Positions 1 through 64,000 of a stretch of DNA of 64,000 nt are shown here, piece after piece; positions within the stretch are counted from its first letter, which is position 1; each line of letters starts with the position of its first letter. The notes under the pieces were generated by a model, which had not been told where the DNA came from, made no database searches, and worked only from the letters and a program-made list of their open reading frames with translations. The position numbers and the translations under genes were made by a program. The DNA comes from Pelagibacterales bacterium SAG-MED50 (lineage in GTDB: Bacteria > Pseudomonadota > Alphaproteobacteria > Pelagibacterales > Pelagibacteraceae): contig JACWER010000003.1 of NCBI GenBank assembly GCA_014653385.1, positions 1 to 64,000 of the forward strand, read 5' to 3'.

Positions 1-1660
1 CTGGTGATAAATTTTCCATTTTACCATTAGAGTCTTGAACAATAAAATTACCTATTATTGATTTATAATTTTCCCCTTCTTTTTGACTGAGGCTTTCAAA
101 AACTATTTTTGCCTTAGAGTTTTCAAAAGTTTGTCCCACCTTTAAATTTGTAATAATTTCACTTGAAAACAAACTATTAAATAAAATACTCAAAATTAAT
201 AAACTAAAACCAAAATGAGCTGTGTTTTGTGCTAAATTTTTAAACCCCTTACTGAAGAAATCTCTTAAAGTAACAAAAAATAGATATAAGGCGCTCGAAA
301 TTAAAATTGTATTTATCAAAAAATTAGAACTAAAATTTTTAACAATTGTGATAGACAACAAAATTGAAATTACTAATATTGTAAATAAATAAATTTTGTC
401 TTCTAAATTTGATTTAATCCATTTCAACTTTGGTCCAATTGCCATAATCAATAAAAAAGGGATTAAAAAAGGTATAATTAGTGTGTGATAAAAAGGCGGC
501 CCTACAGATATTTTTTGAGATGACAAAACATCAAGAAAAATTGGATAAATAGTGCCAATTAAAACAACTGATAAAAAATACATCATAAACCAATTATTCA
601 TTATTATAGCTGTTTCCTTACTCAGCCAAAAAAAGCTGCTTGAATTATCTTTGCTAGTTTTATGAAAAAAGAAAAAGATAAATAATGAAAGAAAAATTAG
701 AGAAAATAAAAAAATTAAAATAAATAAACCTCTCTCAGGATCATTTGCAAAAGTATGCACAGAATTAAGAATTCCTGATCTAACCAAGAATGTACCACTC
801 ATACTGAGAGCAAATGTTGATATTGATAGAATTATTACCCAAGAGGTTAGGATTAATTTTTTTTCTAAAACAAGAATGCAATGTAAAAGTGTTGTTAATG
901 CTAGCCAAGGCATTAAAGAAACATTTTCAACTGGGTCCCAAAACCAAAAGCCACCCCAACCCAATTCATAGTAAGCCCAAATGGATCCTAACAAAATTCC
1001 TAGAGTTAAAAAAATCCATGAGCCTAAGACCCATTTTTTTATATGAAATGCCCATTTTTTTGAAACAAGATTTAAGGTTGTTGCAGCCAAAACTGATGAA
1101 AAAATAATAGAAGAGCCTACATAACCTAAATATAAAATAGGAGGATGAATTGCTAAAGCAGGATCTTGTAGTATTGGATTAAGCCCCAAACCCTCTGTTG
1201 GTATCGGATAAATATGATTAAATGGATTTGATGTTTTGATCAGAAAAATAAAAAAACCTATAATGATGATCTGCTGAAATACTAAAGTTAAAACTCTATA
1301 TTTTACTGGTTGATTTTTAGTCCTTATTAAAAAAATAAGAATAAATAATGTTAAAACAAGCAGCCATAACAGCAAACTTCCTTCATGATTGCCCCAAGTT
1401 CCAGCAATTTTATAGAAAATTGGTTTGGTGGTATGTGAATTATTAAAAACAGTCTCGTTACTAAAATCAGACACAACAAATGATAAAACTAAACATAAAA
1501 AGCTAATTACAACTAAAAAAAATTGCAAAAATGTAAATGATAAAATTTTAGTATCTAATACTTCAGAATTTCTGAAATTTTTTGCAGAATAATAGAAAAG
1601 AACTAATCCAAAAAAAAGTCCTAAAACTAATGAATAGTTTCCAATAACGCTAAAGAGCAT
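1..1660 (-). CDS. ccmF: CcmF, cytochrome c haem lyase subunit (3' end beyond the window)
   Basis: Membrane subunit of the haem lyase that attaches haem to apocytochrome c in the periplasm. I translated the minus strand from the ATG at 1660-1658. The frame stays open to the window edge, giving about 553 residues; the family is usually near 650, so roughly 100 C-terminal residues are missing. The N-terminal part contains GTWGNHEGSLLLW, and a WWD haem-handling motif (GWGGFWFWDP) lies around residues 232-245. Both are diagnostic of CcmF. The start lies 1 bp after the ccmE stop, so it is translated as the last visible gene of a ccmC-D-E-F operon. Confidence 0.95.
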   Translation of the reverse strand, partial: MLFSVIGNYSLVLGLFFGLVLFYYSAKNFRNSEVLDTKILSFTFLQFFLVVISFLCLVLSFVVSDFSNETVFNNSHTTKPIFYKIAGTWGNHEGSLLLWLLVLTLFILIFLIRTKNQPVKYRVLTLVFQQIIIIGFFIFLIKTSNPFNHIYPIPTEGLGLNPILQDPALAIHPPILYLGYVGSSIIFSSVLAATTLNLVSKKWAFHIKKWVLGSWIFLTLGILLGSIWAYYELGWGGFWFWDPVENVSLMPWLALTTLLHCILVLEKKLILTSWVIILSISTFALSMSGTFLVRSGILNSVHTFANDPERGLFILIFLFSLIFLSLFIFFFFHKTSKDNSSSFFWLSKETAIIMNNWFMMYFLSVVLIGTIYPIFLDVLSSQKISVGPPFYHTLIIPFLIPFLLIMAIGPKLKWIKSNLEDKIYLFTILVISILLSITIVKNFSSNFLINTILISSALYLFFVTLRDFFSKGFKNLAQNTAHFGFSLLILSILFNSLFSSEIITNLKVGQTFENSKAKIVFESLSQKEGENYKSIIGNFIVQDSNGKMENLSP

Positions 1661-1661
1661 C

Positions 1662-2081
1662 CTATTTTTCTCCAAGTGCCTGTTTTACTTCTGGAGGCAT
1701 ATAATTTTCATCGTGTTTTGCTAAAATTTTTGTGGCAGAAAAAAAATTTCGATCTTTTAAAAACCCTTCTGCTACTACTCCCTTTCCTTCTTCAAAGAGA
1801 TTTGGAATTGCTCCTGTATAGCTAACATTTATTTCATTTTTAAAATCTGTAATTACGAACTTCAGTTCGCTAGCTTTTACCAAAATAGAATCTTTTTTTA
1901 CCATTCCACCTACTCTAATTTTTTTTTTATCTAGTTCTGATAGAGCTTTAATTTCTGATGGTGATTGAAAGTATACTACGTTTTCTTCAAGAGATTTTAA
2001 AACTAGGAATACTGTTAATATTAATGTAATTAAAATAAGTACTACAAACAAAAATCTTAATTTAACTTTACGACCATACAT
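1662..2081 (-). CDS. ccmE: CcmE, periplasmic haem chaperone
   Basis: Binds haem covalently and hands it from CcmC to the CcmF haem lyase. The 139-residue protein has a short basic N-terminus, one membrane anchor (about residues 8-29) and an OB-fold-type periplasmic domain. The haem-binding HxxxY motif is HDENY, with His about 123 and Tyr about 127, followed by MPPEV as in the family. The length is normal. It sits 10 bp after ccmD and 1 bp before ccmF in the ccm operon. Confidence 0.95.
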
Positions 2082-2091
2082 GGTTTAAAAG

Positions 2092-2319
2092 TTAATTATT
2101 TGTGGCGTTAGCTAAAATTTCTTTATTTATTCTTTGTGATTTTGCAGATTTAGCTTTCTCAGAGTTTAGAGATCCAAATTTAGCTACAAATTTATTCTGT
2201 TCCTTAATAAATTGAACTTTTGTAATCAAATATAGTGCTGAAAAACTTAAAAGTGTAAAACTGAAAGCAGATAATACGTAAACTCCATATCCGTTCATAA
2301 AAAGTAATTCATTTATCAT
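2092..2319 (-). CDS. ccmD: CcmD-like small membrane protein
   Basis: CcmD helps release haem-loaded CcmE from the CcmABC complex. This 75-residue protein has one hydrophobic helix (about residues 13-33) followed by a charged cytoplasmic tail. CcmD sequences are poorly conserved, so the call rests mainly on size, the single helix beginning near residue 10 (MNGYGVYVLSAF) and its place between ccmC and ccmE. The start overlaps the ccmC stop by 4 bp, indicating translational coupling. The C-terminal tail is somewhat longer than in many CcmD proteins. Confidence 0.8.
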   Translation of the reverse strand: MINELLFMNGYGVYVLSAFSFTLLSFSALYLITKVQFIKEQNKFVAKFGSLNSEKAKSAKSQRINKEILANATNN

Positions 2320-3023
2320 AGTCTATCTAAGCCTTTATTTTTAATTTTTATCAGTTCTGTATTATATTTCATTAAAAAAATTAGCAATGAAAAAAGAGCA
2401 AATGCCGCAGTCATTATCAGCAAAGGAAAAAGCATAGATATATGAATTGAGCTTTTTGATAAAATGTTGATTGAAGCCGGTTGATGAAGTGTGTTCCACC
2501 AATCTACAGAGTATTTGATAATAGGAACATTAACTATACCTAGTATCGTAATAAAGGTTGTGATTTTAAAAACCTTTTCTTCACTTTCATAAATTCTCCA
2601 CGAAATTAAATACATTGCATAAAATAGTGCCAAGATTAACATGGATGTTATTCTAGCATCCCAAGCCCACCATGTTCCCCATGTTGGTTTCCCCCAAATA
2701 GCACCAGTCACCAGTGCAATAATATTAAAAACAAACCCTGAAGGTGCTAAACTTTTTGCAATTAAAAAAAAATTCTTATTTTTAAAAATAAATCCACTAA
2801 TTGATAAAAAAGTTATGGATGAAAAAATACCTAAAGAAATCCAAGCAGCTGGAACATGAACGTACATAATTCTTACAGCGTCACTTTGTTTATAATCTTC
2901 AGGGGATAAAATTAACGCTTCAGTTAATCCAACAGAAAGCACAACCACAAATAAAAATAAAATATATTTTGGAGCTTTAGAAGTTACTTGAAATATCTTG
3001 TTTGGATTAAGAAGTTTAAACAT
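2316..3023 (-). CDS. ccmC: CcmC, haem exporter/handling protein of cytochrome c maturation
   Basis: Inner-membrane protein that presents haem to CcmE. At 235 residues it has the normal length and about six membrane helices. The WWD motif (WGKPTWGTWWAWD) lies at residues 110-122. Candidate axial histidines are present before and after it, His56 in MYVHVPAAW and one in WWNTLHQPAS. First visible gene of the ccmCDEF run; ccmA and ccmB are not next to it. Its upstream region (3024-3186) holds an 11-bp inverted repeat and no ORF. Confidence 0.95.
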   Translation of the reverse strand: MFKLLNPNKIFQVTSKAPKYILFLFVVVLSVGLTEALILSPEDYKQSDAVRIMYVHVPAAWISLGIFSSITFLSISGFIFKNKNFFLIAKSLAPSGFVFNIIALVTGAIWGKPTWGTWWAWDARITSMLILALFYAMYLISWRIYESEEKVFKITTFITILGIVNVPIIKYSVDWWNTLHQPASINILSKSSIHISMLFPLLIMTAAFALFSLLIFLMKYNTELIKIKNKGLDRL

Positions 3024-3059
3024 ATTTAATTAGGGATGTTTATTATGAAAAGGATTTCC

Positions 3060-3115
3060 GATCAAGAATGCAGAGGGAGATAATAATTTGAAATTAACGT
3101 TTAACATCCTTGATC
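3060..3115 (-). other. Inverted repeat upstream of ccmC (possible leader hairpin)
   Basis: Arms at 3060-3070 and 3105-3115 are 11 bp each, separated by 34 bp. Read on the minus strand, all eleven pairs can form (one is G-U); on the plus strand one is an A-C mismatch. That favours a minus-strand RNA, in the 5' region of ccmC. No U-tract follows, so it is not an intrinsic terminator. The rest of 3024-3186 shows no ORF, and I see no tRNA-like element. Function unknown. Confidence 0.35.
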
Positions 3116-3186
3116 AGAATATAAGAATAATTTACCTAATTTATATGGCTTAGATTTGAGCTAAATGTGTTTGAAAAATGATAAGT

Positions 3187-3507
3187 TTAGTTAGACATCT
3201 TAAAATAACTAGAGCCCCTTTTTCCTGAAAAAATCTCTTCAATTAAAGGATGTTTTATTGGCTCATCTGAGTCATCCATAAGAAGATTTTGCTCTGAAAC
3301 ATAGGCTTCATAAGTTATTTCGTCATTTTCAGCCAGTAAATGATAAAAAGGCTGATCTTTTCTTGGTCTCACATTTTTTGGGATAGATTGATACCATTCC
3401 TCAGAATTATTAAATTCAAAATCAACATCATATATTACACCTCTAAATTCAAAGTGTTTATGTTTTACGATATCTCCAATTGAGAATTTTGCTTTTTGAA
3501 TTGGCAT
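3187..3507 (-). CDS. hspQ: HspQ/YccV-type heat-shock protein
   Basis: A 106-residue protein of the HspQ (YccV, hemimethylated-DNA-binding fold) family, which in enterobacteria acts as a Lon specificity factor and heat-shock protein. Family features include the N-terminal FSIGDIVKHKHFEFRGVIYDVD and the central DQPFYHLL followed by a YVSEQNL segment; the length is typical. It is transcribed divergently from yciB across an 87-bp gap. The role in this organism is inferred from the family only. Confidence 0.88.
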   Translation of the reverse strand: MPIQKAKFSIGDIVKHKHFEFRGVIYDVDFEFNNSEEWYQSIPKNVRPRKDQPFYHLLAENDEITYEAYVSEQNLLMDDSDEPIKHPLIEEIFSGKRGSSYFKMSN

Positions 3508-3594
3508 TGCTATTATTATGGGTATTTAAAAATAAAAATCAATGCTTAAAATATTAATGTTTAGTGATGTGGCAAATATGTTAATATCTTTCTA

Positions 3595-4146
3595 GTGAAT
3601 AAATCTTTTTTAAAATTTGTTACAGATTTTGGGCCATTAGCTATATTTTTTTTTTATTATTATAATAATGATAAAAATTTATCAGTTGCAATCCCTCCAC
3701 TTATAGTTGCAACTTTAATTGCGTTAGCTGTTGTTTGGTTTTTTGAAAAAAAAATACCTATGATGCCATTAATAAGTGGAATCTTAATTACATTTTTTGG
3801 TGGGTTAACTATTTATTTTAATGATCCAATATTTATTTATGTTAAGCCAACAATTATAAATATTTTATTTGCTTTAGCTTTATTTTTTGGAAAATATTTT
3901 ACCAAAGAACCTGTTTTGAAAAAAATTATGGGTAAATCTATGCCATTAACTGATATTGGCTGGAAATTATTAAATAAACGGTGGATGTTTTTTTTCTTTG
4001 GTCTTGCAATATTAAATGAGTGTATTTGGAGAACTCAAACAGAAGAATTTTGGGTTAACTTCAAAGTTTGGGGAATGCTTCCAATAACCATAATTTTTAC
4101 TGGTTTTCAAATACCTTTAATCAATAAACATAAAATTGATGCCTAG
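3595..4146 (+). CDS. yciB: YciB/IspZ inner-membrane protein (septation protein A family)
   Basis: Polytopic inner-membrane protein linked in E. coli to cell envelope synthesis and septation. The 183 residues hold about five hydrophobic segments and family features such as FVTDFGPLAIFF at the N-terminus, LTDIGWKLLNKRW near residue 120 and the NECIWR helix. The frame opens with GTG at 3595, which gives a natural N-terminus. Its last codons overlap the start of the following DUF2794 gene by 8 bp. Confidence 0.88.
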   Translation: MNKSFLKFVTDFGPLAIFFFYYYNNDKNLSVAIPPLIVATLIALAVVWFFEKKIPMMPLISGILITFFGGLTIYFNDPIFIYVKPTIINILFALALFFGKYFTKEPVLKKIMGKSMPLTDIGWKLLNKRWMFFFFGLAILNECIWRTQTEEFWVNFKVWGMLPITIIFTGFQIPLINKHKIDA

Positions 4147-4483
4147 TAACTTAAAACTGGTAGTCAATAATCCTCATAAACAAATAGAAGAAAGACAATT
4201 TTTTGAAAGGGATGAGCTTAAAGTCATCTTAGATCTATATGCAAAAATGGTTTCTGAAGGATCATGGAAAGATTATGGTTTAAGTATTTCAAGTAAACAA
4301 GTTAGTTTTAGTGTTTTTAGAAATGCCGCAGAAAATGCTTTATATAAAATTTGTAAAAACTTTAAGCCTAAGAATAAAAATTTAAAGTATTTAATTACGG
4401 ATACCAGTGGAAAAATTTTAAAAAACTCTTTTGACCTTAAGTTGTTATTAAAAAATACTAACTGGAAAAAGTTACAAAAATAA
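4139..4483 (+). CDS. DUF2794 family protein
   Basis: A 114-residue soluble protein of the alphaproteobacterial DUF2794 family, whose function is unknown. I use the ATG at 4139 rather than the in-frame TTG at 4136. The central segment WKDYGLSISSKQVSFSVFR is the recognisable family core. It overlaps the end of yciB by 8 bp, suggesting translational coupling. The 3' end lies 2 bp from the convergent BI-1 gene, with no hairpin terminator between. Confidence 0.75.
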   Translation: MPSNLKLVVNNPHKQIEERQFFERDELKVILDLYAKMVSEGSWKDYGLSISSKQVSFSVFRNAAENALYKICKNFKPKNKNLKYLITDTSGKILKNSFDLKLLLKNTNWKKLQK

Positions 4484-4485
4484 AA

Positions 4486-5247
4486 TTATCTTCTTTGTCC
4501 AAATAACCTTAACAACATTATAAATAAATTTATAAAGTCTAGATAAAGAGTAAGAGCACCCATAACTGCTTTTTTACCCATGATTTCACCAGTATCACTT
4601 GCAGCGTACATGTTCTTAATTTTTTGAGTATCATAAGCTGTTAAACCTACAAAAATTAAAACACCTAAAATTGATATAACAAAATACATCATTGATGATT
4701 GCATGAAAATATTAACTATTGATGCAATTATAATTCCAATCAAACCCATCATTAAAAATGAGCCTAATTTTGTTAAATCTCTTTTAGTTGTGTAACCGTA
4801 AATGCTCATCGCACCAAAAGTTGCTGAACAAATAAAGAAAACTCTTGTTACACTCATACCAGTGTAAATTAATAGAATTGAAGATAATGATAAGCCCATT
4901 AATCCTGCAAAAACCCAAAACGTTGTTTGAGCTTTTGAAGCACTCATTTTGTTAATTCCAAAACTCATATAAAAAACTATTCCTAAGGGCGCCAACATAA
5001 CTAGCCATTTTAATCCAGACATATAAATTGCATTACCCATAGACGTTAGACCTACAATTGATCCTGCATCATTTGTTACCACTGACATTTTAAATGTTAA
5101 AAGTGCAACTATTCCTGTTAATAAAATTCCAGTTGCCATGTAATTATAAACTTTTAACATGTAGGCTCTTAAGCCTTCATCCATTTCAACTGCTGTTTGT
5201 TGAGCTGATTTAGCTCTGTTTAATATTCCGTTTTTATCAAATTTCAT
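4486..5247 (-). CDS. Bax inhibitor-1/YccA family membrane protein
   Basis: A 253-residue protein with seven predicted membrane segments, of the BI-1 (TMBIM/UPF0005) family. Bacterial members interact with FtsH or act as pH-sensitive ion leaks. Family features include the C-terminal LTLYLDFINLFIMLLRLFG helix and the GLTAYDTQKIK loop around residue 207 that carries the conserved Asp. Monocistronic, divergent from the aldo/keto reductase gene. Specific physiological role unknown. Confidence 0.9.
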   Translation of the reverse strand: MKFDKNGILNRAKSAQQTAVEMDEGLRAYMLKVYNYMATGILLTGIVALLTFKMSVVTNDAGSIVGLTSMGNAIYMSGLKWLVMLAPLGIVFYMSFGINKMSASKAQTTFWVFAGLMGLSLSSILLIYTGMSVTRVFFICSATFGAMSIYGYTTKRDLTKLGSFLMMGLIGIIIASIVNIFMQSSMMYFVISILGVLIFVGLTAYDTQKIKNMYAASDTGEIMGKKAVMGALTLYLDFINLFIMLLRLFGQRR

Positions 5248-5330
5248 AATGAGTAGTATATAATAGTCTTTTACTAATTATTCAAGATACCTTAAAAGAT
5301 TAAAAATATCCAAATTAAACAAAAACCATT

Positions 5331-6365
5331 ATGAATTATAAAAAACTGGGGAATACTGATCTTAATGTAAGCACAATTTGTCTCGGTACTATGACTTGGG
5401 GTGAACAAAACACTCAAGAAGAAGCTTTTGAGCAGATGAACTACTCTCTAGAAAATGGTGTAAATTTTTGGGATACTGCTGAATTATATGCTGTTCCTCC
5501 AAAAAAAGAAACTTATGGTGACACTGAAGAAATTATAGGTAACTGGTTTGAAAAAACAAAAAAGAGAGACCAAGTAATTCTTGCATCAAAAGTTGCTGGT
5601 CCATCAAGAAATTATTTAAGAAATGGAGAAAATAGTTTCACGGGTCCAAACTTAGAGTCTGCTTTAGAAGATAGTCTTAAAAGGCTTAAAACAGATTACA
5701 TTGATTTATACCAACTTCATTGGCCTGAAAGAAATGTAAATAATTTTGGAAAGCTAAGTTATGTTCATAAAGAAAATAATTGGAACCAATTTGAAGACGT
5801 ACTTGGAGAATTAAACAAATATATAGATAAAGGTAAACTCAGATATATAGGTTTGTCTAATGAAACTCCATGGGGTGTAATGAATTATCTTAAAATTTCC
5901 AAAGAAAAAAATTTACCAAAAATGATGTCTATTCAAAATCCTTATAGTTTATTGAATAGATCATACGAGATAGGATTATCTGAAGTATCAATTAGAGAAA
6001 AAATTGGTTGTCTTTCTTATTCTCCGCTGGCAAGTGGATATTTAACAGGTAAATATAGAAATAATAATTTTCCAAAAGGATCTCGAATGGAACGAGATTT
6101 TGATTTTTGGACACGTTATAGAAAGCCAAATACAGAAAAAGCCGTAGAATTATATTATGAAATTAGTGAAAAATACGGACTAGACATGAGTCAAATGTCA
6201 TTAAAATTTTGTGAAATTCAAGATTTTATGACAAGTGTTATTATTGGAGCAACCACGATGGAGCAGTTGAAAACTAATATAGAAAGTGTAAACATAAACC
6301 TAACTGATGATGTCATTAAAGAAATTAATGAAGTTCAAACAATTTATCCAAACCCATGTCCATAA
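5331..6365 (+). CDS. Aldo/keto reductase, Tas-like
   Basis: NAD(P)H-dependent aldo/keto reductase of 344 residues, close to the Tas/YajO branch. The catalytic tetrad is visible: Asp48 and Tyr53 in NFWDTAELY, Lys87 in ILASKVAG and His130 in LYQLHWPER. The C-terminal cofactor-binding region (VIIGATTMEQL) is present. The substrate cannot be read from the sequence. It opens a plus-strand run; its last 10 bp overlap the start of the IalB-like gene. Confidence 0.9.
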   Translation: MNYKKLGNTDLNVSTICLGTMTWGEQNTQEEAFEQMNYSLENGVNFWDTAELYAVPPKKETYGDTEEIIGNWFEKTKKRDQVILASKVAGPSRNYLRNGENSFTGPNLESALEDSLKRLKTDYIDLYQLHWPERNVNNFGKLSYVHKENNWNQFEDVLGELNKYIDKGKLRYIGLSNETPWGVMNYLKISKEKNLPKMMSIQNPYSLLNRSYEIGLSEVSIREKIGCLSYSPLASGYLTGKYRNNNFPKGSRMERDFDFWTRYRKPNTEKAVELYYEISEKYGLDMSQMSLKFCEIQDFMTSVIIGATTMEQLKTNIESVNINLTDDVIKEINEVQTIYPNPCP

Positions 6366-6868
6366 TTAAAAAAATCTTACTAATTTTACCAATAATTTTT
6401 ATTGGCTTTTACAGCCCTGTAACAGCTAATGAAGTAAAAAAAATTGGTAAATATAAAGATTGGGAGTCAATGGTTGTAATAGAGGATACTGGTAAAGTTT
6501 GCTTTGCACAATCTTCACCTATCTTGCAAAGTCCAAAATCAAATAACAAAAGAGATGCCAAATTATTTATTTCTTTTAGACCTACTGATAAAATTATAGA
6601 TGAGGTAAGTGTAACTGCAGGCTATGAATTTAATAGCAACACAGTATCAGCACAATCAGGTAAAAATAAATTTAAATTTGATATTAAAGAGCAAGGTTTT
6701 GCGTGGATTGCAGATAATAAAATTGAATTTAGAATGATTAAGAGAATGAAAAAAGGTTCTCGAATAATGATAACTGGATATAATCAAAAAGGGTCTCAAA
6801 CAATCGACCACTATTCATTACTTGGATTTACTAAGGCTTACAACTCTTCAAAAAAAGCTTGTAGCTAA
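6356..6868 (+). CDS. IalB-like secreted protein (invasion-associated locus B family)
   Basis: A 170-residue protein with a Sec signal peptide (hydrophobic about residues 5-20, cleavage probably near VTA-NE) and the IalB fold pattern, starting with KDWESMVV. Two cysteines, in GKVCFAQ and at the very C-terminus (KKACS), match the conserved disulphide-type pair of the family. In free-living alphaproteobacteria IalB proteins are common and have no established role; the invasion name comes from Bartonella. It overlaps the preceding gene by 10 bp and ends 4 bp before argG. Confidence 0.8.
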   Translation: MSIIKKILLILPIIFIGFYSPVTANEVKKIGKYKDWESMVVIEDTGKVCFAQSSPILQSPKSNNKRDAKLFISFRPTDKIIDEVSVTAGYEFNSNTVSAQSGKNKFKFDIKEQGFAWIADNKIEFRMIKRMKKGSRIMITGYNQKGSQTIDHYSLLGFTKAYNSSKKACS

Positions 6869-6872
6869 TTTA

Positions 6873-8060
6873 ATGAAATCAAAGAAGAAAATTGTTCTAG
6901 CCTACTCTGGAGGTCTTGATACCTCTATAATTTTAAAATGGCTTCAGGAAAACTATGATGCTGAAGTAATTTGTTACACCGCTGATGTTGGTCAAGAAAT
7001 TGATAGAAAAAAGATTATCACTAATGCAAAAAAATTTGGTGTTAAAAATATTATAATCAAAGATTTAAAAGATATATTTGTTAGAGATTATGTGTATCCA
7101 ATGATCAGAGGTCACGCAATCTATGAAGGTGTTTATTTATTAGGCACATCAATAGCAAGACCACTTATTGCAAAAGATCAAATTAGAGTTGCTAAAAAAT
7201 TTAAAGCCTATGCAGTTTCACATGGTGCAACTGGAAAAGGGAATGATCAAGTAAGATTTGAATTGGGATATCATTACTTTGGACCCAATATAAAAATTAT
7301 TGCTCCTTGGAGAATTTGGAAATTAAAATCTAGAACAGATTTAATTAATTATGCAAAGAAACACCGTATAGCTATTCCAAAGGATAAAAAAGGAGCTCCT
7401 CCTTTTTCAGTAGATGATAATTTATTTCACACATCAACAGAGGGCAAAGTTTTAGAAAATCCAAAAAATTCAGCCCCTGAATTTATATTTCAAAGATCCG
7501 TTTCACCTGAAAAAGCTCTTAACAAACCAAGCTTTGTAACTATCAATTTTAAAAATGGTGACCCATTTGGAATTAATGGAAAAAAACTCTCTCCAGCAAA
7601 ATTATTAGAGAAACTTAATCAGCTTGGAGGAAAAAATGGAATTGGCAGAGTTGATTTGGTTGAGAATAGATTTATAGGAATTAAATCTAGAGGCGTATAT
7701 GAAACTCCAGGTGGAACATTGTTAATTCATGCTCATAGAGCAATTGAGTCTGTCACTTTAGACAAAGATACAATGCATAAGAAAGATCAAATAATGCCAA
7801 GATACGCTGAACTTATTTATAATGGTTACTGGTATTCAAAAGAAAGATTTAAACTTCAGAAAATTGTAGATCTTAAAAAGAATAAAGTTAATGGATCAGT
7901 TAAACTTAAACTTTATAAAGGAAACGTAATTATAGAATCTAGACAAACAAAAAGTTTAGCTTACTCAATGAAAAAGGTTTCATTTGAAGAAAATAAAACA
8001 TTTAATAAATCCAATGTTGAGAGATTTATTAATTATCACAAAAAAAAGCTTCGTTCTTAA
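6873..8060 (+). CDS. argG: Argininosuccinate synthase
   Basis: Joins citrulline and aspartate with ATP in arginine biosynthesis. The frame is open from 6822, but the ATG at 6873 gives the standard N-terminus (MKSKKKIVLAYSGGLDTS) with the ATP pyrophosphatase P-loop SGGLDTS. The start is therefore set there, giving 395 residues. SHGATGKGNDQVRFE, which binds citrulline and aspartate, is intact. It follows the IalB-like gene by 4 bp and precedes the DsbA-like gene by 4 bp. Confidence 0.97.
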   Translation: MKSKKKIVLAYSGGLDTSIILKWLQENYDAEVICYTADVGQEIDRKKIITNAKKFGVKNIIIKDLKDIFVRDYVYPMIRGHAIYEGVYLLGTSIARPLIAKDQIRVAKKFKAYAVSHGATGKGNDQVRFELGYHYFGPNIKIIAPWRIWKLKSRTDLINYAKKHRIAIPKDKKGAPPFSVDDNLFHTSTEGKVLENPKNSAPEFIFQRSVSPEKALNKPSFVTINFKNGDPFGINGKKLSPAKLLEKLNQLGGKNGIGRVDLVENRFIGIKSRGVYETPGGTLLIHAHRAIESVTLDKDTMHKKDQIMPRYAELIYNGYWYSKERFKLQKIVDLKKNKVNGSVKLKLYKGNVIIESRQTKSLAYSMKKVSFEENKTFNKSNVERFINYHKKKLRS

Positions 8061-8064
8061 ATAA

Positions 8065-8682
8065 ATGAAAATTAATGTTTTTGCAGACACTATTTGTGGA
8101 TGGTGTTTTATAGGTCATGCGAACCTAAATAATGCCCTTAAAAAATTTCCTAATATAAAATTTGATATTCACCATGTGCCATTTCAATTAAATCCAGATA
8201 TGCCAGCTAAGGGAATTTCTCGAGAAAAATATCTTGAAATAAAGTTTGGAGGAAAAGATTCTGCTACTCCAATGTATGAAAACATGAAATTAAAAGCAAA
8301 AGAATCTGGGATGAATTTTAACTTAGATAAAATTAAAAAGACTCCTAATACTGTTCTTTCTCATTTGCTTATTAATTTAAGTGAACAATTCAATATACAA
8401 AATGAAATAATAGATAAAATATATCAATCATATTTTATTGATGGGTTTGATATAGGAGATATAGATATTTTAATTAATATTTCTAAACAAAATAATATTT
8501 CTGAAGATGTTTTTAAAGATTTTATTAATGAGAAAAATATTGAAAACGTAAATTCAAAAATCCTAGTTGCTAAAGAGAAAGGAATAAATGGAGTCCCTTT
8601 TTTTGAGATAGGAAAAGATTTTATTTCAGGCGCTCAAAGCTCAATTCAGCTAGAAAGTGTTATTAAATCAAATTTAAATTAA
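8065..8682 (+). CDS. DsbA-family oxidoreductase, FrnE-like
   Basis: A 205-residue thioredoxin-fold protein of the FrnE/2-hydroxychromene-2-carboxylate isomerase-like group. The CxxC redox motif is CGWC at residues 11-14, right after the first strand, and the cis-Pro loop is NGVPFF near residue 175. There is no signal peptide, so it is cytoplasmic, unlike classical DsbA. Likely a thiol-disulphide oxidoreductase; the partner is unknown. It follows argG by 4 bp. Confidence 0.85.
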   Translation: MKINVFADTICGWCFIGHANLNNALKKFPNIKFDIHHVPFQLNPDMPAKGISREKYLEIKFGGKDSATPMYENMKLKAKESGMNFNLDKIKKTPNTVLSHLLINLSEQFNIQNEIIDKIYQSYFIDGFDIGDIDILINISKQNNISEDVFKDFINEKNIENVNSKILVAKEKGINGVPFFEIGKDFISGAQSSIQLESVIKSNLN

Positions 8683-8704
8683 GATTTAGGACAAATTAAC
8701 AATT

Positions 8705-8728
8705 GTTATAATTTTAAAAAATTATAAC
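8705..8728 (+). other. AT-only hairpin between the DsbA-like gene and the next gene
   Basis: Arms GTTATAATTTT (8705-8715) and AAAATTATAAC (8718-8728) are perfectly complementary, with 2 bp between them. A short T-rich stretch follows. The stem has only two G-C pairs, so it could be a weak terminator, an operator or simple AT-rich chance. Confidence 0.3.
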
Positions 8729-8736
8729 TTAATTTT

Positions 8737-9195
8737 ATGGAATCGCTAAAAAACTGGATGGTAGATGCTGCAAATATATTGTTTGATGACAGTAAAAATG
8801 ACCTTAGATCTTTACCGAGATCTGTGAGATTGCAAATTTTATTAGTTTTAAGCTTTATTTGGACAACAGTTTTTAGCTTATATATTTTTTCTTATACAAC
8901 TTTTGCATTTGGTTGGGCAGGTCTTTATATTGCACATATTGGTTTAATATTTGCTGTTTATATGACCTTTAAACATTTCCATAAAGCAGAAGAAAAATCT
9001 AGCAGTGTTTTTCAAACAAAAAATTTTGATCCTTTTAAAATAATGGTAATCGTTTTTGTAGTAGTTTTTATTTTTGTATTTTCAAAAGGAATTGAGGTTT
9101 TAACTAGTCCTAATCCAAGCTCTTATTCAATCCCCTATGACGGGCCGTCTAAATCAGTATTTGAAAAGTGGTTACCATTTAGTAAAGATAAGTAA
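8737..9195 (+). CDS. Uncharacterised membrane protein
   Basis: I do not recognise a family. The 152-residue product has three strongly hydrophobic segments (about residues 32-52, 57-77 and 101-121). A histidine/lysine-rich loop (KHFHKAEEK) lies between the second and third, and the tail is probably periplasmic or cytoplasmic. It shares its last base with the start of the PsiE gene (TAATG overlap), so the two are probably co-translated and may work together in the membrane. Confidence 0.65.
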   Translation: MESLKNWMVDAANILFDDSKNDLRSLPRSVRLQILLVLSFIWTTVFSLYIFSYTTFAFGWAGLYIAHIGLIFAVYMTFKHFHKAEEKSSSVFQTKNFDPFKIMVIVFVVVFIFVFSKGIEVLTSPNPSSYSIPYDGPSKSVFEKWLPFSKDK

Positions 9196-9575
9196 TGGAA
9201 AAAATAGCAAAAAATTTACAACTAGTTTTAATGTGTATTATTTTAATAAGCACAGTAATTGCTGTTGGTATAGAGATTAAAAATATGTTTCTAAATCAAT
9301 CGGTAACACTAGCTGATTTGCTTTTAATGTTTCTGTATTTGGAAGTTCTTGCAATGGTCAGAGTATTTTGGGATCAACAATCAATCAGCATAACTCTTCC
9401 TCTTTTAATTGCTATCACTGCACTTGCTAGATTTATAATCTTACAAGGTAAAGAAATGGATCCAACTGCACTGGTATATGAAGCTGTTGCCATAGTGCTT
9501 ATTGCAGCTGCAATCGTAATTTTAAGACTAAGACATAGTGATAAATTAGGTCTCAAGAAAAAAAAAACAAAATAA
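9195..9575 (+). CDS. PsiE-family (phosphate-starvation-inducible) membrane protein
   Basis: A 126-residue protein with four membrane helices and the PsiE-type core LLLMFLYLEVLAMVRVFW. PsiE expression in E. coli responds to phosphate limitation and cAMP, but its function is unknown. The start codon overlaps the stop of the preceding membrane-protein gene. The last residues are strongly basic (KKKKTK). Confidence 0.78.
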   Translation: MEKIAKNLQLVLMCIILISTVIAVGIEIKNMFLNQSVTLADLLLMFLYLEVLAMVRVFWDQQSISITLPLLIAITALARFIILQGKEMDPTALVYEAVAIVLIAAAIVILRLRHSDKLGLKKKKTK

Positions 9576-9581
9576 TCAAAT

Positions 9582-10721
9582 ATGGAATTTGAAGCTTCAA
9601 GGGCTAAGGCCGTTGATAAATTAAATCATTTTGTTGAAAATAACCTTTTTGAATATTCTAGATTAAGAAATTTTGATTTTGGCCCTGATAATAGATCTAA
9701 TATTTCATGTTTATCTCCTTACATAACTCATGGGATAATTAACGAATTAGAGGTAATTGATAAATCTCTTAAAAAATTCTCTTTTGTAAAAAATGAAAAG
9801 TTTATTCAAGAAGTTTTATGGCGTGTATATTGGAAAGGTTGGTTGGAGTTAAGACCCAATGTTTGGTCAGATTACCTAAAAGAATTAAATAATCTTAAAA
9901 GTGAATTTAAAAATAACCAAAATTATATAGATGCCATCGAAGGAAAGACAAACTTGCAGTGCTTTAATGAGTGGGTAAATGAACTTAAAGTAAATAACTA
10001 TCTTCATAACCATGCCAGAATGTGGTTCGCAAGTATTTGGACATTTACTTTAGAACTTCCATGGCAATTAGGAGCTGAATTTTTTATGAAACATCTTTAC
10101 GATGGAGATGCTGCATCTAATACACTTGGATGGAGGTGGGTGGCTGGAATTCAAACCCAAGGCAAACATTACCTTGCAAGTGAATGGAATATAAAAAAAT
10201 TTACAAATAATAGATTTCAAAATATAAAATTAAATGAAAATGCTACTCCAAAAATTTCAGAAAAATCTTATTCAATAATTAAACAGGACTTTAATAATCC
10301 AAAAAACCTTGAAGAAAAAAATCTTTTAATTTTTGAAAACAATCTCTCTTTCGAAATCACTGATTTTAAAGAAAATAAATTTAAAAAAATTTATATAATT
10401 TTAAATAAAAATGAAAATAGATCTATAAAACTCAGTGAAAAATTATTGAAATTTAAGTCCCTTTTAATAGAAGACCAGAAGCAAAGATTAAAAGATAAAT
10501 CTATTGATTGTGAAATTATTGATATAAGTGAAATTAAGAATATTGAAAACTATTATGGTTTGTATCCTACTGTTGGAGAAAATTTGGATTATTTAAATTT
10601 AAATAATTTAAAGGTAGATTTTTTATATAGAAATCTTGATGAATTAGCATGGCAGTACTGTAATAAAGGATTTTTTAATTTTAAAAATTTTATTCCAAAA
10701 ATAATTACAAACTTAGTTTAA
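9582..10721 (+). CDS. Photolyase/cryptochrome-like FAD-domain protein with C-terminal extension
   Basis: A 379-residue protein in which the photolyase FAD-binding helical domain starts almost at residue 1, with no N-terminal alpha/beta antenna domain. Recognisable blocks are SPYITHGII (near residue 45), EVLWRVYWKGW, NYLHNHARMWFASIW and DGDAASNTLGWRWVAG (about 180-195). From about residue 225 follow some 150 residues of alternating beta and alpha character that I cannot assign. It may be a light-dependent DNA repair enzyme or a flavoprotein photoreceptor; activity is not provable here. It shares the palindromic TTAA at its end with the convergent small membrane gene. Confidence 0.75.
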   Translation: MEFEASRAKAVDKLNHFVENNLFEYSRLRNFDFGPDNRSNISCLSPYITHGIINELEVIDKSLKKFSFVKNEKFIQEVLWRVYWKGWLELRPNVWSDYLKELNNLKSEFKNNQNYIDAIEGKTNLQCFNEWVNELKVNNYLHNHARMWFASIWTFTLELPWQLGAEFFMKHLYDGDAASNTLGWRWVAGIQTQGKHYLASEWNIKKFTNNRFQNIKLNENATPKISEKSYSIIKQDFNNPKNLEEKNLLIFENNLSFEITDFKENKFKKIYIILNKNENRSIKLSEKLLKFKSLLIEDQKQRLKDKSIDCEIIDISEIKNIENYYGLYPTVGENLDYLNLNNLKVDFLYRNLDELAWQYCNKGFFNFKNFIPKIITNLV

Positions 10722-10939
10722 AACCAACGTATCATTCCTATAATTCCTGCAGTTGCATAAAAAAACTGTAACAGGAGTATTCCTTTATGGCCTCCTCTAT
10801 AGGCCCAAATTCCAATTAAAATCGCTGACAAAAGTAATAAGCAGAAGCCAAAAAATTCTATTCCAATATTTAGCGCAACAAATAATGAATATAAAATAGC
10901 AGTAATGACACCTGTCCATTCAAAAAATTTATTATTCAT
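10718..10939 (-). CDS. Small conserved-type membrane protein
   Basis: A 73-residue hydrophobic protein with three closely spaced membrane segments and a loop WAYRGGHKGILLLQ near the C-terminus. It resembles small alphaproteobacterial membrane proteins of unknown function; I do not assign a role. Its stop codon and that of the convergent photolyase-like gene are read from the same TTAA at 10718-10721. Confidence 0.6.
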   Translation of the reverse strand: MNNKFFEWTGVITAILYSLFVALNIGIEFFGFCLLLLSAILIGIWAYRGGHKGILLLQFFYATAGIIGMIRWF

Positions 10940-10999
10940 TTTATTTGACTAAAAATTACTTAAATATTAACATAAATAATTATTTTCAAAGATGAATTT

Positions 11000-11980
11000 A
11001 TGTACCCAATAAATTTAAATAATATTCCAGATGGTTTTGAGCTAATAGATGATAAAGTGCCTTTTGATCCACAAAAACATCTTCAGTTAGAAAAACCAAG
11101 CGAAATTTATTCATTAAAAGATTTAGGTTATTCAGAAGAAATTATTAATGACTCACCTGTCGATTTCGCTGCAACTTCAGTATTTAGAATCTTAAGTGAT
11201 GAAGGTAGTGAAATATTGTTGGATGTAACCAGAAAATTAGAAAAGTTTACAACTTCTAGTCAAAGAATAGCTAGAAATGTTAGAGGTGGAGTTTATCGAT
11301 CAAAATTTTTACGAGACTTATGTCTCTCTGATGAAGTTAGTATTTTCTTATCAGATATGGCAGGAATTAATCTCTCTCCTCACACAATTCCTCATCAACT
11401 AGGTCACTTAAATTATAATCCTTTAGAATTAGAAAAGAATGTCGATAAGTGGCATGTAGATACTTTAATGTTTGACTATGTGATGTTTGTTACAGACCCA
11501 AAAAAAATTAAAGGAGGCCAATTTCAATATTTTTATGGAACTAAAGACGAAATGACAGAAATAAAAAAAAATAATAAACAAATTCCATCTAATAAGATTA
11601 TCTCTCCTAAAATTCCTGGACCAGGGTTTGCAGTATTTCAGCAAGGAAAACATGTTGTTCATCGAGCTACAGGCCTAACGTCTCCTGGTGAAAGAATTAC
11701 AATGGTCAACGGTTATATGGCCAGTGATCCAAGTATTGAAGACTATACAAAATTTGGAGAATTATGCCAAGTTGATCCTATTGAAATCCTCTCAAAAGAG
11801 TTCACTAAACACACTGCAACTCATGTAAAAAAACTTTTGGAAGAAAAAATTTTAGATAAAAATTTTCAGGACTTAAACGTAGACTCGATTAAACAATTAG
11901 AGAATGCCTCTGAAATTTTAAAATCCGCAATCAATCAATTAAAAAAAGGCAAATCTGATATGGAACATTTTGGCGATTAA
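11000..11980 (+). CDS. 2-oxoglutarate/Fe(II)-dependent oxygenase-like protein
   Basis: A 326-residue protein with a recognisable non-haem iron facial triad: HVD at residues 152-154 in KWHVDTL and His221 in VVHRATG. Arg232 in SPGERITMVNGY is placed to bind the 2-oxoglutarate carboxylate. The aspartate ligand is kept, so this is a hydroxylase-type rather than a halogenase-type site. The substrate is unknown. It stands alone between a divergent small membrane gene and the convergent amidotransferase gene 5 bp downstream. Confidence 0.75.
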   Translation: MYPINLNNIPDGFELIDDKVPFDPQKHLQLEKPSEIYSLKDLGYSEEIINDSPVDFAATSVFRILSDEGSEILLDVTRKLEKFTTSSQRIARNVRGGVYRSKFLRDLCLSDEVSIFLSDMAGINLSPHTIPHQLGHLNYNPLELEKNVDKWHVDTLMFDYVMFVTDPKKIKGGQFQYFYGTKDEMTEIKKNNKQIPSNKIISPKIPGPGFAVFQQGKHVVHRATGLTSPGERITMVNGYMASDPSIEDYTKFGELCQVDPIEILSKEFTKHTATHVKKLLEEKILDKNFQDLNVDSIKQLENASEILKSAINQLKKGKSDMEHFGD

Positions 11981-11985
11981 TCAAA

Positions 11986-12708
11986 TCACAATATAGTTTT
12001 AAAATTCTCATAAAGAATCTTGGAATAATTATTCATATCTGTCATGTTATCTTTTGCAGCATAATCAAATTTTTCTAAAGCACCATCTCCCAACTGATCT
12101 TCAAGAGCTTTTTTATATTCAGGAACACATCCCCATTCATTGACGGTAGTATCCTTAATTTCTATATGAAATTGAATTCCATAAGCATGACTTTGATATT
12201 TAAAAATTTGATATTTAGTTACAGGAGATGAGGCTAATAGAGTTATATCTTTATTGTTTTCAATGCCCTGAACCTCATAAGAGTGCCATTGCAAACTTTT
12301 AATCTGATTTGGAAGTTCAGAAAATAATTTATCCTCATCTTTTTCTTTTAAAAAATTAATATCCATTATACCAATCTCTGCAGGATTTGACTTTACAACT
12401 TTCCCACCCACAACTTCACCTAACAACTGACAGCCTAAACAAAATCCTAAATATGGTTTTTTTAAATTTATTACAAATTCTTTAATTCTTTTTTTTTCAT
12501 CAATTAACCATGGATATTCTTGCTCCATATAAGTATCCATTGGACCTCCCATACAAAACATTCCATCAAATTTACTTAAATCATTTGGAATTTTTCCACC
12601 TTCATCTAGTTCTATAGTTGTTAAGTTAAAGCCATCAGCTAACATTAAATCTTTGATATAACCTGGATCTTCAATTTTTATATGTTGTAAAACAATTATA
12701 TTCATCAC
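11986..12708 (-). CDS. Class I glutamine amidotransferase-like protein
   Basis: A 240-residue stand-alone GATase1 protein of the GuaA-N/YfeJ-like type. The nucleophile Cys90 sits in GFCLGCQLLG, and the second catalytic block contains the His of IQFHIEI, with Glu two residues on. No synthase partner domain is attached, so it may hydrolyse glutamine or a gamma-glutamyl compound. The frame opens with GTG at 12708 followed by ATG at 12705; either could start. It is the last gene of the photolyase operon, adjoining the yqaA stop. Confidence 0.8.
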   Translation of the reverse strand: MMNIIVLQHIKIEDPGYIKDLMLADGFNLTTIELDEGGKIPNDLSKFDGMFCMGGPMDTYMEQEYPWLIDEKKRIKEFVINLKKPYLGFCLGCQLLGEVVGGKVVKSNPAEIGIMDINFLKEKDEDKLFSELPNQIKSLQWHSYEVQGIENNKDITLLASSPVTKYQIFKYQSHAYGIQFHIEIKDTTVNEWGCVPEYKKALEDQLGDGALEKFDYAAKDNMTDMNNYSKILYENFKTIL

Positions 12709-13125
12709 TTAACCAATCAAATAGAAGACAATAAGGTACCTACTTACTTTTCCAATAGCTACTAAAATAATAAAATCTAGAAATTTAACTCTCAATAAAC
12801 CTGCAACTAAAGTTAATGGGTCACCTAAAATAGGTACCCAAGCAAATAATAATGACCATTTGCCAAACTTGGTAAACCATTTTGATGATTTTTCTATTTG
12901 TGTTTCTTTAAATGGAAACCATTTTTTTGTAGTAAGATTTCTTGAGTAAAATCCTAAAGCCCAATTAACAACAGATCCTAAAACATTCCCAAAGCTTGCA
13001 ACAATTAACAATAATAAATTATCATAATTTGATGTTGCAATTAACCCTGCTAATGTGAGCTCTGATGAAAATGGTAAGATAGTTGCTGCTAAAAAAGATA
13101 AAGCAAATAAAGATAAGTAGATCAC
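12709..13125 (-). CDS. yqaA: YqaA-family membrane protein (DedA/SNARE-associated type)
   Basis: A 138-residue membrane protein with about four hydrophobic segments and the YqaA-type core WVPILGDPLTLVAGLLR. DedA-like proteins are implicated in lipid flipping and envelope homeostasis. The frame starts with GTG at 13125, overlapping the TGA of the DUF2256 gene by 4 bp (GTGA), a clear coupling signal. Its stop directly abuts the amidotransferase gene. Confidence 0.85.
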   Translation of the reverse strand: MIYLSLFALSFLAATILPFSSELTLAGLIATSNYDNLLLLIVASFGNVLGSVVNWALGFYSRNLTTKKWFPFKETQIEKSSKWFTKFGKWSLLFAWVPILGDPLTLVAGLLRVKFLDFIILVAIGKVSRYLIVFYLIG

Positions 13126-13244
13126 TTAGAACACTTTTTGGAACAATACTTTACCTTATCCCAATTTAACTTCCATTTTTTTCGCCAAACAAAAGATCTT
13201 TTACAAACTGGGCAAATTTTTGAAGGTAGATTTTCTTTTTTCAC
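13122..13244 (-). CDS. DUF2256-family mini zinc-binding-type protein
   Basis: A 40-residue gene found by translating the gap after the photolyase gene. It starts with GTG at 13244-13242, overlapping the photolyase TAG by one base, and ends with TGA overlapping the yqaA GTG. The product has CPVC near residue 11 and CSKKC near residue 34, with the WRKKW core between them. This is the DUF2256 pattern, probably a zinc knuckle. Families of this type are often found beside FeS-type photolyases. Biochemical function unknown. Confidence 0.85.
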   Translation of the reverse strand: MKKENLPSKICPVCKRSFVWRKKWKLNWDKVKYCSKKCSK

Positions 13245-14740
13245 TAAATTGTATTTTTTTTAATAAATTTATCTGCTTCAGATAAAATCATTTTCTTTCT
13301 TTCATCTTTCATTTTATCAAAAATTCGAACCATCATTGATAATCTTGGATTTGTTAAAAAAAATTTTCTATTTCGATCAATAAACCTCCAATACAATCCA
13401 TCCATCGTATTACACCAATCCCCTTTTTTAAAATCCATCATTTTCATAAAATAAGCAGATCCACAGATATAAGGTTTGGTTGCAAAAATTCCACCATCAC
13501 TAAATAAACCCATTCCATAAACATTTGGAACCATCACCCAGTCAGAAGAATCTACGAACATTTCCATAAACCATTTATAAACAATTGTTGGCTTAATCTC
13601 ACAAAGGTTCATTATGTTAGATAAAATCATTAGTCTTTCAATATGGTGAGACCATCCATGATTAACTGCATTTTGAATGGCATGATCTAACGGTGGTAGG
13701 CCAGTAGTTCCTTCATACCAAGAATTTTTCATTTTTCTATTTTGTTTAAAGAAATTTCTAGTTTCCATTTCTTCAGAATAACCTTGGTAAATACCTCGCA
13801 TAAACTCTCTCCAACCAATTACCTGACGAATATAACCTTCGAGTGAATTCATTCTTATTTTATTTTTCTTATGAAAATCTAAAATTTTTTGAATAATAAA
13901 TTCAGGGGTTATTAATCCCAAGTTAATGTAAGGACTTAAGGCACTGTGAAATAAAATATTATCCTTTTGATTTACGGCATCTTCATAATCACCAAATAAA
14001 TTTGACTTTTCTTTAATAAAAAAATTTAAAAGTTTAACAACATCTTCATATTCTGTTGCAAGCCAAAAGTTATTTGTACTTCCAGGATGATTTTTAAATA
14101 ATTTTTCAATAATAGGTTTTAATTTTTTTGTATGATTTGTTTCATTAATTCTTGGAAATTTTGGAATTGAAATATCTTTAGGTAATTTATTTCTATTATC
14201 TTCATCAAAACTCCATTTTCCTCCAACTGGGTTTCCATCAGCACCCATTAATATTCCAGATTTCTTTCTCACTTCTTTATAAAAAGTTGCCATAAAAGGT
14301 TTTTTGGACTTTTCTAAGTAATTTTTAAATTCATCTCTTGAATGTAAAAACATGGGTGATTGAATTATATTCCACTTGATCTTTTCTTTTTTTAGAAATT
14401 GTAAAACTTTCTTTTCAAAAAATTTGTCTTCAATCTCAAAGCTTGTAATTTCGGTTATTTTTTTTTGACTAATTATTTTTTTAAATTTATTTAAATAATC
14501 ATCTTTAAAATCTTTATCTTCTATTTTTAAGTAATCTAATTTGAATTTATTCTTCTTAAGACTATCCGCATATGATCGCATAGAAGATAAGAATAGCAGT
14601 ATTTTTTGCTTATGATGTTTTTCATAAGTGCATAAACCGTTATCTTCTGCCATAAAAAATAGATGGTCTTTTTTGAAGCGGTCTAGGTATTTTAATGGAA
14701 ATAATTGATTACCAAGTATAAAAAATAATCTCATAAACAA
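13244..14740 (-). CDS. FeS-type bacterial cryptochrome/photolyase
   Basis: A 498-residue protein of the PhrB/FeS-BCP (deoxyribodipyrimidine photolyase-related) family. These are flavoproteins that repair (6-4) photoproducts or act as light sensors and normally carry a [4Fe-4S] cluster and a lumazine antenna. The N-terminal alpha/beta domain is followed by the family blocks SSDWVMVPNVYGMG and IFATKPY. Candidate cluster cysteines are near residues 380, 426 and 443 (NLC, YIC, DWC); the usual CxxC pair is not seen. Heads a four-gene coupled operon, divergent from the SDR gene across 21 bp. Confidence 0.88.
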   Translation of the reverse strand: MFMRLFFILGNQLFPLKYLDRFKKDHLFFMAEDNGLCTYEKHHKQKILLFLSSMRSYADSLKKNKFKLDYLKIEDKDFKDDYLNKFKKIISQKKITEITSFEIEDKFFEKKVLQFLKKEKIKWNIIQSPMFLHSRDEFKNYLEKSKKPFMATFYKEVRKKSGILMGADGNPVGGKWSFDEDNRNKLPKDISIPKFPRINETNHTKKLKPIIEKLFKNHPGSTNNFWLATEYEDVVKLLNFFIKEKSNLFGDYEDAVNQKDNILFHSALSPYINLGLITPEFIIQKILDFHKKNKIRMNSLEGYIRQVIGWREFMRGIYQGYSEEMETRNFFKQNRKMKNSWYEGTTGLPPLDHAIQNAVNHGWSHHIERLMILSNIMNLCEIKPTIVYKWFMEMFVDSSDWVMVPNVYGMGLFSDGGIFATKPYICGSAYFMKMMDFKKGDWCNTMDGLYWRFIDRNRKFFLTNPRLSMMVRIFDKMKDERKKMILSEADKFIKKNTI

Positions 14741-14761
14741 ATATAACTAATAAAAAATTTT

Positions 14762-15472
14762 ATGTCAGAAAAATATCTTATTTTTGGTGCGACAGGATCT
14801 ATTGGTTCAAGTCTAGCTGAACAATTAAAATCTTCTGGAAACGATATTCACCTAGTAGGAAGAAATGAAACAGAAGTTGGTTCTATTGCAGAAAAATTAG
14901 GTTGTACATTTACAGTTGCTGATGTTTTAGAAGAAGGTTTTATTGAAAAAGTGAGATCAGACGTTTCTGAGATAAAAGGAATTGCATACTGTGTTGGTTC
15001 AATAGATCTTAAACCATTAAGAATGGTTACAGAGCAAGATTTTAACAAATGCATGAAATTAAACCTTTATTCAGCTGTCGAGGCAATAAAAGGGTATCAA
15101 GAGAGTTTAAAAAAAAATAAGGGTTCTATTGTTTTGTTTTCAACAGTTGCAGCTCAAAGAGGTTTTACCAATCATTCTATTATTGCTTCAACTAAAGCTG
15201 CTGTCGAAGGCCTAACAGTCTCACTTGCTGCAGAGTTTGCACCAAATATAAGAGTAAATTGTGTGGCTCCAAGTTTAACAAAATCAAAAATTGCTGAACC
15301 AATGTTAAAAAATACAACGATTGCAGAAGGTATCGCAAAAGCTCATCCATTAAAAAGATTGGGTGAGGGTAAAGACTCTGCTTCTCTTGCAAAATTTCTA
15401 ATAACTGAAGATAGTTCTTGGGTTACAGGTCAAATTATTGCAGTTGACGGTGGTAGATCAAAACTTTCTTAG
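14762..15472 (+). CDS. Atypical short-chain dehydrogenase/reductase
   Basis: A 236-residue Rossmann-fold SDR with the nucleotide motif FGATGSIGSSLAE at the N-terminus, the conserved Ser in VLFSTVAAQRG and the C-terminal WVTGQIIAVDGG. At the YxxxK active site it reads IASTK: the lysine is present but the tyrosine is replaced by isoleucine. Either another residue does proton transfer or the protein is not a classical oxidoreductase. It is followed by the PQQ-type dehydrogenase gene after 1 bp. Confidence 0.85.
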   Translation: MSEKYLIFGATGSIGSSLAEQLKSSGNDIHLVGRNETEVGSIAEKLGCTFTVADVLEEGFIEKVRSDVSEIKGIAYCVGSIDLKPLRMVTEQDFNKCMKLNLYSAVEAIKGYQESLKKNKGSIVLFSTVAAQRGFTNHSIIASTKAAVEGLTVSLAAEFAPNIRVNCVAPSLTKSKIAEPMLKNTTIAEGIAKAHPLKRLGEGKDSASLAKFLITEDSSWVTGQIIAVDGGRSKLS

Positions 15473-15473
15473 A

Positions 15474-16538
15474 GTGAAAAAATATTTTTTATTAATTTTT
15501 TTTCTTTTATTTTCATCGAAAGGTTATCCCGATAATTATTTATTTTCAAAAATAGTAAATCTAGAGGAGCCTTGGGGCTCAACATTTTTAAATAAAGATG
15601 AAATAATTATAACTGAAAAAGATGGAAAAATAAAAATTGTTAATATTAATTCAAAAAATATATTTGAGATTAAACATAACTTAAATTTTCTAAATGTTGG
15701 ACAAGGTGGATTGTTAGATATTATTTACCAAGATAACAATCTTTGGGTTTCATATTCTGAGGATAGGGGCAATGGAAAAACAAGTACTTCAATTGCTACG
15801 GCAAGATTAGATAAAAAGGGATTAAATTTTAAAAATATATTTCAAGCAAATCCACCTATAGATTCTGGTTATCATTTTGGCTCAAGATTAGCTATTAAAG
15901 GTGAATATCTTTATGCATCAGCTGGTGAAAGAGGAATGGGGATGATTGCTCAAGACCCAAAAAAACATCCAGGCAGTATTGTTAGAATATATACAGACGG
16001 TCGTATTCCTAAAGATAATCCAAAATTTGAGGGAAAGTCAGATTGGTTACCTGAGATTTATCAAATTGGGATTAGAAATCCGCAGGGTTTAACTTTGTCA
16101 CCACATGATGGAAAAATTTATTTAAGCAATCATGGCGCAAGAGGTGGGGACTGGTTTGGTGAAGCAAAAAAAGGTGAAAATTATGGTTGGAAAATATTAG
16201 GTTGGGGTGGAACTAATTATTCAGGATCTAAAATTGGTCCTAAATGGAAGCCAGGCTTTACTAAAGCTATTCAATATTGGGTCCCATCAATTGCTGCTAG
16301 TGCAATAACTATATACAAAGGATATGAGTTTAAAGAGTGGAATGGTCATGCCTTGATAACCTCACTTAAAGATAAATCCTTAAGAAAACTAATTTTTAAT
16401 GATTTATCTAATGTAAATGAAGAAGTTATTTTTAAAAATAAAATAGGAAGAATTAGAGATATTCAAGTACATCCATATAATGGAAAAATTTATTTTCTAG
16501 CAGGAGATAAATTGTGGTTAATGGAAAAAAATAATTAA
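15474..16538 (+). CDS. Secreted PQQ-dependent sugar dehydrogenase family beta-propeller
   Basis: A soluble aldose sugar dehydrogenase-like protein. I set the start at the GTG at 15474, because it gives a basic N-terminus and a hydrophobic signal peptide (KKYFLLIFFLLFSSKG) and begins 1 bp after the SDR stop; an earlier ATG at 15438 would remove the signal. The putative catalytic His is in SGYHFGSRLAI, and IGIRNPQGLTLSP is the family signature. About 354 residues. Whether PQQ is made by the cell is not visible here; some family members use no PQQ. Confidence 0.85.
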   Translation: MKKYFLLIFFLLFSSKGYPDNYLFSKIVNLEEPWGSTFLNKDEIIITEKDGKIKIVNINSKNIFEIKHNLNFLNVGQGGLLDIIYQDNNLWVSYSEDRGNGKTSTSIATARLDKKGLNFKNIFQANPPIDSGYHFGSRLAIKGEYLYASAGERGMGMIAQDPKKHPGSIVRIYTDGRIPKDNPKFEGKSDWLPEIYQIGIRNPQGLTLSPHDGKIYLSNHGARGGDWFGEAKKGENYGWKILGWGGTNYSGSKIGPKWKPGFTKAIQYWVPSIAASAITIYKGYEFKEWNGHALITSLKDKSLRKLIFNDLSNVNEEVIFKNKIGRIRDIQVHPYNGKIYFLAGDKLWLMEKNN

Positions 16539-16545
16539 TACAGAT

Positions 16546-17535
16546 ATGGAAAAAAAACCTTATCACCATCTTCCAGATGGAACTTTCAGAAACCCTGAGG
16601 GGTCTCCAACTTCAAGATCAAGTTCTGGAAAATTTTCTTATAGAGATTTTAATAAAGAAAAAAAGAAGCTTGATATGACCATACCAAAAGAACATGTAAT
16701 AAATAAACAAGAGGTTTTAAGCAATTTAGAAAAATTTAAAGATGATGATTATATTGCTTGGATTGGTCATGCTACTTATTTAATTAAATTGGGAAACACA
16801 ACAATAATAACTGATCCGGTATTTTCAAAAAATGCAGGGCCATTAATATTTGGTCCAAAAAGATTTACTGATCCAGCTTTAAAACTTAATGAAATCCCAA
16901 AAACAGATATATTTCTATTAACTCATAATCACTATGACCATCAAGACATGTCTACAATTAGAAGGTTTCCTTTTAAAGATGCAAAAGTATTGGTTCCTCT
17001 AAAACTAGGAAAGTATTTTAAAAATTATAAAGATGTCAATGAAATGGATTGGTATGATGAGATCAAAATTAGCGATCATTTAAAAATAACTTTCTTGCCG
17101 GCAGTACATTGGTCAAAAAGAAGTTTAACCGACACCAATAAAACTTTATGGGGTAATTTTTTAATTCAATATAAGGATAAAAAAATCTTATTTGCTTGTG
17201 ATACAGGCTATGGAAATATTTACAAAGAAATTGGTGAAAAATATGGTCCAATTGATATTACGATGATTAATATAGGTGCTTATGATTTTAGGCCAATGTT
17301 TGATAAATCGATTTATCACACAACCCCCGAAGAAGCTCTTAGTGTTGCAAAAGATCTAAAAAGCAAAAAAGTATTAGGGATGCACTGGGGAACTTTTGTT
17401 TTGTCTCTAGAGCCAATAATGGAGCCTCCTATTCGATTTAAAGAAAATGCTGATAAATTTGGGTTTAAAAAAGAAGACGCAATTACATTTAAAATTGGTG
17501 AAATTAACTCTTTAAAATCAATTCTTAAAGATTGA
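16546..17535 (+). CDS. MBL-fold metallo-hydrolase, NAPE-PLD/RomA-like
   Basis: A 329-residue metallo-beta-lactamase-fold hydrolase. The metal-binding HxHxDH motif is HNHYDH in LLTHNHYDHQD. An upstream WIGHATYLI, an intermediate ACDTGYG (bridging Asp) and a final GMHWGTF histidine complete the site. The family includes N-acyl-phosphatidylethanolamine phospholipase D-like and outer-membrane-related proteins; the substrate is unknown. No signal peptide. It lies 7 bp after the PQQ-type gene and 2 bp from the convergent dehalogenase-like gene. Confidence 0.82.
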   Translation: MEKKPYHHLPDGTFRNPEGSPTSRSSSGKFSYRDFNKEKKKLDMTIPKEHVINKQEVLSNLEKFKDDDYIAWIGHATYLIKLGNTTIITDPVFSKNAGPLIFGPKRFTDPALKLNEIPKTDIFLLTHNHYDHQDMSTIRRFPFKDAKVLVPLKLGKYFKNYKDVNEMDWYDEIKISDHLKITFLPAVHWSKRSLTDTNKTLWGNFLIQYKDKKILFACDTGYGNIYKEIGEKYGPIDITMINIGAYDFRPMFDKSIYHTTPEEALSVAKDLKSKKVLGMHWGTFVLSLEPIMEPPIRFKENADKFGFKKEDAITFKIGEINSLKSILKD

Positions 17536-17537
17536 TT

Positions 17538-18413
17538 TTAAATTTGTTTAAGAAAAAAATTTCTTAATTGAAGAATTGTTTGTTTTGGATTTTGTTCAGG
17601 AATAAAGTGACCAGACTCTATAGCTTTTCCCACAATTTTTTTTTTAGAATACTTTTGCCAAATTTTTATTGAATTGAATTGTTTTCCTATTACCCCATTT
17701 TTTCCCCACAAAACTTGAATTGGGATATTAAGTTTTTTATTTTTATCTTTTTTATCGTGTTCTAAGTCAATTGTGTCTGAAGCTCTATAGTCTTCACATG
17801 AAGCATGAATTCTTTTTTTTTGTTTAAATGATTTAAGGTAAGCTTCTTCTGCTTTGCCAAACTTATGTTCTCCAGACCATTTATGTAAACAACTTTTCAT
17901 CCACTTTCTTGGATCACTCATTATCATTCTTTCTGGTAACCAAGATGGTTGAATCAAAAAAAACCAGTGAAAGTAAGCTTTTGCAAATTTTCTATCAGTA
18001 GTTTCATACATATCTAGTGTTGGACAAATATCTAAAACACATAGGGCCAAAATTTTTTTTCTAAAATCTCGTGCCATCCTGTGAGCAACTCTCCCACCCC
18101 GATCATGACCTGCAAGAAAAAATTTGTTAAAATTTAATTTATTCATTAGTTGGATCATATCTTTAGCCATTTCTCTTTTTGAATAATTAATGTGGTTTTT
18201 GCCACTAGGTAAAACCAAACTATTTCCATACCCTCTTAAATCAGCAACTACTACTGTAAAGTTTTTACTTAATTCTGGTGCAGTTTTGTGCCACATAACA
18301 TGAGTTTGAGGATATCCATGAAGCAAAAGTAATGGAGGTCCATTACCTTTAATTCTGCAAAAAATTTTTCCCTTATTTACCTTAATGAATTTTTTTTTAA
18401 ATCCTTCAAACAT
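17538..18413 (-). CDS. Alpha/beta hydrolase of the fluoroacetate (haloacetate) dehalogenase type
   Basis: A 291-residue alpha/beta hydrolase. From the ATG at 18413 the residues match the fluoroacetate dehalogenase site: nucleophile Asp104 in GHDRGGR, carboxylate-binding Arg105 and Arg108, acid Asp128 in VLDICP, halide-pocket His149-Trp150 in YFHWFF, Tyr209 in CEDYRAS and base His269 in SGHFIP. That makes it a strong candidate for hydrolysing short haloacids, though real substrates are untested. A TTG at 18428 could start five residues earlier, overlapping the upstream stop. Last gene of the hemC-led minus run. Confidence 0.82.
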   Translation of the reverse strand: MFEGFKKKFIKVNKGKIFCRIKGNGPPLLLLHGYPQTHVMWHKTAPELSKNFTVVVADLRGYGNSLVLPSGKNHINYSKREMAKDMIQLMNKLNFNKFFLAGHDRGGRVAHRMARDFRKKILALCVLDICPTLDMYETTDRKFAKAYFHWFFLIQPSWLPERMIMSDPRKWMKSCLHKWSGEHKFGKAEEAYLKSFKQKKRIHASCEDYRASDTIDLEHDKKDKNKKLNIPIQVLWGKNGVIGKQFNSIKIWQKYSKKKIVGKAIESGHFIPEQNPKQTILQLRNFFLKQI

Positions 18414-18424
18414 AATTAAAAAGT

Positions 18425-18685
18425 TCAATCATTTAACAACTTTTTTTTTGCTTTTTCAAATTCTTCTTCTGTTATCACTCCACTTTGACGTAACTCATTT
18501 AGTTTTGTAATTTCATTACTTAACTGGTCTATGTCAGGAGATGAGCTAGTAGCAATTATATCTTCTTCCTTTTCAGATCTATTAGTTTCCTTCGCGCTAA
18601 ATCCTTTCATAATTGCAGTGGCACCTAGATATAAAACAAAACCAATAATTGGAATTACTAAGCCAAAAAATATTATCTTTTCCAT
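18425..18685 (-). CDS. SHOCT-domain small membrane protein
   Basis: An 86-residue protein with one N-terminal membrane helix (about residues 4-25), a polar linker and a C-terminal SHOCT domain (LNELRQSGVITEEEFEKAKK). SHOCT modules are oligomerisation or adaptor segments; no specific function is assigned. It lies 3 bp after the upstream small membrane gene and 11 bp before the dehalogenase-like gene. Confidence 0.75.
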   Translation of the reverse strand: MEKIIFFGLVIPIIGFVLYLGATAIMKGFSAKETNRSEKEEDIIATSSSPDIDQLSNEITKLNELRQSGVITEEEFEKAKKKLLND

Positions 18686-18688
18686 AAA

Positions 18689-18892
18689 TTAGTCTTCATC
18701 CTCTTCTCTCCATTTTTTTTCATACATGAGCCACGCTGCGTAGATTACACATACTGTACCAACTATCATACCATAATCAAATCCAGTTTGTTTATCATAT
18801 AAGTGCCAACCTAATTGCGTTGCACCTATAGGAGGCACCGTCAGTAATAAGAAAATAATACCAATTCTGTAAGGATATTTTGGTTTTTTCAT
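18689..18892 (-). CDS. Small two-helix membrane protein
   Basis: A 67-residue protein of unknown family with two hydrophobic segments (about residues 8-26 and 40-56) and an acidic C-terminus (EEDED). I start it at the ATG at 18892 (MKKPKYPYRIG); the frame is open to a TTG at 18907. It sits in the minus run between folD (37 bp away) and the SHOCT gene. Function unknown. Confidence 0.6.
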   Translation of the reverse strand: MKKPKYPYRIGIIFLLLTVPPIGATQLGWHLYDKQTGFDYGMIVGTVCVIYAAWLMYEKKWREEDED

Positions 18893-18929
18893 ACCCAAAA
18901 TTATCAAATTTAATTAATAAATTTTATCT

Positions 18930-19775
18930 TTATTTTTGCGATCTTTTGAAACAGTCAATAGTATTCTTTAACAAACACGCAATTGTCATTGGTCCTACTC
19001 CACCTGGAACAGGGGTTAAAGCCTTTGCAACTTTTGAAACTTCATCAAATGCAACATCACCCACTAAACCATTTTCAGTTTTATTAATTCCTACATCAAT
19101 TACGATTGCATCTTTTTTAACCCAATCCCCTTTTACAAGTTCTGGGATACCCACAGCTGCAACTATAATATCTGCTTCTAAACATTCAGCTTTTAAATCT
19201 TTTGTTCGTGAATGAGTAATTGTAACTGTACAGTTTTCTTTAAGAAGAAGTTGAGTCATTGGTTTGCCATTTAAATTTGATCTTCCTACGACAACTGCTT
19301 TTTTACCACTTAAGTTTGGTTCAATTTTTTTAATCATCAAATAACATCCAAGTGGAGTACAAGGCACTGAACTTTCATAACCTGAAGAAAGATTTCCAAC
19401 ATTCATAGGGTGAAAACCATCTACATCTTTTGAGGGAATGATAGTTTCAATTACTTTTTGCTTATCAATATGTTTTGGTAATGGCAGTTGAACTAAAATT
19501 CCTGAAATATTTTCATCATTGTTTAATTCTTCAATTTTTTCTAAAATTGTTTTTTCTTCAACTGTATCTGGGTATCTAATAACTTCAGATTTAAGCCCAA
19601 CCTCATTTGCTGATTTTTCTTTGTTACGAACATAAATTTGGCTAGGGGCCATATCTCCAATTAAAATCACTGTTAGTCCGGGAACTTTATTATATTTAGT
19701 TTTTAACTCAGCAACTTCTTGTTTAAGCTCTTCTCTAAGTTCGGCTGCTATTTTTTTTCCGTCAATTAAAATCAT
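18930..19775 (-). CDS. folD: FolD, methylene-THF dehydrogenase/cyclohydrolase
   Basis: Bifunctional cytoplasmic enzyme that interconverts 5,10-methylene-, methenyl- and 10-formyl-tetrahydrofolate, supplying purine synthesis (purH is in this window). Family signatures include YVRNKEKSANEVG with the catalytic lysine, GILVQLPLP, the Rossmann VVGRSNLNGKP and the C-terminal PVPGGVGPMT. At 281 residues the length is normal. It follows a yggT gene by 7 bp. Confidence 0.97.
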   Translation of the reverse strand: MILIDGKKIAAELREELKQEVAELKTKYNKVPGLTVILIGDMAPSQIYVRNKEKSANEVGLKSEVIRYPDTVEEKTILEKIEELNNDENISGILVQLPLPKHIDKQKVIETIIPSKDVDGFHPMNVGNLSSGYESSVPCTPLGCYLMIKKIEPNLSGKKAVVVGRSNLNGKPMTQLLLKENCTVTITHSRTKDLKAECLEADIIVAAVGIPELVKGDWVKKDAIVIDVGINKTENGLVGDVAFDEVSKVAKALTPVPGGVGPMTIACLLKNTIDCFKRSQK

Positions 19776-19782
19776 AAATTTT

Positions 19783-20073
19783 TTAGAATATTAATGGTGC
19801 AATGTAGAGCTTCATACACATTTCAATAAACCAAATCAATAGCAGAAGAATTATTGGTGAAATATCTAAAGAGCCTAAGTTAGGTAAAAAACGTCTAATT
19901 CTGTTTAATATTGGGTCTGTTAGTCGATATGTCATTTCTAAAATTGAATAAATAAATCTATTTTGAGTATTTAGAACATTAAAAGTAATCAACCAGCTTA
20001 TTAAAACGTTTGCTATAACAACATAAGAATACAGTTTTAAAATTTGTAAAACTAAATAAAAAATCGCTATCAT
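19783..20073 (-). CDS. YggT-family membrane protein (copy 1)
   Basis: A 96-residue protein with two membrane helices and the YggT pattern, YVVIANVLISWL followed by LTDPILNRIRRFLPNLGSLD. YggT proteins are implicated in cell division/SepF-linked or osmotic functions, without a defined mechanism. It overlaps the end of the mechanosensitive channel gene by 4 bp. A second YggT-like gene lies at 29237-29593. Confidence 0.85.
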   Translation of the reverse strand: MIAIFYLVLQILKLYSYVVIANVLISWLITFNVLNTQNRFIYSILEMTYRLTDPILNRIRRFLPNLGSLDISPIILLLLIWFIEMCMKLYIAPLIF

Positions 20074-21155
20074 TTTTTCTCGATATAGATCGACTGACTT
20101 GGAAAAGCAAAAGCTGCTTTATTATTTTCTACGATTTGTTTAATTTCAATTGCAAGCCTTTCCTTAACAGAAAGCATTTCATTCCAACTATTAGTTTTTG
20201 TAAAACAACGAACATACATATCAATAGAGCTATCAGAAAATTTATCAATTCTAACTGCAACACCAACGTTTACATCAAAATCTTCACTTTTATTAATGTA
20301 TGCTTCAATTTCATTTCTAATAGTTTTTAACTGATCAACTGTTGTGTCATACTGAAGGGTAATTATCCAACTTATCAACCAATTAGAAGTTTCGCTCACA
20401 TTTACAACGGCATTTTCAGCAAATTGAAAATTTGGAATAATTGCAAGTGACTTATCAAATTTTCTAATTGTTGTTGATCTAAATCCAATCTTTTCAACAA
20501 TCCCTTCAATGATGCCTTCAACAGCAATCCAATCACCTATCTTAAATCTTTTCTCAACTAATACTAAAATTCCTGAAATTAAATTTTTAAATAAATCCTG
20601 AGCACCTAATGCAACTGCTACACCAAACAAACCAAGTCCTGCAATGATTGGCCCTATCTTTATTCCCCATAACTCTAAAACTGCCGCAAGACCTAAAATA
20701 AAAATTAAAATTTTAAGAGATTTAATTATCCATCCAATTAGCTCTCTAGTTAAAAGTTTATCGAGTCCACTTAAAATATAAGAAATTGGTTCAATAATTT
20801 GATGGATAACCCAAAATATTAATATGGTAATTAACGTTCTGTTAATAGTATCAACGACCTCTCGACCCTCACTTGAAAAAGTCATGTAGTAACTTGCAAT
20901 AAAAAAACCAAGAACAATTGGTAAAAATCTTGCAGGGCCTTCTAGGGCACGAACAAAAGTATCATCAAGTTTATTAGTTGTTCTCTTAGAAATAATTTCT
21001 AGCTTTTTAATTATAAGTTTAGAGATTAATCCTCTAAAAATTAAGAAAACAAAAAATATCCCAATTCCAATTAATATTTGAAAAATATCAACACCTAGAA
21101 TTCCTTTTTTCCAAACAGACGAAAATATATCAGAAAAATTATTTATTATTTCCAT
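20070..21155 (-). CDS. MscS-family mechanosensitive ion channel
   Basis: A 361-residue small-conductance mechanosensitive channel. Four membrane segments are followed by the pore-lining helix (GLGLFGVAVALGAQDLFKNL) and the beta-domain loop FKIGDWIAVEG...GIVEKIGFRST typical of MscS. It probably relieves osmotic downshock. It lies 2 bp after hemD and overlaps yggT by 4 bp. It has one more membrane helix than E. coli MscS, as in many YbdG/MSL-type proteins. Confidence 0.88.
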   Translation of the reverse strand: MEIINNFSDIFSSVWKKGILGVDIFQILIGIGIFFVFLIFRGLISKLIIKKLEIISKRTTNKLDDTFVRALEGPARFLPIVLGFFIASYYMTFSSEGREVVDTINRTLITILIFWVIHQIIEPISYILSGLDKLLTRELIGWIIKSLKILIFILGLAAVLELWGIKIGPIIAGLGLFGVAVALGAQDLFKNLISGILVLVEKRFKIGDWIAVEGIIEGIVEKIGFRSTTIRKFDKSLAIIPNFQFAENAVVNVSETSNWLISWIITLQYDTTVDQLKTIRNEIEAYINKSEDFDVNVGVAVRIDKFSDSSIDMYVRCFTKTNSWNEMLSVKERLAIEIKQIVENNKAAFAFPSQSIYIEKK

Positions 21156-21157
21156 AG

Positions 21158-21856
21158 CTAAATTTTATATAACAAAAACTCTTCTTCTCCAGGATTAAAA
21201 AGAAATATCTTCTTCCACTTAATTTCGTTCAATATTGACGAGGTTTTTTCACCAATGCACATTAAGTTCGTATTCATCCAAAGACTTTCTGACTGATACA
21301 TCTTAATAAAATTCAGAAAACTTAAGGCGCTATTTTGAGAGTAAACATAAACCATATCAGGCATTTTGAGCTTCAATTCGTTTACAAATTTATCATTAAA
21401 GTTATGGTTATGAATAGTCTTATAATTAATAACCCTTTTAACATTATATCCCTCTTTTAATAGTTGCTGATCAAGATCAACTGAAACTGTTTCACCACTT
21501 ATATAAATTAAATTTCCATCTTTCTGATTAAAATTTTGCAAAATTAGCTCTTTTAAATTTTCAACATTACCCTCTGCAGCAATTACATTTTGAAAACCAA
21601 CACTTCTAGCTTTTTTTTCTGTAGCACTACCTACACAGAAACAAAGAAGATTTTTATCAATACTTTTTAAATCTAAATATTTAATAGAATTTGCACTTGT
21701 AAAAATAATGCCTTTAAAATCTAAAAAATTAATCTGTTCATAATCTACTTTATCTATTGTTAATAAAGGAATATGAGAAACTTGATGTCCTAATGATTTA
21801 AATTTTATAATCATTTCTGTGCAATCTTCTAAAGGCCTAGTTAATAAAATGTGCAT
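21158..21856 (-). CDS. hemD: Uroporphyrinogen-III synthase
   Basis: Cyclises hydroxymethylbilane to uroporphyrinogen III with inversion of ring D. HemD sequences are divergent; the call rests on ILLTRPLEDC at the N-terminus, FTSANSIKYL, a central ISGE segment, a VYSQNS stretch, the 232-residue length and the position 1 bp after hemC. Haem genes hemE, hemH and hemJ lie elsewhere in the window (55676-58138). Confidence 0.9.
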   Translation of the reverse strand: MHILLTRPLEDCTEMIIKFKSLGHQVSHIPLLTIDKVDYEQINFLDFKGIIFTSANSIKYLDLKSIDKNLLCFCVGSATEKKARSVGFQNVIAAEGNVENLKELILQNFNQKDGNLIYISGETVSVDLDQQLLKEGYNVKRVINYKTIHNHNFNDKFVNELKLKMPDMVYVYSQNSALSFLNFIKMYQSESLWMNTNLMCIGEKTSSILNEIKWKKIFLFNPGEEEFLLYKI

Positions 21857-21857
21857 T

Positions 21858-22775
21858 TTATCTTTTATATGAATTATTTGATTTAGTTTTTAACATCTGT
21901 CCCACTTCTTTACCAAGTATTTTTGCATTTTCAATTTTGGAAGATTTTTTTTCATAAAATCTTTCATTACCATCTAAAGAAAAAAGTTCAGCCTCTAAAA
22001 TAATTTCATCGCCTTCAATAATGGCATGGACTCCAACAGCTGTTTCACAGTCACCTTCTAAAACTTTGAGAACATTTCTTTCTGTGTGAGCTCTTAAAGA
22101 TGTTTCTTGGTCATTAATTTTATCTAAAATTGAAATAACTTTTTTGTCATCATTTCGACATTGAAGAGAAATAATACCTTGCCCTGCGCTAGGAATTATT
22201 TCTTCAGTTGAAAATACTTCAGTAATTTTATTTTCTATCGATAAAGATTTAATTCCCGCATAAGACAATATTATTGCGTCATATATGCCATCATTTAGTT
22301 TATTAATTCTTGTATCAACATTTCCTCTAATAAGTTTACAATTAAGATCAGGTCTAATTTTTTTTATTTGAAATTCTCTTCGATAAGACGATGTTCCAAT
22401 TATTGCTTCAGATTTTAATTCTTTAAGTTTTTTTTTATCTTTAGTTATTAATATTTCTCTTGGATCATTTCTTTCTAAGAATGTATCTGCTCTTAAGCCA
22501 TCAGTTTCAATTGCAGGCATATCCTTTAATGCATGAACTGCTATATCAATTTTTTTATCTTGAAGCTCTTTTTCTATGTTTGTTGAAAATAAACCTTTTC
22601 CACCTACTTCTGATAATCTTATATCTTGAACTTGATCTCCTTTTGTTGTTATTTCTTTAATTACAACATCTTCATAATTTAAATTTGTATTTTGAATAAT
22701 CTTATCTTTAGCATTTTGAGCATAAATTAATGCTAACTTGCTTCCCCGTGATCCTATGATAATTTTACTCTTCAT
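21858..22775 (-). CDS. hemC: Hydroxymethylbilane synthase (porphobilinogen deaminase)
   Basis: Polymerises four porphobilinogens into hydroxymethylbilane. Signature blocks are IIGSRGSKLALIYAQ at the start, HALKDMP, the SSYRREFQI stretch, and EGDCETAVG, which holds the cysteine anchoring the dipyrromethane cofactor. At 305 residues it has the usual length. First gene of the eight-gene minus run, divergent from tsaD across 56 bp. Confidence 0.96.
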   Translation of the reverse strand: MKSKIIIGSRGSKLALIYAQNAKDKIIQNTNLNYEDVVIKEITTKGDQVQDIRLSEVGGKGLFSTNIEKELQDKKIDIAVHALKDMPAIETDGLRADTFLERNDPREILITKDKKKLKELKSEAIIGTSSYRREFQIKKIRPDLNCKLIRGNVDTRINKLNDGIYDAIILSYAGIKSLSIENKITEVFSTEEIIPSAGQGIISLQCRNDDKKVISILDKINDQETSLRAHTERNVLKVLEGDCETAVGVHAIIEGDEIILEAELFSLDGNERFYEKKSSKIENAKILGKEVGQMLKTKSNNSYKR

Positions 22776-22831
22776 AAATAAATATATTTCTTACTTGTAT
22801 TGAGATTGTACAATTAATAAAAACTATTTGA

Positions 22832-23905
22832 ATGAGTAAAAAACCCTTAATTCTTGGAATTGAATCTAGCTGTGATGAAACGGCAGCATCAATAATTACT
22901 GAAAATGAACAAGGGATACCATTAGTTTTATCCAATATTGTTTCAAGCCAAGTTGATGTTCATAAAGAATTTGGGGGAGTTGTACCTGAATTAGCAGCAA
23001 GATCTCATATGGAAAAAATTGATTGGATTGTTCAAAAAGCAATTAATGATAGTGGTCGAAAGATAGAAGAAATTGATGCGGTAGCTTCAACAGCTGGTCC
23101 AGGCCTTATAGTGTGCTTATCTGTTGGGCTTAGTTTTGGAAAAACATTTGCTTCCGCTTTAGAAAAGCCATTCATTGCTGTTAATCACTTAGAGGGTCAT
23201 GCCCTAAGTCCAAAACTAAATTCGGAACTAAATTATCCATATTTGCTTTTACTAATTTCTGGTGGACATTCGCAATTTTTAAATGTTCAAGGTTTAGGAA
23301 AATATAAGAGACTAGGAACAACTATTGATGATGCTTTAGGTGAAGCCTTTGATAAAACTGCTAAACTTTTAGGAATTGAATTTCCTGGTGGACCACAAAT
23401 CGAAATTTTAGCAGAAAAAGGTGATCCAGATAAATATGATTTACCAAAACCAATTTTTAATAAAGGGGGATGCAATTTATCTTTTGCAGGTCTTAAAACA
23501 GCAATTTTGAGAATAACAAAAAATATTAAAACAGATCAGGAAAAATTTGATTTGGCTGCTTCTTTTCAAAAAACAGTTGAAGAAATTTTATATAAAAAAA
23601 CAAAAATTGCATTTAGTGAATTCGAAAATCTAAATGATTTAAAAGAAAAAATATTTGTAGTTGCTGGAGGAGTAGCGGCCAATAAAAGAATTAGATCTAT
23701 GTTAATAAATTTATGCAATGAAGAAAACTATCAAAATATGTTTCCACCAATTGAATTTTGTGGGGACAATGCTGCTATGATTGCTATGGTTGGTTTAGAA
23801 AAATTTAAATTAAAACAATTCGATAATTTAGATCATCCCGCAAAACCAAGGTGGCCTTTAGATGAAAAAGCAGCTTTTCTTAAAGGAGCAGGAGTACAAT
23901 TATAA
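22832..23905 (+). CDS. tsaD: TsaD, tRNA N6-threonylcarbamoyladenosine transferase subunit
   Basis: Catalytic component of the TsaBDE complex that makes t6A37 on ANN-decoding tRNAs. The ASKHA-fold motifs are clear: LGIESSCDETAASI at the N-terminus, the metal ligands in NHLEGHALSP, LISGGHSQF, GDALGEAFDK-type and VVAGGVAAN. The final FCGDNAAMIA completes the site. Normal length (357). The gene order tsaD opposite hemC is common in alphaproteobacteria. Its stop overlaps the EVE gene start by one base. Confidence 0.97.
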   Translation: MSKKPLILGIESSCDETAASIITENEQGIPLVLSNIVSSQVDVHKEFGGVVPELAARSHMEKIDWIVQKAINDSGRKIEEIDAVASTAGPGLIVCLSVGLSFGKTFASALEKPFIAVNHLEGHALSPKLNSELNYPYLLLLISGGHSQFLNVQGLGKYKRLGTTIDDALGEAFDKTAKLLGIEFPGGPQIEILAEKGDPDKYDLPKPIFNKGGCNLSFAGLKTAILRITKNIKTDQEKFDLAASFQKTVEEILYKKTKIAFSEFENLNDLKEKIFVVAGGVAANKRIRSMLINLCNEENYQNMFPPIEFCGDNAAMIAMVGLEKFKLKQFDNLDHPAKPRWPLDEKAAFLKGAGVQL

Positions 23906-24318
23906 TGCAGTATTGGTTAATGAAATCAGAACCTGACGTTTGGTCTATTGATCAACAAAAAAAAGCAGGTGCAAAAGGTGCACCATGGGATGGTGTTAGA
24001 AATTATCAAGCTGCTAAAAATTTAAAAAGCATGAAGAAAGGGGATCTTTGTTTTTTTTATCATTCAAATATTGGAAAAGAGATTGTTGGAATAGTGGAAG
24101 TAATTAAAGAAGCATACTTAGACAAAACCGATAAATCAGGACGGTTTGTAGCTGTTACTGTAAAATTTAAGGAAAGATTGTCAAAACCTATTACACTTGA
24201 GAATATCAAAAAATCTAAGGAATTAAGCCATTTAGCGCTTATAAAACAAAGTAGGCTCTCTGTAATGCCAATAGATTCTAAAAGCTGGAAAATATTAAAT
24301 AACATGAGTAAAATTTAA
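23905..24318 (+). CDS. EVE-domain protein
   Basis: A single-domain 137-residue EVE (PUA-like) protein. It starts [16 protein letters not shown] and contains [13 protein letters not shown] and CFFYHSN, all typical of the family. EVE domains bind modified nucleobases in DNA or RNA; the ligand here is unknown. It overlaps tsaD (TAATG), so it is probably co-expressed, which would fit an RNA-modification-linked role, but that is inference. Confidence 0.92.
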
Positions 24319-24331
24319 TTATAAAAATTTC

Positions 24332-26338
24332 ATGCCATTAAAAAAAAAGAAAAAAACTAAAGTTAAAAAAAAAATTATTAGCAAAGTTGTTAAAGATAAT
24401 TCAAAAGAACTTATTATAAAAACAAAACCTCAATGGATTAAGAGCAGTCTAGCTACAAAAAGCAAATATCAAGATAAATACTCAAAATCGATTAAAAATA
24501 ATGATGAGTTTTGGAGAAAAGAAGGAAAAAGAATTACTTGGATAAAACCATACAATAAAATTAAAGATGTTAAATACAGCACTAAAGAAGTTAATATCAA
24601 ATGGTTTCATGATGGAACTTTAAACGCTTCAGCTAATTGTATTGATAGACATTTAAAAGATAAGAAAGATAAAACTGCTATAATTTGGGTTGGAGATGAT
24701 CCTAAAGATAATCAGAAAATATCTTATAAACAACTTCATGAAAAAGTTTCTAAAGCCGCTAATGGTTTAAAAAAATTAGGAATTAAAAAAGGAGATAGGG
24801 TTACTATTTATTTAACAATGATTCCTGAGCTTGCTATATTAATGCTCGCTTGTGTGCGTATCGGAGCAGTTCATTCAATTATTTTTGGGGGCTTTTCAGC
24901 AGAATCTATTTCTGGAAGGGTGAATGATTGTGAGTCTGAATATATAATTACAGCAGATGAAGGTGTTAGAGGAGGCAAAACCATTCCTCTTAAATACACA
25001 ACTGATGAAGCATTAGAAAGTTGTCCAAATGTTAAAAAATGTATCGTTGTTAAACGAACAGGAAATTATATCAATTGGGATAAATCAAGAGATGTTTGGT
25101 ATCATGATTTAATTAAAGATGTTTCAAAACATTGCGAACCAGAGGAAATGAGCGCAGAAGATCCTCTGTTTATTTTATATACCTCAGGTTCAACTGGTAA
25201 GCCTAAAGGAGTTTTACATACAACAGGTGGTTATATGGTGTATGCTTCAATGACTCATCAATATATTTTTAATTATAAACCGAAAGATATCTACTGGTGC
25301 ACTGCAGATATTGGCTGGGTCACTGGTCACAGTTATATAATTTATGGACCGCTAGCAAATGGAGCAACAACAATAATGTTTGAAGGAATTCCAAACTATC
25401 CAACGAGCTCAAGATGGTGGCAAATTATTGATAAGTATAAAGTGAATACTTTTTATACAGCCCCAACAGCAATTAGAGCTTTGATGCGTGAAGGAGACAA
25501 GCCTGTTAAAAAAACTTCAAGAAAATCATTAAAATTATTAGGTACAGTTGGTGAGCCAATTAACCCAGAGGCTTGGATGTGGTATTATAAAACTGTAGGA
25601 AATTCTAAATGCCCAATTGTTGATACATGGTGGCAAACAGAAACAGGCGGAATTATGATTGCTCCTCAAACTGGTGCGATTGATTTAAAACCTGGTTCAG
25701 CAACTAAGCCATTTTATGGTATTAAGCCTGTACTCGTTGATAAAAAAGGATTGGAAATAAAAGGTCCTGGAGAAGGAAGGCTATGCATTGCTCAATCTTG
25801 GCCAGGACAGATGAGAACTGTCTATGGAGATCATCAAAGATTTATTGATACATATTTTTCACAATTTGATGGAAAATATTTTACAGGTGACGGGTGTAGA
25901 AGAGATAAGGATGGATATTATTGGATTACAGGAAGAGTAGATGATGTGATTATTGTATCAGGTCACAATCTTGGTACTGCTGAAATAGAAAGTGCATTTG
26001 TTGCTCATCCAAAAGTTGCTGAAGCAGCTGTTGTTGGTTATCCCCACGACATAAAAGGTAACGGTCTTTATTGTTATGTAACATTAAATGTAGGTGAAAA
26101 AGAAACAGGTGATCTTGAAAGAGATTTGAAGCTTTGGGTTAGAAAGCAAATAGGACCTCTTGCTACTCCTGATCTAATTCATTTTACTCCTGGACTTCCA
26201 AAAACAAGATCTGGAAAAATAATGAGAAGAATTTTAAGAAAAATTGCGGCTAATGAACATGGCCAATTGGGTGACACAACAACTTTAGCTGATCCAAGTG
26301 TAGTTGAGAGTTTAGTGGATAATAGAAAAAATATTTAA
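24332..26338 (+). CDS. acs: Acetyl-CoA synthetase
   Basis: AMP-forming acetate:CoA ligase. ANL-superfamily motifs are complete: [28 protein letters not shown] and the C-terminal [11 protein letters not shown] whose lysine is the usual acetylation site. Length 668; the first about 35 residues are an unusual lysine-rich extension before the normal KPQWIK start. It lies upstream of the DUF4212/symporter pair (one minus-strand gene between), so acetate import and activation are probably linked. It shares TTAA with the convergent gene. Confidence 0.96.
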
Positions 26339-26958
26339 AATTCTATTAACCTTTCAAATTCCTGTTTAACGATATCCCATTTTAAAATCATAGAATTTAA
26401 CACAATTTTTCGATCTAAAGATTTAAGCTCTTCAGCTATAGGAGCCCACTTATATAATGAAAGTGCACTTGGATTAAATGGAAGATCTTTATAATATATT
26501 TCCCAATCTAAATTTTGAAATCTTTCATTAAAACCTTTTTTTGCCTCTTCAATTATATCTAGTGGCATCTTGTTTGAAGTTTCATCATCTAAAATTTTAA
26601 AAAAAATTTCTTTAGCCTGATTTATATCTTGATAATTATGATTTACTTTTAAATATGAAAAAGTAAAAAAAGTTAAATCTTGGAGTGCTATAGAATAAAT
26701 ATTCCATTTAGCTAAATTAACAGATGACATAAACTCATCATTATCAAAATGAAGAACATATCTGGTTCCCATTCGAGTTTTTAAATAACTATACAAAGTA
26801 ACTTGTGATACCCACGCAGATTTTGTTTGGATAAAGGTTTCAAGTTCGTCTAAATTTTTAATTTTTTTTTTAGGTATGAATGCTTTAAACAAAGCAAATA
26901 AATAAACTTTAAAATCTTTAAATGATAAATCTTTCCAAGATAATTTGTATTTTTGCAT
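26335..26958 (-). CDS. Uncharacterised protein of 207 residues
   Basis: I do not recognise a named domain. The protein is soluble, has no signal peptide, and is rich in aromatic residues and mostly helical. A conserved-looking stretch is [16 protein letters not shown] near residues 58-73. It is divergent from the DUF4212 gene and shares its stop-codon palindrome TTAA with acs. An acetate-linked role is only suggested by position. Confidence 0.55.
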
Positions 26959-26960
26959 AA

Positions 26961-26980
26961 AATTGTTCTTGGGGACAATT
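26961..26980. promoter_or_regulatory. Candidate operator palindrome upstream of the acetate-type symporter
   Basis: AATTGT and ACAATT arms flank an 8-bp centre (26961-26980), in the 132-bp gap between the 207-residue gene and the DUF4212 gene. It could be a regulator site for either direction; no regulator is identified. Confidence 0.25.
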
Positions 26981-27077
26981 ATACCTTAAAAAAGTAAGTA
27001 AATAAGCACCTATTATGAACAATTTTCACCTTTTCAAAACTCTTAGAATGGTTAAGGTTTTAATTAGTTATAACTAA

Positions 27078-27085
27078 AAGAGAGG
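27078..27085 (+). promoter_or_regulatory. Strong ribosome binding site of the DUF4212 gene
   Basis: AAGAGAGG lies 5 bp before the ATG at 27091. Most starts in this window lack such a purine-rich site, so this one marks strong translation of the symporter operon. Confidence 0.7.
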
Positions 27086-27090
27086 TATAA

Positions 27091-27351
27091 ATGTCAAACG
27101 CACAAAAACACTGGGAAAAATCCAGGTCATTGTTATGGATAACATTGGCAATCTGGGCTGTTTTCTCAATGGGCATCTTCCTTTTCGGAGCTGAAATGAA
27201 TGAGGTTACTGGACCTTTTGGATATCCATGGACATACTGGTTTACATGTCAAGGATCTCTTGGAATTTTCGTAATCTTAATTTTCTGGTTTGCTAATAGG
27301 CAAGAGAAAATCGATGAAGAGTTCGGCTTTAATGAAAGAGGAGATGACTAA
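27091..27351 (+). CDS. DUF4212 small subunit of a sodium:solute symporter
   Basis: An 86-residue protein with two membrane helices (about residues 14-33 and 46-68) and the DUF4212 layout (QKHWEKSRSLLWITL, WFANRQEKIDEEFG). Such proteins are the small partners of a specific subclass of sodium:solute symporters. The stop overlaps the start of the large subunit (TAATG at 27349-27353), so they are co-translated. Confidence 0.92.
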   Translation: MSNAQKHWEKSRSLLWITLAIWAVFSMGIFLFGAEMNEVTGPFGYPWTYWFTCQGSLGIFVILIFWFANRQEKIDEEFGFNERGDD

Positions 27352-29159
27352 TGATTAAAGGTAAATTTATAGACAATTTGCCAAAAGTTTACGGAATCTA
27401 TACTGGAGGTTTTATAGGTTTCATAATCTTAATGGCAATTGGTGAGCAGATGGGTATGACTGCTAAAGCAATAGGTGTTGCTTTTGTAGCTTTTACAATA
27501 TTCATCTATGCATTAATCGGTTATCTATCAAGAACAGCACAAGCAGATGCATATTACGTAGCAGGTAGGCAAGTTCCAACTGTATTTAACGGAATGGCGA
27601 CAGCAGCAGACTGGATGTCTGGTGCTTCATTCGTTGCAATGGCAGGGGGTATTTACTTTAAAGGTTATGGTTATATGGCTCTACTTGTTGGTTGGACTGG
27701 TGGTTACATATTGGTTGCAACTTTATTGGCACCATACTTAAGAAAATTTGGCTGTTACACAGTTCCAGATTTCATAGGTACAAGATACGGTGGTAATTTA
27801 GCAAGATTATGTGCGGTAATAGTTTTAACTGTTGCTTCATTTACTTATGTGACTGCTCAGATTAACGCTACTGGTACTATTGCAGCAGTTGCTCTAGATA
27901 TCGACTTTGGATACGCTGTATATATTGGACTAATAAGTATTTTACTTTGTTCAATGTTAGGGGGTATGAGAGCGGTAACTTGGACACAAGTTGCACAATA
28001 TATCGTACTAATTATAGCTTACTTACTTCCAATTTTTTGGATCAGTAACAAAATGGGTGCGGGTTTCTTCCCTCACTTTATGTTAGCTGATGAAGTGGCT
28101 AGAATTGGTGAATTAGAACAACAGTTTGGGTTTGTTAAAAACTCTGCTGCTGATCTAGCAACAGTACCTAAAGGGTTAGCTGGAATAACTAAAGCACACT
28201 CTGCAGTAAATGCTACACCTTGGGCATTTATTTCATTAGCACTGGCGATGATGATGGGAACAGCATCATTACCTCATGTGATGATGAGATACTTTACTAC
28301 TCCAAGTGTAAAAGCAGCTAGAAAATCAGTGGGTTGGTCGTTATTCTTTATCTTCCTTCTGTATTCTTCTGCACCGATGTTAGCAACACTATCTAAACTA
28401 TCGTTGATTGATCCGACTTTACCAACAGGTATTATCGGTAAATCATTTGCAGAAGTTCAATCAATTGATTGGTTTCAAAACTGGAATCAAGCAAACTTGA
28501 TGTTTATCAGCGACTTTAACGGTAATGGAACTCTTGAATTAAACGAGTTTTTCATGGGCGGTAAAGCGGTTGTGTTAGCAACACCAGAAATAGCTGGATT
28601 ACCATATGTAATTTCAGGTCTGGTTGCTGCTGGAGGTATGGCTGCTGCCATGTCAACAGCTGATGGTTTAATTCTAGCGATTGCAAATGCGATCTCTCAT
28701 GACGTTTATTACAAAATGATTGATCCAAAAGCAGAGACTGCAAAAAGACTACTTGTTGCAAGGGTACTACTTGTAGTAATTGGTTTTGCTGGAGCAACTA
28801 TTGCGGCAATGGAGATTCAAGGTATCTTAGGTTCAGTTATCTGGGCTTTTGACTTTGCAATGTCTGGTTTGTTCTTCCCACTTGTACTTGGTGTATGGTG
28901 GAAGAGAGCTAACAGAGAAGGTGCTATTGCTGGTATGGTTTTAGGTCTTGGTTCTGCTATTTGGTACCTGGTTTGGGTACGAACTGGTGGAAGTGGGTTC
29001 TTAGGACTTACTCAGTTAACATTTGGTATCTTCGGAGCTGGTGTTAGTTTTGTTGCTATGGTTGTAGTAAGTTTAATAACTTCTGCACCTGATGCTGCAA
29101 CCCAAAAAATGGTTGATGAAGTTCGTATACCAAGCGGTAGAACCGTTACTGGTAAGTAG
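27351..29159 (+). CDS. Sodium:solute symporter, DUF4212-associated (acetate/organic-acid type)
   Basis: A 602-residue transporter with about 13-14 membrane helices of the SSS family, VC_2705-like branch. ADAYYVAGRQVP and the core MATAADWMSGASF are family marks. An extramembrane loop at residues 388-399 (DFNGNGTLELNE) matches the EF-hand calcium loop. Because acs and DUF4212 are adjacent, acetate or a similar small acid is the likely substrate. Its GC content is visibly higher than its neighbours, as expected for high expression. A clear intrinsic terminator follows. Confidence 0.9.
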   Translation: MIKGKFIDNLPKVYGIYTGGFIGFIILMAIGEQMGMTAKAIGVAFVAFTIFIYALIGYLSRTAQADAYYVAGRQVPTVFNGMATAADWMSGASFVAMAGGIYFKGYGYMALLVGWTGGYILVATLLAPYLRKFGCYTVPDFIGTRYGGNLARLCAVIVLTVASFTYVTAQINATGTIAAVALDIDFGYAVYIGLISILLCSMLGGMRAVTWTQVAQYIVLIIAYLLPIFWISNKMGAGFFPHFMLADEVARIGELEQQFGFVKNSAADLATVPKGLAGITKAHSAVNATPWAFISLALAMMMGTASLPHVMMRYFTTPSVKAARKSVGWSLFFIFLLYSSAPMLATLSKLSLIDPTLPTGIIGKSFAEVQSIDWFQNWNQANLMFISDFNGNGTLELNEFFMGGKAVVLATPEIAGLPYVISGLVAAGGMAAAMSTADGLILAIANAISHDVYYKMIDPKAETAKRLLVARVLLVVIGFAGATIAAMEIQGILGSVIWAFDFAMSGLFFPLVLGVWWKRANREGAIAGMVLGLGSAIWYLVWVRTGGSGFLGLTQLTFGIFGAGVSFVAMVVVSLITSAPDAATQKMVDEVRIPSGRTVTGK

Positions 29160-29179
29160 AACTATTTAAATCTTAATTT

Positions 29180-29204
29180 AGGGGCGATTAATTTCGCCCC
29201 TTTT
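29180..29204 (+). terminator. Intrinsic terminator after the symporter gene
   Basis: An 8-bp stem (AGGGGCGA / TCGCCCCT) with a 6-nt loop is followed by a T-run. It lies 20 bp after the symporter stop. It is the only convincing GC-rich hairpin plus T-tract I found in the window. Confidence 0.92.
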
Positions 29205-29236
29205 AATTTAATCTTTTTTCCAATATAAATTTCTCA

Positions 29237-29593
29237 ATGTCAGCAAACTTTCATCCTATAGTTTACTTTATAGATTATCTACTTGGGGTTATCATGTGGA
29301 CTTTGATAGGAAGAGTTGCAATGAATATTTTTCAAAAAGAAGACTCTGAATTCTTTTTTATGAAGATATTTGTAAAATATACTAATCCATTGATCAAAAT
29401 TTTTAAGCCTATAACTCCATCTTTCATTATAGTGCCTCTTGTTCCACTATATGTTGCTTGGTTCTTTTATATGATTAGATTTTATTTTATGCCTTGGATC
29501 TTGGGATATTCTGTAATGGGTATGTTATCGTTTCCGCTAGAAAGTGAAATTTCGAGACAAATTTATCAATTATTTAATTCAATTAAATTTTAA
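29237..29593 (+). CDS. YggT-like membrane protein (copy 2)
   Basis: A 118-residue protein with the YggT arrangement: two membrane helices around a loop with FVKYTNPLIKIFKPITPSF. It differs clearly in sequence from copy 1 at 19783-20073. It starts the yggT-rpe-heparinase-purH run; rpe begins 28 bp later. Function unknown. Confidence 0.75.
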   Translation: MSANFHPIVYFIDYLLGVIMWTLIGRVAMNIFQKEDSEFFFMKIFVKYTNPLIKIFKPITPSFIIVPLVPLYVAWFFYMIRFYFMPWILGYSVMGMLSFPLESEISRQIYQLFNSIKF

Positions 29594-29621
29594 AAATTGA
29601 TACTAGTAGATCTAGCAATCA

Positions 29622-30281
29622 ATGAAAAAAATACAAATTTCACCATCAATCTTATCTGCTGATTTTAGTCAATTAGGTAATGAAATTAAAAGGCTTGAAG
29701 AAGGTGGTGCAGATATGATTCATGTAGATGTAATGGATGGTCATTTTGTTCCCAATTTAACTATTGGGCCCCCAGTAATTAAATCATTAAAAAAACATTG
29801 TTCAATTAAATTTGATGTTCATCTAATGATAGCTCCCGTTCATAAATATATTGAAGCTTATTCGGATGCAGGTGCTGATATTATTACAATCCATCCTGAA
29901 GCAACTGACAATTTAGAGAGCTCTATTTTGAAAATTAAAAGTTTGAATAAAAAAGTCGGCGTTTCACTTAACCCTGAGTCTAAAATTGATCTAATTAAAG
30001 ACTATCTTAAAAAAATAGATTTAGTTTTAATAATGAGTGTAAATCCTGGATTTGGAGGCCAAAAATTTATGCCTGAAGTTCTTGATAAGGTTAAACAACT
30101 TAAAGAAATTCAATCTCGAGATAATATGAGTTTTGATATCGAAATTGATGGAGGAATTAATTTTGATAATTGCCAATCAGCTATCGAGGCTGGTGCCAAC
30201 ATACTTGTTTCAGGCACAACTGTATTTAAAAGTAATAATGGAGATATAAAAAAAAATATTAATTTATTAAAATTAAAATAA
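29622..30281 (+). CDS. rpe: Ribulose-phosphate 3-epimerase
   Basis: Interconverts ribulose 5-phosphate and xylulose 5-phosphate in the pentose phosphate pathway. TIM-barrel signatures are all present: SILSADFSQLG, the metal-binding HVDVMDGHFVPN, VHLMI, the MSVNPGFGGQ phosphate loop and EIDGGIN with the catalytic Asp. 219 residues, normal. Confidence 0.97.
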   Translation: MKKIQISPSILSADFSQLGNEIKRLEEGGADMIHVDVMDGHFVPNLTIGPPVIKSLKKHCSIKFDVHLMIAPVHKYIEAYSDAGADIITIHPEATDNLESSILKIKSLNKKVGVSLNPESKIDLIKDYLKKIDLVLIMSVNPGFGGQKFMPEVLDKVKQLKEIQSRDNMSFDIEIDGGINFDNCQSAIEAGANILVSGTTVFKSNNGDIKKNINLLKLK

Positions 30282-30285
30282 GTTA

Positions 30286-31914
30286 ATGATCATTAAAAAT
30301 TTAATAGTTAGTTTAAGCCAATTTTATTTTGATTTAAAAGTAAGTTTAAAAAAATTTTATCAAAACTCTAGTTTTTACGATAAAAAAATATCTAAAACTA
30401 AAGATATTACTTTTGATTATAAACCAAGTCCCTACTTATTATCTTCAATAGTCAAATATCAGAAAAAAAAATATAAAATTGAAGACTTTGCTTTAGAAAC
30501 TATTTGGCAAAATAATTTAAAATATGAAGAATATGAAAAATTAAATAATTTTTTTTGGTTTTTTAGTTTAGATTTAAAATCATCAAAAAAAACTACTCAA
30601 TCAATTATAAACAATTGGATTAATAAGAATAACTTTTATAATCCAAAAAGTTGGGATTTTGATATCACCTCTAAAAGAATAATTTCCTGGCTATCAAATC
30701 ATCAATTAACATATGAAGATTGTGATGAAGATTTTAAAAAAAAATTTAACCAAAGTATTCAAAAACAAACAAATCATCTATTAAATGAAATAAAAAATTT
30801 AACTGAGGTTGAAAATAAAATTATTGGATGTGCAGCAGTTATTTTAACAGGCTTAGCTTATAAAAATGATAATGATTATCTTGTAAATGGTTTAAATCTT
30901 TTAAAAAAAATTATTAAATCTTCAATTGATAATCAAGGATTTCCAAAATCTAGAGATATTAAACAACTTATTTTTTACTTAAAATATTTTATTATAATTA
31001 GAGAATGGTTTAAAGAGTCTCAAAATACAATTCCAGAATATATTGATGAAACAATATATTATCTTGGTCAAAGCTATGCATTTATATGGCAAAATATAAA
31101 TCAAGATATTTTGTTTAATGGTAACTACATTTCAAATAATGATGAATTTGATCAATATCTAAAAAGATTTGGATATGTATTTAAAAATGAAAATAAAGAG
31201 ATCGCAGGTTATGCAATTCTTAAAAATAAGCGAATTATGCTAACAATGGATATAGGAGATAGTCCTAGCAATAATTTTTCAAGATTTTATCAATCTGGGG
31301 CTCTTTCGTTTGAGATATTTTCTAATGGTAAAAAACTAATAACTAATTGTGGTTATTTTACTAATACTCAAAATAAGTTAAATAAACTCTCCAAAAGTAC
31401 AGCTTTACAAAGCACTTTATCAATTGAAGATCATTCTTCATGTGATTATAAAAAATTAGATAAATTTAATCTTGTCGTTGAAAAAGGTATACGCATAAAT
31501 AATAAAAACATTATATTTGAAGATAATTATTGGAAGATATCAGGCTCACATGATGGTTATCTAAAAAAGTTTAAAACAATTCATGAAAGACAAATTGAAT
31601 TTTATCCAGAACAAATGAAATTTATTGGATTTGATAAATTATTAAAAAAAGATAAATCAAAAAACATTAAGTTTGATATTAGATTTCATTTAACTCCAGA
31701 CACCAAAGTAATGAAAACACAGGATAATAAATCAATTTTAATAGAATTAGAAGATGAGGGTTGGAAATTTAATTGTGATAATTTTAATATAAATATTGAT
31801 AATGGACTATATTTAGGTATTAAAAATTCATATAAAGAAAATCAAAACATATGTATATCAGGAATTTGTCAAGATGATGTTCAAACTATAAAATGGGAAA
31901 TTACTAGGTTATAA
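30286..31914 (+). CDS. Heparinase II/III family protein
   Basis: A 542-residue protein with an N-terminal alpha/alpha-toroid-like region, including WDFDITSKRIISWLSN, and a C-terminal beta-rich heparinase II/III domain (GDSPSNNFSRFYQSGALSFE). No signal peptide is evident, unlike secreted lyases. The order rpe, heparinase-like, purH is conserved in many alphaproteobacteria, so it is a core gene and probably not a polysaccharide-use island. Substrate unknown. Stop overlaps the purH start. Confidence 0.85.
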   Translation: MIIKNLIVSLSQFYFDLKVSLKKFYQNSSFYDKKISKTKDITFDYKPSPYLLSSIVKYQKKKYKIEDFALETIWQNNLKYEEYEKLNNFFWFFSLDLKSSKKTTQSIINNWINKNNFYNPKSWDFDITSKRIISWLSNHQLTYEDCDEDFKKKFNQSIQKQTNHLLNEIKNLTEVENKIIGCAAVILTGLAYKNDNDYLVNGLNLLKKIIKSSIDNQGFPKSRDIKQLIFYLKYFIIIREWFKESQNTIPEYIDETIYYLGQSYAFIWQNINQDILFNGNYISNNDEFDQYLKRFGYVFKNENKEIAGYAILKNKRIMLTMDIGDSPSNNFSRFYQSGALSFEIFSNGKKLITNCGYFTNTQNKLNKLSKSTALQSTLSIEDHSSCDYKKLDKFNLVVEKGIRINNKNIIFEDNYWKISGSHDGYLKKFKTIHERQIEFYPEQMKFIGFDKLLKKDKSKNIKFDIRFHLTPDTKVMKTQDNKSILIELEDEGWKFNCDNFNINIDNGLYLGIKNSYKENQNICISGICQDDVQTIKWEITRL

Positions 31915-33449
31915 TGAAAAAAATAAAAACAGCTCTTATTTCTGTATCCGATAAAAAAAATTTAAAACCATTATTATTCTCTTTAAAAAAAAATAATATA
32001 AAAATTATTAGTTCAGGTGGCACCTATAAAGAAATTAAAAAGTTAAAATTTAAATGCTTAGAAGTTTCAAAGTTTACAGGTTCTCCTGAAATTTTAGAAG
32101 GAAGGATAAAAACCCTTCATCCAAAAATACATGCAGGAATTTTAAATAAAAGAAAAAGTAAAATTCACTTAAAAGATCTTAAAAATAACAATTTTGAAAA
32201 TATAGACTTAGTTATCGTAAACTTTTACCCATTTGAAGAAACGTTAAAAAGTACAAAAAATCATAACAAAATAGTTGAGAATATTGATGTAGGTGGACCA
32301 ACAATGGTCAGATCAGCGGCTAAAAATTATCAAGATGTAACAGTTATTACTTTGCCAGATCAATATGAACAACTAATTGAAGAATTAAAAAAAAATAAAG
32401 GCTCTACATCATTAGAGTTCAGAGAAAAATTATCTAGAATTGCATTTACTGAAACTGCTTATTATGACTCAGTTATTTCTGATTATTTTAATAAAAAAAA
32501 TGATGTTATGTTTCCTAAAAAAAAAGTTTTTCATGCCAAACTAATTGAAACTCCAAGATATGGTGAAAATCCACACCAGAAAAGTGCTATTTATTCAAAA
32601 AATAGTTCTATGAAAATACGTCAAATTCATGGAAAACAGCTAAGTTATAATAACTACAATGATATATTTTCAGCTTTAACTATTTCAAAATCATTACCTA
32701 AAAACATAGGAACAGTAATAGTAAAACATGCTAATCCATGTGGTGCATCAATAAATAAAGATCATCTTAAGAGTTATAAATTAGCACTAGCATGTGATCC
32801 AATTAGTGCGTTTGGAGGAATAGTATCTTGTAATTTTAAAATTAGTATAAAACTAGCAATAGAATTAAGTAAATTATTTCTTGAAGTTATTATTGCTAGT
32901 GGGTTTGACAAAGATGCGTTGAAATTGTTAAAAAAGAAAAAAAATTTGAGATTGATTGATGCTACGAATTATTCTTTCAAAGAAATATTAAGATTTATAT
33001 CTTCAAACGAAGAATTATTGGTACAAACAGAAGATTTAAATAAGTTTAGTAATAAAGATTTTAAAATTGTTTCCAAAAAGAAACCAAGTTCCAAGCAAAT
33101 GAGAAATCTTATTTTTGCATTTAATATTTGTCGATTTGTAAAATCCAATGCGATAGTGCTTGCATCAAATGAAACAACAGTAGGAATTGGATCTGGTCAG
33201 CCGAGTCGTTTGGACAGCTGTCAAATAGCAATTGATAAAATGGAAAAATTTATGCAAACAAATGATGATTTGGTAGCAGCATCTGATGCATTTTTCCCTT
33301 TTGTTGATGGAATTCAAAAACTAGTTCAATCAGGTGTCTCAGCTGTTATACAGCCCTCTGGATCTATTAGAGACAAAGAAATAATTAAGTTTGCTAACGA
33401 AACTGATACAATTTTAGTTTTTTCTAAAACTAGACATTTTAGACATTAA
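31914..33449 (+). CDS. purH: PurH, AICAR transformylase/IMP cyclohydrolase
   Basis: Performs the last two steps of IMP synthesis. The N-terminal cyclohydrolase domain starts KTALISVSDKKNLKPL and contains LHPKIHAGIL. The transformylase domain carries the catalytic KHANPCG and a C-terminal GSIRDKEII...RHFRH. Length 511 is typical. The start overlaps the heparinase stop (TAATG). It overlaps the convergent pterin dehydratase gene by 11 bp. Confidence 0.97.
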   Translation: MKKIKTALISVSDKKNLKPLLFSLKKNNIKIISSGGTYKEIKKLKFKCLEVSKFTGSPEILEGRIKTLHPKIHAGILNKRKSKIHLKDLKNNNFENIDLVIVNFYPFEETLKSTKNHNKIVENIDVGGPTMVRSAAKNYQDVTVITLPDQYEQLIEELKKNKGSTSLEFREKLSRIAFTETAYYDSVISDYFNKKNDVMFPKKKVFHAKLIETPRYGENPHQKSAIYSKNSSMKIRQIHGKQLSYNNYNDIFSALTISKSLPKNIGTVIVKHANPCGASINKDHLKSYKLALACDPISAFGGIVSCNFKISIKLAIELSKLFLEVIIASGFDKDALKLLKKKKNLRLIDATNYSFKEILRFISSNEELLVQTEDLNKFSNKDFKIVSKKKPSSKQMRNLIFAFNICRFVKSNAIVLASNETTVGIGSGQPSRLDSCQIAIDKMEKFMQTNDDLVAASDAFFPFVDGIQKLVQSGVSAVIQPSGSIRDKEIIKFANETDTILVFSKTRHFRH

Positions 33450-33783
33450 TTAATTGATCTATTTTTGCTGCTAAAATAAAGTCATTTTCAGATAATCCTT
33501 CTATAGCATGTGTTGTAATTTTTATTTCTGCATATCCCCAACCAAATGATATATCTGGGTGATGTCCCTCATTTTCTGAAATTTGTCCAACTTTATTAAT
33601 AAAATTTTGACTATCTAAAAAATTTTTAAACTTAAATTTTTTATTTAAAAAGAAAATATTTTTTTCATCCTTAGAAATATCCCAACCATCTACTTTTTTT
33701 TGATAATTATGAATTTCAGATATATCAAAAGGTAAAACTCCTCCTTCACAAGGAACACATTTTTTATTTAAAAGATCATTCAT
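33439..33783 (-). CDS. phhB: 4a-hydroxytetrahydrobiopterin dehydratase (PCD)
   Basis: A 114-residue pterin carbinolamine dehydratase with the active-site signature EGHHPDISF and the downstream YAEIKITTHA. It recycles 4a-hydroxypterin; in bacteria without phenylalanine hydroxylase it may serve pterin or molybdopterin metabolism instead. The N-terminal CVPCEGG block is family-typical. Its start is 9 bp from the tRNA-Gly 3' end. Confidence 0.93.
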   Translation of the reverse strand: MNDLLNKKCVPCEGGVLPFDISEIHNYQKKVDGWDISKDEKNIFFLNKKFKFKNFLDSQNFINKVGQISENEGHHPDISFGWGYAEIKITTHAIEGLSENDFILAAKIDQLINV

Positions 33784-33792
33784 ACATTAATT

Positions 33793-33867
33793 TGGAGCGG
33801 GCAAAGGGGGTCGAACCCTCGACCTTCTCGTTGGCAACGAGACGCTCTACCACTGAGCTATGCCCGC
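33793..33867 (-). tRNA. tRNA-Gly (anticodon GCC), CCA encoded
   Basis: On the minus strand a 72-nt cloverleaf plus encoded CCA runs from 33867 to 33793. The acceptor is GCGGGCA pairing with TGCCCGC, the D-arm contains GCTCAGTGGTAGAGC, the anticodon loop TTGCCAA gives GCC, and the T-loop is GGTTCGACC-type. Its first 41 nt recur exactly at 35473-35513. The 5' part and promoter of this copy may therefore be element-derived (see the mobile element entry). Confidence 0.97.
33827..33867 (-). repeat. 41-bp direct repeat, copy in the intact tRNA-Gly (att-like)
   Basis: The tRNA 5' half from G1 through the anticodon stem is identical to 35473-35513. It marks the left attachment junction. Confidence 0.9.
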
Positions 33868-33880
33868 TTGTTAAAAAACT

Positions 33881-33909
33881 ATTATAGATAGCGGTTTTTA
33901 GAAATGCAA
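33881..33909 (-). promoter_or_regulatory. Promoter of tRNA-Gly
   Basis: On the minus strand TTGCAT (33904-33909) and a perfect TATAAT (33881-33886) are separated by 17 bp, and the tRNA 5' end is 13 nt downstream of the -10 box. This lies inside the presumed element, so the rebuilt tRNA is transcribed from element DNA. Confidence 0.75.
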
Positions 33910-33942
33910 GTATTAGTTAATTTAGTAAAATTTATCACCAAC

Positions 33943-33965
33943 TGTGTCGTGAGTGTGTCGAGATT
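33943..33965 (+). repeat. Left iteron pair (23-bp repeat with two GTGTCGWGA units)
   Basis: Two GTGTCGWGA units start at 33944 and 33955, an 11-bp phase. The whole 23 bp is identical to 35397-35419. It is placed like integrase arm-type sites, 76 bp from the tRNA. Confidence 0.85.
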
Positions 33966-33971
33966 TTTTTA

Positions 33972-34013
33972 AAACTTTACATGAAAGTTTATGGTGGGGG
34001 CTAACGCCCCCAC
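33972..34013 (-). terminator. Two adjacent hairpins at the 3' end of the propeller gene
   Basis: A GC-rich 8-bp stem with a 4-nt loop (GTGGGGGC / GCCCCCAC, 33994-34013) is followed on the minus strand by a 7-bp AT-rich stem (33972-33990). No long T-run follows, so termination is probable but not certain. The GC-rich stem begins 16 bp after the gene's stop codon. Confidence 0.5.
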
Positions 34014-34029
34014 AAGCTAAATTTAGTTA

Positions 34030-35280
34030 TTAATCTAAGCTATAAATTGTAACTGATTTCTCTAAGTCCTTTTCGTTAGCACTTATAAATAAGTTACGTT
34101 GTGGAATAGCAACTAAACCTTCTGGTCCAATACCTGTTGGTAATATAGTAACTAACTCTGGATTTGTTAAATCATTCGCTTTATAAACACCGATAGCATT
34201 TGCTCTTTCAGCACCAACAAAGATATAACGTGTATCACCATATATTGCTATTTCAACTGACTCTGGTTCTACACCTTTTTTCTCTGCACGTTTTTCTGGC
34301 CAGTAACCTGCTGAAGCGAGTGCTCTTTCATATGACGAACCTGACTCGTATACCACCGAACCATTTTTATTGAAGATTGTCCATCCACGACTACCACCAC
34401 GTTTTGCTTGACCTGGTGCTTCATGTTTATAGTCACCTTCATTTGCAGTTGCAAAATGATCATCGTCAATCCACTTAACTGCGTCTGGTTCTCTACGAAC
34501 ATTCTCAATGGTATCAACCATCTTTAGTTCACCATCTTTTTTGTTATCAATACCTACTAATGTTACTAGTCCTGCATCAAACTCTGAAATTACTTTTCCG
34601 CTTCGATCAATAACCGCCATCCAGTTATTCTCTTGGATAGATACAACTATTTCACCTAAATTATTGATATCAACAAACTCAGGCTCTGGATCGTTAGGAG
34701 CAATAGTTGAAAAACCAACTAAGTCCACTTTATTAACACTGTTATCTGCTAAATTAACAATTGCTACAAAACCCCCTGGAAGTTGTGGAATTTTTTCATC
34801 GTTGATATCTTCGTTACGTTCATTTTCAATAGCTACTGCTACAAAAGTTCCATCTGGACTAACTGCAACCGAGTCTGGTTGTCCACCTAATTCTACTTTT
34901 GTAACTTCTTTTCCTGAGGCAAGATCAACAACTAATAAGTGACCACTTGGCTCTACATAGTTCGGAGAAGTATTAATACCTACAAATGCTTGTCCATTTT
35001 TGATTGCAACACTAGTTGGTTCACCACTTAAATGCATGTGGCCTAATGGTTTCGGATTTGTTGGATCAGTAATATCAATCATGCCTAATGCGTTTGCAGG
35101 GCTATCGCTATATACCAGTTTCATGCCATCTGCTGTTGCCGCAATTATTTCTGCTGATGTTTCTTCTGCACTAGGGTTATTTGCTGGTGTTCCAAATTTC
35201 CCAATTTCTTTAAAATCTGCATTTACTGTGCTAACAAATACGATTGAAGCCAGAAGGCCTCCTAAGATAATTTTTATCAT
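34030..35280 (-). CDS. Secreted beta-propeller protein, choice-of-anchor-I/alkaline-phosphatase-associated type
   Basis: A 416-residue protein with a Sec signal peptide (about residues 1-21, cleavage near VNA-DF). Repeated blades include MIDITDPTNP, DSVAVSPDGTFVAV and a C-terminal GPEGLVAIPQRNLFISANE. This resembles choice-of-anchor-I and phytase-like esterase propellers; catalytic function is not shown. It is the only gene in the tRNA-Gly-bounded segment. By hand count 29 of 60 bases at 34261-34320 are G or C, far above flanking DNA. A good Shine-Dalgarno (AAAAGGA, 35288-35294) precedes the ATG. Confidence 0.85.
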   Translation of the reverse strand: MIKIILGGLLASIVFVSTVNADFKEIGKFGTPANNPSAEETSAEIIAATADGMKLVYSDSPANALGMIDITDPTNPKPLGHMHLSGEPTSVAIKNGQAFVGINTSPNYVEPSGHLLVVDLASGKEVTKVELGGQPDSVAVSPDGTFVAVAIENERNEDINDEKIPQLPGGFVAIVNLADNSVNKVDLVGFSTIAPNDPEPEFVDINNLGEIVVSIQENNWMAVIDRSGKVISEFDAGLVTLVGIDNKKDGELKMVDTIENVRREPDAVKWIDDDHFATANEGDYKHEAPGQAKRGGSRGWTIFNKNGSVVYESGSSYERALASAGYWPEKRAEKKGVEPESVEIAIYGDTRYIFVGAERANAIGVYKANDLTNPELVTILPTGIGPEGLVAIPQRNLFISANEKDLEKSVTIYSLD

Positions 35281-35387
35281 TATATATTCCTTTTCGTTTT
35301 TCTATAAATTATCAAAATAAGATGAAAAATTTGTAACAGTTTAATTACAATTATATTTTTTGCCACTCACCAAAGTTTTTCTTTTCT

Positions 35388-35419
35388 GTGTCAAAGTGTG
35401 TCGTGAGTGTGTCGAGATT
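35388..35419 (+). repeat. Right iteron cluster (three GTGTC units)
   Basis: GTGTC units start at 35388, 35398 and 35409, about one helical turn apart; the last two lie in the exact 23-bp repeat of the left end. The cluster is 53 bp from the tRNA fragment and in the same orientation as the left set. Confidence 0.85.
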
Positions 35420-35472
35420 AACTAGACGTTGAGAAAGACTAAGATTAGCAAGGATAAAAAACCAAGGACTAC

Positions 35473-35513
35473 CTCGTTGGCAACGAGACGCTCTACCACT
35501 GAGCTATGCCCGC
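35473..35513 (-). repeat. 41-bp tRNA-Gly fragment (att-like direct repeat)
   Basis: An exact copy of tRNA-Gly nucleotides 1-41, without variable loop, T-arm or acceptor 3' strand. It cannot fold into a tRNA. It is probably the ancestral 5' half left by integration. Confidence 0.9.
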
Positions 35514-35575
35514 ATATTAAATTAATGTTGAAATTAGTAGCTTTTTTTAAATTAAGCAAGTGCAAAAAAATTAAA

Positions 35576-37174
35576 TCAATAATTAAATTCTTTGTTCCAT
35601 TTTTCAAAAATTTTACTTGTCTCAATAAATTGATTTTCATAATTTTTCCATCTTCCAATTGATTGACTATAAAGTGGCTTATTAACCTGATCATAACTGG
35701 GAGTTGAAATAATTCTTTTATTTTCAGCTGTTTTATAAAACTCACTTAGATTATCTGTCCATTCAACTTGAAGAAATTTTAATAAATTTTTTATTGTTGG
35801 TTCAAAATTATTTATTACATCTTCATATTTAACTATATGAAATTTTAAATCTAAGCTTCTTTCATATATCTTAAATAATTCCATAGTTTTATCATACAAA
35901 TTTGATGCATCATTTATGTTAAACATATTTGACATTGCGTCATTTGGAGTGAATGATTGCATAAAACAACTCAATACCGAGTCACGAGGGTTTCTTACAG
36001 CTAAAATATATCTTGCATTAGGAAAAATTTTATTAATTTCAGCTAAATAAACTATATTTAGAGGAAATTTATCAATATATATTTTATCTTTATCAAATTT
36101 CACATAATTTTGTCTTTCTCTATTATACAAATCCTTTAAATTTTTTATTTCTAGTTCTTCAATTTTGTCTAAGTTAGAAAAACTACTACCAGTATTTTTT
36201 TCAATTTCTTTTAACAACTTATCAACAATTGGCTTTTCCTCTATAACATCAATTAAATTATGAGTCCTAAGAATAGTATCCAATAAAGTTGTACCTGATC
36301 TTGGAAAACCAATTAAAAAAACTGGATCTGAATTGTGACTTTTATCTATTTTTTTTTGCATTTTTTTATTAGTGATATTAGAAAAATAATTTATTCTTTT
36401 TAAGATTGAGTCCAAAAAAGTTTTTTTGTTTGAATTATTTTGAGGTAGCTCTTCAGAAATCTTATTTGAAATTTCAAAAAATTTATAAGCTTCTTGATAC
36501 ATGCCCAAGCTATCATAACTTTTTGCTAAATAATTGGTCTTTAAAGCATTTCTTGAAAGATCTCTTTTATCTAGATTTACTTTTGAAAAAATATCTACAG
36601 CTGTTTTGAAATTTTTATTTTTGTATTCAACAACTCCTTCAAAAAATTTGATTATTGGATTTTCTGGGAAAAAATTTTTTGCTTTTTCTAAGATTCCTTG
36701 CAATTTTTTATAATTGTTTGACCTGTCATATAAAAGAAATAAACTATTATATGGATAGATATGATTCGGGGTAATATTTACTGCTAAGTTAAGATATTTT
36801 TCTGCATTTTTAATATCATCTATCTTAAAATAATAACTTCCAAGATTATAATTTGCGTTAAAACTTTTTGGATCTATTTCAATTGCCCTAAAATAATTCT
36901 TAAGAGCTAAAGTTTTATCACCAAGTTCAGCATAAATATTACCCAAATTACAATAAATTGGCGACGAATTTGAGTTTATAGATGCTCCTTTTTCAAAATA
37001 ATCAATTGCTTCTTTTAAATTGCCTAGGCTACTGCTTGCCAAGCCTAATCTAAGATAGATTTCATACCTATCTGGCTGCAACACAATTACCTTTTTTAAT
37101 AAATCAATAACTTTCTTGAAGTTTCTTTCTTGAAAAGCTTTATTTGATAAATCTATTAATTCTTTTAATTCCAT
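35576..37174 (-). CDS. TPR-sulfotransferase fusion
   Basis: A 532-residue protein. Residues 1 to about 240 hold tetratricopeptide repeats (for example IYCNLGNIYAELGDKTLALK and FNANYNLGSYYF). Then comes a PAPS-dependent sulfotransferase domain with the 5'-phosphosulfate loop FLIGFPRSGTTLLDTIL near residue 283 and the 3'-phosphate segment YILAVRNPRDSVLSCF. The acceptor is unknown. It is separated by 62 bp from the tRNA-Gly fragment and by 22 bp from the next sulfotransferase, with which it forms a minus-strand pair. Confidence 0.9.
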   Translation of the reverse strand: MELKELIDLSNKAFQERNFKKVIDLLKKVIVLQPDRYEIYLRLGLASSSLGNLKEAIDYFEKGASINSNSSPIYCNLGNIYAELGDKTLALKNYFRAIEIDPKSFNANYNLGSYYFKIDDIKNAEKYLNLAVNITPNHIYPYNSLFLLYDRSNNYKKLQGILEKAKNFFPENPIIKFFEGVVEYKNKNFKTAVDIFSKVNLDKRDLSRNALKTNYLAKSYDSLGMYQEAYKFFEISNKISEELPQNNSNKKTFLDSILKRINYFSNITNKKMQKKIDKSHNSDPVFLIGFPRSGTTLLDTILRTHNLIDVIEEKPIVDKLLKEIEKNTGSSFSNLDKIEELEIKNLKDLYNRERQNYVKFDKDKIYIDKFPLNIVYLAEINKIFPNARYILAVRNPRDSVLSCFMQSFTPNDAMSNMFNINDASNLYDKTMELFKIYERSLDLKFHIVKYEDVINNFEPTIKNLLKFLQVEWTDNLSEFYKTAENKRIISTPSYDQVNKPLYSQSIGRWKNYENQFIETSKIFEKWNKEFNY

Positions 37175-37196
37175 AATTTATTAATCTAATCAATTA

Positions 37197-38054
37197 TTAA
37201 TACGACAATTCTTTTAAATCTTTTTCAAAAATACTTTCTAATTTACTTTTTAAATCATTGTTAATAATTTTTCTCCAGTCATTCTTTGGACCAAGATTAA
37301 AAAAGGGAATTTTTTGATTTTTATCTTCTTTTGAGCTAACTGCCTCAGAAAAACCATGATCAATTTCATTTTGTTTAAGTTTTTCAAATGATGTTGTTTT
37401 TAAAACATTTTTAATTTTATTTATATTTACTTTCTCTTTATTATTTGTAATTTTATTTATAAACTTAATGACTTCCTTGAAAACATAATAAGTTTCATTT
37501 TGTAAGTCTTCATATTTAATAAATTTAATTGGTAGTTTTTTTTGCATTTTCCATGACTTATAATGAACATTCCATGAACTTATAAATTGAAAATCACTAA
37601 ATCCATTTTCCTCAAATTTTTGAACATAATAAATAAAATTTTTATCATTTGTCATCCATTTTATTGCTTGTTCATCGTTTAATTGATAATGATTTTTTAG
37701 TGAAGTGAATACATTTCTTGGGTCTCTAACAACATAAAGACAGCCAATCGAGTTTTTTATATCAGTAAAATCATAATTATTCAATTTACCAAATATATTG
37801 TGAGTTTTGAAAAATTTTAATTCTTTAATATTTGCATTAATTCTTTCCTGAGCCTTAATCCAAAGTTTACAAGTATCGGTAGCAACTTTTTTATTATAAT
37901 CAAAACCCTTAAAGTATTTTTTAGTTGGAAATTGATCAATTTTTTTAAGCAACTGTTGATTAAAAACCCCATCATTAGAATAATAATATGAACTAATTAG
38001 TGCTCTAAGCCAAGTGTTTCCGCTTTTTGGGTATGATGCAATCCAAAATATCAT
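37197..38054 (-). CDS. Sulfotransferase, paralogue 1
   Basis: A 285-residue cytoplasmic sulfotransferase. YPKSGNTWLRA at residues 8-18 binds the PAPS 5' side, and VVRDPRNVFTS binds the 3' side. The C-terminal block FNLGPKNDWRK is shared with the paralogues at 48389, 49228 and 59487. The acceptor is unknown. The gap 38055-38157 upstream is very AT-rich with no ORF. Confidence 0.9.
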   Translation of the reverse strand: MIFWIASYPKSGNTWLRALISSYYYSNDGVFNQQLLKKIDQFPTKKYFKGFDYNKKVATDTCKLWIKAQERINANIKELKFFKTHNIFGKLNNYDFTDIKNSIGCLYVVRDPRNVFTSLKNHYQLNDEQAIKWMTNDKNFIYYVQKFEENGFSDFQFISSWNVHYKSWKMQKKLPIKFIKYEDLQNETYYVFKEVIKFINKITNNKEKVNINKIKNVLKTTSFEKLKQNEIDHGFSEAVSSKEDKNQKIPFFNLGPKNDWRKIINNDLKSKLESIFEKDLKELSY

Positions 38055-38157
38055 TTTTTAAAGTATATATGATTAAAAAAAATAATGTAATTAATTAAAT
38101 TTTAATTTTTTTATTTTAATTTATATAAATTTTTTTATTTTTGTATTAAAATTAAAA

Positions 38158-38802
38158 ATGCATAAAATAGATTTACCAAAAAAAATTCCAATTTTTCCAT
38201 TGAGTAATTTCATTATATTCCCTAAAGCAACTGTTCCTTTAAATATTTTTGAACCCAGATATATAGAAATGATAAATGAAAGTATGAAAACAAATAAACT
38301 TGTAGGAATGATACAGCCTAGAAGCTCAAATGATGATCAAATATTGCCAGTATTATATGATATTGGTTGTCTTGGAAAAATTACAAGTTTTAAAGAAAGT
38401 GATGATGGCAGATACTTAATTGAACTTAAAGGTCTTATCAGATTTAAAGTTTTAAAAGAAATTAACTCCTCTCATAAATATAGAGAATTTGAGGTAGATT
38501 ATAAAGATTTCCATCAAGATATTGGTAACAAAAAAGAGGAACTTAAATTTTCAGATCTTGAATTAATTTTTAAAGACTTCAAATCTTTATTTGAAAAAAG
38601 AGGTTTTATAATTAATTGGAAAGAGCTTGAAAAACAAAGTTTAGATGAAACAATAAATGCTTTGGCAATGGCATCTCCATTCTCACTAGAAGAGAAACAA
38701 GTTTTATTAGAAGCAAAAAACCTTGATATAAGAAAAAATAAAATTTCTGAAATTTTAAGCACTTATTCTTATGATGTTTTCAATAATACAACTATTCAGT
38801 AA
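38158..38802 (+). CDS. Lon N-terminal (substrate-binding) domain protein
   Basis: A 214-residue stand-alone LON-substrate-binding (PUA-like) domain protein without ATPase or protease parts. Characteristic are IPIFPLSNFIIFPKATVPLNIFEPRY at the N-terminus (quoted blocks IPIFPLSNFI and FEPRYIEM) and YLIELKGLIRFKV. Such proteins are common in alphaproteobacteria; function uncertain. It ends 1 bp before the convergent UbiH-like gene. Confidence 0.9.
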   Translation: MHKIDLPKKIPIFPLSNFIIFPKATVPLNIFEPRYIEMINESMKTNKLVGMIQPRSSNDDQILPVLYDIGCLGKITSFKESDDGRYLIELKGLIRFKVLKEINSSHKYREFEVDYKDFHQDIGNKKEELKFSDLELIFKDFKSLFEKRGFIINWKELEKQSLDETINALAMASPFSLEEKQVLLEAKNLDIRKNKISEILSTYSYDVFNNTTIQ

Positions 38803-38803
38803 C

Positions 38804-39883
38804 TTAAAATAAAACTCCTCTATCAGCAATCTTAGTAAACATTTTATTTATAAATGGATAATTACTGATCAGTTTTACTGAATTGCTTAAAAGACCAATA
38901 TTTGTTTTTCTCTCAATATTAAATAATTCATGAATTAAATCTACTCCATTTGAAAAAAGAAAATTTTTATATTTTAAATTTTTTTGAAATTCTGAATTCA
39001 CAGAACTATTAAGCGGTAAACCTAAATCTAATCTTTTTTTAATAATGTCTAAAAGTATCTTGATATCCCTAATTGTCATATTAAATCCTTGGCCTGCTAA
39101 AGGATGGATCTTATGAAGCAAATCTCCAAATGCCAGTATGTTATTATGATAGTAAGATCTTAAATTTAATGACTCTAGCTCAAAACTATTAATTTTTCCA
39201 ATACCTTTTATTTTGTATTTGAAATTTTTATCTTTAATCAATTGTTCAATATTTTCCTCTTTTAGATTATCAAGATTATGAACAGAATATACAATAGAAG
39301 TTTCTTTGCTCGAAATTGGTAAAAAAGCTAATGGCCCTTTTTTTGTAAAAATTTGAAAAGCTGTATTATTTAAAATCTTATCATGTGTAATTATTGCGGT
39401 ATGAGCCCAACTATTATATTTTTTAATTATCTTTTTGCTAAAGTATCGTTTTGAAATAACGTTTGAAGTATCACAATTAATTATAAGTTCATATTTTTTT
39501 AAAAAAGATAAATTTTTCTCATTTATAAATATTGACTTAAAATATTTATTTTTAGATAAATCTTTTTCCAACAATCTAAATAATTTATAGTTTCTAATAA
39601 TTGAAAAAAGTTGATCTTTACCTGTCTCAAAATTTATTAGTTTTTCGTTGTTAAGAGTTTCTGAGAAAATTTCTATTTTTTTTAACCTCCAAGTAAGTTT
39701 TTCAATATTTATTATATTACTGTTAAAAAAATCTATATTATTCTTTGTAATTCCAATTGTTCTTGTATCACTTATTTTATAAATTTTTTTACTGTGTAAT
39801 ATATCAACATCTATCTCACAATTAATAAGTGCCTTCGCTAAAGTTAATGCTGTTAAATTATTACCTAGTATACAAACTGTCAT
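38804..39883 (-). CDS. UbiH/COQ6-family FAD monooxygenase
   Basis: A 359-residue flavin hydroxylase, probably in ubiquinone ring hydroxylation. The frame opens at 39922, but the ATG at 39883 (MTVCILGNNLTALTLAKAL) gives the normal start at the FAD-binding strand. The Rossmann glycines are degenerate. The second FAD motif (ILAFGDLLHKIHPLAGQGFNM) is clear and family-defining. The ring position is not determinable. Confidence 0.85.
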   Translation of the reverse strand: MTVCILGNNLTALTLAKALINCEIDVDILHSKKIYKISDTRTIGITKNNIDFFNSNIINIEKLTWRLKKIEIFSETLNNEKLINFETGKDQLFSIIRNYKLFRLLEKDLSKNKYFKSIFINEKNLSFLKKYELIINCDTSNVISKRYFSKKIIKKYNSWAHTAIITHDKILNNTAFQIFTKKGPLAFLPISSKETSIVYSVHNLDNLKEENIEQLIKDKNFKYKIKGIGKINSFELESLNLRSYYHNNILAFGDLLHKIHPLAGQGFNMTIRDIKILLDIIKKRLDLGLPLNSSVNSEFQKNLKYKNFLFSNGVDLIHELFNIERKTNIGLLSNSVKLISNYPFINKMFTKIADRGVLF

Positions 39884-39945
39884 ATTATTTTTAATTTTAA
39901 CAATAAAAATTAGATGATACAAAGTGATTAAATTGATTCATTTAT

Positions 39946-42030
39946 ATGAATATTAAAAAAACAGCTAATTTATTGTTTAATTTCGCTATTAAAAGATTGG
40001 CAGAGATATTTGGAATTATAATTTTTCTAGTAGGTGCGATGCTACTTGTGGCACTAATAACATATTCGCCCAATGATCCAAACTTCATTTTTCCAGAGAA
40101 TACAAAAATTGAAAATTCGATGGGTTTTTATGGTAGCTTTATATCTGACTTATTGTTTCAGTCAGTTGGGTTAATAGCTTATTTGATTCCATTTACACTT
40201 ACACTTACAGGTATTAATATTTTTAAAACAAAAGATTTTTTTTTGTTTGTTGAAAATAATTTTTTCATTATCTTGTATTTATTATTTGGGTCACTTTTTT
40301 TTGCCCACTATTATCATGGTACATATACTTTATATATAAATGGAAATAGTGGTTTTGTTGGTCAATATTTAAATCAAACATTTCTCAAATCTTTGTTATT
40401 AATTAACGAGAGTATATTTTTTTATATTCTTATTTTAATTAATTTATTTTTTTTTCTTACCAGTATTAATTTTAGCCCTAGAAATTTTTTTAATTTTGTA
40501 AAAAAAATTTTTTATTTATTTTTTAAAAATGACAACAAAAATTATACAGATAAAAGTGAAATAATTAATGAATATATTCCACAAGATCAAATTAAAAACC
40601 TTATTCAAGAAGATCTACCTTTTATAAAAAATGAAAATCAATCTGAAGCAAAAATTAAATTCAAATTACCAAGTATTGATTTGTTAAAAATTCCTACAAA
40701 AAAAGAAAGAGAAAATTTTGAAAAGAATGAAACTCATGATCCAGAATTTTTAGAAAAAATTTTAATGGATTTTGGAGTTAACGGAAATATAAAAAAAGTA
40801 AGTCATGGCCCAGTGGTGACTTTAAATGAGTTTGAGCCAGCAGCTGGTGTAAAAGTTTCTAAAATAATTAATTTATCTGATGATATAGCAAGAAATACAA
40901 GTTCGGAATCTGCTAGGATAGCAACTATACCTGGAAGTAATACCGTTGGAATAGAGCTTCCAAATAATATAAGAGAAAATGTCTATTTGAGTGAAATTTT
41001 CAGTAACGCTGACTTTAAAAAAAAAGATATTAAACTTCCAATAGCACTTGGTAAAAATATTTCTGGTAAACCAATTGTAAGTGACCTAGCTTCTATGCCT
41101 CATCTACTTATTGCTGGAACTACTGGTTCTGGAAAATCAGTTTGTATTAACACGATTATTTTATCTCTTCTTTATCGACATGCACCAGATAAATGTAAAT
41201 TTATTTTAATTGATCCTAAAATGCTTGAACTCTCTACGTATGAAGGTATTCCACATTTACTTTGCCCTGTTATAACTGAAGCCAAAAAAGCAGCTTCAGT
41301 TCTTGGTTGGGTAGTTAAAGAAATGGAAAGTAGATATAGGTTAATGACAAAAGAAGGTGTCAGAAACATTGATGGATATAACGCTAAACATAAACTTCCT
41401 ATGCCCTACATAGTTGTTGTAGTTGATGAGATGTCAGATTTGATGTTAGTTGCGGGTAAGGAAATTGAAAATTACATTCAAAAGTTATCTCAAATGGCTA
41501 GAGCTGCTGGAATTCATATAATAATGGCAACCCAAAGACCAAGTGTAGACGTCATTACCGGCACTATTAAGGCTAATTTTCCAACAAGGATATCTTTTCA
41601 AGTTACATCAAAAATAGATAGTAGAACTATTCTTGGAGAACAAGGTGCAGAACAACTTCTAGGTAAAGGGGATATGCTTTACATGTCATCTGCTAATAGA
41701 ATAGTTAGAATACATGCCCCATTTGTATCTGATAATGAAATTGAAAAAGTAAATAATTCATTAAGAACTCAAGCGGAGCCTGATTACATAGATGAAATTT
41801 TAAATTTTGCTGATGAAAAAGAAATTGGAGATAGTCAAAATCAAGGAGATAAAGATGAGCTTTATCAGTCAGCCTTAGATATAATCAGATCTGAGGGCAA
41901 AGCATCAACTTCTTTTTTACAAAGAAAACTTCAAATTGGATACAATAGAGCGGCAAGAATTATTGATATGATGGAAGCTGACGGAATTGTTAGCAAAGCA
42001 AACCATGTTGGTAAACGAGAAGTGCTCTAA
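39946..42030 (+). CDS. ftsK: FtsK/SpoIIIE-family DNA translocase
   Basis: A 694-residue translocase. Four membrane helices (to about residue 180) and a short polar linker precede the motor with Walker A GTTGSGKSVCIN and Walker B VVVVDEMSDLM. A C-terminal gamma winged helix follows (SFLQRKLQIGYNRAARIIDMM, quoted in part). It moves chromosome ends through the septum and activates XerCD. The linker is much shorter than in E. coli. The stop overlaps the lolA start. Confidence 0.96.
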   Translation: MNIKKTANLLFNFAIKRLAEIFGIIIFLVGAMLLVALITYSPNDPNFIFPENTKIENSMGFYGSFISDLLFQSVGLIAYLIPFTLTLTGINIFKTKDFFLFVENNFFIILYLLFGSLFFAHYYHGTYTLYINGNSGFVGQYLNQTFLKSLLLINESIFFYILILINLFFFLTSINFSPRNFFNFVKKIFYLFFKNDNKNYTDKSEIINEYIPQDQIKNLIQEDLPFIKNENQSEAKIKFKLPSIDLLKIPTKKERENFEKNETHDPEFLEKILMDFGVNGNIKKVSHGPVVTLNEFEPAAGVKVSKIINLSDDIARNTSSESARIATIPGSNTVGIELPNNIRENVYLSEIFSNADFKKKDIKLPIALGKNISGKPIVSDLASMPHLLIAGTTGSGKSVCINTIILSLLYRHAPDKCKFILIDPKMLELSTYEGIPHLLCPVITEAKKAASVLGWVVKEMESRYRLMTKEGVRNIDGYNAKHKLPMPYIVVVVDEMSDLMLVAGKEIENYIQKLSQMARAAGIHIIMATQRPSVDVITGTIKANFPTRISFQVTSKIDSRTILGEQGAEQLLGKGDMLYMSSANRIVRIHAPFVSDNEIEKVNNSLRTQAEPDYIDEILNFADEKEIGDSQNQGDKDELYQSALDIIRSEGKASTSFLQRKLQIGYNRAARIIDMMEADGIVSKANHVGKREVL

Positions 42031-42575
42031 TGTTTAAATACATTTTTATCTTTATTTTTTTTATTTTATTATCAAACACTCAAGCAAGTAATAAAGAAAA
42101 GATAATAGAAAAATTACAGAATACTAAAAATTTAAATTTTAATTTTGAACAAAATATTAATGGTAAAATAGAGGGTGGAAATTGTACGATTCAATATCCA
42201 AAGAAGATTTATTGTAAGTATATTAAAAATAATAAAATTTTAGTTTCGAATGGCAAATCATTTGTAGTTAAAACTGAATCTAGTTTTTATAGATACCCCT
42301 TAGAAAAAACACCTCTTAATTTAATATTAGATAAAGATTTTTTAATAAAAAAAATACACAATCTAAGAGAAAAAATTTTAGATGAATCTTATATAAATTT
42401 TACAATTATAGAAGATAATAATGAGATTCATATTTTTTTTGATAATAAAACATTTAATTTAATCGGCTGGCAAACTAAAGATATATATCAAAATATTAAT
42501 GTTACTTATCTATCTTCTATTCAAGAAAATAAACAGATTGAAAAAAATTTATTTAAACTTCCTATTCAAAATTAA
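42030..42575 (+). CDS. lolA: LolA-like outer-membrane lipoprotein carrier
   Basis: A 181-residue periplasmic protein with a signal peptide (KYIFIFIFFILLSNTQA). The LolA pattern is NFNFEQNINGKIEGG followed by VSNGKSFVV, and the order ftsK-lolA is typical of alphaproteobacteria. It carries lipoproteins from LolCDE to the outer membrane. It shares the TTAA end with the convergent GNAT gene. Confidence 0.88.
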   Translation: MFKYIFIFIFFILLSNTQASNKEKIIEKLQNTKNLNFNFEQNINGKIEGGNCTIQYPKKIYCKYIKNNKILVSNGKSFVVKTESSFYRYPLEKTPLNLILDKDFLIKKIHNLREKILDESYINFTIIEDNNEIHIFFDNKTFNLIGWQTKDIYQNINVTYLSSIQENKQIEKNLFKLPIQN

Positions 42576-43075
42576 ATTCTTATAGTTTCAAATTTAAAAA
42601 TTTTCATCCCTCTAGCAATATAGTTACTTAAAGCATTCTTGTGGTCTAATGAACATGTGTGAAGCCAAACCCTATCAATATTACTTTTAAAAGATTTTTT
42701 AATTGCTTCTGATAATAAATATGAACCAAGCTTTTTATTTTGAAATTCTTCTAATAATCCAAAGTAAGCAATTTCTACCTCTTTTTTCTCAACATAAAAT
42801 ATTAATTCAAAAAAACCTGCGAGATTATTTCTATATTTAAAAATGTATGTTTCAACTTTTGCACTAGAAACATAATCTATCCATTGAGTTTCAGTCCAAA
42901 CTAATCGATCAATCCATTTATGTTTTTTACCAATATTTTTGTAAAAAAATTTATTCAATTGAAAATTAATTGGCTTTAATAAGCTTATAGAATAATCATC
43001 ATTAGGTTTAATAGTTTCCTTAAGGTCTTGAATAGAATTAATTTCTAAATAATTTCTTTGAACTTCCTCTGTCAC
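42572..43075 (-). CDS. GNAT-family N-acetyltransferase
   Basis: A 167-residue acetyltransferase-fold protein. The acetyl-CoA binding stretch is FGLLEEFQNKKLGSYLLSEA, followed by VWLHTCSLDHKNAL and a C-terminal Y-x-ARGMKIF. The acceptor is unknown. Last gene of the his-operon run, overlapping the HIT gene by 4 bp. Confidence 0.85.
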   Translation of the reverse strand: MTEEVQRNYLEINSIQDLKETIKPNDDYSISLLKPINFQLNKFFYKNIGKKHKWIDRLVWTETQWIDYVSSAKVETYIFKYRNNLAGFFELIFYVEKKEVEIAYFGLLEEFQNKKLGSYLLSEAIKKSFKSNIDRVWLHTCSLDHKNALSNYIARGMKIFKFETIRI

Positions 43076-43437
43076 TCAACCATTTTTCCAACTTCTTCAC
43101 CTCCAAATAGATGGAAATGTAAGTGCGGAACCTCTTGACCACCATCATCACTTATATTGGCTAGTGCCCTATAACCCTTGCCTACTTCTGTTGAAATACC
43201 TAGTTTTTTGGCTACTATGTTGATGCCCTTCAGTAATCCAACCATCTCTTCACTTGATGCATTTAAACTAAAATCGTCTAAATCAATATATTTACCTTTT
43301 GGAATTACTAAAGCATGAATTTTTTTTTGTGGATTAATATCATGAAAAGATAAAACAAAGTCATCTTCATAAATTTTATTACAAGGTATCTCTTTCCTCA
43401 AGATTTTTGCAAAGATATTGCTATCATCGTAACTCAT
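43072..43437 (-). CDS. HIT-family (HinT-like) nucleotide hydrolase
   Basis: A 121-residue histidine-triad protein with the catalytic HLHFHLFGG near the C-terminus and IFAKILRKEIPCNKIYED at the start. HinT hydrolases act on purine nucleoside phosphoramidates. It overlaps hisE by 4 bp, so it is co-expressed with the histidine genes. Confidence 0.95.
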   Translation of the reverse strand: MSYDDSNIFAKILRKEIPCNKIYEDDFVLSFHDINPQKKIHALVIPKGKYIDLDDFSLNASSEEMVGLLKGINIVAKKLGISTEVGKGYRALANISDDGGQEVPHLHFHLFGGEEVGKMVE

Positions 43438-43706
43438 TTTTTTCTTTTTTCTAACTCTTGCATAACTTCTTCTATTTTTACATCATTAGCTTCAAGATAC
43501 ATTAACAAATGGTAAAATACATCTGCGGCTTCATGAATTTTGTTTGTATTTTCTTCCACAGCTTCAATTAATTCATCAACTTCTTCTAAAACTTTTGCTT
43601 TACTTAGTGCTTTATTGGCAAGTAATTTATTAGTGTAAGATCCCTCTAAGGGGGATAATTTTCTCTCTCTTGCAAGTTTTATTAAATTTTCTAAGGTATT
43701 AAGCAT
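43434..43706 (-). CDS. hisE: Phosphoribosyl-ATP diphosphatase
   Basis: Second step of histidine synthesis. The frame is open from 43757, inside hisF, but the ATG at 43706 gives a normal 90-residue HisE starting MLNTLENLIKLARERK. The metal-binding helix segment EEVDELIEAVEE and AADVFYHLL are family signatures. It starts 1 bp after the hisF stop and overlaps the HIT gene. Confidence 0.94.
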   Translation of the reverse strand: MLNTLENLIKLARERKLSPLEGSYTNKLLANKALSKAKVLEEVDELIEAVEENTNKIHEAADVFYHLLMYLEANDVKIEEVMQELEKRKK

Positions 43707-43707
43707 A

Positions 43708-44463
43708 TCAAATTCTAACAGGTATTCCTTTTGAATCCAGATATTCCTTAGCCTCATTTACAGAATGTTTTCCATAATGAAATATGGATGCAGCCAAAAC
43801 AGCACTTGCATTTCCTAATTTTATTCCATCTACCAAGTGATCTAAATTACCAACTCCACCGGATGCAATAACAGGAATATTAACTTTTGAAGATATTCTA
43901 GACATCAAATCAATATCATAGCCTACTTGGGTACCATCTCTGTCCATTGATGTTACCAAAAGTTCACCTGCTCCAGTTTCCTCCATTTTTTTTGCAAAAT
44001 CTATTGCATCAATTCCTGTACCATTCCTTCCTCCATGAGTAAAAATTTCCCAACTATCAGAGTTTTTTTTTGCATCAATTGCAACAACAATACATTGAGA
44101 TCCAAATTTTTTAGAACTCTCAACGATTACTTCTGGATTTTGAACTGCCGCAGTATTTATTGACACCTTATCTGCACCACAGTTTAGTAATTTATTAATA
44201 TCGTTAACACTTCTAACACCTCCTCCAACAGTTAGAGGAACAAAACATTTCTTAGAGGTTTTCTCTACAACTTCATAAATGGTCTCTCTGTTTTCATTCG
44301 AAGCAGTAATATCTAAAAAACATATTTCATCTGCACCACCATCAGAATAAATTTTAGCTTGCTCAACAGGATCTCCAGCATCTTTTAAATCTACAAAGTT
44401 AATACCTTTTACAACGCGGCCATTTTTAACATCTAAACAAGGTATAATTCTATTTTTAAGCAT
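43708..44463 (-). CDS. hisF: Imidazole glycerol phosphate synthase, cyclase subunit
   Basis: TIM-barrel cyclase partner of HisH that converts PRFAR to imidazole glycerol phosphate and AICAR. Signatures: [15 protein letters not shown] at the start, [16 protein letters not shown] and PVIASGGVG, with the catalytic Asp residues in CLDV and SMDRDG. 251 residues. It overlaps hisA by 8 bp. The AICAR product feeds PurH. Confidence 0.98.
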
Positions 44464-45181
44464 CTAATTCCTTAGCTAATTCTTCTAATTTAATATCACC
44501 ATCGTATATGGCTTTTCCAACTATAATACCTTCGATATTTTCATTATTTAGTTTCTTGGCTTTTTTAATATCTTCAATTGAAGAAACTCCACCTGAAATA
44601 ATTACAGGACAATTCGATGTATCTGCAACTTTTAAAGTTTCATCAAAGTTTGGACTAAGCTTCATTCCATCTCGGTTAATATCAGTAAAAATTAATCTAC
44701 TAGCACCAAAATCATTAACTTCTTTTAAATAATCCAAAGTTAATTGATTAGAATTTTCTTTCCAGCCTGAGACTGAGAGATATCCATCTTTAGCGTCTAA
44801 CCCTAAAGCAATTTTACTAGGAAATTTTTGGCAAGCATTTTTTAAAAAATTTTTATCTTTTATAGCAGCACTTCCTAAAATTACCTTTTCAACACCAGCG
44901 TCTGTATATTCTTGAATACTATCAATGGTTCTAACTCCTCCACCTACTTCAATTTTTAAATCAAATTTATTAACTATTTCTTTTATAATATCTAAATTAA
45001 CTGTCTCTCCAGTCAAAGCTCCATCTAAATCAACAATATGTAAGTTTTTAAAACCATGATCTTTATATTTACCAGCTTGATCAACTGGAGATATTTCATA
45101 TTCAGTTTTATCATCAAAGTCCCCTTTGACCAACCTCACACACTTTTTATCTTTAATATCTATTGCAGGAAATATTTTCAC
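44456..45181 (-). CDS. hisA: HisA, ProFAR isomerase
   Basis: Isomerises ProFAR to PRFAR. The TIM barrel has [35 protein letters not shown] and VIISGGVSS, with catalytic Asp residues in AIDI and FTDINRDGM. 241 residues, normal. It sits between hisH (2 bp) and hisF (8-bp overlap). Confidence 0.98.
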
Positions 45182-45183
45182 AA

Positions 45184-45810
45184 TTAAAGCCTTATAAAAT
45201 TATCAATTATTTTAAGTCCAATTTTATCACTCTTTTCAGGGTGAAATTGGGTTCCAAAAATATTCTCTTTTTCAACGGCACAAACAATATTTGATGCATA
45301 ATCTGTTGTTGCTGAAATTACACTTTTATCTTCTGGAATAAACTCATAACTATGAACAAAATACATATGAGAACTATTTTCTATATCTTTAAAAATCCTA
45401 CTATCTTTAACAATATTTATTTGATTCCAGCCAATATGTGGAAGTTTATATTTATTATTTTGATTGTTGATCTTTGAGACTTTTCCTGAAATCCATCCAA
45501 GACCTTTTGTTTCGGTTTCCTCATAACCAATACTTGCAAACATCTGCAAACCAACGCAAATTCCAAGAAGAGGTCTTTTATTATTAATTGCAAATTCATT
45601 TAAAGTGTCAACTAAGCCATTTATACTTTTTAAAGCGTCAATACAGCTCTTAAAAGAGCCCTGACCAGGCAACACCACCTTGTCACTTGATTTAATCTTA
45701 TTTAAATCTGAGGTTATTTCTATTTTTACTTTATCTCTAGCAACTTCACTAAAAGAGTTTATGACTGATCTTATATTACCTGAATTGTAATCAACAATTG
45801 CGACATTCAT
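45184..45810 (-). CDS. hisH: Imidazole glycerol phosphate synthase, glutaminase subunit
   Basis: Releases ammonia from glutamine for HisF. The nucleophile is in LGICVGLQMF, and the His-Glu of the triad is in FGTQFHPEKS. IVDYNSGNIRSV at the start is family-typical. 208 residues. It lies 5 bp after hisB. Confidence 0.98.
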   Translation of the reverse strand: MNVAIVDYNSGNIRSVINSFSEVARDKVKIEITSDLNKIKSSDKVVLPGQGSFKSCIDALKSINGLVDTLNEFAINNKRPLLGICVGLQMFASIGYEETETKGLGWISGKVSKINNQNNKYKLPHIGWNQINIVKDSRIFKDIENSSHMYFVHSYEFIPEDKSVISATTDYASNIVCAVEKENIFGTQFHPEKSDKIGLKIIDNFIRL

Positions 45811-45815
45811 TAAAC

Positions 45816-46406
45816 TTATAATGAGCCTTTAGTAGATGGGATACTCTTCTTGTTTCTAGGATCCATCTCTAACGCTTCTCTCAATGATCTTGCTAGTGCT
45901 TTATAACAAGACTCAATAATGTGGTGACTATTGTCTCCATAAATATTTTCAACATGCATCGTAATACCAGCTGATTGTGAAAATGCCTGGAACCATTCTT
46001 TAAATAGTTCTGTGTCCATCTCACCAAGTTTTTCAACTTTTAGTTTTACTTTCCAAATTAAATAAGGTCTGTTCGAAACATCTATTGCTACCCTAGTCAA
46101 TGTTTCATCCATTGGAATAACTCTATGAGCATATCTTTTGATTCCAACAAATTTTTTAGCAGCTTTTTTTAAAGCTTCCCCGATTGCAATACCTGTATCT
46201 TCTGTAGTGTGATGAAGATCAATATGTGTGTCACCTTTTGCTTTAACTTTTAAATCAATTAGTGAATGCTTTGATAATTGTTCAAGCATATGGTCTAAAA
46301 AACCAATCCCAGTATCAATTTTATACTGACCTTTACCATCAATATTAACCTCAACACTAATACTTGTTTCTTTAGTTTTTCGAGATACTTTTCCTTTTCT
46401 AGCCAT
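45816..46406 (-). CDS. hisB: Imidazoleglycerol-phosphate dehydratase
   Basis: Monofunctional HisB dehydratase without the N-terminal phosphatase domain found in enterobacteria. The metal-binding repeats [14 protein letters not shown] and [12 protein letters not shown] are present, followed by [16 protein letters not shown]. 196 residues. First gene of the hisBHAFE-HIT-GNAT operon, divergent from hslV over 88 bp. Confidence 0.98.
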
Positions 46407-46494
46407 ATACTCTAGAGGTATACATATATAATCACACTATATCAATATCAGTATCAACACTTGAAGTATCAAAAATAGTTACCATTTATCTCTC

Positions 46495-47010
46495 ATGACA
46501 ACAATTGTATTAGTAAGAAAAAATAATGAAGTAGTGGTTGCTGGTGATGGCCAAGTAAGTATGGGAAACACTATAGTTAAAAGTACTGCTTCAAAAATTA
46601 GAAAAATTGAAAAAAGAGATGTTGTTGCAGGATTTGCTGGATCAACTGCAGATGCACTTACATTATTTGAACGGTTAGAAGCTAAGATCGAAAAACATGC
46701 GGGAAATTTATCAAGAGCCGCCGTTGAATTGGCAAAAGATTGGCGAACAGATAAATACTTAAGAAGATTAGAAGCATTAATGGCTATAGGCGACAAGGAT
46801 AATAGTTACATAATTTCTGGAACGGGTGATGTTTTAGAGCCAGAAGGTGATGTAATTGGAATTGGATCAGGTGGAAATTATGCTTTAGCAGCTGGAAAAG
46901 TTTTAATGGAAACTGATAAAAGTGCAGAAGAAATCGCAAAAAAAGCTATCAAGGTAGCTTCGGAGATTTGTGTATTTACAAATGATAATATTAAGGTTTT
47001 AAAGATATAA
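46495..47010 (+). CDS. hslV: HslV, ATP-dependent protease peptidase subunit
   Basis: Proteasome-like threonine peptidase of HslUV. The initiating Met is followed directly by the catalytic Thr (MTTIVLVRK), and [13 protein letters not shown] is present. 171 residues. The stop overlaps the hslU start (TAATG). The partner ATPase follows. Confidence 0.98.
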
Positions 47011-48383
47011 TGGAAAAATCAAACGTAACACCTTTAGTTCCTAAAGATAAAAATACTAAAGAAGAAAGTTCATTAGTTAGTTCTCTATCACCTAGAGAAA
47101 TAGTTTCTGAATTAGATAGATTTGTAGTTGGTCAAAATAAAGCTAAAAAAGCTGTCGCTATAGCATTAAGAAATAGATGGAGAAGACAAGCACTAAAAGG
47201 TGAAATGAAAAATGAAGTTTTGCCAAAAAATATATTAATGATTGGACCAACTGGTGTTGGTAAAACTGAAATTTCTAGAAGATTATCAAAATTAGCAGAA
47301 GCACCATTTGTTAAAGTTGAAGCCACAAGATTTACAGAAGTTGGGTATGTTGGAAGAGATGTTGAACAAATAGTAAGAGATTTAATTGAAATTGCTATTG
47401 GTATGGAAAAAGTGAAAATGAGAAAAGAAGTTCATGCTCAAGCTCAAAAATCTGCTGAAGAAAAAGTTTTAGATGCGTTGGTTGGTAAAAAAGCCAGTCT
47501 CGCAACCAGAGAAAGTTTTAGAAAAAGACTTAGAAATGGTGATCTAGATGATAATGAAATTGAGATTGCTGTAAGTGATAGTGGATCAAACAACACTTCT
47601 TTTGAAATTCCAGGAATGCCTGGAGCCAATGTTGGTATGATTAATATTGGTGAGATGATTGGAAAATCCATGGGTAACAAGGAAAAAAAGAAAAAAATGT
47701 CGGTGAAAGAGTCTCATGAAATTTTAATTAATGATGAGTCAGATAAACTAATTGAACAAGACAAGATTATTAAAGCTGCAAAAGCTTCAACTGAAAATAA
47801 TGGAATAGTTTTTTTAGATGAAATAGACAAGATTTCTGCAAGAACTGACAGAGTTGGTGGTGATGTTTCAAGAGAAGGTGTACAAAGAGATTTATTACCA
47901 TTAATTGAAGGAACTACAGTAAATACAAAACATGGTCCAATTAAAACAGATCATATTTTATTTATAGCATCTGGCGCTTTTCAACTTGCAAAGCCTTCAG
48001 ATCTACTTCCAGAATTACAAGGTAGATTGCCTATTAGAGTAGAGCTAGAAGCTCTAACAAGTGAAGATTTTAAAAGAATATTGAGGGAACCAGATTTTAG
48101 TTTAATCAAGCAATACATTGCTCTTCTAAAGACTGAAAATGTAGAACTTGAATTCTCAGACGATGGTATAGATACAATTGCAAACATCGCATCAGAGGTG
48201 AACGCGACTGTTGAAAATATTGGTGCCAGAAGACTACACACTATTATAGAAAAGATTTTAGATGATATAAGTTTTACAGCAACTGATCGATCTGGTGAAA
48301 AAATTGTAATTAATAAAGAATACATTAATAAAAACTTGGATAATTTAGTTAAAGATACCGATCTTTCAAAATTTATATTGTAA
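47010..48383 (+). CDS. hslU: HslU, ATPase subunit of HslUV
   Basis: AAA+ unfoldase for HslV. Walker [14 protein letters not shown], Walker [12 protein letters not shown], and an intermediate I-domain between about residues 120 and 230 are visible. The C-terminal tail SKFIL is the motif that inserts into HslV. 457 residues. The 3' end is 5 bp from the convergent sulfotransferase gene. Confidence 0.98.
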
Positions 48384-48388
48384 AATAA

Positions 48389-49228
48389 TTACAAATATTC
48401 AAGTTCAATCATTTCTTTTTCAAACGCTTTTTCTAACTTAATTTTAATCTTATCATCTAATAACCTTCTCCAATCGTTTCCTGGTCCCAAATTAAAAAAA
48501 GTTTTTCTTTTACCAGTTTTGGAATCTAATACACCCTCGTAAAAAGTTTCATTTTCTTCTAAATTTTTTACTTTTTTAAAATCTGTTGACTTAATAGCTT
48601 TATTTAACTTCACAATATCTAATTGTGATTTCATTCCTAATTGATCAAGAAACTTCAATATTTTAAGCATAATAGTTTTTTTTTTATTTATTAAATCTTC
48701 ATATTTAATTAATAAATAATTGTTTTTAACTTGGAGATTCTTCCAAGATGTATAATTAGAGTTCCATGAGCCCAAGAAAACTCTGCAATTTTTTACTGAC
48801 TTAACTAGAAATTTTGAGTTATCAATCATTGTATCGGCTGCTTCATCTATACTCAAATCATTATGATGAGCCAAAGAATTAACAACATTTCTTGGATCAC
48901 GCACAATATAAATTACTCCAAGGGTATTATTTAAATCTGTAAAATTAGATCCATGCATTTTACATAGCGCGCTATGAGTTTTTAAAAATTTTACTTTTCC
49001 TTTTTCTTGATTGAGAAAATTTTGAACATTTATAAAATTTTTAAATACTTCCTCATCATTATCAATATTTATACCGGCTGACATGAATTGACTTGTTAAT
49101 GGAAATTGAGAAATATGATTTAAATTCTCAAATGAAAAATTGCCATTTTTTGAATAAAAATATGATGATAAGATAGATCTTAAAAGAGTGTTTCCACTTT
49201 TTGGATAGGACGCTAACCAAATAATCAT
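48389..49228 (-). CDS. Sulfotransferase, paralogue 2
   Basis: A 279-residue PAPS-dependent sulfotransferase with ASYPKSGNTLLRS at residues 6-18, YIVRDPRNVVNS around residue 105 and the tail FNLGPGNDWRRLLD. It forms a tandem with paralogue 3 (1-bp overlap); the two share many segments, so tandem duplication is likely. The pair sits between hslU and smr. Acceptor unknown. Confidence 0.9.
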   Translation of the reverse strand: MIIWLASYPKSGNTLLRSILSSYFYSKNGNFSFENLNHISQFPLTSQFMSAGINIDNDEEVFKNFINVQNFLNQEKGKVKFLKTHSALCKMHGSNFTDLNNTLGVIYIVRDPRNVVNSLAHHNDLSIDEAADTMIDNSKFLVKSVKNCRVFLGSWNSNYTSWKNLQVKNNYLLIKYEDLINKKKTIMLKILKFLDQLGMKSQLDIVKLNKAIKSTDFKKVKNLEENETFYEGVLDSKTGKRKTFFNLGPGNDWRRLLDDKIKIKLEKAFEKEMIELEYL

Positions 49229-50082
49229 TATAGATAATGCAATTCTTCCATTTGTTTTTTAAATGAGGTCTCAAGTTTTAGTTTTATTTTTTCATCTAAG
49301 ATTTTTCTCCAATCATTTTGAGGTCCAAGATTAAAAAAGGGGATTTTTTTGCCTGTTGTATTATTTATTCTACTTTCAATAAAACTTTTTTTTTTTTCTA
49401 AATTTCTCATATAATGAAAACTTGTTGTGTCTATTATGTTTTTAATCTTTTTATGGTCTTGATTAAATTTAACTCCTCTTAGCCTATATATAAAGTCCAA
49501 TATTTTTATTAATGTTGACTCTGTATTTTTTAATAAATCTTCATATTTAATTAATAAATATTTTTCAGCTAACTTAAAAGATTTCCAACTATCGTAGTTA
49601 CTGCTCCACGAGCCCAGATAAACTTTGGTTCTATCTGATTCATATTTGCTATTAAGATTACCACCATACTCTATAGAATTAACCATTCTTTCTGAGGCCT
49701 TTTCTACTGAAATATTGAAATGATGAGCATAGGATGTGACTAAATTTCTGGGATCTCTCACAATATAAATTGCTCCCAAAGAATTATTTAGATCTGTAAA
49801 TGGATTATTATTAATATTAAAAAGGTAACTATGTGTTTTTAAAAAAATAATTGAATCTTTTTTATTTATAGATTCTTGTGCTTTAATATAATTCTTAATA
49901 ACTTCTTTTTCATTTTTTATATCTATTCCCAATCTTTGAAAAATAGTAGCACTTGGAAACTGAGAAATATTTCTAATTAAATTAAAGTTAAATAAACCAT
50001 TTTGAGTAAAAAAATATGAAGCAAGTAATGCCCTTATCAGAGTATTTCCACTTTTTGGATATGAAGCTAGCCAAATAATCAT
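49228..50082 (-). CDS. Sulfotransferase, paralogue 3
   Basis: A 284-residue sulfotransferase beginning IIWLASYPKSGNTLIRA, with YIVRDPRNLVTS and the tail FNLGPQNDWRKILD. It is most similar by eye to paralogue 2 immediately downstream. It overlaps the end of the smr gene by 4 bp, which puts it in one transcription unit with tim44-smr. Acceptor unknown. Confidence 0.9.
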   Translation of the reverse strand: MIIWLASYPKSGNTLIRALLASYFFTQNGLFNFNLIRNISQFPSATIFQRLGIDIKNEKEVIKNYIKAQESINKKDSIIFLKTHSYLFNINNNPFTDLNNSLGAIYIVRDPRNLVTSYAHHFNISVEKASERMVNSIEYGGNLNSKYESDRTKVYLGSWSSNYDSWKSFKLAEKYLLIKYEDLLKNTESTLIKILDFIYRLRGVKFNQDHKKIKNIIDTTSFHYMRNLEKKKSFIESRINNTTGKKIPFFNLGPQNDWRKILDEKIKLKLETSFKKQMEELHYL

Positions 50083-50498
50083 TGGTTTTTATTCTTTTTT
50101 AAGTATATGTAGAAAGCACCTTCTCCACCATCTTCTATTTTTGCATCTTTAATTTCATAAATAATATTCATTAAACTTTTATTGGTAGATAAAAATTCAG
50201 GCACTGAATATTTTAAAATGCTTAAATCTTTGGATACATAAGGATCTTTTTCATTTTGAGAATGTAGACCTTTTCCTGTCACTACTATTAATTTGTTTAC
50301 TCCTTCTAGATAAGATTTTTTTATAAAATCCTCTATAGCTTGATTGGCTTGTTCAAGAGTAAATCCATGCAAATCAATTGATTTTGTTTTGAAGGATATT
50401 TTTTTTTTATATTTTATATCTTTGTTAGGTAATTTTTCATTACTAGAAATGAAATTTTCCCAATCTTTTTTATCTTTTTTTGAAATATCGTCTGTCAA
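50079..50498 (-). CDS. Smr-domain protein
   Basis: A 139-residue small MutS-related (Smr) domain protein. The strand-helix signature SIDLHGFTLEQANQAI and the VVTGKGLHS loop are intact. Smr domains are nicking nucleases or nucleic-acid-binding modules. It begins directly after the Tim44-like gene stop, as in other alphaproteobacteria. Confidence 0.92.
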   Translation of the reverse strand: MTDDISKKDKKDWENFISSNEKLPNKDIKYKKKISFKTKSIDLHGFTLEQANQAIEDFIKKSYLEGVNKLIVVTGKGLHSQNEKDPYVSKDLSILKYSVPEFLSTNKSLMNIIYEIKDAKIEDGGEGAFYIYLKKNKNQ

Positions 50499-51095
50499 TT
50501 AAGTTAAGGTATTAACTAATTGCCAATTAGGATTGACTGAGGTTGTATCTCTTGAAAATACCCATGTATCATATATTTTTTTAATTTTTTCTGGATCACC
50601 TGATATAATTTTTTTTTCTTTATCTTTAATGCAAGTTATTACTTCAGCTATAAAATCTACGGTAACATTTAAAATCTTATCTAGCTTTTTGTGTTCTTTG
50701 ATAACCGCTGAATTTATTCCTATAAAAGTTATTTCAGCGTAATGGCCTCTTTCACTCCTCTCTTTAAGAGCTTCATTGAATTGATTATAAATTTCATTGT
50801 TTAATAAAGGTTTGCTCGTCGTTAATTTATTATCGTTATCACTAAAATCTGTGATAATAGTTTCATAAGCAATTTTAGCACCCTTTAAAAATTCTTTTTG
50901 TGCCTCATCGTCAAAAACTTGATTTTCTTTGGGTAATTTCTTAACCACAGCTTCTTTTAAAATTTTATCAAATTGTGCTGTTGGCTTACCATCAAATCCG
51001 CTTCTCTTTCCAAGTATCCCTCTGAGCCTTAAAAAAATAAAGCCAGCAATCATTGCTAGGAGGATTATATCAATGTATTCGAAACTATAACTCAT
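50499..51095 (-). CDS. Tim44-like domain protein
   Basis: About 198 residues from the ATG at 51095 (MSYSFEYIDIILLAMIAGF); the frame is open to 51137, but that extension would lie before the membrane helix. One N-terminal membrane anchor is followed by a linker (RGILGKRSGFDGKP) and a C-terminal Tim44-type domain ending EKIKKIYDTWVFSRD. It is the bacterial relative of the mitochondrial import component; its bacterial role is linked to membrane-complex assembly. It is divergent from fxsA. Confidence 0.9.
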   Translation of the reverse strand: MSYSFEYIDIILLAMIAGFIFLRLRGILGKRSGFDGKPTAQFDKILKEAVVKKLPKENQVFDDEAQKEFLKGAKIAYETIITDFSDNDNKLTTSKPLLNNEIYNQFNEALKERSERGHYAEITFIGINSAVIKEHKKLDKILNVTVDFIAEVITCIKDKEKKIISGDPEKIKKIYDTWVFSRDTTSVNPNWQLVNTLT

Positions 51096-51153
51096 GAGAT
51101 TATAGTAATAACTATGTTGATTAATTTCAACTAGCAATTTAGATTACGGACAA

Positions 51154-51579
51154 ATGAACTCAATTCTATTATTAATTATTATAATCCCAGCTATAGAAAT
51201 ATTTCTTTTTATCAAAATAGGATCTCAAATTGGGGCAATTACTACAATTTTACTGATATTCATTACTGCTGCTGTTGGTGTTTACTACGCAAAATATGAG
51301 GGTCTAAATACTCTTAAAGCTGGATTTACACAATTAAGTAAAAATAAGTCCCCGACTTACGAAATGATATCTGGTGCAGCAATTGCTTTTGCGGCATTAC
51401 TTTTAATTGTTCCTGGATTTGCGACAGATATTTTAGGATTTTTATTAATATTTCCAATCACGAGAAAAATTTTTTTTGGTAAATTTACTAAAAAATTTAA
51501 AACGAGAAAAACTGAAAAAAATAATTTTATTGATGGGGATTTTGAAGATATAGAAGATGAGAATGACAAAAAATTATAA
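51154..51579 (+). CDS. fxsA: FxsA-family membrane protein
   Basis: A 141-residue inner-membrane protein of the FxsA type. IPAIEIFLFIKIGSQIGA at the start, GVYYAKYEGLNTLKAG and LLLIVPGFATDILGFLLI are the family core. E. coli FxsA relieves phage T7 exclusion by F; its native role is unknown. The end overlaps the start of secB by 23 bp. Confidence 0.93.
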   Translation: MNSILLLIIIIPAIEIFLFIKIGSQIGAITTILLIFITAAVGVYYAKYEGLNTLKAGFTQLSKNKSPTYEMISGAAIAFAALLLIVPGFATDILGFLLIFPITRKIFFGKFTKKFKTRKTEKNNFIDGDFEDIEDENDKKL

Positions 51580-51985
51580 AATTCTTGGCAAATATATAAA
51601 AGATGTATCGGGAGAAACACCTGATATTGAAACCTATATTTTTGTGAAAGATCAAATTTCAAAATACCAGCTTCATATAGATATAACTTCAAAACCTTTG
51701 AAAAATAAGATGATCGAAATTGAAACCTTAATGAAATTTGCAGACAAAGAAGAAAGTAAGAAAAAATCATACTTTGAAATAAGTTTTGCAACAGTTGTAA
51801 AGATTGATGACAAAATTAAAGAAAAAAAAGAGTTAGAAAAAATTGTTTTGTGTGATGTTCAAATAGAAATTTATCCTGATCTAGAAAAATCTTTATTAGA
51901 TTTACTTCATAACTCTGGATATCCTGATATTAAATTTGAAAAAAAAATAAACTTTAAAGAACTTTATAACCAAAGATTAAACTAA
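51557..51985 (+). CDS. secB: SecB protein-export chaperone
   Basis: A 142-residue SecB, which holds preproteins unfolded for SecA. Family marks include ILGKYIKDVSGETPDIE near the N-terminus and GYPDIKFEKKINFKELYNQR at the end (quoted in part as INFKELYNQ). It overlaps fxsA by 23 bp, and its TAA overlaps the TAG of convergent dnaQ by 4 bp. Confidence 0.92.
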   Translation: MRMTKNYKILGKYIKDVSGETPDIETYIFVKDQISKYQLHIDITSKPLKNKMIEIETLMKFADKEESKKKSYFEISFATVVKIDDKIKEKKELEKIVLCDVQIEIYPDLEKSLLDLLHNSGYPDIKFEKKINFKELYNQRLN

Positions 51986-52644
51986 TAAAAATTTTTTTTT
52001 AAACTATTTTTTAAAAATTCTTTATGTTTTTTTAAATCTTCAGTTGTTGGAGTTACTATCTTTTTAAAATATGCAACACTAAATTCCTTTTTTTTCGTAT
52101 TATCATTTTCTTGATTTTGAAAATCTAAAGTTGGTTCTTTTTGATCAATTAAATTTATATAAACCTTAGACAATAATTCACAGTCAATTAAAGCTGTATG
52201 CTGAGTTCTTTTTGAATTATCAACTCTATATCTTTTACAAAGTGCGTCCAAACTAACAGGAGATCCTGGAAATTTATCTCTAGCTAGAATTAACGTATCT
52301 ATTACTTCATTATTAATTTTTTTTTTTCCAAATAAAGACAATTCATTGTTTAAATGTCCTAAATCAAATTCTGCATTATGAATTATAAGTCTTTTATCTT
52401 TAATAAACTCTAAAAATTGCTCACCAATATCACTAAATTTTTTTTGAGAAGCTAAAAAATCATCAGTATATCCATGAACTTCTAAAGCTTTTTCTGATAC
52501 TTTTCTTTCTGGGTTTAGATAACAGTGAAATTTATTTTTAGTAGGAATTAAGTTGTCCAGTTCGATACAACCTATTTCAACTATTCTATGTCCTTCTTTT
52601 ACTGAAATACCAGTTGTTTCTGTATCTAATACTACTTCTTTCAT
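51982..52644 (-). CDS. dnaQ: DNA polymerase III epsilon subunit (proofreading exonuclease)
   Basis: 3'-5' exonuclease subunit. Exo I is VLDTETTGI, Exo II HNAEFDLGHL, and Exo III HTALIDCELL, so the DEDDh site is complete. The C-terminal part is short, with a putative clamp-binding/alpha-contact tail. 220 residues. It overlaps coaE by 4 bp. Confidence 0.97.
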   Translation of the reverse strand: MKEVVLDTETTGISVKEGHRIVEIGCIELDNLIPTKNKFHCYLNPERKVSEKALEVHGYTDDFLASQKKFSDIGEQFLEFIKDKRLIIHNAEFDLGHLNNELSLFGKKKINNEVIDTLILARDKFPGSPVSLDALCKRYRVDNSKRTQHTALIDCELLSKVYINLIDQKEPTLDFQNQENDNTKKKEFSVAYFKKIVTPTTEDLKKHKEFLKNSLKKNFY

Positions 52645-53213
52645 CTATCTAATATTTTCAATATCTTTTTTATATCATCATTAACTGATTTTCTGGTAAA
52701 ATTATTTTTGATAATAAAGTTTGATTTTTTCTTTTTATGACTAATTGGTAGTTGTATAGATTTAAATTTTTTTAAAAGTTTTTGATTAAAATTTTCTCTT
52801 TTTTTTAATCTTTTCAAAATATTAAATTTGGAAGCCTGAACATACACTAATATATCTTCCTTTTTATTAATTTTATTTTCTAATAATAGTGGAATATCTA
52901 ATATAATAATTTTTGAACTTTTATTTTTTTTTAAAAATAAATTCAATTTTTTTCTTATTTCAGTATGAACAATTTTGATAATTTTATTTAAATTATTTTT
53001 ATTAGCTAAGATTGCATTAGAAATTTCTAATTTTTCTATTGGAAATGAATGAATATATTTTGGTAATTTGATTTTTAAATGATTAAAAACATTCTTATTT
53101 TGTTGATATAATTTAGCGACCTCATAATCGGCATTAAAGACTGGGTAACCGAAATTTTGGGCCACATAACTCTTGCCAGCACCTATATCCCCCAATATTC
53201 CAATTTTAATCAT
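52641..53213 (-). CDS. coaE: Dephospho-CoA kinase
   Basis: Last step of coenzyme A synthesis. P-loop GDIGAGKSYVAQ at the N-terminus, FNADYEVAKLY, and IILDIPLLLE. 190 residues. It overlaps dnaQ by 4 bp and aroE by 1 bp, making one polycistron with maf and ppsR. Confidence 0.95.
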   Translation of the reverse strand: MIKIGILGDIGAGKSYVAQNFGYPVFNADYEVAKLYQQNKNVFNHLKIKLPKYIHSFPIEKLEISNAILANKNNLNKIIKIVHTEIRKKLNLFLKKNKSSKIIILDIPLLLENKINKKEDILVYVQASKFNILKRLKKRENFNQKLLKKFKSIQLPISHKKKKSNFIIKNNFTRKSVNDDIKKILKILDR

Positions 53214-54004
53214 TAATCTAAGAATTTAATTACATTTGCATCAACATTTGGTTCCAATTTATGCCAAATATTGAAAGCTGAAAGAGCCTGATAAATAAAC
53301 ATTAATTTGCCATTTAAAGTTGTACAGCCTAATCTTTTTCCTGTTTTTAAAAAATTTGTCTCTCTAGGATTATAAATAACATCATAAAAAAATCTATTTT
53401 TAGAACTTAATGAAAAATCAAGATTTATTTTATCCTCTTTTTGTAAACCTAAACTTGTTGCATTAATGATCATATCAAAATTTGAAACTTCACCCCATTC
53501 TATTATTTCTATATTTTTAAAAAGTGTTTTTAAATTCTCAGCCTTATCTTTTGTTCTGTTGCTTATTTTAATTTTAGAAGCTTTCATTTTATTTAAAGCA
53601 AAAATTATTGATGAAACAACTCCACCGGCTCCTAATATTAAAACTTCTTTATCGGTAAGATTATATTTTGATTTTTTAATACTATTTTCAAAACCAAATA
53701 TATCTGTATTGTGCCCAATCACTTTGTTATCTCTCAGATAAATAGTATTAACTGATTGCGTGCTCTTAGCTTCGATACTTAAATCGTCTAGAAAAGGAAT
53801 AATAGCTTTTTTAAATGGCACAGTAACATTAACACCGCTTATTTGTTTTTCTTTAACTTGTAAAATATGTTTTTCTAATTCATCTTCATTTAATTTCTTC
53901 TTTTCATAAATTGCATCAATTCCATTATTTTTAATCCAGTAATTATGCAATATTGGAGATAGTGAATGCTCTATGGGGTTTCCTATGACTACAAATTTTT
54001 TCAT
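53213..54004 (-). CDS. aroE: Shikimate dehydrogenase
   Basis: NADPH-dependent reduction of 3-dehydroshikimate. NPIEHSLSPILHNYW and NVTVPFKKA (catalytic Lys) bind substrate, and LGAGGVVSSI binds cofactor; INATSLGLQ is also present. 263 residues. It overlaps maf by 4 bp. Confidence 0.97.
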   Translation of the reverse strand: MKKFVVIGNPIEHSLSPILHNYWIKNNGIDAIYEKKKLNEDELEKHILQVKEKQISGVNVTVPFKKAIIPFLDDLSIEAKSTQSVNTIYLRDNKVIGHNTDIFGFENSIKKSKYNLTDKEVLILGAGGVVSSIIFALNKMKASKIKISNRTKDKAENLKTLFKNIEIIEWGEVSNFDMIINATSLGLQKEDKINLDFSLSSKNRFFYDVIYNPRETNFLKTGKRLGCTTLNGKLMFIYQALSAFNIWHKLEPNVDANVIKFLD

Positions 54005-54588
54005 TGTTGAGTTTTTAAATATTCCTTAATTTTTAAGATAGGTAATCCCATTATAGTATCTTCGTCTCCAGAAATGTTTGAAAATAAATTTCTTCCTTCT
54101 CCTTCAATTTGATAAACATTATAAGCATATAAAGTTTCATCAGATATTTTTGATAAATAAATTTTTAAATCTTCATCTTTGAAATTTTTCATTGTTAGCT
54201 CGGCTTTATCAGTACAATTCCAAATCATTGAGCCATTTTTTGAAATACAGACAGAACTTATTAAAAGATGTTTTTTTCCGTTAAGCTTTTTTAATATTAA
54301 TAAAGCATCTTCCCTGTTTTCAGGTTTTGATATTAATTCATTATCTAAATCTATCACACTATCGGCACCTAAAACTAGTTGATCCTTTTTATTCAAACTA
54401 ACTTTATTGGCTTTTAGTTCAGCTAAATTTTTTGAAATAATCTCTGGTGAAGCTAGTTCTTTGGTAAGGCTTTCTTTTACAATATCTTCATCAACATTTG
54501 ATGGTTTAACTTCACAAAGTAAATTGTGTTTATCTAATATTTCTTTCCTAACTTTACTCTTAGAGGCAAGAACAATTTTATTTGACAT
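54001..54588 (-). CDS. maf: Maf-family nucleotide pyrophosphatase
   Basis: House-cleaning pyrophosphatase. The N-terminal IVLASKSKVRKEIL and the central VLGADSVIDL with catalytic Asp match Maf; the QIEGEGRNLFSNISGDEDTIMGLP block is family-typical (quoted blocks EGRNLFSNISGD and IMGLP). 195 residues. It overlaps the ppsR gene by 11 bp. Confidence 0.93.
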   Translation of the reverse strand: MSNKIVLASKSKVRKEILDKHNLLCEVKPSNVDEDIVKESLTKELASPEIISKNLAELKANKVSLNKKDQLVLGADSVIDLDNELISKPENREDALLILKKLNGKKHLLISSVCISKNGSMIWNCTDKAELTMKNFKDEDLKIYLSKISDETLYAYNVYQIEGEGRNLFSNISGDEDTIMGLPILKIKEYLKTQQ

Positions 54589-55405
54589 TGTTTAAATATA
54601 TTTCATGAATTTTAATTATTGATGCGGCTGTTTCTTCAACTGATTTTCTTGTAACGTCAATTGCTGGCCATTTATATTTTTGGAAAGTTTTTTTTGCTTC
54701 TAAAACTTCTTTTTTAATATTTTCTATATTTATATATTTTATGTTTTCGATCTCTTTTAAAGAATTCATTCTATTTTTCCTTAAGTCGGCTAGACGTTCT
54801 GGCTCTGTGTTTAAACCCACAACACAAGTTAGTTGAGGATTATCTTTAAGTTTTTTTGGTAAAGAATTTTCATTTACCAAGGGTATGTTTGAAGTTTTAA
54901 AGCCCTTGTTTGCAAGATAAATTGAAGTGGGAGTTTTGCTTGTTCGACTGACGCCTACTAATATAATATCTGATTTTTCTATTTCGCTTAATAAGTTTCC
55001 ATCATCATGGCTCATTGTAAATTGAATAGCTTCTATTCTTTCATAATATTCATCATTAAGTGCATGTTGACCACTTGGCAGATGAGATGCCTTTTGATTA
55101 AGAATTTTTGAAAAGTTTAAAATCAAGTTTCCAAGAACACTGAAACAAGGAATTTTTTTTTCATCACTTATATTCGCTAAATATTTAGCTAAGTTATTGT
55201 CTACAATCGTATAAAGAATTACAGAATTTTCATTCTTTTTTGCGTCTTCCAAAATTTTAAAAATTTGATTTTCAGTTCTAGTAAAAGAATAAGAGTGTAT
55301 TTTATAATCAATATTCTTAAATTGGGCCTTTAAAGCTAAAAATATTCTATCTAGTGTCTCACCAGTCGAGTCAGATATAAGATAAATTTGATATGTATTG
55401 TTCAT
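54578..55405 (-). CDS. ppsR: PEP synthase/pyruvate-phosphate dikinase regulatory protein (kinase/pyrophosphorylase)
   Basis: A DUF299 bifunctional ADP-dependent kinase and phosphorylase of 275 residues. The N-terminal YLISDSTGETLDR is diagnostic, and the P-loop GVSRTSKTPTSIYLA is complete. It probably regulates PPDK. In alphaproteobacteria this gene commonly flanks the origin opposite hemE, as here. First gene of the ppsR-maf-aroE-coaE-dnaQ operon. Confidence 0.95.
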   Translation of the reverse strand: MNNTYQIYLISDSTGETLDRIFLALKAQFKNIDYKIHSYSFTRTENQIFKILEDAKKNENSVILYTIVDNNLAKYLANISDEKKIPCFSVLGNLILNFSKILNQKASHLPSGQHALNDEYYERIEAIQFTMSHDDGNLLSEIEKSDIILVGVSRTSKTPTSIYLANKGFKTSNIPLVNENSLPKKLKDNPQLTCVVGLNTEPERLADLRKNRMNSLKEIENIKYINIENIKKEVLEAKKTFQKYKWPAIDVTRKSVEETAASIIKIHEIYLNNVK

Positions 55406-55675
55406 GAATAAATTGTTAATAAATTTGTATTATTTTAATAAAATTACTCAATTGAAATATTGGATAATAATTATTGTAAAATAAGGGTTTTATTAACATT
55501 ATCAAATATATGAATAAAATTATACAATTTATTGAATAAATATTTAAAAAGCTTCAATTTAAACAATTTAATCAATTTATAATTGTTATTAAGTTGTTAA
55601 TAAAATGTTAAAAAATATTTATCATCAATATTCACAATACATAATACTAATACAATAAATATATATTATTTTAAT
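55406..55675. other. Candidate chromosomal replication origin (oriC)
   Basis: A 270-bp gap without an ORF, extremely AT-rich, between divergent ppsR and hemE; this gene pair flanks oriC in several alphaproteobacteria. DnaA-box-like 9-mers (consensus TTATNCACA or its complement): TGTTAATAA at 55414 and 55595, TTATTAACA at 55490, ATATTCACA at 55628, each one mismatch, and a weaker TGTTATTAA at 55584. Genes on the two sides diverge from the gap. The boxes are weak by E. coli standards. Confidence 0.65.
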
Positions 55676-56677
55676 ATGACACCTCTTCACCAAGTAATAA
55701 TAAATAGAAAAACAAAAATAAATCCAATTTGGATAATGAGACAAGCCGGAAGATATTTACCTGAATTTAGAGAAATAAGAAAACTAAATTCAAATTTTAT
55801 AAAGTTGTGTTTAGATGAAAACTTATCATCAGAAATAACTTTACAACCTTTAAAAAGATTTGATTTAGACGCAGCCATAATTTTTTCAGATATATTAATG
55901 TTACCATATGGTTTAAACCAAAAAGTCGAATTTGAAAAAGGTTTTGGCCCTAAACTTGGAAAAGTTAACATTGATGAAATGTCAAAATTAGATGAAATTG
56001 ATTTTGTTGAAAAGATTTATCCAGTATATAAAGCAATTCAAAGAGTAAGCACAAATGAAATAATGAACAACAAAAACACAATAGGATTTGTTGGGGCACC
56101 TTGGACTCTCCTTGTTTATATTATTAATCAACAATCTCCTAAAAAGAATTTAAAAAAAGATTTTTTCAAAAATGATTTTTTAATAAATAGGATCCTTTTA
56201 ATTTTGGAAAAATTTTTAAAAATACATATCAAAAATCAAATTGATAATGGCGCAAATGTAATACAAATATTTGATAGTTGGGCAGGTTTATTAGAAGAGA
56301 AAGATTTGCCAAATTATGTTTATTCACCAACTCTAACTTTGGTTAATTATGTTAAATCTTTAAATATTCCTGTAATCTGTTTCCCTAGAGAAATTAAAAA
56401 TTATAAAGAATTTTGTGATATTGTTAAACCAGATGCAGTAAGCATTGATTATAGTGTGGACCCAAAAAAAATCTTAAATGATATAAAAATTCCAATTCAA
56501 GGTGGTCTTGATCCCAAAATACTTCTTTCAGACAAAGAAACCTTGAAAAAAGAAACATTGAAATACTTAGATATTTTTAAAGATCATCCTTATATTTTTA
56601 ATTTAGGGCATGGAGTTTTGCCTGAAACAGATCCCAATATGTTCGAATATTTAGTGAACACAGTAAAAAATTATTAA
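55676..56677 (+). CDS. hemE: Uroporphyrinogen decarboxylase
   Basis: Decarboxylates uroporphyrinogen III to coproporphyrinogen III. IWIMRQAGRYLPEFR near residue 20 is the N-terminal signature with the active-site arginines, and GFVGAPWTLL is present. Length 333. First gene right of the candidate origin, 1-bp overlap with hemH. Confidence 0.97.
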   Translation: MTPLHQVIINRKTKINPIWIMRQAGRYLPEFREIRKLNSNFIKLCLDENLSSEITLQPLKRFDLDAAIIFSDILMLPYGLNQKVEFEKGFGPKLGKVNIDEMSKLDEIDFVEKIYPVYKAIQRVSTNEIMNNKNTIGFVGAPWTLLVYIINQQSPKKNLKKDFFKNDFLINRILLILEKFLKIHIKNQIDNGANVIQIFDSWAGLLEEKDLPNYVYSPTLTLVNYVKSLNIPVICFPREIKNYKEFCDIVKPDAVSIDYSVDPKKILNDIKIPIQGGLDPKILLSDKETLKKETLKYLDIFKDHPYIFNLGHGVLPETDPNMFEYLVNTVKNY

Positions 56678-57711
56678 TGAAAAAAGCCGTAATTCTCTTT
56701 AATTTGGGTGGACCTGACAAATTAGAAAATGTTGAACCATTTTTATTTAATCTATTTAACGACCCAGCAATATTAAATTTACCTAAATTTTTTAGATATC
56801 CTCTTGCTAAATTAATTTCTAACAGAAGAGCTCCAACCGCCAAAAAGATCTACCAAGAACTTGGTGGATCATCTCCTATTTTAAAATTAACAGAAGAACA
56901 ATCGAAAGCTCTTGAGCTAAAACTTAACAATGATGATCAAATCTCAGAATATAAGTGTTTCATCGTCATGAGGTGCTGGCATCCAAGAGCAGAAGAAGTT
57001 GTAAATCATGTAAAAAACTTTAACCCAGATGAGATTATATTAATGCCTTTATATCCACAATATTCTGCAGCAACATCAGGATCATCAATAAAAGAATGGA
57101 AAAATATTTGTAAAAAAAGTAATTTTAAAATCAAAACAAGTACAATCTGCTGCTATCCAACAGATAAAAATTTTGTTCTAGCTCACAAAGAAGAAATAAT
57201 TAAAAAGATTAATAATTTAGAAAACTTTAAATTGATATTTTCTGCACATGGCTTGCCTGAAAAAAATATAAAAAAAGGTGATCCTTATCAATGGCAAGTG
57301 GAACAATCAGTTAATAAAATTATCGAATCTTTAAACATTGAAAATTTAGATTGGATACTAAGTTATCAGAGTCGAGTTGGACCATTAAAATGGATAGGCC
57401 CATCAACAGAAGATGTAATTGTTGAAAATTCAAAATTAGGAAAACATATTGTGTTGGTTCCGATCGCATTTGTATCAGAACACTCCGAAACTTTAGTTGA
57501 GCTAGATATAGAATATAAAGAATTAGCTGACAAAAATGGATGCAAAAATTATACAAGAGTACCAGCTTTAGGTATCAATGAAAATTTTATACAAGCTATG
57601 TCCAATCTAATAATTAACAAACAAGATTATAATTTTAATGGAGATCTCTTTCCTCCAAAGATACAATGCCCAAATCAATTTACCAAATGCCCGTGTTTAA
57701 CTTATGAATAG
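56677..57711 (+). CDS. hemH: Ferrochelatase
   Basis: Inserts Fe2+ into protoporphyrin IX. ILFNLGGPDKLENVEPFL opens the protein, the metal-site His is in IFSAHGLPEKN, and YQSRVGPLKWIGP and FVSEHSETLVELD follow. 344 residues. C-terminal CPNQFTKCPC carries three cysteines, as in [2Fe-2S]-type ferrochelatases, with a possible fourth upstream. It overlaps hemJ by 8 bp. Confidence 0.97.
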   Translation: MKKAVILFNLGGPDKLENVEPFLFNLFNDPAILNLPKFFRYPLAKLISNRRAPTAKKIYQELGGSSPILKLTEEQSKALELKLNNDDQISEYKCFIVMRCWHPRAEEVVNHVKNFNPDEIILMPLYPQYSAATSGSSIKEWKNICKKSNFKIKTSTICCYPTDKNFVLAHKEEIIKKINNLENFKLIFSAHGLPEKNIKKGDPYQWQVEQSVNKIIESLNIENLDWILSYQSRVGPLKWIGPSTEDVIVENSKLGKHIVLVPIAFVSEHSETLVELDIEYKELADKNGCKNYTRVPALGINENFIQAMSNLIINKQDYNFNGDLFPPKIQCPNQFTKCPCLTYE

Positions 57712-58138
57712 TTATTTGTTATTTAAGAGTTTGCATTTGATTGCTGTTATTTCCTGGATGGCTGGTCTTTTATATCTTCCAAGAATTTTTGTCTATCATG
57801 TTGAGAATAAAGATAAAAAAGAAGCTACAGATATATTTGAGGTAATGGAAAAAAGACTTTTTTATTATATTATGCGTCCAGCAATGATCTTAACATGGAT
57901 TTTTGGTTTAATTTTAATTTATTTAAATGGGATAGAAATTTTTTCTCATCTATGGATGCAGTTAAAAATAGTGTTGGTTATTTTGTTGTCAGCTTACAAT
58001 GATTATCTTGGAAAATGTCTTTTATCTTTAAAAAATAATTCAAATATTAGATCTGCAAAGTTCTTTAGAATAATCAATGAAATTCCAACAGTAATGCTTA
58101 TTTTTATTGTTTTTATTGTTATTATTAAGCCAATCTAG
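57704..58138 (+). CDS. hemJ: HemJ protoporphyrinogen oxidase
   Basis: A 144-residue, four-helix membrane protein of the HemJ (UPF0093) family that oxidises protoporphyrinogen IX. HLIAVISWMAGLLYLPRIFVYHVE holds the essential His (quoted blocks HLIAVISWMAG and LPRIFVYHV). The order hemE-hemH-hemJ-rho is usual in alphaproteobacteria. Confidence 0.94.
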   Translation: MNSYLLFKSLHLIAVISWMAGLLYLPRIFVYHVENKDKKEATDIFEVMEKRLFYYIMRPAMILTWIFGLILIYLNGIEIFSHLWMQLKIVLVILLSAYNDYLGKCLLSLKNNSNIRSAKFFRIINEIPTVMLIFIVFIVIIKPI

Positions 58139-58202
58139 GGTTGAAATATCATCCTAAGTATATATATTAATTTATCTATTTAGTCCTTACAAAATTTAAA
58201 TC

Positions 58203-59471
58203 ATGAATATCCAAGAGTTAAAACTAAAATCATCTGAACAACTTATTACTCAGGCCGAAGAACTTGGCATAGAGAATGCTAGCACTTTAAGAAAACAAGA
58301 AATCCTTTTTGCTATTTTAAAAAAAGTTGCGGAAAAAGAAGAAATTACTGGAGCGGGTGTTTTACAATTATTACAAGATGGATTTGGTTTTTTAAGAGCA
58401 ATGGAATCAAACTATTTGCCAGGACCAGATGATATTTATGTTAGTCCAAGTCAAATTAGAAAATTTGGTTTAAGAACAGGAGATACTGTTGAAGGACCAG
58501 TGAGGGCCCCCAAAGAAGGTGAAAGATATTTTGCATTACTGCAAGTTAGCAAAATTAATTTTGAGGAACCAGAAAAAGCAAGACACAAAATTGCATTTGA
58601 TAACTTAACACCTCTTTATCCAGATCAACAAATGGTGATGGAAGTTGAGACAACAAAAGTAGAAAAAAAACCAGATTTAACACCTAGATTAATTGACCTT
58701 GTAAGTCCAATTGGAAAAGGACAAAGATCTATTATAATTTCACCACCAAAAGCCGGTAAAACAATGATATTACAAAGTATTGCAAACTCAATTGCTAAAA
58801 ATTATCCGAAAAGTTATTTGATGGTTTTATTGATTGATGAAAGACCTGAAGAAGTCACAGATATGCAAAGAACCGTTAAAGGTGAAGTTATTAGTTCTAC
58901 GTTTGATGAACCTGCACAACGTCATGTTGCTGTTGCTGAGATGGTTATTGAAAAAGCAAAAAGATTAACGGAACATAAAAAAGATGTTGTTATATTACTA
59001 GATTCAATCACAAGATTGGGAAGAGCTTATAATGCTGTTATTCCAAGCTCTGGAAAAGTTTTAACAGGCGGTGTAGATGCAAACGCACTTCAAAGACCAA
59101 AGAGATTTTTTGGTGCAGCAAGAAATATTGAAGAAGGTGGATCTTTAACAATCATCTCAACCGCTTTAATTGATACTGGTAGTAGAATGGATGAAGTAAT
59201 TTTTGAAGAATTCAAAGGAACAGGAAATAGCGAAACTGTTCTTGATAGAAAAATTGCTGATAAAAGAATTTATCCTGCAATTGATATAACAAAATCTGGA
59301 ACAAGAAGAGAAGAATTATTATTTGATAAAAATGATCTTCAAAAAATGAATGTTCTTAGAAGAATAATCGCACCAATGGGAACGATGGATGCAATTGAAT
59401 TTATTAGCTCAAAATTAAAAGATACAAAAAATAATTCTGAGTTCTTTAACTCAATGAATAAGCCAGCTTAA
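58203..59471 (+). CDS. rho: Transcription termination factor Rho
   Basis: RNA-dependent hexameric helicase. An N-terminal RNA-binding region ([23 protein letters not shown], quoted as DGFGFLRA) precedes the motor with Walker [12 protein letters not shown] and the Q-loop/R-loop regions ([14 protein letters not shown]). 422 residues. In a genome with almost no hairpin terminators it is likely to be the main terminator. It is followed 15 bp on by a convergent sulfotransferase. Confidence 0.98.
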
Positions 59472-59486
59472 TTAACCTTTTTAACA

Positions 59487-60329
59487 CTACAGGTATTTCA
59501 ATTCTCTCATTTCGTCGTAGAAATTTTTTTCTATTTTATTTTTAGCATTCTCATTAATATTATTTTTCCAATTGTTTGCTGGTCCAAGATGAAAAAAATT
59601 AACTTTGCTATCATCTTTTTTGTTTAATACATTTTCTTTAAATAAACCTTTTTGTTCCATTTTTTTTAAATTTTCAAAAGATGTTGTTTCTAAAATTTTT
59701 TTGTTTTTGCTATCATCTGTTTTTATATCAAGATATTTTTTTAAAAAGTAAATGATCTTTTTAAATTCATTTTCTGGATTCTGAATTAAATCTTCATACT
59801 TTATTAATAAAAGATTATTTTTATTTCTTGTCCATGAACGATAGTGATCACTCCATTTACCCAGCAAACACTGCATGCCTGTTTCTTTATCTTCCCATTT
59901 TTTAGTATTTCCAATAATTTGAGGAGTTGTTAAAAAATCACATGCCCCATCAATAGATAAAGTATAATGATTTGATATTGAAGTGATTAATGTTCTGGGA
60001 TCTCTCACTATGTATATTGTTGCAAGTGTATTTTGATTATTAGTAAAACTGTTTTTATCAACAGTATATTTGCCTTGATGAGTTTTGAGAATTTTGATCT
60101 GATTATCTAAATTAATCTTATCTTGTGCTAATATCCAGCTTTCTTTTATTTCATTAAAATTTCCAAAATCATTAACAAAATCTTTAAAATATTTTTTTTC
60201 TGGAAATTGGCTTACTTTTAACATTAATTCAAAATTAAAATTTCCATCGTTAGAATATAATAAAGATGAAACCATTGATCTAACCCAAGTGTTTCCACTT
60301 TTTGGATAAGACGCTAACCAAATAATCAT
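59487..60329 (-). CDS. Sulfotransferase, paralogue 4
   Basis: A 280-residue sulfotransferase: ASYPKSGNTWVRS (residues 6-18), YIVRDPRTLITS and tail FHLGPANNWKN. It is the only minus-strand gene between the candidate origin and the window end. It lies between rho and mnmE, which are otherwise neighbours in many alphaproteobacteria. No repeat or att site is evident at its ends. Acceptor unknown. Confidence 0.9.
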   Translation of the reverse strand: MIIWLASYPKSGNTWVRSMVSSLLYSNDGNFNFELMLKVSQFPEKKYFKDFVNDFGNFNEIKESWILAQDKINLDNQIKILKTHQGKYTVDKNSFTNNQNTLATIYIVRDPRTLITSISNHYTLSIDGACDFLTTPQIIGNTKKWEDKETGMQCLLGKWSDHYRSWTRNKNNLLLIKYEDLIQNPENEFKKIIYFLKKYLDIKTDDSKNKKILETTSFENLKKMEQKGLFKENVLNKKDDSKVNFFHLGPANNWKNNINENAKNKIEKNFYDEMRELKYL

Positions 60330-60373
60330 AATTAAATTTTACACAAATATAAATTAGAAGCTATAATCTTCAC

Positions 60374-61705
60374 ATGACAATATATGCTTTATCAAGTGGC
60401 CCTGGAATTTCTGGGATTGCAGTCGTTAGAGTTTCGGGAGAAAAAACATCTGAAGTTATTGAGTCGTTAACTGGCAAACCTGTTCCAAAACCAAGAGTGG
60501 CAACTCTTAGAAAAATCAATAAAATTAACACTTCTGAGTTAATTGATGAGGGCATAATACTATGGTTTCCTGGGCCTGAGAGCTATACAGGCGAGGATAT
60601 GGCCGAAATACAAGTACATGGAAGCAAGACCGTTATCGATGCTCTTCACACTTCTATTTCATATATTGAAAATTGTCGTCTAGCAGAACCCGGTGAGTTT
60701 ACAAAACTTGCATTTCAAAATGGAAAAATAAATTTGCTCAAAGCAGAGAGCATTGCAGATTTAATTTCTTCTGAAACCGAAATTCAAAGACAGCAAGCAA
60801 TTAAAATTATGAATGGAAAATCTGCAGATCAATTTAATTTTTTAAGAGAAAAACTTTTAAAAATATTATCACACATTGAAGCAAAAATAGATTTTCCTGA
60901 TGAAGATTTACCAAATGATATTTTGAAAGAAATTAAAAAAAGTTCTGATGAAGTTATAAAAAATATTGAAAAAATTTTAAATGACCAAAACGTTGGAGAG
61001 AGAATTAGAGAGGGTTTTAAGATTGCAATCCTTGGACCCACTAATGCAGGTAAATCTAGTTTACTAAATCATCTATCAAATAGAGATGTTGCAATAGTTT
61101 CAGAGATTGCAGGAACAACAAGGGATGTAATTGAAACTCATCTTAACATAGATGGCTATCCAGTGATTGTTTCTGATACTGCTGGAATAAGAGAGTCTAA
61201 AAATGAAATTGAAAGAAAAGGTATTAAATTATCTTTAAATAGAGCAGAAGAAGCTGATTTAAAGTTGGTAGTTGTCGATGCTAAAAACCTTGATTTTACT
61301 GATGTTTTGAAAGGTTTGTTAGATGAAAATGCAATTTTAGTAATAAATAAATCTGATCTTTTGGATGGTGATATTGATCCAGAAATTAAAAAATTAGATC
61401 ATGTATTAATTTCAATTAAAGAAAATTTAAATATTGATGAATTAATTTTAAAAATAAAAAATAATTTAAAAAATAAATTTATAACAAGTGATGATATTCT
61501 AATTACAAGAGAACGACACAGACAACATCTTGATCAATGTTTAGAGCATCTAAAAAATTTTAATAAGAAAAATGAAGATGAAGATTTTGATAAAGCCGCA
61601 GAAGATTTAAGGTTAGCTACTAGGCACCTTGGTATGATTGTTGGAAAAGTCGATGTTGAGGAGATATTGGGTAGTATTTTCAACGATTTCTGTATAGGAA
61701 AATAA
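60374..61705 (+). CDS. mnmE: MnmE, tRNA modification GTPase
   Basis: With MnmG installs cmnm5 at U34 of tRNAs. Domains: N-terminal THF-binding (IYALSSGPGISGIAVVRVSG), a helical domain, and an inserted G domain with GPTNAGKSSLL, GTTRDV, DTAGIRE and NKSD. The C-terminal CIGK carries the essential Cys. 443 residues. Followed by mnmG after 116 bp. Confidence 0.98.
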   Translation: MTIYALSSGPGISGIAVVRVSGEKTSEVIESLTGKPVPKPRVATLRKINKINTSELIDEGIILWFPGPESYTGEDMAEIQVHGSKTVIDALHTSISYIENCRLAEPGEFTKLAFQNGKINLLKAESIADLISSETEIQRQQAIKIMNGKSADQFNFLREKLLKILSHIEAKIDFPDEDLPNDILKEIKKSSDEVIKNIEKILNDQNVGERIREGFKIAILGPTNAGKSSLLNHLSNRDVAIVSEIAGTTRDVIETHLNIDGYPVIVSDTAGIRESKNEIERKGIKLSLNRAEEADLKLVVVDAKNLDFTDVLKGLLDENAILVINKSDLLDGDIDPEIKKLDHVLISIKENLNIDELILKIKNNLKNKFITSDDILITRERHRQHLDQCLEHLKNFNKKNEDEDFDKAAEDLRLATRHLGMIVGKVDVEEILGSIFNDFCIGK

Positions 61706-61821
61706 TACTCTATTTTCCTTGTTTTAGGTCTTTTTTTACTAAAAAACATTGATAATTAAAGCTTATTTTGGCAAAACTATACGTGTCTTGTAAATAAAAT
61801 AATCAGTTATAAATTCAGCTT

Positions 61822-63693
61822 ATGAAAAATGATTTATCATTTGATGTTGTAGTAATAGGTGGTGGCCATGCAGGATGTGAGGCAGCCGCAGCCTCTGCAC
61901 GACTAGGAGTTAACACTGCCCTATTCACTCATAAGATAGAAACTATTGGAGAGATGTCATGTAACCCAGCAATAGGGGGTTTGGGTAAAGGTCATTTGGT
62001 AAGAGAAATAGATGCTCTTGATGGCGTTATGGGTGAGGTTGCAGATAAATCGGGTATACAATTTAGATTATTAAATAGAAGTAGAGGCCCAGCAGTAAGA
62101 GGACCAAGAACTCAATCTGATAGATCATTATATCGTAAATATATGCAAAAAAAACTTGCAAACTACTGTAATTTAAACATTTTTTCTGATCCTGTAATAA
62201 AGTTTATTTTTGATAAAAATACAATAACTGGCTTTATAACCAAAGAAGGTAAAAAAGTTTTATGTTCTAAGCTAATACTAACAACAGGCACTTTTTTAAA
62301 TGGTTTGATACATATAGGCGATGAAAGAACACCTGCTGGAAGATATGATGAGAAACCCTCAACAGGATTAAGTGAACAATTAGAAAAATACAATTTTAAA
62401 ATAGGAAGATTAAAAACAGGAACCCCTCCCCGACTTGACTCAAGAACAATTAATTATGAAAATTTAGAAGAACAGTTTGCAGATGATGATCCCTATTTTT
62501 TTTCTTTCTTAACTAAAAAAAATATTAACAAACAAGTTTCATGTCGTATGACTTATACTAACGATAAGGTTCATAAAATTATTGAAAAAAATTTATCTAA
62601 GAGTGCTATGTACTCCGGTAGCATCCAAGGTGTTGGACCTAGATACTGCCCATCTATTGAAGATAAGATAGTAAAATTTGCTGATAAGGGTCGACATCAG
62701 ATATTTTTAGAGCCTGAAGGGCTAAATGACTATACAATTTACCCAAATGGTATCTCCACATCACTTCCAGCTGATGTGCAGCAAGAAATATGTAATAATA
62801 TCAATGGTTTAGAGAATGTATCTATTATAAGACCAGGATATGCCATAGAATATGACTATATAGATCCAAGAGAACTGTTTTTAACGCTTGAAACTAAGAA
62901 GATTAGTAATCTTTATCTTGCAGGTCAGATTAATGGAACAACAGGTTACGAAGAAGCAGCAGCTCAAGGTCTTATAGCTGGAATAAATGCTGCTCTATCT
63001 TTTAAAAAATCTGAACCTTTTATTCTCGATAGATCTGATGCTTATATAGGAGTAATGATCGATGATTTAGTGACTAAAGGTGTGGCTGAACCATACAGAA
63101 TGTTTACATCAAGAGCTGAATATAGATTAAGCTTAAGATCTGATAATGCTGATCAAAGATTAACTGCAAAAGGAATAGAGATAGGATTAGTCGGGGATGG
63201 TAGAAAAACTCTATATTTAGACAAATTTGATAAAATTAGTCAAATAAATGTAAAAATGGATCAATCAATCATATCACCTAATAAAGCTGCTAAATTTGGT
63301 ATAAAAATAGCAAAAGACGGTGTTTTAAGAACTTCTAATGAAATATTAACTCAAAAAGGAGTTGATATGAGTAAAATTAGAGAAATATGGACTGATATAC
63401 CTTTCTTTAGTAGTGAAATAGACGAACAAGTTGAAATTAATGCTCATTATAGAGGTTATTTGAAGAAGCAAAAAGCTGACATTCTAGCCTTTAAAAGAGA
63501 TGAAAATCTTATAATACCAGATAAAATTAATTATGATAGCCTTTCAGGATTATCAAATGAGGTAAAAGTTAAATTTAAGGAAATAAAACCAAAAACAATG
63601 GGTCAAGCACTGAGAATTGATGGAATTACTCCAGCTGCTGTATATATTTTGTTGTCACACGTTAAAAGAAAGTCTATTAAGCATATAGCTTAA
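61822..63693 (+). CDS. mnmG: MnmG (GidA), tRNA uridine-5 carboxymethylaminomethyl modification enzyme
   Basis: FAD/NADH partner of MnmE. The FAD loop [12 protein letters not shown] is at the N-terminus, and [17 protein letters not shown] and [19 protein letters not shown] are signatures. 623 residues, normal. Gap 61706-61821 before it is AT-rich and shows no ORF or RNA gene. Its stop overlaps rsmG (TAATG). Confidence 0.98.
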
Positions 63694-64000
63694 TGGATCA
63701 AGAAATTTTAAAATCATTATCAATATTAAATGACTTAAATGTTCCACGTGAAACATTTTTAGATTTTGAAAACTATATATCAATGATTATTGAAAAAAAT
63801 GAAAAAATTAACATAATTAGCCAAAATACATCATCAAAGAAGTCTATAATTGAGCGTCATATAATTGATTCTGCGCAAATCATTGATTTTGTTAATTTTA
63901 ATTCAAATACCACCACTGATTTAGGATCTGGAGCGGGTTTACCGGGAATTGTAGTGGCAATAATACTCAAAAATATGAAAAATAATATGGATGTTCATCT
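63693..64000 (+). CDS. rsmG: RsmG (GidB), 16S rRNA G527 methyltransferase (3' end beyond window)
   Basis: The ATG at 63693 overlaps the mnmG stop by one base. The first 102 residues are visible, including the SAM-binding DLGSGAGLPG near residue 75 and ERHIIDSAQ, as in RsmG. A parS-like 16-mer lies in the coding sequence (63740-63755). By conserved order parA and parB are expected next. Confidence 0.95.
   Translation, partial: MDQEILKSLSILNDLNVPRETFLDFENYISMIIEKNEKINIISQNTSSKKSIIERHIIDSAQIIDFVNFNSNTTTDLGSGAGLPGIVVAIILKNMKNNMDVH
63740..63755. promoter_or_regulatory. parS centromere site inside rsmG
   Basis: TGTTCCACGTGAAACA fits the bacterial parS consensus TGTTNCACGTGAAACA at every defined position. 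It is the ParB-binding site of the ParABS segregation system. Location close to the candidate origin and the expected parAB genes fits. Confidence 0.9.

Follow-up and report, generated by a model that had tools for sequence, protein, structure and literature searches.

The slow-growing SAR11 bacteria rank among the most abundant cells of the ocean. A short gap between two divergent genes raised the question of where replication of their chromosome begins. The gap lies in the window, by which we mean the whole 64-kb stretch of DNA analysed here, the start of contig C23 (113,730 bases) from a genome of 54 contigs that is 86% complete. A first-pass annotation had named the gap a candidate oriC, and this proposal proved well supported by synteny, by conservation of DnaA boxes and by a skew and strand switch in closed relatives. 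Judged from sequence, chromosome replication in this SAR11 (Pelagibacteraceae) lineage very probably starts in the ppsR-hemE gap. The observations behind this reading are its position, its conservation, its anatomy of boxes and trio, and the skew switch in relatives.

The flanking genes, identified with Pfam and NCBIfam models, are those that the first-pass annotation had named. They diverge on both sides, so that the gap sits between hemE and a COG1806/DUF299 gene, the classical alphaproteobacterial context:

54578 to 55405, minus strand: ppsR (kinase-PPPase, COG1806/DUF299 type), left flank; PF03618 at 4.9e-88, NF003742 above cut-off
55406 to 55675, no strand assigned: putative oriC, the ppsR-hemE intergenic gap; 270 bp, 88% AT; placed by synteny and the two-arm skew switch
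55676 to 56677, plus strand: hemE, right flank; PF01208 at 7e-85, TIGR01464 above cut-off

In the window maf and aroE come next on the ppsR side, and hemE is followed by hemH, a small membrane-protein-like ORF, rho, a sulfotransferase gene on the other strand and mnmE. By the AT profile of the window the gap is more AT-rich than the genome average. The same locus holds the experimentally shown Caulobacter origin (Cori) and the proposed Rickettsia oriC, which the SAR11 gap resembles in its flanking genes, AT-richness and several DnaA boxes (PMC1914354). With 250-289 bp it is shorter than the 383-404 bp tabulated there for Caulobacter and for the four Rickettsia entries, and its boxes are mostly TTATTAACA, TTATTCACA or TTATAAACA, whereas those of other alphaproteobacterial hemE/COG1806 gaps are mostly TTATCCACA. 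The location is classical for Alphaproteobacteria and the details are a lineage variant. Two sulfotransferase paralogues with 41% identity, at 49228-50082 (minus strand) and 59487-60329 (minus strand), lie about 4-5 kb to either side of the origin.

A description of a SAR11 oriC was not found in the open-licence literature searched. A figure legend in PMC4033161 calls the oriC of HTCC1062 'manually identified' and gives no place for it there, and PMC2099444 has HTCC1062 in a table and mentions genomes with possibly unequal arms. An earlier database prediction at the ppsR-hemE locus (e.g. in DoriC) is possible. The probable origin dissected here for the Pelagibacteraceae has a box consensus that is relaxed and a trio that is degenerate.

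The window's gap contains five putative DnaA box positions:

55414 to 55422, minus strand: Box1, TTATTAACA; ranks first in conservation among the 9-mers of the gap (31 representatives, exact register), with a recognisable copy in 28 of them
55490 to 55498, plus strand: Box2, TTATTAACA; conserved column block; recognisable in 27 of 30 genus genomes and 1 of 18 gaps of other genera
55595 to 55603, minus strand: Box3, TTATTAACA here, most often ATATTCACA in close relatives; conserved columns
55606 to 55614, minus strand: Box4 position, in the window TTTTTAACA, which differs from TTATTAACA by one base; 56 of the 124 gaps have TTATAAACA; conserved columns
55628 to 55636, plus strand: Box5, beside the predicted unwinding element, ATATTCACA in the window and TTATTCACA in 80 of the 124 gaps; ranks second in conservation among the 9-mers (exact register), with a recognisable copy in 19 of the 31 representatives

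The three copies of TTATTAACA and the single ATATTCACA, each one mismatch from TTATNCACA, are the four 9-mers of the first-pass annotation, and all were found where it had placed them. Box4, a position missing from that annotation, is slightly decayed in the window's genome. A further one-mismatch site that it did not mention, TTATTCATA at 55509-55517 (minus strand), is poorly conserved. The gap has five sites with at most one mismatch from TTATNCACA, where 3000 dinucleotide shuffles average 0.96 (P = 0.0013), and three exact matches to TTATNNACA versus 0.41 expected (P = 0.0064). It is the densest spot for such 9-mers in the 64 kb: all 17 segments of 270 bp (10-bp steps) with four or five one-mismatch sites start at 55341-55501. 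From this single genome the box cluster is significant, not overwhelming, and the comparative evidence decides. Exact TTATNCACA is absent from the gap and from the whole window (3.9 expected), and no avoidance of the four TTATNCACA words was found in 1.2 Mb of relatives. Since the window has no TTATNCACA, a search for this exact word would miss the origin.

We compared 135 hemE loci (30 including the window's own, 80 named GTDB loci, five and 20). In 125 of them ppsR is divergent from hemE, always across a gap of 250-289 bp, and 124 of these gaps are unique. The ten remaining loci are three contig ends (L129, L144, L171), six loci of a sister family (f2) and one odd locus (L226). On average each of these 124 holds 3.33 copies of TTATNNACA, compared with 0.33 in dinucleotide shuffles, and three gaps have no copy. 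Positions 5-6 of the boxes read TA in 207 of the 413 matches, which makes TTATTAACA the commonest form, followed by TC (90), AA (75), CA (13), AC (6) and CC (4). At position 6, T is below chance (10 versus about 17) and G is rare (6 versus about 2). The predicted family box consensus is TTATTMACA.

An alignment of 31 representative gaps, less than 70% identical to each other, bore out the conservation of the 9-mers that had been proposed as a check of the candidate. In exact register no other 9-mer of the gap is as well conserved as Box1 and Box5, and not one of 20000 random sets of five windows attained the column identity seen for the five boxes. Recognisable boxes were counted in these representatives 28 times for Box1, 16 for Box2, 14 for Box3, 15 for Box4 and 19 for Box5. 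For the 18 gaps of other genera the corresponding counts were 17, 1, 8, 10 and 7. The five-box map is mainly genus-level, and outside the genus Box1 alone is firm (17/18).

To the right of Box5 the highly conserved columns show a period of three, with a 4-nt spacer followed by NTA triplets. This opening element was overlooked in the first-pass annotation:

55637 to 55640, plus strand: 4-nt spacer ATAC; poorly conserved, pairwise column identity 0.36
55641 to 55652, plus strand: DnaA-trio-like repeat ATA ATA CTA ATA (3'-NAT-5' on the other strand); in-frame NTA
55637 to 55677, no strand assigned: predicted DNA unwinding element (DUE); the 40 bp of lowest stability in the gap, ranked fourth of the separate minima in the window

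The stability scan was a calculation with nearest-neighbour energy parameters, and it puts the start of the least stable 40 bp of the gap at 55637-55638. When placed by the alignment, the four triplets of the 31 representatives read NTA in frame 2.97 times on average. The two other frames gave 0.13 and 0.42, and shuffles 0.67, the highest of 2000 shuffled means being 1.26. A pattern search recovered Box5 in 104 of 125 gaps and missed it in 21. The last 60 bp at the hemE end contain three NTA in a row in 21/31 gaps (6.7 expected) and in 93/124 gaps; on the other strand at the ppsR end such a run is present in 10/31. In family f2, (CTA)3-4 stands at the place of the trio in three of six loci and CTAATACTA in a fourth, and the run count gives 4/6 loci against 2.0 expected. 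Among 39 other alphaproteobacterial loci it gives 12 against 7.8 expected. By this crude count the trio signal is weak outside the Pelagibacteraceae.

A DnaA box, a spacer and a DnaA-trio in this order make up the basal unwinding system (BUS) described for Bacillus and Helicobacter. The orientation of a box as 5'-TTATNCACA-3' towards the trio is presumably that of the BUS, an assumption that we take partly from the layout of E. coli oriC. The window has Box5, a spacer of 4 nt and four NTA triplets at 55641-55652, of which one is an exact CTA, or on the other strand 3'-GAT-5', the triplet expected to be commonest in a BUS. The BUS rule asks for a box, a spacer of 0-16 and a.A. triplet three or more times (PMC8287927, PMC8235120). 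As in Bacillus subtilis and Helicobacter pylori, the box is followed by a short spacer, by triplets with a conserved middle A on the other strand (the T in NTA) and by AT-rich DNA (PMC8287927, PMC8235120). Unlike in Bacillus and Helicobacter, the triplets of the Pelagibacteraceae are degenerate (ATA/TTA/CTA/CAA). In f2 the (CTA)3-4 of three of the six loci comes a few nt after CACAGG or AACAGG, and the adjoining box itself is poor.

By analogy with Bacillus and Helicobacter, DnaA would bind the five box positions in the form TTATTMACA. From Box5, which points to hemE, DnaA-ATP would then extend onto a single strand of the NTA repeat and open the very AT-rich 40 bp just before hemE. The helicase would be loaded there, and replication would proceed in both directions.

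At the scale of the genome we sampled five of the seven single-contig genomes of the genus, with 20 evenly spaced 20-kb samples each. The gap ranked first of 20 positions for an equal-arm split, by GC skew and by gene strand, in all five genomes, which have a common gene order and are therefore not independent. When unequal arms were allowed, the best boundary was the gap or one sample beside it; in three of the five, at least one of the two measures put it a sample away, about 5% of the genome. The skew is mostly gene orientation, and fourfold sites showed no clear strand effect in three genomes. The check by GC skew that had been proposed for the candidate was thus borne out in the closed relatives under equal arms, but not on C23 itself, where the cumulative minimum is at 86.5 kb and only a local dip is seen near 55 kb. 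As an origin pointer the skew of this contig was set aside as uninformative; its local swings track gene blocks.

The dnaA gene of the window's genome is on a different contig from hemE, and in closed relatives the two are 60-63 kb apart. An origin at another place, such as dnaA (some 62 kb to the right in closed relatives) or the stretch between hemE and dnaA, could draw on the split one sample to the right, which is nearly as good in G035 and G043 and better in G003 with unequal arms. However, four of the five genomes already show a plus bias in the sample that lies 20-46 kb to the right of hemE (plus fraction 0.61-0.77; 0.49 in G003), and three boxes within 270 bp were found at none of 30 dnaA loci (up to 1.5 kb of flank; L043 without its upstream side). 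In closed G035, which has 94 TTATTMACA in total, the sole triple within 270 bp is at the gap. Looser triples within 270 bp occur elsewhere, for TTATWMACA in one G043 sample and for TTATNNACA in one G035 sample (400 kb each), and no genome-wide enrichment or avoidance of TTATTAACA was found. We give next to no credence to an origin elsewhere. It is highly improbable, too, that the gap is merely the divergent ppsR/hemE promoter region, with the 9-mers as -35/-10 or operator sites and TTCACA-N17-AATAAA/TATAAT right of Box5 as the hemE promoter. Transcription of hemE has to start somewhere, and TTCACA-N17-TATAAT can be read across Box5 in L007 and L011. Yet promoter-like matches number 7 where chance predicts 7.2, conservation is lower in the -10-like columns than in the trio (0.49 versus 0.63), and the genome-scale strand switch falls at the gap.

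Natural losses of the flanking genes also speak against promoter parts alone. In genus g9 (four genomes, L370-L373) hemE and the genes up to rho are absent from the locus, yet in all four a Box1 of the form TTATAAACA still comes after ppsR, and another TTATAAACA stands near +175. L370 and L372 have an exact TTATAAACA at the place of Box5, a 4-nt spacer and CTA ATA; L373 has GTATAAACA there with the same spacer and CTA ATA, and L371 is further diverged. In family f2 (L220-L225) ppsR is not beside hemE and maf adjoins the gap in the four loci read, yet boxes and triplets are kept beside hemE. Because they outlive hemE in g9 and ppsR in f2, boxes and triplets are not just promoter parts. A different reading accepts the origin but takes TTATTAACA as the site of another conserved regulator, with the TTATTCACA copies alone as DnaA boxes. 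It would fit the 124 gaps in that Box1 and Box2 nearly always have A at position 6 (A6) and Box5 mostly C (C6). Against it, the two forms swap at the same aligned positions: among recognisable copies C6 occurs in 7/116 of Box1 and 5/104 of Box2, and A6 in 15/109 of Box5. Of the 19 recognisable Box5 copies in distant representatives, 10 are A6 and 8 are C6, and Box5 is TTATAAACA in two of the four g9 loci. We therefore consider a separate regulator very unlikely and keep to TTATTAACA as a putative DnaA box.

Several hemE loci showed irregularities of their own. Elsewhere in the genomes of L370-L373 (G022, G031, G009 and G066) we found just a 30% URO-D match in G009, G022 and G031, and one of 34% in G066; a loss or replacement of haem synthesis steps in genus g9 is possible. 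At L226 (G066:C2) a hemE of 34% identity has coaE- and dnaQ-like ORFs next to it as well as boxes and CTACTACAACTA, and ppsR is on a different contig; this contig could have strayed from another organism (3% contamination). A hemE that is split or has internal stops was seen at G131:C5:73516-74509 and G040:C1:358209-359182, which suggests sequencing error or decay.

The first-pass annotation had also suggested that DnaA of this lineage may prefer TGTTAATAA. The support for this is partial: it is the commonest box, but Box5 is TTATTCACA in most gaps and genome-wide enrichment is missing. In the whole gap set, which is dominated by close relatives, A6 makes up 105/116 recognisable copies of Box1, 99/104 of Box2 and 87/101 of Box4, and C6 makes up 66/97 of Box3 and 92/109 of Box5. 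C6 at Box5 as a trait of the whole family was rejected: it holds in 74/76 copies of the named GTDB loci, in 17/26 of the 30 genus genomes and in 1/7 of the 18 gaps of other genera, where A6 is found in 6/7 recognisable copies. Box3 as a C6 box is similarly limited (54/71 in the named loci, 5/18 in the 30 genus genomes). Outside the family, C prevails at position 6: among 40 alphaproteobacterial loci, the 25 gaps with ppsR have 25 boxes with C, mostly TTATCCACA, 8 with A, 4 with T and 1 with G. The A6 forms there come chiefly from the three gaps richest in AT (6 A, 5 C).

We also compared the DnaA proteins. Across 30 proteins of the family and 18 others, no change was seen in the contact residues, which we take to be R399, R407, Q408, L422, P423, D433, H434, T435 and T436. 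The turn that precedes the recognition helix reads GG-RDHTT in 22 of 29 other alphaproteobacterial DnaA (34 taken, five not parsed), whereas in the family it has S/A/C/T and then N/G in 42/42. Its first residue is never G in these 42; it is G in 26 of the 29 others, and the other three lack a residue. A rule linking a non-G at position 431 to A6 boxes was dropped, since family genera with G431 also have A6 boxes. In gaps of at least 70% AT the A:C counts at position 6 are 80:23 for the 40 genomes that lack G431 and 16:9 for the 10 that have it, a comparison confounded by AT content and kinship. The family-specific change of the turn may affect box recognition, with AT content as a confounder. 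The majority A at position 6 is probably a family-wide relaxed consensus, driven by AT composition and tolerated by DnaA; perhaps DnaA helps rather than just tolerates A6 boxes. A bolder reading combines changed box recognition with a two-class code, in which the A6 boxes (Box1, Box2 and Box4) would fill late and C6 at Box5 (and Box3 in close relatives) would anchor unwinding, set for slow, once-per-cycle initiation in a streamlined cell. The C6 form of Box5 and Box3 is not kept across the family, so we judge this code less probable and, with changed recognition included, unlikely.

A defined origin would allow ori-to-ter coverage in metagenomes to be read as replication rate, and it fixes a point for rotating and comparing SAR11 genomes. 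The natural losses of hemE or ppsR beside a kept box-trio core make the minimal origin of the group directly testable.

Other origin motifs gave no clear signal of CtrA or IHF enrichment in the 31 representative gaps. CtrA sites (TTAA-N7-TTAA) occur in 10/31 gaps, at 0.39 per gap versus 0.26 in shuffles, and the IHF site WATCAA-N4-TTR in 5/31. GANTC, the CcrM site, is found twice in 33.6 kb of gaps (124 unique), compared with about 39-40 by mononucleotide shuffle, and seven comparable patterns reach 0.22-1.9 of expectation. An N6/N4 methylase gave one match in each of six genomes; the one fragment tested fits the CcrM model best, below the full-length cut-off.

The 9-mer TTATTAACA is also the putative DnaA box in oriC of Mycoplasma hominis, M. 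mobile and M. arthritidis (PMC2751442). These genomes are AT-rich too, but the bacteria are unrelated, and their boxes lie upstream of dnaA in one or two copies (PMC2751442). The shared form suggests convergence of mycoplasmas and SAR11 under AT pressure.
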